From Verrucomicrobiales bacterium (GTDB lineage Bacteria; Verrucomicrobiota; Verrucomicrobiia; Verrucomicrobiales; DEV007), in the NCBI GenBank assembly GCA_029233965.1, contig JARGOP010000042.1, positions 1-39,848 on the forward strand: a DNA stretch of 39,848 nucleotides. The letters are read 5' to 3'. The notes under the pieces are model-generated. The model did no database searches. It saw nothing but the letters and a program-made list of their open reading frames with translations, and was not told where the DNA came from. Every line of letters starts with the position of its first letter. The first letter of the stretch is position 1. Both the position numbers and the translations under genes were made by a program. Positions 1-39,848 of this stretch are shown piece after piece.

Positions 1-52
1 CGACATTCGCGAGGGTTCCGATTTTGTGGACTAGTGATCCAATGGGAGACCC

Positions 53-69
53 CCCCGGCTCTGCCGGGG
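53..69. repeat. IS left-end hairpin
   Basis: Perfect 7-bp stem CCCCGGC/GCCGGGG with a 3-nt loop, about 90 bases before the transposase start. In IS200/IS605 elements such hairpins are recognised by TnpA as single strands; that role here is inferred from position. Confidence 0.65.
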
Positions 70-157
70 AGGCTATCAGAGTTTGACGTATCGTGCGGTC
101 TTCCTTGGGGTTTTGGGTTTGTGAGCCGACCAAAGCTACAAACCCAAAAGAGACCCC

Positions 158-613
158 ATGGAAGATTACAAGAGTCTGAGCCACACAAAGTGGCAATGCA
201 AATACCATGTCATATTCATCCCGAAATACCGGCGCAGGAAACTCTTCGGAGTGGTGCGGCGGGAACTTGGAGAAGTGTTTCACCGCCTTGCCGAGCAGAA
301 AGGCTGTCGGATCGAGGAGGGCCACATTATGCCGGACCACGTCCACATGCCGATCAGTATTCCGCCAAAGCCGGCGGTGTCGAGCGTGGTAGGATACATC
401 AAAGGAAAGAGTGCCATTCACGTGGCACGACACTTCCTAAAAAAGGATCGCAACTACGCTGGCCGGCGGTTGTGGGCGAGGGGATTCTTCATCGATCGTG
501 TTGGTCGAAACACGGAAGTTATCAGGAGATACATTCGAGAGCAGGAACGGGAAGACCGGCGATTGGATCAACTGGAGTTTCCTTTGAATAACCCAAACCA
601 GAACGAAAGCTAA
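158..613 (+). CDS. tnpA: IS200/IS605-family Y1 (HUH) transposase
   Basis: A 151-residue transposase of the single-strand, peel-and-paste type. The HUH metal-binding pair is visible as H61-V-H63 within PDHVHM, and the catalytic tyrosine is most likely Y125 in RRYIREQE, with Q129 four residues later. KYRRR near the N-terminus and RLWARGFF before the tyrosine helix are also family landmarks. Length is normal for the family and no stop or frameshift is seen, so it may be active. Flanking hairpins at 53-69 and 614-662 fit the element ends. The start ATG at 158 has only a weak purine stretch in front, as is common for low-expressed transposases. Overlapping ORFs in other frames are shadows. Confidence 0.93.
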   Translation: MEDYKSLSHTKWQCKYHVIFIPKYRRRKLFGVVRRELGEVFHRLAEQKGCRIEEGHIMPDHVHMPISIPPKPAVSSVVGYIKGKSAIHVARHFLKKDRNYAGRRLWARGFFIDRVGRNTEVIRRYIREQEREDRRLDQLEFPLNNPNQNES

Positions 614-662
614 AGCCGCTTTGAGCGGCTCACATTTCAAAAGCCTCCGGTTTCACCGGAGG
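614..662. repeat. IS right-end double hairpin
   Basis: Two adjacent stem-loops directly after the tnpA stop codon: 614-630 (7-bp stem, loop TTG) and 644-662 (7-bp stem CCTCCGG/CCGGAGG, loop TTTCA). The second is probably the TnpA recognition hairpin. Either could also stop transcripts entering from the element, though no T-tract follows. Confidence 0.6.
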
Positions 663-703
663 ATCATTACTCAACTTGTGGAGAACTCCTCATTCTGCGG
701 AGG

Positions 704-1414
704 ATGAGAGGTTCAGGGATGTTATGGTTCGGTGTCATGGGGATAGGCTTTCTTGGTGTCCTGCCGGACATGGCCGGAGCGCAGCGCGCCCAGAGTCGAT
801 CCCAGATCGAAAAGGAACTCATCCACCTCCGGGACTCTCTTCACGACGCTCATTTAGAATTGGCAAAGAAGGCGGATCGCATTACAGAGCTCGAGGAGCT
901 TCTCGCCAAAAGAAGCGGGGAAGTGCGCTCTTCCCGACAGGAAAGGGGGACTGAGAAGACGGTTTCGAAACCGGGAGAGCGCAAGGCGGCAATAACGGCG
1001 AAAACAACTCCGCCGAAACCGGTTGGTGAAAAACCTTCGAAACAGATGGGCGGGGAACCGGAAACTCGTAAGGAGCCGGTGCCAATCGCTCATGAGAGAG
1101 GGCTCGTCTTGAGGATTCCCTACGAGATCAATTCGGCAGTGAATTATGAAGGGAGGGAAAAGGCCCTTCAGTTTGTCCTGAATCATTTGGAAAAGCATCC
1201 CGCGACTCTTTTTTCCGTGGCCGGGTTTGCCTATGATTCGGAGTTTCGGGCCAAAGATCTTGATATCGCGAACAACCGCGCGCGTTTTCTTGCCGGTTAT
1301 TTGAAGATCCGGGGAGTGCCCGGCGATGCCTTGGCTCAGATCGAAGGGACGATTTCGGAGCGGCGGGGAGCGGCAGGGCGCTTCGTGATTATCGAAGCAA
1401 TCCGTGAACCTTAG
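704..1414 (+). CDS. Secreted protein with coiled coil and C-terminal OmpA-like domain
   Basis: A 236-residue exported protein. The first 26 residues form a signal peptide ending near AGA. Residues about 30-70 are heptad-rich and probably coiled coil. Residues about 75-125 are a basic, Pro/Lys/Glu-rich linker. The last 105 residues resemble an OmpA-type peptidoglycan-binding domain: a hydrophobic strand (LRIPYEINSA), the helix DIANNRARFLAGYLKIRGVP that matches the Nxx(L)xxxRAxxVxxYL helix, and a final strand GRFVIIEAI. The classical Asp before the helix is kept, but the domain is divergent. A second in-frame ATG at 719 has a better ribosome site (GAGAGG seven bases upstream), so the true start may be there. 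The gene begins about 40 bases after the IS element, so its original promoter may be displaced. It is likely periplasmic. Confidence 0.7.
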   Translation: MRGSGMLWFGVMGIGFLGVLPDMAGAQRAQSRSQIEKELIHLRDSLHDAHLELAKKADRITELEELLAKRSGEVRSSRQERGTEKTVSKPGERKAAITAKTTPPKPVGEKPSKQMGGEPETRKEPVPIAHERGLVLRIPYEINSAVNYEGREKALQFVLNHLEKHPATLFSVAGFAYDSEFRAKDLDIANNRARFLAGYLKIRGVPGDALAQIEGTISERRGAAGRFVIIEAIREP

Positions 1415-1631
1415 TCTTCTGTGAATGAGAGGGAAAAGGAGTGATTGAGGATTCCAGGAAGAGATTTCCCGGCAATTGAGGCTGTGGATTCAAAACGGAA
1501 TCGCAGGTATGGTGAAAAAAAATTCGCGATTGATAGGATTTGGACCTTTACGTGAAAGAATTAACTGTCGTAGACTCCGCGTGTTAGGCTGAGCTGGCCT
1601 CTCGCTTTGTTGAAAAACTCCCGAATCATTT

Positions 1632-2237
1632 ATGAAAGCATCACTCATTTTTGCCGCCGCACTTTTCGTCGGCCTTGTTTCTGTTCACGCCCAACAGCCC
1701 ATCACTCTTCAGGTTGGGGATGTTGATGTGAAGAAAATGGAAATCGAAGTCCAGAAAACGCCCAATTTTCAGGCGGGTGATGTGAAGACAAAGAATGTTC
1801 CGAATCCCCGCGACTGGCTGGAGGTCGAAGTGGAATTCACGGTCAAGGGTGATCCCAACAAGGTGGTTCCTGAACTGCTCTTCCGATACTATATCGGTTT
1901 CAAGGATCAGACCGGTGCCGGACGGGTCCTTTCGGGCGATGTCACTCACATCAACGTGGTGCCCGGCGAAGAGAACTTTTCTGCGGTGTATGTCGCGCCG
2001 AGTTCTCTCGGTGAAATCACCGGCGACTTTCGCAACTTCAGGGAAGGTGCGGTGGAGGCCGTCGGTGTTGAGATTTACTACAACGGCGTCATCGTCGGCG
2101 GTAAATCCACCGAATCAGGCAGCCGTGCCAAGTTTTGGCAGGCGCTGGGAACGCAGCCCGGAGTGCTTGGAAGAAATGAAACTCCATTTGCACTTCTCTG
2201 GATTGACCGCTATGCGGAGTCAGCAAAGAAACCTTAA
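1632..2237 (+). CDS. Amuc_1102-like secreted protein, first gene of pilus-like locus
   Basis: A 201-residue protein with a clear signal peptide (MKASLIFAAALFVGLVSVHA, cleavage near residue 20). The mature part is rich in alternating hydrophobic residues (WLEVEVEFTVKG, LLFRYYIGFKD, AVGVEIYYNGVIVGG), which suggests a beta-sandwich, and has few cysteines or charged clusters. I recognise no enzyme motif. The call rests mainly on position: it precedes a PilM-like gene and homologues of Amuc_1100, 1099 and 1098 in the same order as in Akkermansia. It is probably periplasmic or surface-exposed and may be an accessory part of the secretin or pilus complex. A gap of 217 bases separates it from the OmpA-like gene, so the operon promoter probably lies there; I could not fix its boxes. 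Confidence 0.72.
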   Translation: MKASLIFAAALFVGLVSVHAQQPITLQVGDVDVKKMEIEVQKTPNFQAGDVKTKNVPNPRDWLEVEVEFTVKGDPNKVVPELLFRYYIGFKDQTGAGRVLSGDVTHINVVPGEENFSAVYVAPSSLGEITGDFRNFREGAVEAVGVEIYYNGVIVGGKSTESGSRAKFWQALGTQPGVLGRNETPFALLWIDRYAESAKKP

Positions 2238-2291
2238 GCATTCTTTTTTCGCCGCTTGAGGATTTACGCTTTTTCATCACGATAACCGGAT

Positions 2292-4037
2292 ATGGCAGAA
2301 GATCGGATCATTACCCTGAACATTGGATCACAGCAGGTGACCGGAGCCGTTTTTTCGAAAACGGCTGGAGGCGGCCTGCGGCTCGAACGCCTTGAGCGTC
2401 GCGAGTTTGTCGGTGACCCTGCAGATACAGATGTTAGGAATTCACAGGGCGCTGCTGCCTTAAAGGAGATTGTCACCAGCCTGAAGGCCAAGGGAGCAAA
2501 GACAACGTATGTTGTTTCGTCCTTCCCGGTCCTGATGAAGTTTGCCAGCCTGCCCGCACTCGACGGAGAGCAGGTTGACCAGATTGTGGAGTTCGAGGCG
2601 CAGCAGCAGGTTCCGTACCCCATCAACGAGGTGGTCTGGGGATACCAGCTCATGGGGGATCCCGATGATATCGAGGTGGAAGTGGTTTTGGCCGCAGTGA
2701 AGTCCGACGAGCTCAATGAGATCGACGACATGGTCACCTCCGCCGGGCTTCGTTCCATGGGGGCGGAGGTTTCCCCCGTCGCAATGTATAATGCATTGCG
2801 CTTCAACTACTCCGATGTCGAGGGGACGACCCTCCTCGTCGATATCGGGGCTCGAACGACTGACATGATCTTCATGGAGGAAGGGAAGGTTTTTGTTCGG
2901 ACGGTGAAGATCGGGGGAGCCGATATCACAAGGGCGATCGCCAAAGAGTTTGGAAATGACTTCGGGGCGTCTGATTTCCGGAAGGTAGCGGATGGATTCG
3001 TTGCTCTCGGGGGGGCGTATGCCGATCATGAAGATCCTGAAATCGCAGGAATCTCGAAGGTGGTGAGAAATTCACTGACCCGCCTTCATTCCGAGATCAT
3101 GCGGACGATCAACTTCTATCGGAGCCAGCAGGCCGGGGCTGCTCCCACTTTTGTTCTCCTTTCGGGGGCATCGGCCGGGCTGCCGTTTATTCGTGAATTC
3201 TTCGCGGAGAAGCTCAGTCTCCCCGTGGATCATTTCAACGCTTTCCGGAATGTGACCGTGGCCGGTTCGGTGGACCGCGAATTGGTGCAGAGCAACGCAC
3301 ATTCCCTTGGTGACGTGGTGGGAAGTGCTATTGGTCGGGTCGGTGAAGTTCCTGTGGATGTTCTCCTGATGCCGGAATCGGTTCAGAAAGCGAAAGACCT
3401 CCAGAAGAGAAAACCGGCATTGATTCTTGCGGTGGCGGCACTTGCCGTTTTCCTGGGTGGTCTGGGTTTCTATTTTTCCAAGGCTTCCGAAGTCGCAATC
3501 GCCAAGGGGAATGATATTGAAGTGAAGGCGTTGGATTTGAAGAAATACAATGACACGATTGAAGCTTTGAAAGCTGATATTGAGAAAATCGACAGTCAGA
3601 AGAGCCCTTATGTGGACGCGGTGAAGCACCGGGTCTACTGGGTTCAGGTTTTCAACAAGCTCGCCGAGAAAATGGACGGGGATATTCTCTTCATGACAGT
3701 GCTTGAGCCTCTCTCGGAGGGGCGGCCGGTGATTGCAGATCAGGATTCGGATTTGCTTGCGGTGGCGGGCACAGTCGATGCAACGATTGATTCTTTCTCG
3801 ATTGAAGGTCTGTGGCGGGAGAATGCCGATGGCGGATCCAAGGTCGTGACGGATTATTTCAGCCGTTTGAAGGCGGATTCAGAGGACGAAACCAAAAGTG
3901 CGTTTTTCGCTCTTGAGGGAGTGGACATCGGTCAGATTATCGAAGTCGACGCAGGGACGGGTGATGATCGGTATGCGTATCCGTTCAAGATGGTTCTGCC
4001 CCTGCCGGAAGAAAATAAGGTGAAGTTCACGAAGTAG
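2292..4037 (+). CDS. pilM: PilM-like actin-fold protein fused to PilN-like membrane segment (Amuc_1101-like)
   Basis: A 581-residue protein. Residues 1-350 are a PilM/FtsA-type actin-like ATPase: phosphate loop LNIGSQQVTGAVF at the N-terminus, second phosphate motif LLVDIGARTTDM near 180-191, and adenosine motif LLSGASAGLPFI near 288-299. After a charged linker there is one transmembrane helix at about 375-394 (LILAVAALAVFLGGLGFYF), then a coiled-coil stretch (400-445) and a 135-residue domain expected in the periplasm. In classical type IV pilus systems PilM is soluble and binds the cytoplasmic tail of PilN, itself a one-helix protein with coiled coil and ferredoxin-like domain. The layout here is best read as PilM and PilN in one chain. 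It lies 54 bases after the Amuc_1102-like gene and 14 bases before the Amuc_1100-like gene, so co-transcription is likely. Confidence 0.85.
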   Translation: MAEDRIITLNIGSQQVTGAVFSKTAGGGLRLERLERREFVGDPADTDVRNSQGAAALKEIVTSLKAKGAKTTYVVSSFPVLMKFASLPALDGEQVDQIVEFEAQQQVPYPINEVVWGYQLMGDPDDIEVEVVLAAVKSDELNEIDDMVTSAGLRSMGAEVSPVAMYNALRFNYSDVEGTTLLVDIGARTTDMIFMEEGKVFVRTVKIGGADITRAIAKEFGNDFGASDFRKVADGFVALGGAYADHEDPEIAGISKVVRNSLTRLHSEIMRTINFYRSQQAGAAPTFVLLSGASAGLPFIREFFAEKLSLPVDHFNAFRNVTVAGSVDRELVQSNAHSLGDVVGSAIGRVGEVPVDVLLMPESVQKAKDLQKRKPALILAVAALAVFLGGLGFYFSKASEVAIAKGNDIEVKALDLKKYNDTIEALKADIEKIDSQKSPYVDAVKHRVYWVQVFNKLAEKMDGDILFMTVLEPLSEGRPVIADQDSDLLAVAGTVDATIDSFSIEGLWRENADGGSKVVTDYFSRLKADSEDETKSAFFALEGVDIGQIIEVDAGTGDDRYAYPFKMVLPLPEENKVKFTK

Positions 4038-4051
4038 AGCTGAAGGAGTAT

Positions 4052-5065
4052 ATGAACTACAAGGTTTGGTTAATTACATTTGGGATAGTCGCTGCGCTGG
4101 TTATCGGTGGTAGTGGGTTTTATGCGTTCTCCGGATACGGTAAGTATTCTGACGCACTGCAAAATTGGGATGACAAAGTGGGGACCATTGAAAGTCTTGA
4201 GCGGCGTGTTCCCTATCCGAATAAGGCGAACAGTGAGGCTTTGGGTGAGAAGGTCGCTCAATATGAACAGTCAGTTGAGGAACTCTTCAAGAGTCTCGAT
4301 ACGTTTCAGAGCCCTCTCGACACGACACTGACCGGTCCTGAGTTTCAGCGCAAGGTCAAGGATCGTGTTCAGGAGTTCCGCAAGTATGCCGAGGACGGAG
4401 GACTCGTGATCACCGACGCAAGTGATTTTCAGATGGGGTTTGATGCGTACAGCAATTCGATTCCGCCGCAGGATCTTGTGGCTGTTCTCGACTATGAACT
4501 CGGCGCAATCGACTACCTCCTGAGGTCGCTTGTTGATGTCGGTTCCTCAAGTCTCGTATCTTTCGAACGGGATCTCATTCCCGGCGAAGCCGGTGCGCCA
4601 AACGGCCATGAGAGCAGTGTCGTGCACAAGTATCCGGTCCGGCTGAGATTTTCCGGTCAACACGACTCGTTCCAGGCGCTGATTAATAAGTTGGCAAATG
4701 ACACCGCGTTTTTCTATGTCGTGCGGGTCCTGAAGGTCAGAAACGAGGTAACGGAGGGGCCCGTCAAACTGACGGCCGCGCAGCAATCAAGTCTCCCGAT
4801 GTTTGAAAATCCGAACACGAAGGAGGTCGCATCCTTTGAGCGTCTTGAGGAGTGGGGGTATCCTACGGTAAGTGATGAAGAACTTGCGACCGTTGCCCGT
4901 GAAAATGGCTTCATTTCCTCCGCGAAGGATGCAAGAGTCCTCATGGGCCAGGAGAACCTCAATGTCTTCATGGTCGTAGATGTTGTGAGATTTATCAGTC
5001 CGGAAGAGATGGCGGCAAACGAAAAAACAAAGGCAGAGGACGATAGAGGAGGGCGCAAGCGATGA
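4052..5065 (+). CDS. Amuc_1100 homologue, PilO-position inner-membrane protein
   Basis: A 337-residue protein with a single N-terminal membrane anchor (residues about 5-27), then coiled coil (about 35-90) and two alpha/beta periplasmic regions. Several stretches match what I remember of Akkermansia Amuc_1100: EF-Q-K motif then LVITDASDFQMGFDAYS (Amuc: ILITDTSSWLGFQVYS), FFYVVRVLKVRNE (Amuc: YLFTVNSIRIRNE), and MGQENLNVFMVVDVVRF near the C-terminus (Amuc: MGKEQVFVQVSLNLVHF). One membrane helix followed by coiled coil and a ferredoxin-like domain is also the PilO plan, and the gene sits in the PilO position. A purine-rich ribosome site (GAAGGAG) precedes the ATG. It overlaps the next gene by four bases (ATGA), so translation is probably coupled. 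Amuc_1100 is known as an outer-surface protein that signals through host TLR2; no host role can be inferred here. Confidence 0.85.
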   Translation: MNYKVWLITFGIVAALVIGGSGFYAFSGYGKYSDALQNWDDKVGTIESLERRVPYPNKANSEALGEKVAQYEQSVEELFKSLDTFQSPLDTTLTGPEFQRKVKDRVQEFRKYAEDGGLVITDASDFQMGFDAYSNSIPPQDLVAVLDYELGAIDYLLRSLVDVGSSSLVSFERDLIPGEAGAPNGHESSVVHKYPVRLRFSGQHDSFQALINKLANDTAFFYVVRVLKVRNEVTEGPVKLTAAQQSSLPMFENPNTKEVASFERLEEWGYPTVSDEELATVARENGFISSAKDARVLMGQENLNVFMVVDVVRFISPEEMAANEKTKAEDDRGGRKR

Positions 5066-6027
5066 AAGAAAAGTGGCATACTGTAGTGTTGGTTTTGATT
5101 GGCGTTATCGTCATTGGAGTTTCGGGATTCATTGCAATGGGGGCCCTGGGATTTAATGAGCGCTTCTTCTTGAATTCGGCGACCCCGAACGATGAGCAAC
5201 CGCCCACAGACGAGGCTGTTGCGCGAATTGCCCGGCAGTTCGTCGAGTCTACGCAGTCGTGGGAGACGCCTGTGATTGGAAATCCAGCGAAGGAGGTTCC
5301 GCTGTTTGTCTCCGTGCCCATTGTGGAGTCGGGCGGAAACCTGATTGATATGAGCGATCCCGGAGCCATCCAGCTTCGCCCGCCCGTTTCCAACGCCTGG
5401 CTCCTCGAAAACGGCCTCGATTTTCTGAATTCCGGAGTGCTCTCCCAGGATCCTGATGGTGATGGGTTCACTAATCTGGCGGAGTGGAATGACAAGACTG
5501 CTCCCGCGGATGAGACGTCTCATCCACCCTACGCGGATAAACTCGTGTTTCATTCGCGGCAGCAGCAGGAGTATATTCTGCGCTTTTCGGCCCGCCCTGA
5601 TTCGGAACGCTTTCAGATCATGAAGCTTCCGTCCGTAAAGTGGCCCGGTCGGGATAATTTTTATTTGAGGGTTGGTGAGGCCTCCGAGGATCAAAAGTTC
5701 AGGGTTGATGGTTTCGAAGAGAGGAGAGAACGGAATAATGTCGGGATTGAAGCGGATGCTTCTATCGTGAAAGTCACGTATCTTCCTGACGGTAAATCGT
5801 ATGATTTGGTCCGCAACGTCGACACCATTATTCCAACTTTCTTTGCGGAGTTAGAGTTCTCACTTGATCCCGGTGAGCGGTTTTATGTTAAAGAGGGGGA
5901 TGCTTTTAACATCGTGAAAGACGCTGAGACCAAATATCGTCTTACCAAGGTGAACGAGGACTCCGCTGTTATCACGTATCAGACAGGCACCGATCCTGAG
6001 CAAACCATAGAAATTAAGAAGAAGTAA
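5062..6027 (+). CDS. Amuc_1099-like membrane-anchored protein with EF-hand-type loop (PilP position)
   Basis: A 321-residue protein with one N-terminal membrane helix (residues about 7-29, LVLIGVIVIGVSGFIAMGAL). Residues 130-141 (DPDGDGFTNLAE) form a textbook 12-residue calcium loop with D130, D132, D134 and E141 at coordinating positions 1, 3, 5 and 12. The rest is beta-rich. The final 50 residues (from FYVKEGDAFNI through YRLTKVNEDSAVITYQ) resemble the small homology-region fold of PilP and GspC that docks onto secretin N-domains. The start overlaps the preceding stop as ATGA. Four bases after its stop lies a TTG that could begin the secretin gene. It probably spans the periplasm between inner-membrane PilN/O-like proteins and the secretin; this is inferred from gene order and fold resemblance, not from a recognised full-length family. 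Confidence 0.75.
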   Translation: MKEKWHTVVLVLIGVIVIGVSGFIAMGALGFNERFFLNSATPNDEQPPTDEAVARIARQFVESTQSWETPVIGNPAKEVPLFVSVPIVESGGNLIDMSDPGAIQLRPPVSNAWLLENGLDFLNSGVLSQDPDGDGFTNLAEWNDKTAPADETSHPPYADKLVFHSRQQQEYILRFSARPDSERFQIMKLPSVKWPGRDNFYLRVGEASEDQKFRVDGFEERRERNNVGIEADASIVKVTYLPDGKSYDLVRNVDTIIPTFFAELEFSLDPGERFYVKEGDAFNIVKDAETKYRLTKVNEDSAVITYQTGTDPEQTIEIKKK

Positions 6028-6111
6028 GAGTTGACAGTTAGGCGTTATTCTGGTTTTCATGTCCTTTCTCTCGTAGTCGTTCTTAGGAAACCGCTTGAGC
6101 CATATAATTTT

Positions 6112-8766
6112 ATGAAGATGACACTCATTGATAAAGGGTTAGCAGCAGCCTGGTTCCCGGTTGCCGTTGGGATAACTCTGCTTGTTACTGCCGAAGTCTC
6201 CGAGGCGGGCCCAACCGGCTACGGCAGTGGCGGAGGAGTGCCTTCCATCGCGACGAACTACGTGATTCGGTTGCAGGAGCGTGTGAAGCAGGCGGACGAG
6301 GCTGCGCTCAGGGGCTCCCAGTTGATGGCGGATGGCGATTACCAGGGAGCGATCGATCAGTATCGTGCTGCTCTGGATTTGCTGCCCGAAGCTCCAATGA
6401 CCGAGCCTCGCCGTCGTGCATACATCAAACAGTTTTCCCGCGCATCGGTTCTTCTCGCTCGCCAGCGTGCCGAGGAAGGCCGCTATCCGGAGGCGATTGC
6501 TCTTGTTGAGGAGGTTCTCCAGCCCAGTGTTGACCCTGACAGCATCGATGCGAAACGTCTCCTCGAGCAACTCAACGACCCTGATTACTACTCTCCAGCG
6601 CTGACTCCGAGTCATCTTGAGCGTGTTCGTCGTGTTAAGCTCGCTTTGAAGACCGCTCAGGGATATGTGGACCTCGGTGACTACGACCGTGCTGACCGTG
6701 AATACCACAAAGCACTGAATGATGATCGTTACAACTCCGCTGCCCGCCGGGGTATGGAGAATAATGAGCGTCACAAGATGGATTACTACGATGTCGCCCG
6801 CGACCACACCCGGGCGAAGATGCTTCGTGAGGTCGCGGAGGGTTGGGAAATGCCCGTTCCTTCAGCCATTGACGGTGGCGAGTTAATCGAAATCCCGACC
6901 GATACAGCCACCGGCGAGATCCGCCGAATCGAAGATAAGCTGAAGACGATCATCCTTCCGAGTGTTGAGTTTGTCGATACGCCCCTCAAAGACGCGCTGG
7001 ATTTCCTCCAGCAGCGTTCCGTTGAGCTGGATGTCAATGAGTCCAACCCCGCCTTGAAAGGGGTGAATATCGTACTTGATTCCGGTGTCTTGAGCGGAGG
7101 TGGCGGTGGCGCCCCGGCCGCTCCGGCAGGGGGCGACGACGAAGGATTCGGATTCTCCGGTGGTGGCGGTGCAATCGACATCGGCGGCGGTGGAATCGGT
7201 GACACGCGAATCACGCTTCGCCTCGCCAATGTCCCGCTGGCAGAGGCCCTTCGATACACCACTTCTTTGGCGCAGCTGAAGTATAAGGTCGAGCAGCAGG
7301 CTGTTCTCGTGGTTCCATTGTCCACTCCTGACCAGGATCTCTTTACCGTAAACTACACCGTTCCCCCTACGTTCCTTTCCATGGATCAGGGTGGCGGAGG
7401 CGGAGGAGGCGCTGCTGCCGCTGATCCGTTTGCCGATCCTGTTGAGTCAGGGGGTGGAGTTCTGCGCGGAAGGCGAACTGCCATGGATATCCTTTCCTCT
7501 GCAGGTATCACGTTTGGGAACGGAGCCAGCGCTATCTACACTGCGGCGACGTCACAACTTATCGTTCGGAACACGCAAGACCAGCTCGAGTTGGTCGAGG
7601 CCTACATCGACTCGATCAGGACAGGCGTGGAGAAGCAAATTTACATCACTTCACGTTTTGTGGAAATTGCGGAAGAGGCCGGTGAAGAGCTCGGGTTTGA
7701 CTGGTTGCTTGGGCCCTTCAATCTGGGAAGCTCACAGCGTGTCTTCGCGGGGGGCGGAACTGCTGGAAATGCGACCAATCCTGCCGGTGCAAACGATTTT
7801 ACCTTTGTGGATCCCGGATCGCAGCTTCCTGTCGGATTCAATTCTCTTACCAACGGGCTTCGTTCCGGTTCTCGTGCTCTGGATGGAAACTCAATTGATG
7901 CTTTGATCGCTGAGGCGGCCGGCCAGGGCGATGCCGCCTCCTCCATGGCTCCTGCTGTGTTCGGTATCGCGGGTGTCTTCACGGATCCCCAGTTCCAGGT
8001 GATGATTCGTGCTTTGAACCAGCGCAAGGGGGTCGATCTTCTTTCTGCACCATCGGTGATGGCACGGAGTGGTCAGCGCGCCAAGATTGAGGTGATTCGG
8101 GAATTCATTTATCCAACTGAGTATGATCCGCCTGAAATTCCAAACCAGTTTGGTGGCGGTGTCGGCGTGATCGGTGGCGGTGGCGGAACCAGCGGAGGTT
8201 TCCCTGTGACCCCGGCGACTCCGACGGCCTTCGAGACCCGGAATACCGGCGTCACGCTTGAGGTCGACCCTGTGCTTGGTGCTGACGAGTTCACGATCGA
8301 TCTCAACCTCGCTCCTGAGGTGGTCGAATTTGATGGGTTTATCAACTACGGAAGCCCGATTCAGACTACTTCCACCAATGCTCTCGGCTTCTCAGTTCCA
8401 GTGGTGATCACCGAGAACCGGATCGAAATGCCGATCTTCAATACCCGGAAGGTCACGACGCAGGTCACGATCTGGGACGGTCAGACTGTTGCTCTCGGTG
8501 GACTGATCCGCGAGGACATTCAGGACGTTGAGGACAAAATCCCATTCCTCGGGGATCTCCCTGCAGTGGGGCGTCTTTTCCGCTCCAGTGTTGAGCTTCA
8601 TCTGAAGCGGAACCTGACAATCTTCGTCAAGGCGCAGCTCATGGACCCTGCCGGAATGCCCATCCACGGCGGGCTTGAGGACGAGCCGCTTCCCGAGCCG
8701 GTCCCTCGTCCACCAATCACTCCTCCGACGACATTTGCTCCCGGACCGATTCCTTATCAGAAGTGA
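6112..8766 (+). CDS. Outer-membrane secretin with N-terminal TPR domain (PilQ/GspD-like, Amuc_1098-like)
   Basis: About 884 residues. Signal peptide at 1-37, then a TPR-like helical region (residues about 60-225, including ADGDYQGAIDQYRAALDLLP and LGDYDRADREYHKAL). Two small N-domains follow, the first interrupted by a Gly-rich insertion, then the secretin barrel from about residue 510 (KQIYITSRFVEIAEEAGEEL) to the signature GQTVALGGLIRED and PFLGDLPAVGRLFR near the C-terminus. A Pro-rich tail ends the protein. Secretins form the gated ring through which pili or secreted proteins cross the outer membrane. I chose ATG 6112 because it gives a clean signal peptide; an in-frame TTG at 6031, with AAGAAG just upstream and 4 bases after the previous stop, would add 27 residues and cannot be excluded. 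AMIN domains typical of PilQ are not seen; the TPR region may replace them. Confidence 0.9.
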   Translation: MKMTLIDKGLAAAWFPVAVGITLLVTAEVSEAGPTGYGSGGGVPSIATNYVIRLQERVKQADEAALRGSQLMADGDYQGAIDQYRAALDLLPEAPMTEPRRRAYIKQFSRASVLLARQRAEEGRYPEAIALVEEVLQPSVDPDSIDAKRLLEQLNDPDYYSPALTPSHLERVRRVKLALKTAQGYVDLGDYDRADREYHKALNDDRYNSAARRGMENNERHKMDYYDVARDHTRAKMLREVAEGWEMPVPSAIDGGELIEIPTDTATGEIRRIEDKLKTIILPSVEFVDTPLKDALDFLQQRSVELDVNESNPALKGVNIVLDSGVLSGGGGGAPAAPAGGDDEGFGFSGGGGAIDIGGGGIGDTRITLRLANVPLAEALRYTTSLAQLKYKVEQQAVLVVPLSTPDQDLFTVNYTVPPTFLSMDQGGGGGGGAAAADPFADPVESGGGVLRGRRTAMDILSSAGITFGNGASAIYTAATSQLIVRNTQDQLELVEAYIDSIRTGVEKQIYITSRFVEIAEEAGEELGFDWLLGPFNLGSSQRVFAGGGTAGNATNPAGANDFTFVDPGSQLPVGFNSLTNGLRSGSRALDGNSIDALIAEAAGQGDAASSMAPAVFGIAGVFTDPQFQVMIRALNQRKGVDLLSAPSVMARSGQRAKIEVIREFIYPTEYDPPEIPNQFGGGVGVIGGGGGTSGGFPVTPATPTAFETRNTGVTLEVDPVLGADEFTIDLNLAPEVVEFDGFINYGSPIQTTSTNALGFSVPVVITENRIEMPIFNTRKVTTQVTIWDGQTVALGGLIREDIQDVEDKIPFLGDLPAVGRLFRSSVELHLKRNLTIFVKAQLMDPAGMPIHGGLEDEPLPEPVPRPPITPPTTFAPGPIPYQK

Positions 8767-8793
8767 TCATCGGGCAGATTTGATTTTCATGAT

Positions 8794-8827
8794 GGGCGCA
8801 GTGGACTCTACTACTGCGCCCTTTTTT
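8794..8827 (+). terminator. Intrinsic terminator after the pilus-like operon
   Basis: Perfect 9-bp stem GGGCGCAGT/ACTGCGCCC (8794-8802 with 8813-8821), a 10-nt loop, then six T (8822-8827). It lies 27 bases after the secretin stop and ends about 18 bases before coaE, so it separates the two transcription units. Confidence 0.9.
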
Positions 8828-8844
8828 ATGGCATTTCTGTTGAG

Positions 8845-9441
8845 ATGATTACGGTTGCCATCACAGGAGGTGTCGCCTGTGGAAAGAGTTCTGTGGCCCG
8901 GGGACTGCAAGAGGGGTTGAAGGCTCCCTTTTTCAGTAGTGACCAATGCGTTGCCGATCTTCTGCTGGAAAGCGACGTTCAGAAAAGGGTTCAGGACCTC
9001 CTTTCCCGTTACGGGGTGCCGCATGGAACGGCATTCGAGAAGACGCTGGTAAGAAAACACGCATTTGAAAATTCTGAATTCCGTGAGAAGCTTGAATTGT
9101 TGATACACCCGCTGGTATATCAACGATTGGTGGACTTTCTTGGGAACAAGCCGGACCACACTGAATTTTTGCTTGTTGAAGTTCCTCTGCTGTATGAGGT
9201 CGATTTCCCTTTGAAGCGTGATCTCGATCTTGTTGTTGCGGCTTCTCCCGCTACTCAAGTTGATCGATTGACCTCCATGCGGGGGCTCGAACTTCCGGTG
9301 GCTAATCAAATTCTGAATGCCCAACTTTCGATAGATGAAAAAATTTGCCGCGCTGATCTTGTCGTTTGGAACGACGGGTCGATGGAGGCTCTCAATTTAC
9401 AGGTCGAACATCTGGTTCGAAGATGTTTTTCTCAATACTAA
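8845..9441 (+). CDS. coaE: Dephospho-CoA kinase
   Basis: A 198-residue cytoplasmic kinase that phosphorylates the 3'-hydroxyl of dephospho-CoA, the last step of coenzyme A synthesis. The Walker A loop is GGVACGKSS (residues 8-16). The conserved Asp of the substrate site is in FFSSDQCVADLLL. LLVEVPLLYE (middle) and LDLVVAASPATQVDRL with the following RGL lid segment are family landmarks. The length is typical. The stop codon is followed at once by the rho start (TAAATG), so rho may be translated by reinitiation. The upstream terminator (8794-8827) means it needs its own promoter or read-through. Confidence 0.92.
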   Translation: MITVAITGGVACGKSSVARGLQEGLKAPFFSSDQCVADLLLESDVQKRVQDLLSRYGVPHGTAFEKTLVRKHAFENSEFREKLELLIHPLVYQRLVDFLGNKPDHTEFLLVEVPLLYEVDFPLKRDLDLVVAASPATQVDRLTSMRGLELPVANQILNAQLSIDEKICRADLVVWNDGSMEALNLQVEHLVRRCFSQY

Positions 9442-10830
9442 ATGACAGATAACGCAGTTGCCAAAACCGACTCGGCTGAACCTGAAAACCAGGATCAAAC
9501 TACCGAGGTGGAAGTCCCTGAGCGGATTGTGATCAATGATTTTCAAAAGAAGTCCTTGAATGAGCTTCATCAGGCTGCGCAGGAAGCAAACCTGAGGGTT
9601 GCCGGAATGCGTTCCAAGCACGCGCTCGTGTTTGAACTTCTGAAATTCTACGGGGATCGGGGAACCGTGATGGAGGCTTCGGGCTTTCTGGACTACTCCG
9701 GTGACAGCTTCGGGTTTCTTCGCTGGCCGGAGTTCAGCTTCGCTTCGAATGCCGATGATGTTTACGTCCCTGCCTCTTTTATCAAGAAGCACCAGTTGAG
9801 AGTCGGACAGGAACTTTCCTGTATCATCAGAGCTCCGAGGGATCGGGAAAAGTTCCTCTCGGTTGACTCCATTGTCAGTGTGGAGGGGACACCAATTGAT
9901 GAGTGGGAAGAGCCGGACAGTTTTGATGATCTTACGGCAATGTTTCCGGATGAACGTTTGATCCTGGAGATCATGGACACCCCTTGTGTTTCTTCACGGG
10001 TGATCGATCTTATCGCCCCTCTGGGGAAAGGCCAGCGAGGTTTAATTGTGGCTCCGCCCCGGGGTGGAAAGACGATTTTACTCAAGAATATTGCGGTTTC
10101 GATTCATCAGAACAATCCGGACCTTGAGTTGATCGTTCTGCTGCTCGACGAGAGGCCGGAGGAGGTGACTGATTTCCGTGAGACGGTCAATGCTTCCGTC
10201 TACAGTTCGACTTTCGATGAGCCCTCAAAGAGGCATATCGAAGTTGCTGACATGGTTCTCAACCGGGCCAAGCGTATCGTGGAGACCGGTAAAGATGTCG
10301 TGGTTCTTCTTGATAGCTTGACTCGACTCGCTCGCGCCCATAACTCATCCAACCAATCTGGTGGCGGCGGCGGAGGTGGCGCTCGAGGTAAAAAGCGCGG
10401 CGGTGGTGGCGGAGGAGGTCCAATCGGGAGCGGAGGTATCTCACCGAAGGCGCTTGAGAGGTCACGGCGCTTCTTCGGAGCAGCTCGAAATGTCGAAGAG
10501 GGTGGAAGTCTCACGATTCTGGCGACCTGTTTGATTGAAACAGACAGCAGGATGGACGATGTGATTTTTGAGGAATTCAAGGGCACCGGAAACATGGAAA
10601 TCACTCTTGATCGCGAAATGGCAGAGTCGCGGATTTTCCCGGCGATTCATCTTCTCAAGAGCGGGACTCGCAAAGATGATCTTCTCTATCATCCTGAAGA
10701 ATTTCAGCGGATCAGCGCGCTGAGAAAGCAGATGGCGCAACGCCCTGCCCCCGAGGCGATGGAAGTTCTCCTGAAGACGGTTAAGTCGACCAGTTCCAAC
10801 GCGGAACTTCTCCTTCGTGGTATTCAGTAG
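9442..10830 (+). CDS. rho: Transcription termination factor Rho with glycine/lysine-rich insertion
   Basis: A 462-residue Rho (about 419 in E. coli), the hexameric RNA helicase that releases RNA polymerase. Residues 1-30 are an acidic, disordered leader. The RNA-binding cold-shock-like domain spans about 70-140 (GFLDYSGDSFGFLRW). The ATPase domain has Walker A APPRGGKT (204-211), the catalytic region LLLDERPEEVTDFR, Walker B VVVLLDSLTRLARAHN, and FFGAARNVEEGGSLTI plus EEFKGTGNMEI. Between RLARAHN and the segment beginning GGISPKAL, residues about 305-332 are two runs of seven glycines around ARGKKR, replacing the Q-loop (SGKVLTGGVD in E. coli), which contacts RNA in the central channel. There is no gap after coaE, and 8 bases separate it from the RNase D gene. 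Confidence 0.97.
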   Translation: MTDNAVAKTDSAEPENQDQTTEVEVPERIVINDFQKKSLNELHQAAQEANLRVAGMRSKHALVFELLKFYGDRGTVMEASGFLDYSGDSFGFLRWPEFSFASNADDVYVPASFIKKHQLRVGQELSCIIRAPRDREKFLSVDSIVSVEGTPIDEWEEPDSFDDLTAMFPDERLILEIMDTPCVSSRVIDLIAPLGKGQRGLIVAPPRGGKTILLKNIAVSIHQNNPDLELIVLLLDERPEEVTDFRETVNASVYSSTFDEPSKRHIEVADMVLNRAKRIVETGKDVVVLLDSLTRLARAHNSSNQSGGGGGGGARGKKRGGGGGGGPIGSGGISPKALERSRRFFGAARNVEEGGSLTILATCLIETDSRMDDVIFEEFKGTGNMEITLDREMAESRIFPAIHLLKSGTRKDDLLYHPEEFQRISALRKQMAQRPAPEAMEVLLKTVKSTSSNAELLLRGIQ

Positions 10831-10838
10831 TTTTTGCG

Positions 10839-11972
10839 ATGTCTTCGGCTACCCCGGATCGATTTGCGTCTTTTCCTGAGCGCTACATCGACACACAGGA
10901 TGCTTTTGAGGCCTACGTTTCCATGATCCTTGATCATGGGGATTTAGAGGCCTGCTCCATCGACACGGAAGCAGACAGCATGCATTCCTATGAGACGAAG
11001 CTCTGTCTCATTCAGTTCTCGACGCCAAGGGAATTGGCGATCATCGATCCTCTCTCCATCGGGATTGACGGCCTGAAGGCTTTTCCTGATTTTATCGATC
11101 GATTTGAGAAAGTCTGGATGCATGGCGCCGACTATGACATTTCGATGTTCAGCATGACATTTGACTGGGCGCCTCACCGCATCATGGACACGCAGATCGC
11201 GGCGAGGCTTCTCGGAGAGACGAAGTTTGGTCTCGCGAATCTTCTTGAGACTGAATATAGCGTCAAGGTGTCGAAGCAATCACAAAAAGCGGACTGGAGT
11301 CAGAGACCGTTGAGCGAAAAAATGCTGGATTACGCATTCAACGATGTCAGATATCTTCTCGATCTTGCTGAGAAATTTGAGACAAGATTGAAGGGCGCCG
11401 ACAGATACGAATGGTTTCTGCAGAGTTGCGACTCGGCACGCTCGACCGTATTCGATCGTGGTGACCGCGTGCACAAAGATGCCTGGAGGATTACCGGCTG
11501 GGGCAAGCTGTCGCCACGGGGATTGAACTACCTGAAGTTTTTCTGGGAGTGGCGGGACGACGAGTGTCGACGTCTTGACCGCCCGGCTTTCAAATTTCTC
11601 AGTAACAGTGAGATGTTCCGCATGGTCGGGAATCTTGATGAGGGCCGCAGCTTGAAGCCTCCGCACTACCTCAAGAGACCCTCTCTGGAGCGGTTAGAGG
11701 GGTTTATTGCCAAGGCGAATCAGGTCGCAAAGTCTGACTATCCCAGCAAAAAGATCCGTTCAAGCGGTCCGCGCCTGGATATTGATGAAAAACGCTTTGA
11801 GCGCATTCGTGGTATTCGGAACAAGAGAGCGACGGAACTCGGCATTGAAGGCACCATGATCGCGACACGCAGCATCATGGAGCGAATGGCTTCGACCAAT
11901 CTTACGGTTGAAGAGAGACTGGAAGGATTGCTTCCCTGGCAATGTGAGGTCTTGACCGAGGCGATCGATTAG
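10839..11972 (+). CDS. rnd: Ribonuclease D-like 3'-5' exonuclease
   Basis: A 377-residue DEDDy exonuclease that trims 3' ends of tRNA and other structured RNAs. Exo I is D42-T-E44 in SIDTEADSMHSYE; Exo II is in WMHGADYDISMF (about 93-104); Exo III is Y165-AFN-D169, the Y-x3-D form of the DEDDy subgroup. KFGLANLLE and KADWSQRPLS between them are typical RNase D segments. The C-terminal part (about 205-375) fits one or two HRDC-like helical domains. The ATG lies 8 bases after the rho stop, so coaE, rho and this gene probably form one operon. No auxiliary domain is seen. Confidence 0.93.
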   Translation: MSSATPDRFASFPERYIDTQDAFEAYVSMILDHGDLEACSIDTEADSMHSYETKLCLIQFSTPRELAIIDPLSIGIDGLKAFPDFIDRFEKVWMHGADYDISMFSMTFDWAPHRIMDTQIAARLLGETKFGLANLLETEYSVKVSKQSQKADWSQRPLSEKMLDYAFNDVRYLLDLAEKFETRLKGADRYEWFLQSCDSARSTVFDRGDRVHKDAWRITGWGKLSPRGLNYLKFFWEWRDDECRRLDRPAFKFLSNSEMFRMVGNLDEGRSLKPPHYLKRPSLERLEGFIAKANQVAKSDYPSKKIRSSGPRLDIDEKRFERIRGIRNKRATELGIEGTMIATRSIMERMASTNLTVEERLEGLLPWQCEVLTEAID

Positions 11973-12032
11973 TTCCGGCTGAAAAGAGTGGCCCGGTCGT
12001 TTCCCTCCGAATTAAGGCACCGGGAAATCAAA

Positions 12033-12069
12033 ACAGCCCCTTGAGAAATAGTAGATCTCAAGAGGCTGT
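12033..12069 (-). terminator. Stem-loop terminator between convergent genes
   Basis: Long stem of 14 pairs with one mismatch (12033-12046 with 12056-12069), loop of 9. Read on the minus strand the stem is followed by TTTTGATTT, so it serves the NtrC-like gene. It may also act weakly on the RNase D side. Confidence 0.8.
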
Positions 12070-12105
12070 CTAAAACTTCGGGGTAAATTCCCGCGAGTGC
12101 TCGAA

Positions 12106-13476
12106 CTATCTGGTAGTCATCTTATCCTTCTCGAGCTTCAAGCCCATCTTGCGATAGAGGGTCGCAATACTGACACCGAGCATGCTGGCTGCTTTTTCGC
12201 GTGAGCCCCCATTGTATTTTAGCGTTTCGCGAATGAAGAGCTTCTCCTGCTTCCGAACGTAGTCGGAAAGTCCTGTTCCGACCGGAAGGTGATGGGTTGT
12301 CTTCTCATCCTCATCCGTAATCTCCACTTTCTGGGTCACCTTGGGAGGAAGATCGACAGGGCGAATTCGGCCTCCTTCAGCAAACGCGCAGGCACGCTCA
12401 ATGGCATTCTGCAATTCGCCGACGTTGCCGGGCCAGCTGTATCCTTCGAGAAGGCGCTTAGCATACTTGTCGATTTCCGGAGCGCTGTTGCCGGTGCGCC
12501 CGGAACGCTGCTTGAGGAAGTGAGCGGCAAGTGGTTCAATATCTTCGATACGACTGCGGAGTGGCGGAACTTCGATTGGAATGATAGAGATTTTGTAGAA
12601 AAGATCTTCGCGGAAGCTTCCTGACTCAATGAGTTCCTGAAGAGGTTTTGCCGAAGAGGCAATAAAGCGAACGTCCATGTGACGGGGAAGATCTGACATC
12701 ATGCGACGTGTGTTGATTTCTTCAAGGTAGCTATCGAGCTTGGACTGAAGTCGCAGAGGGAGGACGTGAATCTCCTCCAGGAGGACGGTTCCTCCCGCCG
12801 CGCGGGAAAAGATTGTTTCACCGCGGCTCGATGGAGATCCGAAAAGCTCGCTCTCGAGGAGTTCTTCAGGAAGCGCAGAGCACTGAAGGACCTTGAAGGG
12901 CGCGTCCTTTCGGTTGCTGGCATTGTGAAGACTCCGGGCAACCATTTGTTTTCCGGATCCAAATTCGCCTTCGAGAAGAACAGGAGAGTCGTTGTCCGCG
13001 ATCTTCTCGATCACTTCCAGAATTTCTTTCACTTTGGGGCTCTCTCCGATCATGCCGGTGCTCGGCATCGTGATAGCTGCAGTTTGGAAGCCGCGGGCGA
13101 TTTCAGCTTTATCGGAGGGCTCCTGCAAACCGAGCTGTACCGTTCTCTGGAGGTCAGCCAGTTCAAACGGCTTCGTGAGATAATCGAAGGCTCCGAGTCT
13201 CATTGCCTCAACCGCCGTTTCAACCGAACCGTTCCCGGTTACCATAATAACCTGCGTCTTCGGGTAATGCTCTTCGGAGTAACGAATGATATCGAGGCCG
13301 TTCATGTCACCGATGAGAAGGTCGACGATCATGAGATCGGGCTGGGAGGCATCGAGCGCCTTGAGTCCGTCTCTCCCGGTTTGGACGGCAGTGACATCGT
13401 GTCCCTGTTGCCGACAGGACTTCGCCATCAGGTTCAGGATTGCTGCTTCGTCGTCGATGATGAGGATATTGGCCAT
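12106..13476 (-). CDS. NtrC-like response regulator lacking the sigma-54 GAFTGA loop
   Basis: A 456-residue protein with receiver domain (1-118: acidic D8-D9, phospho-acceptor D52, T80, K102), AAA+ domain (about 140-380) and Fis-type helix-turn-helix (about 410-450, REKAASMLGVSIATLYRKM). The AAA+ domain keeps a Walker A (GEFGSGKQ, 170-177; last residue Q instead of E), the arginine-finger segment FREDLFYKISIIPIEVPPLR and WPGNVGELQNA. Between ELFG (210-213) and GGT (228-230) only 14 residues remain and no GAFTGA is found; about 21 separate ELFG from GGT in NtrC. Walker B reads LLEEIH where LFLDEIG is usual. GAFTGA touches sigma-54, so this protein probably does not activate sigma-54 promoters and may act as a repressor or sigma-70 regulator. 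No histidine kinase is adjacent. It stands alone with its own terminator. Confidence 0.92.
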   Translation of the reverse strand: MANILIIDDEAAILNLMAKSCRQQGHDVTAVQTGRDGLKALDASQPDLMIVDLLIGDMNGLDIIRYSEEHYPKTQVIMVTGNGSVETAVEAMRLGAFDYLTKPFELADLQRTVQLGLQEPSDKAEIARGFQTAAITMPSTGMIGESPKVKEILEVIEKIADNDSPVLLEGEFGSGKQMVARSLHNASNRKDAPFKVLQCSALPEELLESELFGSPSSRGETIFSRAAGGTVLLEEIHVLPLRLQSKLDSYLEEINTRRMMSDLPRHMDVRFIASSAKPLQELIESGSFREDLFYKISIIPIEVPPLRSRIEDIEPLAAHFLKQRSGRTGNSAPEIDKYAKRLLEGYSWPGNVGELQNAIERACAFAEGGRIRPVDLPPKVTQKVEITDEDEKTTHHLPVGTGLSDYVRKQEKLFIRETLKYNGGSREKAASMLGVSIATLYRKMGLKLEKDKMTTR

Positions 13477-13752
13477 GGTCAGTTGACTGGTGGGTTCCTA
13501 AAAAGGTTAAGCAACTCAAATACTACGGTTTTCTTAACTATTGCAACCAAAAACTCTCATAAATGAAAATCTCAATTCTCATAGGGAGGGGCGGCGGAGA
13601 TGATTCTTTTTCAGAGTTCGTTGAAGGGAAGGGGATTTTGCCGTTCCAAAGGTCTTCGTTGAGGGAACTCAAAAATGGCTTAGATTAATAAAGTAATTTT
13701 TTTCTAAGAACCCTTTTCCCGGAGCGTTCAAGACTGCGTAGTCATCGCGTCT

Positions 13753-14289
13753 ATGTCCGCCCTTTTCATCCAACCCATGGAGGTTTCTCCCCGAGAGCTA
13801 GTCGAGTCCGCCCAGGCGGATTTTGAAGGGCCGTTGACAGGTTACGCCGCAGGACTGCTCGGTGGCGACTGGGAGCGGGCCCGTGATGTGGTGCAGGACA
13901 CCTTTGTAAAGCTGCATCGACAGGACCCTGAGATGATTCAGGGTAAGTTGAAGAGCTGGCTTTACACCGTTTGTCGTAATCGCTCGATTGATGTCTTACG
14001 GAAGGAGAATCCGATGCTCAGTTCGTCAGGCGAAGCGTTTGAAAACATGGAGAATGCCTCTCCCGACCCTTCGAACGCGATGGAGCAGAAGGAGAGCTTC
14101 GAGGAAGTTCTCAAGTTTCTTGAGCGTCTTCCCGAAAATCAGAGAGAGGTCATCCGCCTGAAATTTCAGGGTGATCTCAGTTACAAAGAAATTTCCGACG
14201 TGACCGGACTCAGCGTGAGCAACGTCGGGTTCCTTATTCATACCGGTATCAAGCGTCTCCGCACCTTGATGGGGGTAACCATTTCCTGA
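13753..14289 (+). CDS. ECF (RpoE-like) RNA polymerase sigma factor
   Basis: A 178-residue group-4 sigma factor. Region 2 spans about residues 20-85 (ERARDVVQDTFVKLHRQ, then KSWLYTVCRNRSIDVLRKE, which melts and reads the -10 box). A linker of about 30 residues leads to region 4 (about 115-172: LERLPENQREVIRLKFQGDL, SYKEISDVTGLSVSNVGFLI), which binds the -35 box. Region 3 is absent, as in all ECF factors. The gene downstream at 14332 encodes a membrane protein with an anti-sigma-like N-terminus, so the pair probably forms a signalling module that responds to an envelope or external cue. A 276-base gap lies upstream, divergent from the NtrC-like gene. Confidence 0.93.
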   Translation: MSALFIQPMEVSPRELVESAQADFEGPLTGYAAGLLGGDWERARDVVQDTFVKLHRQDPEMIQGKLKSWLYTVCRNRSIDVLRKENPMLSSSGEAFENMENASPDPSNAMEQKESFEEVLKFLERLPENQREVIRLKFQGDLSYKEISDVTGLSVSNVGFLIHTGIKRLRTLMGVTIS

Positions 14290-14331
14290 ACACGAAATTA
14301 AATTTTTCCACCTGCCAACCTGCTGCCAACC

Positions 14332-15360
14332 ATGAATCGCGAACCAGTCAATCCTGACGATCCACAACTCACCGCATACGCCCTCGGGGAAATGACTTTG
14401 TCTGAGAGGGCCGAATTTGATGTAAAGCTTGAAGTCTCGCCCTCAGCGAAAAGCGAATTGGAATCGATGGAAGAGATCATGGGGCTTCTTTCGAAAGGTT
14501 TGAAGAGCGAGTGGTGCCGTGAGCTGCACGAACCAAATCTTGAGGTTCTTCCCTCTATTGAAGCAGGCAAAGTGATTGCTCCGGTTCAATTCAATCAGTC
14601 GCGCCGTGCGATCAGCGCAATCGCTGCCGCGGTGGCGGCAATGTGTCTCGTGGGAGCAGCGGTTTTCACTCGGAGTGGTGGTGTTGAAGTGGCTGAGTCT
14701 GACGCCGTTTCCGGTGCTTCCCTGCTCGATGTCGTTGACCCTTTGATGATGGCAGGTGTCTCCGGTGTTGAAAACGCGGTTCACGTTCCGCAGTTGTTTC
14801 TTGCCGAAGAGGTGGACGATCTGGCGAGCCTGAATCTGGTTGAGAATCTGGAAGACTTGAATGCTCCGGTGGACGCGAGCTATTTGGATGCCAACTCGAT
14901 TGTTCCTGCTTCCCTGGGAAACTCCTCCGGCGATTCGATCCGGACACAGCTCCCTGCCCCTTCCCGTGCTGACCGGGTCGATTCCTACCTGCCTCCTGTG
15001 GAGAGCGGTGTCGTCAGGTATGGGATTGAAACGGGTCTCATTGAGGGGAGGATCATGAACTCGATGGTGAGTGCAGGTCAATCTTCCCGCGTTTTCGTCC
15101 GTGGCTACGTATCGATGGATTCCGTCGATTCCCGGGACCAGGCGCTGGCAGGATTTCGTCCTGTTTCGATGAGCGGCAATCCGGTGATCGACTCGGAGAA
15201 GGATCTGGAGCTCATTTACAATTTTCAGTCGATTCAGCGGGATCTCGGTGAGTTGGCCAATTCGCTTCCTGAGGGTTCCGATACCCGGAAGCAGGTGGAG
15301 CAACTGTATGAGCGCAATCGCTCGGCGCTCTCTGACCTCAAACGGGAGTTTGTTCGATAA
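14332..15360 (+). CDS. Probable anti-sigma factor, single-pass membrane protein
   Basis: A 342-residue protein 42 bases after the ECF sigma gene. The N-terminus (DPQLTAYALGEMTLSERAEF) matches the short helical domain often found at the start of PVC-group anti-sigma and related membrane proteins. Residues about 20-85 are helical and cytoplasmic. A single membrane helix lies at about 91-110 (AISAIAAAVAAMCLVGAAVF). The remaining 230 residues should be periplasmic; they are rich in Ser, Val and Asp and end in a helical segment (LERNRSALSDLKREF-like, about 305-340). The HxxxCxxC zinc motif of ZAS-type anti-sigma factors is absent. The function is inferred from gene pairing and topology. It is followed by a strong terminator. 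Confidence 0.7.
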   Translation: MNREPVNPDDPQLTAYALGEMTLSERAEFDVKLEVSPSAKSELESMEEIMGLLSKGLKSEWCRELHEPNLEVLPSIEAGKVIAPVQFNQSRRAISAIAAAVAAMCLVGAAVFTRSGGVEVAESDAVSGASLLDVVDPLMMAGVSGVENAVHVPQLFLAEEVDDLASLNLVENLEDLNAPVDASYLDANSIVPASLGNSSGDSIRTQLPAPSRADRVDSYLPPVESGVVRYGIETGLIEGRIMNSMVSAGQSSRVFVRGYVSMDSVDSRDQALAGFRPVSMSGNPVIDSEKDLELIYNFQSIQRDLGELANSLPEGSDTRKQVEQLYERNRSALSDLKREFVR

Positions 15361-15404
15361 AACTTTGCGGTGGAATTCGATTCCATCGTGGACGTAAACC
15401 TGTG

Positions 15405-15438
15405 GAGCCGGGTGGAGAGATCCACCCGGCTCTTTTTT
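15405..15438 (+). terminator. Intrinsic terminator after sigma/anti-sigma pair
   Basis: Perfect 12-bp stem GAGCCGGGTGGA/TCCACCCGGCTC (15405-15416 with 15421-15432), GAGA tetraloop, then six T (15433-15438). A smaller hairpin at 15371-15385 precedes it. Confidence 0.95.
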
Positions 15439-15527
15439 GTGCAGGGAAGAGTGAATTTCTCTTCGAAGAGGTTGAAATTTTCGTCAGCTTGTTGATCGTG
15501 ATGGCCCGCCGTTAACCGCCGACTTCA

Positions 15528-18140
15528 TTGAAGAAAACCTCCCTTAACAGTCGTCCCCGTTTTGCCGGAGACGCACCCGATCCGTCCGGTATCCTGGGGA
15601 AGATCGTACTCAAAGAGCCTCCTTTCTGCGGGGTGATTTTTTCGCGGGAGGCGCTGAATAAGGGCCGTTGGCTGGTCGATTCCGGACTTGTCCGCCTTGT
15701 CACTGCAAACATCCAGGGGAGTTTTGCCGGGATCTTCGGTCAAGTGACGCCGGAGAAAGGTGAGGTTGCCGCAGAGGTCAGTATCGTGATTCATCACACG
15801 GCGGATGGCGATTGGAAAGTTGACGGGAGAAGCGATGCAGATGCCGTCCCGAACAACGAGCATGTTGCTGCCCTGCTCATGTTAGCGATGCTCGAGAAAG
15901 GTGCGGTCACGGATAAAGAGTTCGGGATGGGCGCGTTGACGACGCGACTTGATCTTTTTGCGACAGATGTGAGGGCCGGCATCCTTCACTGGGACGATTC
16001 GGATGCCCGTGCGGTTCTGGAGCGAATGCCTCTCGCGAGGATCACCGGGGCGAATCCCAAGGTTGAGACCCGCCTCAGGGAAATGGGATTGAAGCGCCTC
16101 GTGGAACTCTATCCCTGGGATGAAATCGAGGCGGACTGTCGGCAGTGCTATGGCTATTCTGCGATCCGCCGCGGAATGCAGGAGGTCTTCTGGGCTGACT
16201 TCATTACAAATCGTCAACAGGAACTGGTTGATCTGGGGTGTGAGATTGTTATCGATGAAGGGTTTGGCCTTCAGGTTGTCGAGCCTCTCGATTTTTACGG
16301 AGAGTTCAAAGAGGAGAAAGAGGACGTCGACTGGTTTGGATTCGAATATGGAATGCAGGTGAACGGGGAGCGCATCAACCTTCTCCCGTATCTTGTTCGA
16401 TACCTGGAGAGTCGCCCCGCCAATGATTCGCTGGCGCTCCTCGAGCAGTGGCCTTCGAAGAAGAAGATTCCCATTCCTGCCGGCGAGTCAGGGAAATTTA
16501 TTGCCTTTCCGGCAGCCCGGTTGAAATCGATTTTATCGACTTTGACCGAACTCTTTGACCGCGACACGATCGATGAGGATGGCTCGCTGAAACTGCATAA
16601 AGTCCGCGCGGCCCAGGTCGTCGGGATGCAGGGAGAGGATGCCATTGTCAAAAAGGCACCGAAGCGTCTCATGCTGCAGGCGGAGGAATTGGAATCGCTC
16701 AAACCCAGGGAAATTCCGGATGTACCCCGGGGCTTTCTCGCAACTCTCCGGCCTTACCAGCAGGATGGATTCGAGTGGCTTCAATTCCTGCGGGAACAAA
16801 AGATGGGGGGAATTCTCGCCGATGACATGGGGCTCGGGAAAACAATCCAGACGCTCTGTCATTTGCACCATGAGAAAGCGTCTGGTCGTGGCGATTTGCC
16901 CAGTCTGATCCTTGCGCCCAAGAGTGTGGTCCCAAACTGGGAGAAGGAGGCGAAGAAGTTTGCGCCTTCGTTGAAGGTGATCGCGCTTCAGGGGGCAAAC
17001 CGTAAGAAATACTATTCGGTCCTCCAGCACTGTGATCTTGTCGTGACGTCCTATCCGGTGCTTCTGAGGGACGCCGAAGAGCTTCTCAATCAGCCGTTTC
17101 ACTATGTTGTGCTCGACGAAGCGCATACGATCAAAAACACGACTTCTCAAGTGACAAAGGTGGCCTACCGAATCGATGCGCGACACCGGTTGTGCCTTTC
17201 GGGGACTCCAATCGAGAATCATCTCGGTGAACTCTGGTCGCAGTTTCACTTTCTGATGCCGGGTTTCCTCGGGAGTGAGGAAAGCTTTAACCGCTGCTTC
17301 AGGGCTCCGATTGAGAATGACCGGGATGAAGGACTCCGAAAGCGCCTTGCCGCGCGCGTGGCTCCACTCATGCTTCGGCGAACCAAGTTGCTGGTGGCCA
17401 GGGATCTCCCTCCCAAGAGTGAAATCGTCCGGTCGTTGGAGCTGCTGCCAAAGCAGGTTGAACTCTATGAAGCCGTTCGGGCTGCGGTGAGTCGCGAAGT
17501 CCATGAGGAAATTGAGCGCCTCGGAGTGGACCGATCCCGACTTCTCGTGCTGGAAGCGCTAATGAAGCTTCGACAGGTTTGCAATCACCCCCAACTCTTG
17601 AAGCTTCCTTCGGCTCAGAAGCTGAAAGGTTCTGCAAAGATGGATTTACTCATGGATATGGTACCATCGATGGTGGAGGAAGGTCGTCGCATTCTCATTT
17701 TCTCACAATTCACGGGGATGCTTTCGATTATTGAGGCCGCTCTGCAAAAAGAGCGAATCCGATACCTTTTGCTCACAGGGCAGTCAAAAGACCGGGGGCA
17801 GCTTTGCGACGATTTTCAGGCCGGAAAAGCTTCCGTTTTTCTCATCAGCCTGAGGGCTGGGGGCACGGGCTTGAATCTAACTGCGGCAGACACAGTGATT
17901 CACTTCGATCCCTGGTGGAACCCGGCTCTGGAAGCTCAGGCGACGGACCGGGCCTATCGCATCGGCCAGAAGAATCCTGTTTTTGTCTACAAGTTCATCT
18001 CCACGGGAACAATCGAAGAGAAGATTCTGATGCTTCAGCAAAAGAAGCGGGCGCTCTTCGAGGGAATTCTTGAGGGAACGCCGCAGAAGCTATCGTTCTC
18101 GGAGGGAGAACTGGCTGACCTGCTGGCTCCGATGAAGTAG
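15528..18140 (+). CDS. SNF2-family DNA-dependent ATPase / helicase-like protein
   Basis: An 870-residue bacterial SWI2/SNF2 (Rad54-like) protein. The N-terminal 390 residues are poorly conserved and match the region that in related proteins carries a SWIM zinc finger; no clear CxC...CxH motif is seen here. The motor has motif I DDMGLGKTIQTL (from 432), motif II LDEAH (529-533), motif III LSGTPIENHLGELWSQFHFL, and in the second lobe LIFSQFTGMLS, SLRAGGTGLNL, FDPWWNP and ATDRAYRIGQ. Such proteins translocate on double-stranded DNA and remodel bound proteins; bacterial members are linked to transcription recycling and repair, but the exact role is unknown. The start is a TTG at 15528, because no upstream in-frame ATG exists. 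It converges on the NlpC/P60 gene with 9 bases between the stops. Confidence 0.93.
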   Translation: MKKTSLNSRPRFAGDAPDPSGILGKIVLKEPPFCGVIFSREALNKGRWLVDSGLVRLVTANIQGSFAGIFGQVTPEKGEVAAEVSIVIHHTADGDWKVDGRSDADAVPNNEHVAALLMLAMLEKGAVTDKEFGMGALTTRLDLFATDVRAGILHWDDSDARAVLERMPLARITGANPKVETRLREMGLKRLVELYPWDEIEADCRQCYGYSAIRRGMQEVFWADFITNRQQELVDLGCEIVIDEGFGLQVVEPLDFYGEFKEEKEDVDWFGFEYGMQVNGERINLLPYLVRYLESRPANDSLALLEQWPSKKKIPIPAGESGKFIAFPAARLKSILSTLTELFDRDTIDEDGSLKLHKVRAAQVVGMQGEDAIVKKAPKRLMLQAEELESLKPREIPDVPRGFLATLRPYQQDGFEWLQFLREQKMGGILADDMGLGKTIQTLCHLHHEKASGRGDLPSLILAPKSVVPNWEKEAKKFAPSLKVIALQGANRKKYYSVLQHCDLVVTSYPVLLRDAEELLNQPFHYVVLDEAHTIKNTTSQVTKVAYRIDARHRLCLSGTPIENHLGELWSQFHFLMPGFLGSEESFNRCFRAPIENDRDEGLRKRLAARVAPLMLRRTKLLVARDLPPKSEIVRSLELLPKQVELYEAVRAAVSREVHEEIERLGVDRSRLLVLEALMKLRQVCNHPQLLKLPSAQKLKGSAKMDLLMDMVPSMVEEGRRILIFSQFTGMLSIIEAALQKERIRYLLLTGQSKDRGQLCDDFQAGKASVFLISLRAGGTGLNLTAADTVIHFDPWWNPALEAQATDRAYRIGQKNPVFVYKFISTGTIEEKILMLQQKKRALFEGILEGTPQKLSFSEGELADLLAPMK

Positions 18141-18149
18141 AGATGGATT

Positions 18150-18971
18150 TCAGTATTGAAGCCCCGGAATCTTCCCGTGAGCAATGAGTCTCCCGCGATC
18201 GGGATCAAGTTCGAAGACATCAACGCCATTTCCAAGGAGCCCCTTGGAGTTCTTCCCCCGAGCTCCGAAGATGTAGTGTTTATCGGCGTTCGGGTCATAG
18301 CCCAGATAGAGCATGACATGCGAGACGCGATGCCCTGACTTCCAGGTTCCGCCCCAGAAAATGAGGTCACCCGGGGAAAGCTTCTTCAACATCTTTGCAC
18401 TCGCTGATTTGCCATAGACATCGTCGAGCAGCTTTTTCCGCTTCAGCCAGTAGTACTGATCGTAGGAGGTTCTGGGAACGTCCTCAATGCCGATTTTGGA
18501 GAGCAGGTATTGCATCGCTCCCGAGCAGTCGAGGCCGCCGGAACTTGGATCGTCTGCTCCGAATTTATAGGTGAGCCCTCGATCGGCGAGGCGATGAGCC
18601 TCCTCGCGCAGCTTCGCGAGGGTGGGGGCATTGGGATCCACCTCTTTCAGACCGTCATCCTCAGACGTATTATCGCTGATCGAAGAGTCTGATTTTTCTG
18701 AATCAACCGGCTCTGGAGGTAGATCCACTTCGGGAACACTTCCTTCCGGAAATAATGCGGATGAAGGCGCCGGAATGGGCGGTGGAGGAATCGTCAGCTT
18801 AACCGTCTGAGTGTGAACCTGACTTTTTCCGGGATTCACATTCTGTTTGATCGGAACGATAGGGCGGAAGGAACGAGGTGCCCGATCTCCTTTCTCTGCC
18901 AAAACCTGAGAATTCAGGGAGAGAGACAAAAGAGCTGAGGTAACTGACAGAACAAATGTCCAGGAGCGCAT
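18150..18971 (-). CDS. NlpC/P60-family cell-wall peptidase, secreted
   Basis: A 273-residue protein with a signal peptide (1-25, ending QVLA). Residues 26-120 are a Pro/Ser/Asp-rich, disordered linker. The catalytic domain spans about 125-273: the nucleophile is C149 in GGLDCSGAMQYLL, the general base H218 in GHRVSHVMLYLG, and LSPGDLIFWGG precedes it as is usual for the fold. NlpC/P60 enzymes cut gamma-D-glutamyl-diaminopimelate or related bonds in peptidoglycan stem peptides. No SH3 or LysM wall-binding domain is visible. It probably acts in the periplasm in wall turnover. It is the last gene before a 390-base region with no strong gene. Confidence 0.9.
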   Translation of the reverse strand: MRSWTFVLSVTSALLSLSLNSQVLAEKGDRAPRSFRPIVPIKQNVNPGKSQVHTQTVKLTIPPPPIPAPSSALFPEGSVPEVDLPPEPVDSEKSDSSISDNTSEDDGLKEVDPNAPTLAKLREEAHRLADRGLTYKFGADDPSSGGLDCSGAMQYLLSKIGIEDVPRTSYDQYYWLKRKKLLDDVYGKSASAKMLKKLSPGDLIFWGGTWKSGHRVSHVMLYLGYDPNADKHYIFGARGKNSKGLLGNGVDVFELDPDRGRLIAHGKIPGLQY

Positions 18972-19361
18972 CGGTTAATTTATCCTATTAATCAGGAAAA
19001 ATTAACTACTTTTTTAAATTTCTGCAAGAGTTTTTAAAAATCAGGCAGCTTGCTCATGCTTCCAGCCCCGAATAAGAAAAATATGGGCCTTGATAAGAGT
19101 CCGGGCCTGCTGTCGGATCGCAGGATTCGGATCATTCCGACGCCGCCATTGATCCCGTATAATCTGTCGTGCAATTTCGGTCATCGTGGAATGAAATTCT
19201 TTCTCTTACCTTAGTTTGTCGGCTTCAGGATCTCTGTGACGGCATTTTTCCCGGGCTGGATAGCGAGTTCGGATGAGCACGAAAGGTTCCTGTCAATCGG
19301 GTCAGTAGACGACTGGATCGAATCGAATATTCAGAGGAATCCGGATTTTTGATCATTTTCT
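18972..19361. other. 390-base stretch without a firmly supported gene
   Basis: The first 70 bases are AT-rich (runs of T and A) and probably hold the promoter of the NlpC/P60 gene on the minus strand. A short candidate ORF lies at 19041-19184 on the minus strand and is listed separately. From 19185 to 19361, downstream of the ECF sigma gene, I see no stem-loop with a T-tract and no recognisable protein. Confidence 0.6.
19041..19184 (-). CDS. Possible 47-residue basic small protein
   Basis: An ATG-to-TGA ORF of 47 residues, starting MTEIARQIIRDQWRRRNDP and ending WKHEQAA. It is rich in Arg, Gln and Ile, looks amphipathic and helical, and has no signal peptide. A purine stretch (AAGAGAAAG) lies 15-23 bases upstream, somewhat far for a ribosome site. 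It follows the ECF sigma gene on the same strand, where short anti-sigma or accessory proteins sometimes lie. I recognise no family, and it may be chance coding. Confidence 0.35.
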   Translation of the reverse strand: MTEIARQIIRDQWRRRNDPNPAIRQQARTLIKAHIFLIRGWKHEQAA

Positions 19362-19964
19362 TCAGACTCGCCAGGCTGCCCGGCGTCCTCCGAACTCATC
19401 CATTCCATTCCACTCGGAATCGAGCTCTTCGCTGAGAGTTTGCCTGGCTCGATGAATCAGAACCCAGAGGTTGGCCCTGGAGATACCGAGTTCGTCGATG
19501 ATCTCGTCAGTCGAAAATCCCTGGAGTTCCCGCATTTCGTAGGCGCGTCCCATTTTTTCAGGAAGACGTCTGACTGCTGTTTCAAGATCCTTGAGGAATT
19601 CGCGCTTCTCTGTTTCCGCTTCCGGGCGGTTGCTCAGACTGAGGTCAGGCTGCTGATCGATCCAGGAGAAGGTATCACTTTCCTCCGCCGCAGTGGCATC
19701 GAGGTCGACCGTGAGGATTGAAGGGCGGCGCCCCGTCTTGCGATAGTGGTCAATGATCTTGTTTCTCAGGATCCCCGTAAGCCACGTCTTCTCAGTGCAG
19801 TCGCCGCGAAACGAAGCCTTCGCATTCCAGCCGGAAAGAAATGTATCCTGGACGAGGTCCTCAGCGATGCCGTAGTCGGAGATACGTTGGAGCGCGAAGC
19901 GGATCAGGTAATCGCGATAGGAAAGGTTCCAGTTTTCGGGATTCAGAGTGTGGCTAGTGGTCAT
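19362..19964 (-). CDS. ECF sigma factor (second in window)
   Basis: A 200-residue group-4 sigma factor. Region 2 spans about residues 18-85 (YLIRFALQRISDYGIAEDLV, then TWLTGILRNKIIDHYRK). A long acidic linker (about 85-120, DATAAEESDTFSWIDQQPD) leads to region 4 (about 128-185: RRLPEKMGRAYEMRELQGFS, DEIIDELGISRANLWVLIHR). The form with a W-x-LIHRAR helix near the C-terminus is common in PVC and proteobacterial ECF factors. No clear anti-sigma gene is adjacent; a 44-codon ORF right after the stop shows no recognisable zinc motif. A palindrome at 19987-20000, just upstream, shares half-sites with one in front of the TetR gene, hinting that TetR may control it. Confidence 0.92.
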   Translation of the reverse strand: MTTSHTLNPENWNLSYRDYLIRFALQRISDYGIAEDLVQDTFLSGWNAKASFRGDCTEKTWLTGILRNKIIDHYRKTGRRPSILTVDLDATAAEESDTFSWIDQQPDLSLSNRPEAETEKREFLKDLETAVRRLPEKMGRAYEMRELQGFSTDEIIDELGISRANLWVLIHRARQTLSEELDSEWNGMDEFGGRRAAWRV

Positions 19965-19986
19965 GGTTGTCGATTAACAGGTTGAA

Positions 19987-20000
19987 ACAGATAAGTCTGT
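19987..20000. promoter_or_regulatory. Palindrome upstream of ECF sigma gene, possible TetR operator
   Basis: ACAGA-TAAG-TCTGT lies 23 bases before the sigma start codon on the minus strand and in the gap after the TetR gene. Its half-sites match the outer parts of the palindrome at 20600-20617, but the spacing is 4 bases shorter, so binding by the same repressor is uncertain. Confidence 0.35.
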
Positions 20001-20026
20001 CTGTTGAAGTAGCTAAATAAAATGGA

Positions 20027-20584
20027 TCAACTGAAAAGTTCGAGGGCTGCGGCACGGGCGATTTCAACGGGCCAGATTTCCTTGAGATTCTGACTTTCGG
20101 TCGTCGCGCCGGAGTAGAGAACAAAAATGCGGTCCCCGAGAATGTTGGCTTTTTCCCGGTCGGAGATATGTTGAAAGCAGACCTCGCGGAGGAAAGTTCG
20201 AATCGACTCTTTGTGGCTCCGTATTTGATCGATGATCCCTACGCACTCGCTGCCGGAGACTGCTCCGGTATTCGAGTAGGGACATCCTCGAAACTCACTT
20301 TGCTCCATGAAGCTCTTCAGCTGATCAAAGAAAATTCCAATTTTTTTGGAGGGCGCGACTTCGGTCTCAAGGAGCTCCGTCCGGCTGATTTCGGAACGAC
20401 CGTGGACATCGGAGAGCCATGCTTCGCACAGCGCTTCCTTGGAAGGGTAGTGTTGATAGAAGCTCGCCTTCGCGGTCTCCGCTTTCGCGATGATCTCATT
20501 AATGCCGACCTCTGAGTAACCGTGGCGGAAAAAGAGCTCTCCGGCGGTTTGGAGAATTCGATCTTTGGCGTTCGCTTTCCTCAT
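20027..20584 (-). CDS. TetR-family transcriptional repressor
   Basis: A 185-residue regulator. The N-terminal helix-turn-helix domain covers about residues 8-55 (RILQTAGELFFRHGYSEVGI, then AKAETAKASFYQHYPSKEAL, the F/Y-xH-x-SK-E-L hallmark of TetR). The C-terminal 130 residues form the ligand-binding helices; RGCPYSNTGAVS in the middle is a motif of a TetR subgroup (C-terminal domain often annotated TetR_C, YxaF/AcrR-like). The ligand is unknown. A near-perfect 18-base palindrome at 20600-20617, 16 bases before the start codon, is a good candidate for an autoregulatory operator. Downstream on the same strand is the ECF sigma gene, 62 bases away, so the two could be linked in one circuit. Confidence 0.93.
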   Translation of the reverse strand: MRKANAKDRILQTAGELFFRHGYSEVGINEIIAKAETAKASFYQHYPSKEALCEAWLSDVHGRSEISRTELLETEVAPSKKIGIFFDQLKSFMEQSEFRGCPYSNTGAVSGSECVGIIDQIRSHKESIRTFLREVCFQHISDREKANILGDRIFVLYSGATTESQNLKEIWPVEIARAAALELFS

Positions 20585-20599
20585 CTGCAGTCAGCTTAA

Positions 20600-20617
20600 A
20601 CAGACAGATCGGTCTGT
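20600..20617. promoter_or_regulatory. Palindromic operator candidate upstream of tetR-family gene
   Basis: ACAGACAGATCGGTCTGT is an 18-base palindrome with a single mismatched pair (A at 20606 against G at 20611), centred on GATC. It sits 16 bases upstream of the TetR start codon, where TetR-family autorepressors usually bind. Confidence 0.65.
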
Positions 20618-20667
20618 AAAGTGATTTTCTCGCAGAAAGGTGAACTTTCTTTCGAATCTGCTCTCTC

Positions 20668-22218
20668 TCAGTTAAAGCGGAAGGAAACGACGCTCTTTGC
20701 GGTGCGGAGGTAGAGGTCTTTTCCTACAATGGCTGGAGAAGCGCAGTAGAGTGCACCGACCTTCGCGCGACCGATCGACCGGTAGGCCTCCGGGTTCGCC
20801 TCGATCAAGTGGGCAAAGCCTCCCCGGTTTTCATAAACGAGCAACTTGCCATCGGCGAGGAGAGGGGAGGATATCGCGGATTGAGCCTCACGCTCCCACT
20901 GAATTTCTCCTGTGGCGAGAGAGAGGCAAAGATGGCGTTCGCTTCCCATGTAGTAAACGAAGTCGCCGTAGACGATCGGGGTGGATCCGTAGCGGCGGGC
21001 GAGAAACTGTTGGGACCACTTTTCCTCAGGACCGCTCGCGGTGAGGGTGTAGGCGATCAGGTTTTTCCCCTCGTTCCGGCTGCTGATGATAACTTCGTCT
21101 CCCGACACCACCGGGGTTCCGTCTCCGCCACCATCGACAGACCAGAGCGTTGCTCCTGTTTCCCCGTCCACTCCGACAAGGGCTTTGCTGGTATTGCAGA
21201 TTATGACATCATTCCACACCGCTGGAGATGGATTTGAACCGGTCACTTCCGTGTTCTTCCAAACCTCTTCCCCGGTAGTGCGATCAAAAGCCGAGAGGTG
21301 GTTCTGCTGGAGGTAGACGTGATCTCCGTGCACCAGCGGAGACGAGGCCGGGCCCTTTCGACCCGTCAGAGGCGCGCGCCAGATCTCTTTTCCGGTCGCG
21401 GCGTCGACACAGTAGAGGTGCTCACTGAGAGCCGCATAGACCATTCCTTCGGAAAAGGCAGGGGTGCTCGACGAGGCTCGTCCACTCGGGTAGCCTTCCA
21501 CCCGGAATTCCCAGACGACGGCACCGGTTTCGGCATCGAGACAAAGGACAATGTCGTCCGCGACTTTTTTGGTTGCCGGAACAGCTTTGACGATCTGGTC
21601 ACGGATCACAGGATCAAAGTTCTGCGCATCGACCCAGGCCTCCATTTCCGCCTGATTGGCGAAGTTCTCTTTTGAAGCACCGCGAAGGGTTTCATAAACA
21701 CTCAATGGGATCGCAGCCGGACCTTTCTTGAAGCGGCTGATGATCCAACCTCCCAGACTGAGCTGCGTTTTCGGGTCAATGTTCTCCTTCACCCAGGTAT
21801 CGGCCCATTCATCCAGCGCGGCACCGCGAAGGCGGCGGCTGAGATTCATCCGGTCCTCCTCCATCTTCTTGATGACTTCTTCCGACAGGCCACTGGTTCC
21901 GCGATAGCCGAGGGTGGAAAGAACATCACCATCAATCTTTCTTGTTTCGGTGGGTTCGTCCCGATGCCACACGATCGAGAGAAAGACTTTTCCATCGGCG
22001 ACAGAAACACTCCCGTGACCTCCGTAGTGATCGCTCGGGATTTCGAGTGACTCCCACCGCTGCGTCAGGGCATAGTCTTCGGGAATCACATCGGGAAGCT
22101 CTGCTGAAGTCGCGGCGATTCCATTTCGATCCGGCCCGCGCCATTGCGGCCAGTCTGCGAGAGCAGTGGCAGCCGTAGTAAAACTGATCAGGACGACAGG
22201 GAGCAGAGGGAATTTCAT
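20668..22218 (-). CDS. Secreted PQQ-like beta-propeller protein
   Basis: A 516-residue protein with a signal peptide (1-21, ending ATALA), followed at once by WPQWRGPDRNGI, the usual start of PVC-group PQQ-like (BamB/quinoprotein-type) propellers. Repeated blades show the W-motif DAETGAVVWEF, DAATGKEIWRA, DRTTGEEVWKN, DGETGATLWSV and SLATGEIQWER. A helical insertion of about 120 residues (about 100-220) interrupts the first blades and has no counterpart in BamB. Catalytic residues of quinoprotein alcohol dehydrogenases (vicinal Cys, Ca-binding Asp) are not apparent, so the protein may be a scaffold or binding protein in the periplasm and not an enzyme. It is transcribed divergently from the glycosyltransferase at 22354 with 135 bases between. 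Confidence 0.88.
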   Translation of the reverse strand: MKFPLLPVVLISFTTAATALADWPQWRGPDRNGIAATSAELPDVIPEDYALTQRWESLEIPSDHYGGHGSVSVADGKVFLSIVWHRDEPTETRKIDGDVLSTLGYRGTSGLSEEVIKKMEEDRMNLSRRLRGAALDEWADTWVKENIDPKTQLSLGGWIISRFKKGPAAIPLSVYETLRGASKENFANQAEMEAWVDAQNFDPVIRDQIVKAVPATKKVADDIVLCLDAETGAVVWEFRVEGYPSGRASSSTPAFSEGMVYAALSEHLYCVDAATGKEIWRAPLTGRKGPASSPLVHGDHVYLQQNHLSAFDRTTGEEVWKNTEVTGSNPSPAVWNDVIICNTSKALVGVDGETGATLWSVDGGGDGTPVVSGDEVIISSRNEGKNLIAYTLTASGPEEKWSQQFLARRYGSTPIVYGDFVYYMGSERHLCLSLATGEIQWEREAQSAISSPLLADGKLLVYENRGGFAHLIEANPEAYRSIGRAKVGALYCASPAIVGKDLYLRTAKSVVSFRFN

Positions 22219-22353
22219 GAAGATGGCGGAGAATGGTTGCGCGACAATCTACCGGTTTTGGGAAATGTCTCACTGGCGTTATGATGTCTTTGAATCCCCG
22301 GGAAAAATTGCCCGCCGGCATTTCATTAGCTGACCTCAACCTCAAAATTCCAG

Positions 22354-23673
22354 TTGAAAGAGAATCCGCGAATCGTCTACATCACTGCCGGTGCCGGGGG
22401 CATGTACTGCGGGAGTTGTATCCGCGACAATGCTCTCGTGACGGCCCTGGAGGAGCTCGGATGGGATGTTTTACTCCTGCCGCTCTACACTCCAATTCGA
22501 GTGGACGAAGAGGATCATTCGATGGATCAGGTTTTCTTCGGCGGGATCAATGTCTACCTTCAGCAGAAAATTCCGCTTTTCCGGCATATTCCCGCGTTTC
22601 TGGATCGGTGGTTGGACAATCCGAAATTGATCCGGCGCGTCTCTTCAAGGGCGATGTCAGTGAGCGCTGCCGATCTCGGCGAGATGACTCTCTCCATGGT
22701 GAAAGGGGAGCACGGCTATCAGCGGAAAGAGGTCGCGCGCCTTGTCCACTGGTTGAAGGAAGTGGTGAAACCTGACTTGATCTGCCTCACAAACCTTCTT
22801 GTCGGCGGCTCCATTCCGGCCTTAAAACGCGAGCTTGATGTGCCAGTGTTAGTCACGATCCAGGGGGATGACGTATTCCTTGATGAGTTGCAGCCGCCCT
22901 GGCATGACAAGGTCCTTGCTGAGATGAAGAAACTCGCCGCGGAGGCGGACGGCTTTTTGACCTTCTCCGCTTTCTATCGGGATCTCATGGCCGGGATCCT
23001 TGAGGTCGACCCGGGGAAATTTCACCTCACCCCGCTGGGGGTTCACGTGGAGGAATTTGATCCCGTCTGGAAAGTGAATCAGCAAAAAACCGCCGGCTCG
23101 ACAATTGGATATTTTGCCCGGCTCTCACCGGAGAAGGGATTTGATCTCATCATCGATGCGTTCATCGAACTGGCTCGCGGGTTGCCCGGGGTAACGCTCA
23201 AGGTCGCCGGGTGGCTTTCGGAGAAGGACCGGGAGTTCTACGCGGAGCAAATTCAAAAAATCGGGGAAGCCGGTCTGGAGAATCGTTTCGAACATGTTGA
23301 AGCCCCGGATGCGGAAGCGAAGTTGAAGTTCTTCAGCGAAGTCGATCTCTTCTGCGTACCGACTCGATTTGAGGAGCCCAAGGGACTCTATGTGCTCGAA
23401 GCGATGGCGTGCGGACTTCCGGTGGTGGCTCCTTCGCATGGACCTTTTCCGGAGCTGATCACTGAAAGTTGCGGGGGATCTCTCTTCGAGGCGAAGAGTG
23501 TTCAGTCATTGCAGGGGGCACTCGTGAAAATGCTGAGTGAGCCTTTGGTGATGAGTCAAGCGGGCGAATCCGGCCGCAAGTGGGTGGAAACTTCAGGAAG
23601 TCGCGAGACGATGGCGAAAGCGACTGCAGAAGTCTTCCGGGATGCTCTCGCGGGAAAGGGTAGACAGGGTTAG
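22354..23673 (+). CDS. Glycosyltransferase family 4 (GT-B fold)
   Basis: A 439-residue retaining glycosyltransferase. The N-terminal GT-B lobe has the sugar-acceptor glycine loop GAGGMYCGSCIRDNAL (about 11-26). The C-terminal lobe has STIGYFARLSPEKGFDLIID and the donor-binding EX7E pair E341-E349 in FEEPKGLYVLEAMACGLP. The CGSC pair near the N-terminus is unusual for GT4 and could bind metal or form a disulfide. No membrane helix or signal peptide is seen, so it acts in the cytoplasm, probably on a nucleotide-sugar donor; the acceptor is unknown. The start is a TTG at 22354; the next in-frame ATG would remove the glycine loop. It stands alone and ends within the palindromic element at 23664-23692. 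Confidence 0.9.
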   Translation: MKENPRIVYITAGAGGMYCGSCIRDNALVTALEELGWDVLLLPLYTPIRVDEEDHSMDQVFFGGINVYLQQKIPLFRHIPAFLDRWLDNPKLIRRVSSRAMSVSAADLGEMTLSMVKGEHGYQRKEVARLVHWLKEVVKPDLICLTNLLVGGSIPALKRELDVPVLVTIQGDDVFLDELQPPWHDKVLAEMKKLAAEADGFLTFSAFYRDLMAGILEVDPGKFHLTPLGVHVEEFDPVWKVNQQKTAGSTIGYFARLSPEKGFDLIIDAFIELARGLPGVTLKVAGWLSEKDREFYAEQIQKIGEAGLENRFEHVEAPDAEAKLKFFSEVDLFCVPTRFEEPKGLYVLEAMACGLPVVAPSHGPFPELITESCGGSLFEAKSVQSLQGALVKMLSEPLVMSQAGESGRKWVETSGSRETMAKATAEVFRDALAGKGRQG

Positions 23674-23692
23674 GTCACGGCCCGAACCCTGT
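23664..23692 (-). repeat. 29-bp palindromic intergenic element, copy 1
   Basis: Arms ACAGGGTT (23664-23671) and AACCCTGT (23685-23692) around a 13-base loop. On the minus strand the loop holds GTGACC at positions 7-12. The element overlaps the stop codon of the glycosyltransferase gene and ends 5 bases before the PAS-AraC stop. A second copy with the same arms, loop length and GTGACC position lies at 39525-39553. It is probably a bidirectional terminator or a dispersed repeat. Confidence 0.7.
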
Positions 23693-23696
23693 TCAG

Positions 23697-24440
23697 TCAA
23701 CTGCCGCGTCGGTATTTCAGGGGGGTGACCCCCATGTGAGCCCGGAAGTGCTGGGTGAAGGAACTCTGATCACAGAATCCATAGTCCAGGGCAATATCAC
23801 TGATCGGTTTGTCACCGGACCGGAGTTCTTCACACGCCGCCTGAACACGGGTTTTAATGAGGAACGTGCGAGGGTTGGTGCCAAAGACTTCACGAAAGCG
23901 GCGGTTGAACTGACGTACTGACATGCCGGTGCGTTTTGCGAGTTCGGTCATGTTCACCGGTTCGTGAAAGTGTTCGCGAATGTAGCTCACGGCGCGGTCC
24001 AACTGTAGGTGGGGCGTTAAAGCCGAGCGCCGACCGGAGTAACTCTGAACCGTCCCCGTCACTCCGATAACCGAACCGTCGCGACCGAAGACAGGAAACT
24101 TGTTCGTGAAATACCAGTCGGGCAGGCCCTGCCGATTAAAAAAGAGTTCAATGATTTTCAACTTTGGGCGCCCTGTCATGAGCACTATCTCGTCGTCTTC
24201 GCGAAACTTCCTGGCGAGTTGATCCGGAAAAAGATCGAAATCGGTTTTTCCGATGACATCGGATTCAGACCGGCAATTGAGCCGCTCCCAGAAGGCGCGG
24301 TTTGCCGAAATAATCTCGAAATTTATATTCTTGGCAAAGAACGAAATTCCCGGAAGCTGGTCGAAGACAACTTCGAAATGAGACAATGGCGACACCTCTT
24401 CCAGAAATTGTGATTTGAGCTGCAGCTTGGTTGAATTCAT
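23697..24440 (-). CDS. AraC-family regulator with N-terminal PAS domain
   Basis: A 247-residue regulator. Residues about 22-130 form a PAS domain (FDQLPGISFFAKNINFEIIS, GKTDFDLFPDQLA, PDWYFTNKFPVFGRDGSVIG). Residues about 145-245 carry two AraC helix-turn-helix units (MTELAKRTGMSVRQFNRRFR and DIALDYGFCDQSSFTQHFRA, then GVTPLKYR). PAS-AraC proteins of this build are frequent in Verrucomicrobia, Planctomycetes and Lentisphaerae next to sugar-use genes. It is divergent from the PL14-like lyase gene with 104 bases between the start codons, so it probably controls that gene and perhaps the FAD oxidoreductase. The PAS ligand is unknown; no haem- or flavin-binding residue is evident. Confidence 0.93.
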   Translation of the reverse strand: MNSTKLQLKSQFLEEVSPLSHFEVVFDQLPGISFFAKNINFEIISANRAFWERLNCRSESDVIGKTDFDLFPDQLARKFREDDEIVLMTGRPKLKIIELFFNRQGLPDWYFTNKFPVFGRDGSVIGVTGTVQSYSGRRSALTPHLQLDRAVSYIREHFHEPVNMTELAKRTGMSVRQFNRRFREVFGTNPRTFLIKTRVQAACEELRSGDKPISDIALDYGFCDQSSFTQHFRAHMGVTPLKYRRGS

Positions 24441-24468
24441 TAACTGGGAGAAAGCTAAACTAATATGT

Positions 24469-24493
24469 CAATTTATGCATTCCAATTTAATGC
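24469..24493. promoter_or_regulatory. Direct repeat in the PAS-AraC/lyase divergent promoter region
   Basis: CAATTTATGC (24469-24478) and CAATTTAATGC (24483-24493) form a near-direct repeat 14 bases apart in the AT-rich 104-base gap between the two divergent genes. AraC-family proteins usually bind direct repeats; the assignment is positional. Confidence 0.35.
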
Positions 24494-24544
24494 GTGCTTA
24501 AGTGAGCGTATTTCAGGTGTTTACAGGAATTTAATCGAAGAAGC

Positions 24545-25339
24545 ATGAAAGGGGTACTAACCATCGCCATGATCTGGGGAATTGCTGCGCAGCTTCAGGC
24601 AGAGGAGATGTCTTCTATTGCGGTGAATTTCGAATCTTTCGAAACTGATCCGCTTACGAAACCGCTGCTTCGAGAACACTTTGGAAACGTCGTGTGGGAG
24701 TCGCTCGGCGGCCGGGCGAAGGTTCGGGAGTACTCCGGTGGAAAGGTGCTGGAGGTGACGTATCCCGGCGGGGCTGTGGCTTCGGATAAAAGCGGGGCTC
24801 AATTCGTGATCGGGCTGGAGCAGAGTCGTTACGCGACCTTGAGCTATCGCTTCCGTCCTGCTCCCGGTTTCCCTTTTGTTAAAGGGGGCAAATTACCGGG
24901 CCTGGCTGCGGGGGGAAGCCAATTCACGGGCGGGCGGCCACCGGGAAAAGAAGGCGGCTGGAGCGTCCGCTACATGTGGCGGCGCGAAGGTGTCCTGGAA
25001 CTCTACTTCTATCACCCGGGGATGAAGGGAAAATACGGCGAACGGCACGATCTCGGAACGACCCTGGTCCCGGGGCAATGGGTCCAAATTGAGCAGCGGA
25101 TCGATGCCGGAGAGCCCGGCAAAAGAAATGCGGTGATTGAAGTCGAGGTGAACGGCGAGACAAAATTGCGTCTCGACGGGCTGGAACTCCACGGAACCAG
25201 GTATGGCCCTGTTGACAGCTTTCTCTTCAGCACCTTCTACGGCGGGAATTCATGGGACTGGGCGCCACCGGAGAACACCTCGATTTCCTTTGATGACTTC
25301 GTAATCTCACCGGAGAAACCTGAGTTCTCCGGCGATTGA
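24545..25339 (+). CDS. Polysaccharide lyase family 14-like secreted protein
   Basis: A 264-residue protein with a signal peptide (1-19, ending LQA). The mature chain looks like a beta-jelly roll. KGGKLPGLAAGGSQFTGG (about 118-135), WSVRYMWRREG, LELYFYHPG, LVPGQWVQIEQRIDAG and FLFSTFYGGNSWDWAPPENT are the pattern I associate with PL14-type alginate/glucuronan lyases and their relatives. Such enzymes cleave uronic-acid polymers by beta-elimination. I cannot confirm the catalytic Lys/Tyr set by eye, so the substrate stays open: alginate, glucuronan or another uronan. The ATG follows a GAAGAAG ribosome site. It sits between its likely regulator (PAS-AraC, divergent) and an FAD oxidoreductase on the opposite strand, with 25 bases between the convergent stops. 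Confidence 0.78.
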   Translation: MKGVLTIAMIWGIAAQLQAEEMSSIAVNFESFETDPLTKPLLREHFGNVVWESLGGRAKVREYSGGKVLEVTYPGGAVASDKSGAQFVIGLEQSRYATLSYRFRPAPGFPFVKGGKLPGLAAGGSQFTGGRPPGKEGGWSVRYMWRREGVLELYFYHPGMKGKYGERHDLGTTLVPGQWVQIEQRIDAGEPGKRNAVIEVEVNGETKLRLDGLELHGTRYGPVDSFLFSTFYGGNSWDWAPPENTSISFDDFVISPEKPEFSGD

Positions 25340-25364
25340 TCCGGGAAGGCCCGTGCGAGCCGGT

Positions 25365-27671
25365 CTATTCTTTGACTGGAATGATCTGCACAGCATCGAT
25401 GTGGACGTTGCCTTTCGCGCCTTCGTTGGAGACGGTGACGACGCCCGGGGTGCCGGCTTCGAAGGAGAAAACGCCGAGACCGAAGAAGCTGTTGGCAAGA
25501 GGCGGGGCAATCGTTTGATTGATCTCAAAGGATTTTTCCCCGTCAGCAGACTGAACCGTGACCGGAGTATTTGTGGAACGGTTCTCGTGCGGCTGGTGGG
25601 AGATCCGGACTTCGTATTTGCCGTCTTCAGGCACCGTGAACTCAAACCGGGCGGTCTGAATATTCGGTGCTCCCGCGGGGACTCCACCCACATAGTGGTA
25701 GCCGTTGTTGACGTGATGCTTGAGTCCAGCCCCGTGATTCCAGCTTGCTGAGAGCTCGATGTCGTCGTCATCAATGACAATTCCGGTGAGTTTTTCTCTC
25801 GGGATCCAGTCCAGCTGGAGGTCGGTGATTTCAGGGAGGTTTGGATCCTTGAAGAACTCCGATTCAAGATCGAGACGGCGGACGTTGCCGGGAATCTGCA
25901 TGAGATCGACAAGCTCAGGGAGGTACTGATTGTAAACGTCGCGGGGCGTTGCATCATATTTGGCGCAGATCGCTGCGGCTTTGCCGACAACGACTCCCAT
26001 CATTCCGCATGTTTTCATGACGCGCACTGTTCCGAGTGCTTCATGGGTCACACTGATGTTACGTCCGGCCATGAAGAGATTCTCGATGTTCCGGGAGTAA
26101 AAGCAGCGATAGGGAACCGGGTAACCCTTCTTGCGGTCCACTCCTTTTCCGTGCACCGCGATAGCGATGAAAGGATTGTCGGGAAACTTCTTCGCATACT
26201 GCTCGCGCGGGTAGTGAAGATCGACCGACCAGGTCGTGAGGACGCAGCCGTCCGGGAAGGGGCGCTTGTTGACGATGTCCTCTTCCGTTAGAATGATGTC
26301 ACCGAGAAGTTGTGCGGTTTCCCTCGTTCCTCCGATGTAGGCCATCCAGGTGAGACGGGCGTTCCTGTGCTCCAGCATGTCGGGATCATAGCGGTCGTAG
26401 GCTCCTTTGTTCTTCAACGCATTCCAGGCGCTGAAGGCGGCGAGATTATTCCAGTCGCGGATCTGCTCTTTGTCGAGGAGCGGGTGCTTGTCGTAGCCGC
26501 TTTCCCAGAACCACTCGGCGTGAAACTTCCGCGGGTAAGGGAAATCAGCCTCTTCAAGAGGAAGCGCCCAGCTGAGTTCGGGGAAATCGACCGGCTCGTC
26601 CGCGTTCTCCCACGCCCACATGTTCGACATGCCCATGCGGCCTCCGTCGATCGTTGAGTAATCGGCCCCTGCCATCATACCAATGGTGCCGTGACCGGTC
26701 GCATCACAAAAGTTTCTCGCGGTGAAGCGCCGGATTTCGCCGCTGCGGGTGTCGAAGGCCTGGACGGCTTCGATCTTCGTGTCGGAAGCCATTTCGACCT
26801 CGAAGGCGTGATGATTCAGAAAAAGGGCGATGTTAGGCTCGCTCGTCACGATCCTGTGTTTCTTGGCGTCTTCGTATTCCTCGTAGGTGCCGGGAGACAG
26901 CTCCGCGGAGTCGGAAAACTCATTCACAATGTCGCCGATCGGGTAGAGACCGGGAGGAGTGTTGCCCTTTGCCCAGACCCGAACCTCGGACGACCCGTTC
27001 CCGCCGAGGACGGGTCGGTTTTGAATGAGGGCGACTTTGAGTCCCATGCGGGCCGCGGAAATGGCGCCGCAGGCACCGGAGTATCCGCCTCCGATGAAGA
27101 CGATGTCGAAGGGACCCTCTTCGATCATGGCAGTGTCGACGCCGAGCATTTTGCGCCGCCACTCCGGAAGCGTCTCGCTGGTATTGTCGGGCTCGAAGTC
27201 AGGATTCGTCGAGAAAAGGATCGCATCGACACGACCGTTGAAGCCGGTCAGGTCCTTGAGTGTCAGGTCGACTTCGGTGGCGTCAATCGAGACCGTGCTG
27301 CCTTTTTCCCAGTGCCAGTCGGCCCCCGACGTTCCGAAGACCGGTTCCAGTGTTTTGTCCCCGATCGCGAGCTGGAATTTTCCGGGAGCGGCACTGGCAT
27401 CGACCTCGTCCGCAAATTTCTCGACCCAGTTTTTGGTTCGGACCCAATAGGTGTATTCACCCGTCTTCGGAAAGGTTACGGTCGTCGTGGCATCCTCAAC
27501 CGGATTGCCGAGGCCGTGTGCAAGCAGGTAGGGGGAACCCATGACATGAATGAACTGGGTGTCCAGCTTCCAGCCCCCGGCGTTGTCAAATGACTCAGCC
27601 TCCACGAGAACCTCCTCCGCCTGAAGCAGAAGGGGAAACATCGCTAACAATCCGAATAGTCGTAATCTCAT
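25365..27671 (-). CDS. Secreted FAD-dependent oxidoreductase with golvesin-like C-terminal domain
   Basis: A 768-residue protein with a signal peptide (1-18). Residues about 20-155 form a beta-rich domain (VEAESFDNAGGWKLD, TGEYTYWVRTKNW) resembling a carbohydrate-binding module. The Rossmann FAD loop is GGGYSGACGAISAARMG (194-210), followed by LGGNGSSEVRVW; this is the FAD_oxidored family seen in many PVC sugar-use clusters. NLFMAGRNISVTHEALGTVR further on is the second FAD motif. Residues about 640-768 resemble a golvesin/xanthan-lyase-type beta-sandwich (HHVNNGYHYVGGVPAGAPN and a final GNVHIDAVQIIPV). It may oxidise a sugar or uronate released in the periplasm; the substrate and electron acceptor are unknown. 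It converges on the PL14-like gene. Confidence 0.88.
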   Translation of the reverse strand: MRLRLFGLLAMFPLLLQAEEVLVEAESFDNAGGWKLDTQFIHVMGSPYLLAHGLGNPVEDATTTVTFPKTGEYTYWVRTKNWVEKFADEVDASAAPGKFQLAIGDKTLEPVFGTSGADWHWEKGSTVSIDATEVDLTLKDLTGFNGRVDAILFSTNPDFEPDNTSETLPEWRRKMLGVDTAMIEEGPFDIVFIGGGYSGACGAISAARMGLKVALIQNRPVLGGNGSSEVRVWAKGNTPPGLYPIGDIVNEFSDSAELSPGTYEEYEDAKKHRIVTSEPNIALFLNHHAFEVEMASDTKIEAVQAFDTRSGEIRRFTARNFCDATGHGTIGMMAGADYSTIDGGRMGMSNMWAWENADEPVDFPELSWALPLEEADFPYPRKFHAEWFWESGYDKHPLLDKEQIRDWNNLAAFSAWNALKNKGAYDRYDPDMLEHRNARLTWMAYIGGTRETAQLLGDIILTEEDIVNKRPFPDGCVLTTWSVDLHYPREQYAKKFPDNPFIAIAVHGKGVDRKKGYPVPYRCFYSRNIENLFMAGRNISVTHEALGTVRVMKTCGMMGVVVGKAAAICAKYDATPRDVYNQYLPELVDLMQIPGNVRRLDLESEFFKDPNLPEITDLQLDWIPREKLTGIVIDDDDIELSASWNHGAGLKHHVNNGYHYVGGVPAGAPNIQTARFEFTVPEDGKYEVRISHQPHENRSTNTPVTVQSADGEKSFEINQTIAPPLANSFFGLGVFSFEAGTPGVVTVSNEGAKGNVHIDAVQIIPVKE

Positions 27672-27873
27672 CTATCAACTTCAGCCTTAAGGGCGTCAAA
27701 TTCCACCGCCACCTTGACCCGTGGTTGCGCCGAAACATCGGGTGTCCAATGCATGACAACTCGTTATCACCGTGCCCGTTGTCGTGAAAATAATCGACGG
27801 TCCTGTCGACGGATCGGCTGCGCTGAAAGCCTCGCAACCGTGCCGCCATCCCTTTCGCCTGTTGGATTAGTCA

Positions 27874-27902
27874 TTGACGCTGGAAGAGCGTCGTTGTATT
27901 CC
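27874..27902 (+). promoter_or_regulatory. Sigma-70-like promoter for the ROK kinase gene
   Basis: TTGACG (27874-27879), a 17-base spacer and TATTCC (27897-27902) fit a housekeeping promoter. AAGAAG at 27916-27921 is a ribosome site 8 bases before the start codon. Confidence 0.5.
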
Positions 27903-27929
27903 TCTCGCCTTTCTTAAGAAGACATACTC

Positions 27930-28952
27930 ATGGCTGAAAACGCGAACTACTTTGCAGGACTTGATATTGGTGGATCCACGGTGAAAACCGTTCTCGTGGA
28001 CGAACGCGGTGAACTTGCCGGTGAAATGGTGGAAGTTCGCAGCCATGTCAAAGATGGCTACGAAGCTACTTTCGGTCAGCTTGAAGCCGCACTCGATCAG
28101 CTCACTTCTGCTATCGGTGTGGGGCGGGACGCGGTCAAAGCTATCGGGATGGATGTTCCGGCCCCCTCATGCGACGGCGTGATCTGGGCGCGTGCGAATC
28201 TCGCAGAAGACTGGGTCGGGACCAACGTTCGTGATCGCCTTTCCGAACGTCTCGGTGGCACGCCCATTTACATGACGAATGACGGCAATGCCGCCGCCCT
28301 CGGCGAATATGCGGTGCGGCGCAAGCACCATGGCGGTCTCATGCTTGTCGCGCCTGGCACCGGTCTTGGCGGCGGGCTCGTTCTTCCCGGCGGTCGTGCC
28401 TACGAAGGGGCCAACGGGCTTGCCCTTGAGGTGGGTCACATTTCCGCGCCTCATCGAGAGGATGATGGCGAACTCCCTCAGTGCAGCTGCGGAAAATATG
28501 GCTGCCTTGAGGCATGGGTATCTCTCGTCGCATTGCGTCGTCGCATCGGTATCGAGCTTGCGAAAGATGAGAACAAGGATCACCCGCTGAATGACGAAAC
28601 CCCGCTTGAAGAGAAGGCGTTCCGCCTTCGCGATTTTGCGCAGGAGGGTGACGAGCTTGCGATTTGGATTTTCCGCCAGCAGGCGCAGATTCTCGGCTAC
28701 GGAATCGCCGATCTCGTTCGTGTCTTTGATCCCGGGCTGGTGGTTCTGGGTGGAGGACTTGCCGAAACGGTCGGTTTCCGCGACGACTACCTGGGCTGGG
28801 TCATGGAGGGCTTTACAGAGCGTGCCTGGCCGATCTATTTGCAGAGCCCGATCAATCCTGAGCAGAGAACGACCCGCTTTGAATGGGCGATCGGGGGAGA
28901 CTCCGCCGCTGCCCTGGGAGTTGCGTTTTCAGCGCGCGAAATGTTCCGCTGA
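27930..28952 (+). CDS. ROK-family sugar kinase (glucokinase-like)
   Basis: A 340-residue ROK protein. The phosphate-1 loop is LDIGGSTVKTVLVDERGEL near the N-terminus; the second phosphate loop is LVAPGTGLGGGLVLPGG; the sugar-binding ExGH is in LEVGHISAPH; and the ROK zinc motif is C185-S-C187-G-x-x-G-C192 followed by LE. The adenosine motif is VVLGGGLAE. No DNA-binding domain is present, so it is a kinase and not a repressor; glucose is the default substrate but N-acetylhexosamines, fructose or allose are possible. It stands alone with its own promoter (27874-27902) and converges on a lipoprotein gene with only one base between the stops. Confidence 0.93.
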   Translation: MAENANYFAGLDIGGSTVKTVLVDERGELAGEMVEVRSHVKDGYEATFGQLEAALDQLTSAIGVGRDAVKAIGMDVPAPSCDGVIWARANLAEDWVGTNVRDRLSERLGGTPIYMTNDGNAAALGEYAVRRKHHGGLMLVAPGTGLGGGLVLPGGRAYEGANGLALEVGHISAPHREDDGELPQCSCGKYGCLEAWVSLVALRRRIGIELAKDENKDHPLNDETPLEEKAFRLRDFAQEGDELAIWIFRQQAQILGYGIADLVRVFDPGLVVLGGGLAETVGFRDDYLGWVMEGFTERAWPIYLQSPINPEQRTTRFEWAIGGDSAAALGVAFSAREMFR

Positions 28953-28953
28953 C

Positions 28954-29349
28954 TCAGCGATTGTGGGTCTGAAGATCGGAAATAACGTAGCTTCCGTTGA
29001 TCTCCTGAAAGTAGACTTTTGCGAGTCCTCCGCTGTAGTAGAGGAACATTTTGTCGTCGTAGTAGGGGATGTTTCCCCGGTGTGGGCGATTCCAGTCCAG
29101 CTTTGAGACCGCAGCGGGCGTCGCATATTTCAACGCCATATTTCGATCCAGATGGATGTAGGCGGTGAGAAACCGCAGCGCCGCATCGTGCTTGGTCAGT
29201 TTTTCCTGAGGGGGGGGCGGGGATGTCGTCTGAGCCGGAGAAGGGGAGGTCCCCGCAGACTCCGGGGCAAGCGAGGTCGACTCAACGCAACCTGTCAGGA
29301 TCAGTGCCGTACACACCATCAGAGTTTCGACGGAAAAAAGGCGACTCAT
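28954..29349 (-). CDS. Small lipoprotein of unknown function
   Basis: A 131-residue protein with a lipobox (LILTGC, Cys at about 21), so it is anchored to a membrane by lipid. A Ser/Pro/Thr-rich spacer (about 25-50) includes a run of Pro codons that contain eight consecutive C bases (29210-29217 on the plus strand read G). The C-terminal 80 residues (AALRFLTAYIHLDRNMALKY, KMFLYYSGGLAKVYFQEING) look like a small alpha-beta domain of the lumazine-binding/NTF2 type, but no family is recognised. It lies 10 bases after the GT2 gene, so it is probably the last gene of that operon. It converges on the ROK kinase. Confidence 0.8.
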   Translation of the reverse strand: MSRLFSVETLMVCTALILTGCVESTSLAPESAGTSPSPAQTTSPPPPQEKLTKHDAALRFLTAYIHLDRNMALKYATPAAVSKLDWNRPHRGNIPYYDDKMFLYYSGGLAKVYFQEINGSYVISDLQTHNR

Positions 29350-29359
29350 GGGGAACTTT

Positions 29360-30130
29360 CTATTCTTGATCTTCGCGCGTCAAGACCGGGGGCAGGATGA
29401 CTTTCCGTTTCAAGAGCCAGCAGACCCCGACGAGATCATAGACTCCACGGATTGCGCGGTCGAAGTTGGTGTATTTCGATTCGCCGCCTTTTCGCTCGCG
29501 GTGATTCACATCAATTTCATCAATTTTCAGACCTGCGTTGGTGAACACGGCCGGGAGGAATCGATGCATTCCATTGAAGGGAACCAGAAGATCGACGTGG
29601 TCGCGGTGGATCGCTTTGAGGGAGCATCCCGTGTCGCTGATTCCATCGTGGATAAACCAGCGGCGCACCGTGTTGGCAATCCGCGAGGCCAGTTTCCGGC
29701 TGAAGGTGTCCTGACGCTTCGCGCGTCGACCGACCGCGATGTCGCAGTCACCACTGCGAACCAGCCCGAGAAGCTTTTCGATGTCCGCCGGGTCATTCTG
29801 ACCATCGCCATCGAGCATCACGAGGATGTCTCCGGAGGCAAAATTCAGTCCGGCGAAGAGCGCACCACTCTGCCCGCGATTTTCTGAAAGACGCAGAGGA
29901 GTCACGCCTTCGACGGTTTGCATGATCTCCCAGGTTTTGTCCGAGCTGCCGTCGTCAACCGCAATCACTTCGGCGTCCGGCTGGCATTCCACGATCTCTT
30001 TGAGAACGAACTCAACACACTCCTCTTCGTTGTAAAAAGGAACGACAACACTCACACGATCAAGCGATGGCGAAGAATTACGCAGGCCCGGCTGACGTTG
30101 AAAGGGAGAGGTGTAACCTGGGGATTTCAT
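29360..30130 (-). CDS. Glycosyltransferase family 2, polyprenyl-phosphate sugar transferase type
   Basis: A 256-residue GT-A enzyme without the C-terminal membrane helices seen in ArnC. VSVVVPFYNEEECVEFVLKE, AVDDGSSD, LSENRGQSGALFAGLNFASGD, VMLDGDGQNDPADI (DxD metal site) and DTGCSLKAIHRD are motifs of dolichol/undecaprenyl-phosphate mannose or glucose synthases (DPM1/ArnC/GtrB group). It likely loads a hexose onto undecaprenyl phosphate for the GT39 enzyme encoded just upstream on the same strand. I place the start at 30130: this ATG begins 4 bases after the GT39 stop, whereas the longer ORF to 30343 would overlap that gene by 209 bases and has no family match in its extra 71 residues. Confidence 0.92.
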   Translation of the reverse strand: MKSPGYTSPFQRQPGLRNSSPSLDRVSVVVPFYNEEECVEFVLKEIVECQPDAEVIAVDDGSSDKTWEIMQTVEGVTPLRLSENRGQSGALFAGLNFASGDILVMLDGDGQNDPADIEKLLGLVRSGDCDIAVGRRAKRQDTFSRKLASRIANTVRRWFIHDGISDTGCSLKAIHRDHVDLLVPFNGMHRFLPAVFTNAGLKIDEIDVNHRERKGGESKYTNFDRAIRGVYDLVGVCWLLKRKVILPPVLTREDQE

Positions 30131-30134
30131 CTTT

Positions 30135-31700
30135 TCACGGTTCCGGGGTGTTCGGGGCGGGGAATTCCGGCCAGCCCTGCAGGGAATGCCCGCGGAAGAC
30201 GGAGTATTTCCGGGAACGGTCCCACCCGAAGGAGACTTCGAATTCGCCCAGTTTTTCGGTTTCTTCAAAGTGTTTCTGCAGAGAGGCGGGAAAGTGGCCG
30301 GAGTTGGGAACAAGGATGAGACCGTCTTTACCATCGAGTCCATCCTCCGATGGATTGTTCCAGAGATCGTATTGCGATTGGATCCCCGATTGTTCTGTAA
30401 GGTGATACACCCGGGGTTGATCGGGAAGGCCGAAAGCGAGATGGCTCACGACATCCCTGTGGCCGGTGGCGACGACAAAGAGTTCCTTTGAGTCCGGCAG
30501 TGCGGCTCGAAGCTTCTGCACTTCCGCGGCGACAAGATCATGTCCGAGGATACGGCGGTTGGGATCAGCGGTGTGCCCGGGTCTTCCCATCGCTTCGAAG
30601 ACTGGAGGGCCGGCGTAAAAGTAGATCACGAAGACGAGGTTCATCGCGATGGCGATTGGGAACAGTTTGCGCCAACTGCGCGGTGGCCAATTCAGATCGA
30701 TTTTACTGCAATACCAGGCAGCAGTCAGCCCCATCCCCGAAATATAGAACACCGCGGGCCAGTTCGGCTGGATGCCCTGGCGCAGTGCGAGGAGGAGCAT
30801 CGCGGCGATAGGGATGGCTCCGAACACGAGGAGAAAACGATAGGAAACCGCGACCCGGCGAATTCGCGGCAGCATACAGAGGCAGATGGACAGCAGGATC
30901 ACGCCGACCGCCGGGCCGAGCACGCCGAGTTGCGTGCCAATGAAGGAGAGAAAGTCTTCGGCCCGTTCAAGGATCACATTGCCCTCTTCTTCCACCACTT
31001 CGAAATGATGACTGGTGTGTTGAAAAGTGATCCAATCGTTCTGCGCGTTCCAGACGAGGGGAGGGGTCAATGACAGATAGGACCCGAGAAGTGCGATCCA
31101 GAGTCCAGCCCGCTTCAGGATCGGGCGGGTTTCAGCGTGAAGAACAAGAAAGATCACGGCGAGAACCGGAAAGAGCATCATCATCTGTTTGCTCAGATGG
31201 CCGGTGCCGAGTGCGGCAAAGAGTAGAATCAGCGAACCGGTGCCCCCTTTGCCGGAGACGTAGCGATGAAACCCGAGCAGTGCGAGCGACCAGCACGCGA
31301 CGAGCGGCGCATCGATGGTGAGGAAAAAGCTGAGAACCGAGTTGGACGGGGCGGTGATTCCGAGCAAGAGAGCGACCCAGGCGGTTTTTATGTCGAACAG
31401 GTCGATTACCAGGCGATAGAGAACCAGAACCGAGAGTGTTCCAAGGACTGCCGCCATGGCGCGGAAGGCGAAAAGACTTCCGCCGCCGATCCAGTCGACG
31501 AAGGCATAAAGCCACGCAATGAAAGGGGGTTTCGAGTAATAGCCATAGTCCAGTTGGCGACCCCAGTCCCAATAGTAGGCTTCGTCTCCGGCAGGATTCA
31601 CGGCGAAGAGAGCCGCATAGATCAGGCGGAAAATGAGAACACCGGCGACGAGGAGGATCGCACGGCGGTGATAGGTAGAGTCGGGAAGGATTGACGACAT
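30135..31700 (-). CDS. GT39/ArnT-like integral membrane glycosyltransferase
   Basis: A 521-residue protein with about 10-12 membrane helices in the first 400 residues and a soluble C-terminal part of about 120. The first periplasmic loop carries NPAGDEAYYWDWGRQLDYGYYSKPP (split here: GDEAYYWDW and YYSKPPFIAWL), the acidic catalytic signature of PMT_2/ArnT-type enzymes. These transfer a sugar from a polyprenyl-phosphate donor to lipid A, protein or glycan on the outer face of the inner membrane. The adjacent GT2 gene, 4 bases downstream, would make the donor. The acceptor is unknown. It is preceded, 96 bases upstream on the same strand, by a secreted disordered protein gene; hairpins in the gap may limit read-through. 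Confidence 0.92.
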   Translation of the reverse strand: MSSILPDSTYHRRAILLVAGVLIFRLIYAALFAVNPAGDEAYYWDWGRQLDYGYYSKPPFIAWLYAFVDWIGGGSLFAFRAMAAVLGTLSVLVLYRLVIDLFDIKTAWVALLLGITAPSNSVLSFFLTIDAPLVACWSLALLGFHRYVSGKGGTGSLILLFAALGTGHLSKQMMMLFPVLAVIFLVLHAETRPILKRAGLWIALLGSYLSLTPPLVWNAQNDWITFQHTSHHFEVVEEEGNVILERAEDFLSFIGTQLGVLGPAVGVILLSICLCMLPRIRRVAVSYRFLLVFGAIPIAAMLLLALRQGIQPNWPAVFYISGMGLTAAWYCSKIDLNWPPRSWRKLFPIAIAMNLVFVIYFYAGPPVFEAMGRPGHTADPNRRILGHDLVAAEVQKLRAALPDSKELFVVATGHRDVVSHLAFGLPDQPRVYHLTEQSGIQSQYDLWNNPSEDGLDGKDGLILVPNSGHFPASLQKHFEETEKLGEFEVSFGWDRSRKYSVFRGHSLQGWPEFPAPNTPEP

Positions 31701-31761
31701 GACCGGTTGAGCGACTCATGCTGGCGCAGGGAGCCGGAATTGCCAGTGGATTTCGTCTGCA

Positions 31762-31777
31762 ATTCCCGTGAGGGAAT
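31762..31777. terminator. Weak hairpin between secreted-protein and GT39 genes
   Basis: ATTCCC/GGGAAT stem with a GTGA loop, 20 bases downstream of the 31797-32813 gene on the minus strand. An overlapping alternative stem is GGAATTGC/GCAATTCC (31736-31766). There is no T-tract, so it may be a weak or Rho-assisted terminator, or an attenuator. Confidence 0.35.
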
Positions 31778-31796
31778 GCCAAGGACAAGGCGCACT

Positions 31797-32813
31797 CTAT
31801 CGGATCTGATTGAGAATCTTGTCCGCAGCCGAGACGGAGCGGGCATTGACATCATCCCAGGAGGAATACGTCTTCACTCCGTCCACAATTCTCGGCGGCT
31901 GGCGGTCTCCGCCTTCCATGACGACGCGGTTGCTCTCGACAATGTCATCCGCCGCTTCAACAATTTCACCGTTCTGAATGATGGTCTCCGCTCCGGTAAG
32001 GTCGATTGTCTTTTCCTCTTTCTGGTTCCGGATCTTGGCGAGAGGATTGGGAAGACTGAACCCGTCTTTTTCAGGCTTCGCCTGAGGTTCCATCCCGGCA
32101 AACTGCGGGACAGGAGTTGCCGCTGCCGGTGTTGCCGCTACCGGGGCTGCGGTCGGCGAACTTGTTGCGGGAGCCGTCGGAGCTGCGGCGGAACTTACCG
32201 CGGTGACGGCTTCCTCCACCTCAACAATCTCGTCTTCCATCACAAAAGCCGGAGTATCAGGGATCTCTTCGGACTTTTTGCCGAAGAAAGAGAAGAGACC
32301 TCCGGATTTTTTCTTCTCCTCGACAGGTGGCGGCGTATTCACGGCTTCCCTGATCGCCTCGGAAGTTTCCTCCACGGCGGTTTCGACGGCGACGGGTGCC
32401 TGTGCAAGCTCAGCGGGCACTTCAATGACATTGGCCGGCTGGTAGGAAGGAGCGGGAACCGGAGCGATGGCTTCATTGAGCTCCTTCTCCTCCTTCTTTC
32501 CAAAACCGAAAAAGCTCTTCTTTTTCGATTCCACTTTCTTTTCCACTCTTTCGCCGTTCTCAATCACGTAGGAGACGGCGTCGACTTCTGCGGGCTCTCC
32601 GCCCCGGAAAATGGTGTCGTCTGCACCCCGGCTTGGTTGAGCGGGGGCACTGTTTGAAGGGCTTGTCGTACTGACCGGCTTTGTGGGAAAAAGGTCGGCC
32701 GAGATTTGGTCATCATCGGCTCCAAATCCGAACAGCCCTCCCTTTTTGACCTGCGCGCCGGCGGAGGTGAGAGTCAGGGAAACGAGGATTGTAAGAAGTG
32801 CTGAATATCTCAT
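31797..32813 (-). CDS. Secreted low-complexity protein with three KK-x-F-x-FG motifs
   Basis: A 338-residue protein with a signal peptide (1-20, ending SAGA). Most of the chain is Ala/Pro/Glu/Thr-rich and probably disordered. Three short basic-aromatic motifs recur: KKGGLFGFGAD (23-33), KKKSFFGFGKKEE (97-109) and KKKSGGLFSFFGKKSEE (167-183). Two copies of a second motif also occur: VIENGERVE (about 83-91) and IIQNGEIVE (about 285-293). The C-terminus (SSWDDVNARSVSAADKILNQ) looks helical. I recognise no family. Regular spacing of FG motifs in a flexible chain suggests a multivalent linker that binds a partner in the envelope. It lies between the haem protein gene and the GT39 operon on the same strand. 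Confidence 0.75.
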   Translation of the reverse strand: MRYSALLTILVSLTLTSAGAQVKKGGLFGFGADDDQISADLFPTKPVSTTSPSNSAPAQPSRGADDTIFRGGEPAEVDAVSYVIENGERVEKKVESKKKSFFGFGKKEEKELNEAIAPVPAPSYQPANVIEVPAELAQAPVAVETAVEETSEAIREAVNTPPPVEEKKKSGGLFSFFGKKSEEIPDTPAFVMEDEIVEVEEAVTAVSSAAAPTAPATSSPTAAPVAATPAAATPVPQFAGMEPQAKPEKDGFSLPNPLAKIRNQKEEKTIDLTGAETIIQNGEIVEAADDIVESNRVVMEGGDRQPPRIVDGVKTYSSWDDVNARSVSAADKILNQIR

Positions 32814-32862
32814 CCGGGGATAGTGTAACAGAGATGGGGTTTCGAATCAAGGGAACGCCCCA

Positions 32863-32880
32863 CTCATCCAAACGGATGAG
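32863..32880. terminator. Hairpin after the haem-binding dehydrogenase-like gene
   Basis: Perfect 7-bp stem CTCATCC/GGATGAG with a 4-base loop, 9 bases after the 32889 stop on the minus strand. No T-tract follows, so the terminator call is tentative. Confidence 0.4.
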
Positions 32881-32888
32881 ATGAAGGA

Positions 32889-35800
32889 TTAATGGCCTTT
32901 TTTCCCGTTTTTTTCTTTCAGGCTCGCGAGGAAAGCAACCAAATCCCTGATTTCGGACTTCTTCATCATCAGTCCCATCGGAGGCATCGCGGATACCGGG
33001 GGCTGCCTCGAAGCGATCTCCGATAGTGGGATGGCCTGCTCGATTTGGTTCGCAGAATCATCAGGATCCGGCACTTTCAGGATCACGGCTTCCTCCGTTT
33101 CTTCCAGAAAAGCCCCGCCAACGCTTTCGCCATTTTTCAGTGTCATGAGCATCATGCCATAGCCGGGCACGACGTAGGCGCTGGGATCGACCAGTGAATC
33201 GAGGAGATGCTGGTGGTCGTAGCGTGATCCGATTCCGGTGAGATCAGGACCTGCAACCCCGCCGTCCCCATTCACCTTGTGGCATTTTGAGCACTGGCCG
33301 ATCGCATGAGTGGCAAAGATTTCCCGCCCGCGGGCGACATCACCGCCTTTCATCGCAGGAAGAAAGGCCGCTGACGGATCTGCCGGATCGAGTGACGCTT
33401 CGTAGTCGGCAAGAAGCTTCGCGATTGTCTCGTCCTGATCTTTCTTCGCGGCAGCGCCTTCTAGAAGATCAAGGAGGGCCCCCGGCTTTTCCTCTTTCAT
33501 CGCAGCGAGGCGGGCCTGAAAGACTTTCGTTGCTTCCGGGGCATCGACTGCAGCGAGGAGCGCATATCCCTGCTGACGCTCTTTCAGATCCTTCGACTCG
33601 ATCATCGCGATAGCTTCCTTGACGCCACGTGGTTGATCGATCTCGACGAGTTGTGAAATGACAGCGCCTTTGAACGACGCATTTTTGGACGCGAGGAGGG
33701 AATCCCAGAGTCCCGAGAGAGCTTCCGGATCCTGAACGGCGAGCCCATTCATCGATTTTACCCTTGCCGCTACCTCGGCCGTTTCGTCCGTGATTTGCCT
33801 CTTGAGAAGTTCGACCGGAGCCTCCACGCCGTAGTCGAGAGCGATTTCGGTAGCGAGGCCAATGAGGGTTCCATCGGCAATCGCAAAGACTCCGGGAAGG
33901 TTCGCCCGGACCGCTTCCGTGATGTCCGTTCGGGTCTCAGGGTCGAGGGGGCGGTAGAACCCGTTGGTGGAATCGACCGGCTTCGGCTCTTTCCATTCCA
34001 GAATTGCGAGCAGGGCCTGTTCTCTCAGCAGGGCCGGAAGTTTGGTTTGCGCAGCGTATTGGAGAAGGCGCGCCGCGTCCTCAGGCCGGCCGGAACGGAA
34101 GTTCGCATTGATGATGCGGGTTTGAATGATCCAGTCGCGGTGCCCTTCCGGATAGACCGCATCGGGCGCGTCGGCAATAAGAGGATCGAGCATCATGGCA
34201 AGGGCCGGAAGAGCGGTCGTGAGGTCGAGGTCATTGATCGCCCGGACCGCTTCGTCGCGAATGAACTTGTCCTCGTCAGCGAGGAAATACTTCACCCGGG
34301 GATCTTCGAGTTTGCGAAGGGCGAGGAGGACACCAAGCCGCACCGCCGCGGATTCGTTCCCGGTTTCCTTGAGCATTTTCTCCCGCTCATTGAGCCCCCA
34401 CATTCCCTGAATGCAGGCGTGACGGAGAAAGACGTCTGTGTTGTCATTGGCCGCGAGAATTTCGAGGAGCCTGGGAAGCGCGGTCGCTTCCCCGCATTTG
34501 CCAACGCCGATCGCGGCAAAGGACTGAACGCGGGGAGATTCATCTTCGAGGGCGGCGAGGAGTGCTTCGCCGGCCTCCGGGGTCCGTGAATCGCCGAGCA
34601 CCTTCGCGGCCTGCGCGCGAACTTCCGGGTCGGAATCAGTGAGCAGAGCAATGTGGTGGCTCAGCAGGGAACTGTCGTTGCGGGCGAGTTGTCCCATTCC
34701 CCAGATCCCGTGGAGGCGCTGCAGTGGGTCAGCATCGGAAGCGAGTGCTTTTTCAAAGGTGGAAACGGATTCCCTTTTCACGAGTTCAAACTGGGCCCGC
34801 ATTCTCACCCGCATGTCGGCATGGCCGAGGAGCACAGCCGCTTCCCTTTCGTCGAGCGCGGAAAAGTCCTTCGCGATGGTGGCCTGAGTCTCGGTGATGA
34901 GATCTGCCCGGGAGGACTCTTTCGCTTCCAGTGCATAAATGTTCCCGATATCCTGCTTGTACCATCCGTTGTTATTAAAGCAGCTCAGATACATGCGACC
35001 GTCCGGGCCGAATTCGACGTCGGTGTTGCCCAGACCCACCATGAAAACTTCATGATGATCGAGGGCGAAACCGGCGCCGTCCTGTTTTACGGAAAAGGCT
35101 TCGAGGTCACCCTTGGCTCCGCCGAAATTGCAGATCCAGAAATGATCGTCATAGCGCTCCGGCATCGCCGTCGCACCGTAGTTGTAGACCATTCCGCTGG
35201 GGCCCCATGACACAATATCGACCGGGGGCAGGGCAAAGGCGGGGCGCTCAGGGTGGTCGGTTTCCCAGATTCCCTCAGTCATCCAGGGATTGAGCGGAAT
35301 GCGTTTGTGATCCGGATGATCATAGTCCGGGGTCCGCAGTGCGAGTTGGTTGCGGAAATTGAGAATCACCTGGTGGCCGTGATTCCAGCCGGCGTTTCCG
35401 CCTTCCATGATGTAAACGAGGCGCCCTTTGTCCCACTGGTCGGCGTCGTTGTCGCAGGTGAAGAGATTGCCGTATTTGTCAAAGGCGAGTTCCTGAGGGT
35501 TTCGAAGACCGCGATAGACTTCCTCGAGATTGGATCCGTCCGGGTCGCAGCGGAAAACGGCGCCTTCGTAATTCCGGTTGAGGTTCCGTCCCTCCTTCGT
35601 CGTGAAGTTGTAGCCGCGGTCACCGATGGACCAGTAGAGTTTGCCATCCGGCCCCCGGATCACGCCGTGCATATCGTGGCCGGAAATACTCATGCGCACG
35701 CCGAAACCATCCTGCAGGGACTTCCGCTGGTCGGCTTTGCCGTCGTTGTCCGTGTCTTTGAGATACCAGAGGTGCGGAATGTTGGTGTAGAAGATATCGT

Positions 35801-36332
35801 TGTCGTAACCGGACACGAGTCCGATTCCCGGGCCATCGAGAACGTCATTGAATCCATCGGCCCAGACGCTTGTGTCATCGGCACGACCGTCCCCATCGGA
35901 GTCGCGCAGCATGACGATGCGATCCTCGAAGTCCGTGTAGAAGGAGAGGGGACGGGTGACCTGGTCCCGCTCATACATTTCGTAGCGATCCTCGCTCGTC
36001 TCGTTGTTGATGTCATCGAGGAGGATTTGCTGTTCGTTGCGGATGTCCTGCACCCCGGCACGCCAGCGATGAATTTCCGCGACGAATACATTTCCGTTCT
36101 GATCGAAACAGATCGCACTCGGGTTCTGAATTTGCCCCGGATCCGCGAAGAGAGACGCGGAGATATCGTCCGGCAGCGTGAAGCTGCTGATGCGAACCGC
36201 GGCTTCCCGATCATACTCCTCCGGGGTCACCCCCCCGGCAGGTTCATTCGCTTTACCTCCAGTCAGGTCAGCGGCAGTGAGCACACTGCAAAACGTGGCA
36301 AGAATGAGAGGGACAAACAGGGTTTTTTTCAT
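32889..36332 (-). CDS. Piru_Ver-type dehydrogenase-like propeller with HEAT repeats and c-type haem domain
   Basis: About 1147 residues from ATG 36332, which gives a clean signal peptide (MKKTLFVPLILATFCSVLTA); an upstream ATG at 36356 adds 8 residues. Residues about 25-480 form a PQQ/glucose-dehydrogenase-like propeller (PSAICFDQNGNVFVAE, RDSDGDGRADD, SGHDMHGVIRGPDGKLYWSI, RNPQELAFDKYGNLFTCDND), the putative membrane-bound dehydrogenase domain (TIGR02604 type). Residues about 490-930 are HEAT-like helical repeats (DPEVRAQAAKVLGDSRTPEA). The C-terminal domain has a haem c site CSKCHK (about 1014-1019) and AMPPMGLMM as likely axial-Met loop, the Pirellula/Verrucomicrobium haem-binding type (TIGR02603). 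It is probably a periplasmic sugar or alcohol oxidase passing electrons to its own haem. It is divergent from a relative at 36510. Confidence 0.9.
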   Translation of the reverse strand: MKKTLFVPLILATFCSVLTAADLTGGKANEPAGGVTPEEYDREAAVRISSFTLPDDISASLFADPGQIQNPSAICFDQNGNVFVAEIHRWRAGVQDIRNEQQILLDDINNETSEDRYEMYERDQVTRPLSFYTDFEDRIVMLRDSDGDGRADDTSVWADGFNDVLDGPGIGLVSGYDNDIFYTNIPHLWYLKDTDNDGKADQRKSLQDGFGVRMSISGHDMHGVIRGPDGKLYWSIGDRGYNFTTKEGRNLNRNYEGAVFRCDPDGSNLEEVYRGLRNPQELAFDKYGNLFTCDNDADQWDKGRLVYIMEGGNAGWNHGHQVILNFRNQLALRTPDYDHPDHKRIPLNPWMTEGIWETDHPERPAFALPPVDIVSWGPSGMVYNYGATAMPERYDDHFWICNFGGAKGDLEAFSVKQDGAGFALDHHEVFMVGLGNTDVEFGPDGRMYLSCFNNNGWYKQDIGNIYALEAKESSRADLITETQATIAKDFSALDEREAAVLLGHADMRVRMRAQFELVKRESVSTFEKALASDADPLQRLHGIWGMGQLARNDSSLLSHHIALLTDSDPEVRAQAAKVLGDSRTPEAGEALLAALEDESPRVQSFAAIGVGKCGEATALPRLLEILAANDNTDVFLRHACIQGMWGLNEREKMLKETGNESAAVRLGVLLALRKLEDPRVKYFLADEDKFIRDEAVRAINDLDLTTALPALAMMLDPLIADAPDAVYPEGHRDWIIQTRIINANFRSGRPEDAARLLQYAAQTKLPALLREQALLAILEWKEPKPVDSTNGFYRPLDPETRTDITEAVRANLPGVFAIADGTLIGLATEIALDYGVEAPVELLKRQITDETAEVAARVKSMNGLAVQDPEALSGLWDSLLASKNASFKGAVISQLVEIDQPRGVKEAIAMIESKDLKERQQGYALLAAVDAPEATKVFQARLAAMKEEKPGALLDLLEGAAAKKDQDETIAKLLADYEASLDPADPSAAFLPAMKGGDVARGREIFATHAIGQCSKCHKVNGDGGVAGPDLTGIGSRYDHQHLLDSLVDPSAYVVPGYGMMLMTLKNGESVGGAFLEETEEAVILKVPDPDDSANQIEQAIPLSEIASRQPPVSAMPPMGLMMKKSEIRDLVAFLASLKEKNGKKGH

Positions 36333-36509
36333 GTCAGGAAAAGCGATGAGACGCATGGCAATTCACGGATCGATGCCACGCCGGATCAGTAACCTCAAAA
36401 ACTGGCGCAATCACTGGCCCTGATCACGCTAAAAATGTGTCCGAAGCAAGAGATACACCGATGCGGTCTTGTCTTTCGTAACACTTCCAGAGAGACTCCT
36501 TTTCCGACT

Positions 36510-39503
36510 ATGAAAAATTCCCCCTTGTATGCTCTGGTTTTTTCCGGCGCGATCCTGATGGCTTTCAGTGGCCTTTCCGCCGATGAAACTGCGACACTTT
36601 CGCCAAAGTGGCTGTGGACCTCAAACAAGCCGAAGTCGAACGAGACCGCCTTTTTCCGAAAAGAATTCGAAGTGCCTGCCACCGTGACGAGGGTCCTGCT
36701 TGTCGCGGCCGGGGATAACAGCATCAATGTCAATGTGAACGGCGCTCCGCGTCCATTCTCCTCGACGGACTGGGCGAAGCCTCTCGTCGAAGATATTTCA
36801 GATCAGGTGAAGCCCGGGGAAAAGCTTCTCCTGGGTGCTGCCACAAAGAACGAGGGCGGCATCGCCGGAGCTTTTGTGCTCGTGGAGTTCACCCACGAAG
36901 ACGGCTCGAAGTCCCGCCTCGTATCCGATGAGACCTGGCTCGCGAGCAGTCAGCCGCAGAAGAACTGGTTCAAGCCGGAATTCAAAACGAATCAGGCGTG
37001 GAAAGCTCCGGTAGTCATCAAGGAGCTGGGAGCGGCCCCCTGGAACAGGGTTTCTGAAGCTCTCCTTGCCGACCTCCTCGACATTCGGGTGCCACAGGCG
37101 ACCCCGGTCGAAGATATCAATCTCGTCGAAGGGTTCAAGGCGGAACTCCTCTACTCCGTGCCGAAGTCCGATCAGGGGTCCTGGGTTGCGATGACGATCG
37201 ACGACCGCGAGCGGCTGATTGTCTCTGATCAATACGGGGCACTGTATCGCATCAGGATCCCGGCTCCCGGCAAAACGGTTTCAGAAAATGATGTCGAAAA
37301 GATCGAGGTCGATATCGGCGGGGCACAGGGACTTCTTTATGCGTTTGATAGTCTCTATGCCGTCCTGAATACCGCCGAGCACGGAGGGCGCGGACTCTAT
37401 CGCATCACCGACAGCGACGGGGATGATCAGTTCGACAAAAAAGAGCAGCTTCGTAAATTTGACGACGTGGGGGGTGAACACGGGCCTCACGCGGTTGTGC
37501 TCAGTCCGGATGGTAAATCCCTCTATGTGGTCGTTGGAAACCAGACCCCGGTGACCGAAGTCGACTCTTCGCGCATTCCGCAGATCTGGGGGGAGGACCT
37601 CCTTCTTGAACGGCCGATCGGGAGAGGGTTCATGAAAGGGACTCTCGCTCCCGGGGGATGGGTCGCGCGGACAGATCCCGACGGGAAAAGCTGGGAGCTC
37701 ATTGCCACCGGCTTCCGCAACCAGTACGACGTCGCCTTCAACCAGAACGGGGACCTCTTCACCTACGATGCGGATATGGAGTGGGACATCAACACTCCGT
37801 GGTATCGCCCGACTCGCATCAATCACATCACGAGCGGCGCCGAGTTCGGATGGCGTAGCGGGGGAGGGAAGTGGCCTGCCTACTATGCGGACAGTCTTCC
37901 CGCCGTGGTCGATATCGGGCCGGGGTCACCGACCGGAGTCGCTTTCGGAACCGGGGCGAAATTTCCTGCCAAATACCAAAAGGCGTTTTACGCGGCTGAC
38001 TGGAGCTACGGAAAACTCTATGCCGTGCACATGGAGCCGGACGGTTCCTCCTACAAAGCAACCTTCGAGGAATTCATGAGCGCACAGCCGCTTCCTCTCA
38101 CCGATCTTCTCGTGAATCCGGAAGACGGGGCGATGTACATCGCGATCGGAGGACGCCGCGTTCAGTCCGGACTCTATCGGGTGACCTACACGGGTGAAGA
38201 GTCGACCGCGCCGGCAGCGAAACCGGAGCCCAACGAGCTGCACCGGCTCCGCACTGAGCTGGAATCCTATCATTCACCGAATCCGAAGGCGGTGGAAGCA
38301 GTCTGGTCTTCGCTCGGACACGAAGATCGCTACATTCGCTACGCAGCCCGCATTGCGCTGGAGCATCAGCCGGTTGCGGAGTGGAAAGAGAGAGCACTCG
38401 AGGAGAAAGATCCGGAGACTCTCATCAGCGCGATGATCGCGCTTGCCCGATGTGGTGAGCCGGAGGTTCAGGACAGCCTGATCGCTTCGCTCAATGGAAT
38501 TGAAATGGCCGAATTGAGTGTCCGTCAAAAGCTGGATCTCGTTCGTGCTTACAGCCTTGCCTTTACCCGCATGGGAGAAGGGACTGCGGAGACACGTGAG
38601 TCGCTGGCGAATTCATGGATGTCCCGCATGCCTTTTGCGAGTCCGGCCCTGAACATCGAAGTGCTTCAGCTTGCGGTCTACCTCGAGCATCCGAAAGCCG
38701 CTGAGGTCGGCATTGATTTGCTCAAGTCAGCTCCTTCCCAGGAGGAGCAGATGAGTTATGCAAAGTCACTGCGTCATCTCAAGGGGGGCTGGAATCCGGA
38801 ACTTCGAAAAGACTTCTTCGAGTGGTTCACGAGAGCCAAAGCCTACAAAGGCGGCCCCAGTTTTTCGCTGTTCATCGAAAACATGAAGAAGACGGCGCTG
38901 GAGAATACTCCGGAAGATCAGAAGCTCGCCCTGAAAGAGACGATCGAAGCTGAACCGCCGACGGAGCAACTCTTCACGGCAGAGCCCCGCTCCTTCGTGA
39001 AAAACTGGACGGTGAGTGATTTTGACGGGGTCATCAATGTCGGGCTCGAAGGCAATCGCGATTTCACCAACGGACGGAAAATGTTCGGCGCGGCAACTTG
39101 TTTTGCCTGTCACCGTTTCAATCAGGAGGGCGGATCGCTCGGACCCGACCTCACGAGCGTTGCCGGCAAGTTCAGCCCGCGCGACCTCCTCGAGTCGATC
39201 ATCGAGCCAAACAAGGAAATTTCCGACCAGTATGGTCAGATGATTTTTGAAATGAAGGACGGCAGCATCGTCATGGGCCGGATCATGAATCTGAGCGGTG
39301 ATTCGGTCAGGGTGAATACCAATATGATGGATCCGAACCAGATCGTTTCCGTTGACCGGAAACAGCTTAAGTCGATGAAGGATTCCCCAATGAGCATGAT
39401 GCCTCCCGGATTGATCAACAGCCTTTCCGAAGAGGACGTTCTCGACCTTCTTGCCTATCTTCTCTCACACGGTGATCCCGAGGATCCCATGTTTGCCGAG
39501 TGA
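36510..39503 (+). CDS. Second Piru_Ver-type haem-binding protein with N-terminal beta-sandwich
   Basis: About 997 residues from ATG 36510, chosen because it starts a signal peptide (MKNSPLYALVFSGAILMAFSG); the ORF extends 25 residues further but without a signal. Residues about 25-175 resemble a galactose-binding-like sandwich (WLWTSNKPKSNETAFFRKEF, NVNVNGAPRPF). The propeller follows (about 200-560: GLYRITDSDGDDQFDKKEQL, FRNQYDVAFNQNGDLFTYDA, DMEWDINTPWYRPTRINH), then helical repeats (about 580-820) and a haem c domain with C864-F-A-C867-H868 and SMMPPGLINSLSEED as likely axial-Met loop. It is probably periplasmic and redox-active. It shares a 177-base divergent promoter region with the gene ending at 36332. 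The N-terminal sandwich distinguishes it from its neighbour and may bind sugar. Confidence 0.9.
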   Translation: MKNSPLYALVFSGAILMAFSGLSADETATLSPKWLWTSNKPKSNETAFFRKEFEVPATVTRVLLVAAGDNSINVNVNGAPRPFSSTDWAKPLVEDISDQVKPGEKLLLGAATKNEGGIAGAFVLVEFTHEDGSKSRLVSDETWLASSQPQKNWFKPEFKTNQAWKAPVVIKELGAAPWNRVSEALLADLLDIRVPQATPVEDINLVEGFKAELLYSVPKSDQGSWVAMTIDDRERLIVSDQYGALYRIRIPAPGKTVSENDVEKIEVDIGGAQGLLYAFDSLYAVLNTAEHGGRGLYRITDSDGDDQFDKKEQLRKFDDVGGEHGPHAVVLSPDGKSLYVVVGNQTPVTEVDSSRIPQIWGEDLLLERPIGRGFMKGTLAPGGWVARTDPDGKSWELIATGFRNQYDVAFNQNGDLFTYDADMEWDINTPWYRPTRINHITSGAEFGWRSGGGKWPAYYADSLPAVVDIGPGSPTGVAFGTGAKFPAKYQKAFYAADWSYGKLYAVHMEPDGSSYKATFEEFMSAQPLPLTDLLVNPEDGAMYIAIGGRRVQSGLYRVTYTGEESTAPAAKPEPNELHRLRTELESYHSPNPKAVEAVWSSLGHEDRYIRYAARIALEHQPVAEWKERALEEKDPETLISAMIALARCGEPEVQDSLIASLNGIEMAELSVRQKLDLVRAYSLAFTRMGEGTAETRESLANSWMSRMPFASPALNIEVLQLAVYLEHPKAAEVGIDLLKSAPSQEEQMSYAKSLRHLKGGWNPELRKDFFEWFTRAKAYKGGPSFSLFIENMKKTALENTPEDQKLALKETIEAEPPTEQLFTAEPRSFVKNWTVSDFDGVINVGLEGNRDFTNGRKMFGAATCFACHRFNQEGGSLGPDLTSVAGKFSPRDLLESIIEPNKEISDQYGQMIFEMKDGSIVMGRIMNLSGDSVRVNTNMMDPNQIVSVDRKQLKSMKDSPMSMMPPGLINSLSEEDVLDLLAYLLSHGDPEDPMFAE

Positions 39504-39524
39504 AGAAGGAGACTGCCGGATTCA

Positions 39525-39553
39525 ACAGGGTTGTTTCAGTGACCCAACCCTGT
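39525..39553 (+). repeat. 29-bp palindromic intergenic element, copy 2
   Basis: Arms ACAGGGTT (39525-39532) and AACCCTGT (39546-39553) around a 13-base loop with GTGACC at loop positions 7-12. It lies in the gap between two convergent genes, 21 bases after the haem-protein stop. The other copy is at 23664-23692 in the opposite orientation. Confidence 0.7.
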
Positions 39554-39630
39554 CCGGCGTCTACGCGACGGCTTTCGACCAGCGTCGAGGTTTCAGGCTT
39601 CCGGAAGTTGCTGTCGGTGAAGCTGAACTC

Positions 39631-39848
39631 TCAGTTGGCGGGGAAAATTACATCAACTCTGCGGAGTTCCTCCGGAGTGCCGCCCCGTCGCGGCGGCCTG
39701 GGTTTCGCTGAAGGACACGATCGAAATCCGGTCGGCTGAAATTCCCTGCTTGAGGAGATAGTCCTTCACCATCTCACATCGGGCCTGCGCAAGTGAAGTG
39801 GCCCCGCTTTTCGGAGCCAAGGGCGAGATGAAGGATTGAAGCTGTCGT
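39631..39848 (-). CDS. OmpA-family C-terminal domain, partial at window edge, apparent frameshift
   Basis: The minus strand from 39848 reads into an OmpA-like peptidoglycan-binding domain: SLAQARCEMVKDYLLKQG and ISADRISIVSFSE match the classical helix and the following strand. This frame then runs to a premature TGA at 39653-39655. The adjacent frame supplies the expected end, TPEELRRVDVIFPAN with its stop at 39631-39633, where OmpA proteins normally have an NRRVDV-like strand. One inserted or lost base within about 39665-39700 would explain both. The 5' part lies outside the window. It converges on the haem protein gene at 39503, with the palindromic repeat between them. This is either a real pseudogene or a sequencing error. 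Confidence 0.65.

Follow-up and report, generated by a model that had tools for sequence, protein, structure and literature searches.

Arrays of a 22-bp DNA unit in verrucomicrobial genomes as candidate chromosome-organising sites

Dispersed short sites are used by several chromosome- or division-related DNA-binding proteins, such as MatP (at matS), SlmA, and Noc, and matS is confined to the Ter region. The attC site of integrons has an inverted arrangement and folds as a single-strand hairpin. The DNA uptake sequences of Haemophilus and Neisseria occur at about one motif per kb. According to PMC12284271, the SegB sites of the Sulfolobales are palindromic, scattered over the chromosome, bound by an RHH protein, and read as organising rather than regulatory; 39 ChIP peaks with a 13-bp motif are given, mostly intragenic and located mainly near segAB and in one compartment. 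The parS sites of pSM19035, bound by Omega (ParB-pSM), are described in PMC9499535 as non-palindromic 7-bp heptads in direct or inverted order, each taking one dimer, with pairs being bound tightly; the heptads are contiguous, with 7-10 per site at six plasmid sites. REP/BIME elements with RAYT transposases are dispersed extragenic palindromes of 20-40 bp that are sometimes clustered and have a GTAG or CGTC tag (PMC3733652). Karlin et al. claimed even spacing of DNA uptake sequences, according to PMC1939737, whose authors consider these sequences insufficiently even for a role in compaction.

The window, i.e., the whole stretch of DNA that was analysed, comprises 39,848 nucleotides of contig JARGOP010000042.1 from a Verrucomicrobiales genome (G000). 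Two 29-bp copies of an element whose 8-base arms match exactly around a 13-base loop, reported in a preliminary description, were confirmed at 23664-23692 and 39525-39553. These were the only matches in the window at ≤3 mismatches; shuffled windows gave a mean of 0.08 matches, and two matches were obtained in 1 of 100 shuffles. Each copy lies in an array of two 22-bp units, and the features are as follows.

22354-23673, plus strand: group 1 glycosyltransferase (PF00534, domain match), neighbour outside the element
23657-23699, no strand assigned: array 1, two 22-bp units in inverted order, about 43 bp including the outer half-arms (extent from the 144-context profile)
23664-23670, plus strand: heptamer ACAGGGT of unit 1 of array 1, encoding the final glycosyltransferase codons
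23686-23692, minus strand (the plus strand reads ACCCTGT): heptamer ACAGGGT of unit 2 of array 1, 22 bp from unit 1
23697-24440, minus strand: PAS and AraC-type HTH regulator (PF08448, PF12833, domain match), neighbour outside the element
36435-39503, plus strand: large protein with a C-terminal cytochrome c domain (PF00034), upstream of array 2
39518-39560, no strand assigned: array 2, two inverted 22-bp units, 15.9 kb away from array 1
39525-39531, plus strand: heptamer ACAGGGT of unit 1 of array 2
39547-39553, minus strand: heptamer ACAGGGT of unit 2 of array 2
39653-39847, minus strand: open frame running off the window end, downstream of array 2, OmpA-like by eye

Copy 1 overlaps the glycosyltransferase stop codon (23671-23673). 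The arrays scored 41.0 (array 1) and 43.2 (array 2) in a 43-bp scan, and the unit model found these same two arrays in the window. The minus-strand frame downstream places array 2 between convergent gene ends, so that both copies have the convergent setting described for them; this setting is not general, since 8 of 80 arrays in a 2.0-Mb sample are convergent. A GTGACC box had been taken as fixed. It occupies loop positions 7-12 in both copies, lying on the minus strand in copy 1 and on the plus strand in copy 2, and is present in 2 of the 26 loops of exact copies in the genome, so there is no fixed box and the argument built on a conserved off-centre box reflects a coincidence of two copies. 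No known RNA family was matched in the whole window at the Rfam gathering thresholds.

The genome search proposed in the preliminary description, using the arms with a 13-base spacer, returned 26 exact copies in 4.83 Mb and none for the reversed-pattern control, and the window copies are therefore not the only two. At ≤3 mismatches, there were 147 matches vs 8 for the control. The spacer is fixed: allowing 0-30 bases returned the same 26 exact copies, all with 13, and in 808 kb of this genome, searched at ≤2 mismatches, a spacer of 13 gave 21 matches, compared with 0-2 for any other length in the same range. Random loop content, which had been considered, holds for most loop bases, but TCA and TGA are constant, and in the profile the conserved loop feature is a near-symmetric TCA-n-TGA. 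Across 144 contexts from many species, conserved positions reach 7 bases past each arm, giving about 43 bp, with the profile summarised as about CGAnYCA-ACAGGGTT-RGKTCRnYGAMCY-AACCCTGT-TGRnTCG. High-scoring sites with one arm reversed were seen in the 43-bp scan, and counting of heptamer pairs in all orientations also found the direct order, again in 22-bp register, in runs of 2, 3, and 4. Turned arms and direct pairs in this register make the unit a heptamer flanked by symmetric half-arms. What repeats, two to four times in strict 22-bp register, is a module of 22 bp with the approximate sequence GAnYCA-[ACAGGGT]-TRRKTC, and the palindrome is its inverted two-unit case.

Whole genomes contained 45 (G000), 298 (G141), 183 (G009), and 38 (G012) direct pairs, counts in which one three-unit array can appear twice. 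The orientation of 80 unit pairs from G000 and G012 was non-random, with 51 inward, 28 direct, and 1 outward. The lone heptamer was near base-count expectation (102 in 808 kb vs about 98, assuming uniform bases). In two-unit arrays pooled over species, the bases on either side of the dyad match each other less often than expected (37 of 141 vs 62.9, z -5.1); the array centre thus prefers an asymmetric form, e.g., TCATCGA, which gives the inter-heptamer segment its own polarity. In G010, which has 1 exact copy, several sites show an arm variant that is shared by their two arms (AGAGGGTT...AACCCTCT and AAAGGGTT...AACCCTTT), possibly through drift of the recognised heptamer.

Of 386 genomes of the order, 34 had the exact 16-base pattern. 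These 34, from an uncultured group of bacteria, belong to three genera within a single family (28/33 in the window's genus, 4/4 in the second, and 2/2 in the third), and the pattern was absent from 35 other family members and 312 genomes outside the family. A pattern for the inter-heptamer segment, searched in 74 family genomes of 18 genera, was found in the same three genera only, with no diverged version in a sister genus. Five of the 33 same-genus genomes are without an exact copy, including one 95% and one 91% complete; G011 had 23 vs 8 matches at ≤3 mismatches, though it has no exact copy. The top count among the 386 genomes, 164 exact inverted copies, came from a genome of about 5 Mb in the third genus (G163). 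At least 114 named matches were obtained in genome_contigs, and among the matches listed all titles are verrucomicrobial. In viral_contigs, there were 10 exact matches, of which 7 are without unit flanks and look like chance and 3 are true arrays scoring 45-48 (L131:4684, L135:9455, and L130, which has the same sequence as L135 around the match). Among ten viral-contig proteins scanned were a tape-measure protein on L131 and, on L135, an integrase, an N6/N4 methylase, and a helicase. Such genes point to carriage of arrays by phages or prophages, the hosts of which are probably these bacteria. A literature search that included the motif letters and was judged from titles brought up, among the matches listed, no recognised description of the element.

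The number of units is largely species-typical. By the unit model, two units were found in 33/33 arrays of G000 and 47/47 of G012. Named loci, counted without arrays ≤30 bp from a sequence end, gave two units in JABDJT (43/43), CALAHF (14/14), JARGOD (13/13), JARGPJ (7/7; apparently the same genome as G012), and JARGNG (6/6). Three units were found in 8/8 scored arrays from G141 stretches (7/9 inner arrays under a second rule set) and in 3/4 arrays from G009 stretches, and JAKMGR has 3 three-unit arrays and 1 four-unit array. Mixed numbers were found at the named loci of JAHDCN (5 two-unit, 6 three-unit) and JAKSBG (2 and 4), apparently the two species that the G141 and G009 stretches represent, and of JAOFXR (2 two-unit, 2 four-unit). 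At one orthologous place, a gap between leuB-like and pyrF-like genes (own reading of the proteins), two, three, and four units occur across species. Orientation shares at the named loci are biased because these loci were picked by the inverted-pair pattern; the G141, G009, and G125 stretches were placed around listed direct pairs.

Spacing and gene context were analysed in 2.00 Mb, made up of 808 kb of G000 in eight contigs, contig C13 of G012, and 480 kb of G012 contig C18. The G000 contigs were taken because they hold exact copies, and nothing was chosen within them; C42 was covered to 100,000 of 104,767 bases and C23 to 120,000 of 123,981. Using a unit-pair model trained on other species and a score of ≥18, 80 arrays were found, with 0 in the reversed sequence and 0.3 on average at other periods. 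The arrays are evenly spaced in both genomes, which are both two-unit species. G012 had 47 arrays in 1.195 Mb (mean distance 25.4 kb) and G000 had 33 in 0.808 Mb (24.5 kb), and extrapolation from the sampled density gives 180-200 arrays per chromosome. None of the 70 pooled gaps was <5 kb vs 14.3 expected (8.2 for G012 and 5.8 for G000). The CV of gaps was 0.48 in G012 vs 0.97 for random places and 0.43 in G000 vs 0.90, with 0 of 10,000 simulations as low, and 0.47 pooled vs 0.98. The largest gap was 54.7 kb in G012 vs 106.6 kb expected and 46.0 kb in G000 vs 64.0 kb (P 0.10). With random intergenic regions as the null, the CV and short-gap results were unchanged and the largest gap of G000 was unremarkable (P 0.13). 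Four pooled score thresholds from 14 to 30 agreed; at 14, there was 1 gap <5 kb vs 15.9 expected. Exact-heptamer pairs on 7 of the 20 G012 contigs, those of inferable length (3.16 Mb of the 4.5-Mb genome), gave 63 arrays with 2 gaps <10 kb vs 11.1 expected, at a similar density on all seven large contigs (1.73-2.59 arrays per 100 kb). Arrays lie under both GC-skew signs on C18. This is the spacing expected of a site that serves a neighbourhood of tens of kilobases, and also of an insertion with target immunity; even spacing by itself is not specific, as the case of the DNA uptake sequences illustrates.

Arrays are often kept at orthologous places. In 25 orthologous comparisons into G000 or G012, 17 kept the array, 2 had a degenerate trace, and 6 had none, compared with 42 of 2,000 random intervals of the same lengths that hold an array; four kept pairs were counted from both sides, and two G000 sites were each matched by two other species. 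Kept sites are at 70-80% nucleotide identity, and the flanking intergenic sequence is diverged by eye. A syntenic block shared by C30 of G000 and C13 of G012 has three arrays in the same order in both genomes; G012 has a degenerate copy of a fourth and, close by, one further array that is present only there. The gene gap of array 1 is also occupied in three relatives, by a two-unit array in each of G006 and G008 and by a run of three direct units in G141. Among 15 relatives, the array 1 site has an array in 3, a decayed trace in 2 (G019 and G101), and none in 10; among the 9 with the glycosyltransferase still upstream, the numbers are 3, 2, and 4. In one pair of loci (L072:4200-4420 and L089:5110-5330), about 160-200 bp around the array is near-identical by eye in a 7-kb alignment of two species that is 77% identical, from either recent exchange or strong local constraint.

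The constraint is of the type expected for double-stranded DNA. When 141 two-unit elements were compared with shuffles stratified by species, none of the variable positions covaried with its mirror position above expectation (lowest P 0.14); the seven heptamer pairs carry no information in this test because the elements were selected for an invariant heptamer. Two positions of the within-unit arm pairs paired less than expected (z -2.8 and -3.0). An RNA hairpin had been suggested by covariation in pooled species (e.g., z 6.6 at loop position 3), and this signal, which was gone after stratification, was taken for species dialects. The absence of hairpin-type covariation within species places the constraint on double-stranded DNA. 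Three readings had been offered at the outset, a protein-binding site, an RNA processing site, and a small mobile repeat. RNA processing fits poorly because direct arrays are incapable of forming the long hairpin and because the strand that carries the heptamer does not follow the direction of transcription in any consistent way. A protein-binding site on double-stranded DNA fits best, given the rigid 22-bp geometry, the occurrence of the heptamer either way round, the lack of covariation, and the orthologous retention. Mobility may be the origin, since convergent and divergent gaps that host arrays are of ordinary length once the array is removed, and would be compatible with even spacing only with target immunity.

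Even spacing, the largely fixed unit number, the double-stranded DNA constraint, and orthologous retention together favour a nucleoprotein anchor that acts chromosome-wide. We infer protein binding, the dimer state, and a role in chromosome organisation from these patterns, and we give about an even chance to the reading that the element is a cooperative array for a putative sequence-specific DNA-binding protein, serving as a chromosome-organising anchor or domain boundary. Each 22-bp unit, with ACAGGGT inside symmetric half-arms (GA...TC), would hold one dimer, and since 22 bp is about two helical turns, adjacent units would lie on one face of the DNA. A nucleoprotein complex would comprise two such units, in some species three or four, and its size would be set largely by the species. 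The 180-200 complexes, about 25 kb apart and almost never <5 kb apart, would most likely be anchors or domain boundaries that organise the nucleoid rather than promoter operators or terminators. More tentatively, and going by sequence patterns, the arrays may form a sequence-encoded chromosome ruler, in which a lineage-specific putative protein on arrays of species-set unit number, kept at intervals of about 25 kb by selection, would set the size of domains or loops. Loss of a site offset by a nearby site was seen in one example, and arrays also occur on some phage-like contigs. The question at stake is whether bacterial chromosome domains are fixed by sequence at a set interval or merely arise from transcription and random supercoil barriers. 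An array family that is even in two species, often orthologously kept, and largely species-specific in unit number gives a direct handle on this question via the protein and Hi-C maps. If the structural reading is wrong, the even spacing could reveal a new immunity or drive mechanism.

The alternative that survives best, although we regard it as unlikely, is that the arrays are an old insertion set of small mobile repeats with target immunity, the copies being mutually exclusive over about 5-10 kb. The even spacing with a near-absence of gaps <5 kb is the pattern of target immunity. Gene context, for which genes were called with a simple caller of our own, is also partly favourable. The 80 arrays lie in tandem gaps (37), inside predicted genes (23), in divergent gaps (10), in convergent gaps (8), and at contig edges (2); they avoid genes, as the coding share of the sample is about 91%, and divergent gaps are somewhat scarce in one count and hardly so in this sample. 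Random origin in existing sequence should favour longer gaps. With the array subtracted, convergent and divergent hosting gaps have the ordinary per-gap lengths, as for an inserted element, and tandem hosting gaps are longer than ordinary tandem gaps and shorter than length-weighted ones. Against mobility, the variable positions differ among copies, with no near-identical families seen in the copy lists, and arrays are retained orthologously while their flanks have diverged, with differing unit numbers at orthologous places. Among 375 flanking proteins, the recurrent clusters (sulfatases, cytochrome-bearing proteins, and oxidoreductases, with scattered housekeeping genes) include none that is transposase-like, and no regulon, mobile-gene neighbour, or common pathway was seen (own reading). 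An array was found at 1 of 20 Y1-transposase loci (L140-L159), and Y1 counts do not track copy number: G009 has 0 Y1 matches and many arrays, and G010 has 17 matches and 1 exact copy. The window itself encodes a Y1 (IS200/IS605-type) transposase domain at 188-544 on the plus strand (E 2.3e-34), in a 2-kb locus without an array.

A gene-end element, either a bidirectional terminator or a protein roadblock or insulator between genes, is quite unlikely. Arrays do come soon after stop codons, at a median of 27 bp in tandem gaps and 16 bp in convergent gaps (207 arrays, mostly selected by the inverted-pair pattern). Terminator-like hits were also commoner in array-bearing than in other gaps, with 7/15 vs 5/94 in convergent gaps <40 bp and 17/36 vs 21/255 in tandem gaps of 40-100 bp, but this excess is not clean because the terminator scan can score the palindromes of the array's own units. 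The mean T share at positions 8-17 after the element was 0.17-0.27 in nine of the 11 species groups, G000 among them with 0.25, the exceptions being JABDJT (0.35, with T 0.48-0.57 at positions 8-11) and CALAHF (0.34, with T 0.78 at position 8 only). The T-tract suggests that the element may double as a terminator in JABDJT. Ten of the 11 groups, G000 included, have no T-run at positions 8-11 comparable to the T-tract of an intrinsic (rho-independent) terminator, and the 141 elements gave no sign of a stem kept by compensatory change. JABDJT loci (e.g., L097), and partly those of CALAHF, have a dialect GGTTC...GAACC between the heptamers. Direct arrays are without a long hairpin, 23 of the 80 arrays are inside predicted genes, and termination leaves the even 25-kb spacing unexplained. 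In G000 and G012, 10 of 12 direct arrays between tandem genes have ACAGGGT against transcription and 8 of 11 inside genes have it with the gene, and a larger mixed set between tandem genes had 6 co-oriented and 10 anti. A strand-specific RNA function was rejected, this bias being weak, unexplained, and not in one direction. Replication polarity was rejected as well, as on C13, a contig with a single skew sign over its whole length, 6 direct arrays point one way and 5 the other, with no GC-skew relation.

DNA uptake or another self-recognition signal, built up by biased uptake and recombination, is very unlikely. The density of one array per 25 kb compares with near one motif per kb for uptake sequences, a set unit number would be needed, and the lone heptamer is near chance. 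In its favour, uptake sequences are dispersed in both orientations, with about 10% as inverted repeats, and have been called evenly spaced (PMC1939737). Operators of a global transcription factor are highly improbable: dyad-like double-stranded DNA sites in cooperative tandem arrangement are typical of operators, but divergent promoters are not enriched (10 of 80 arrays, or 10 of 55 intergenic ones vs 251 of 1,135 intergenic regions ≥20 bp), the genes that recur beside arrays belong to paralogue-rich families or are housekeeping genes of various kinds, without a common pathway (own reading), and even spacing is not expected.

Compared with the nearest precedents, the element cannot be assigned to any one family. 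The inverted hairpin arrangement of attC does not describe it, as direct pairs are common (e.g., 298 in G141) and there is no covariation. Unlike matS, the arrays are not confined to a Ter region, their density being similar on seven G012 contigs, and to our knowledge the site sequences of matS, SlmA, and Noc differ from the array unit. The arrays resemble uptake sequences in being short, dispersed, in both orientations, and evenly spaced (a disputed claim for uptake sequences), and differ in having one array per 24.5-25.4 kb with a set unit number vs a much denser single motif. With REP/BIME elements, they share dispersed short palindromes and clustering, but the GTAG or CGTC end tag is absent from the 144-context profile (flank consensus CGAnYCA), no hairpin constraint or Y1 link was seen, and direct arrangements occur. 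By function, the nearest precedent would be the scattered organising sites of the SegB type, and by architecture the heptads of pSM19035 parS. Like SegB sites, the arrays are scattered palindromic double-stranded DNA sites with a chromosome-organising interpretation; unlike them, they number about 200, are evenly spaced, are built of 22-bp units, lie mostly between genes, and are known here from sequence. Like the heptad array of an Omega-type RHH protein, they combine direct and inverted heptamers (51 inward, 28 direct, 1 outward). Unlike in that array, their heptamers recur every 22 bp with 15 bp between them, lie within extra symmetric arms, and form sites of 2-4 units distributed chromosome-wide.
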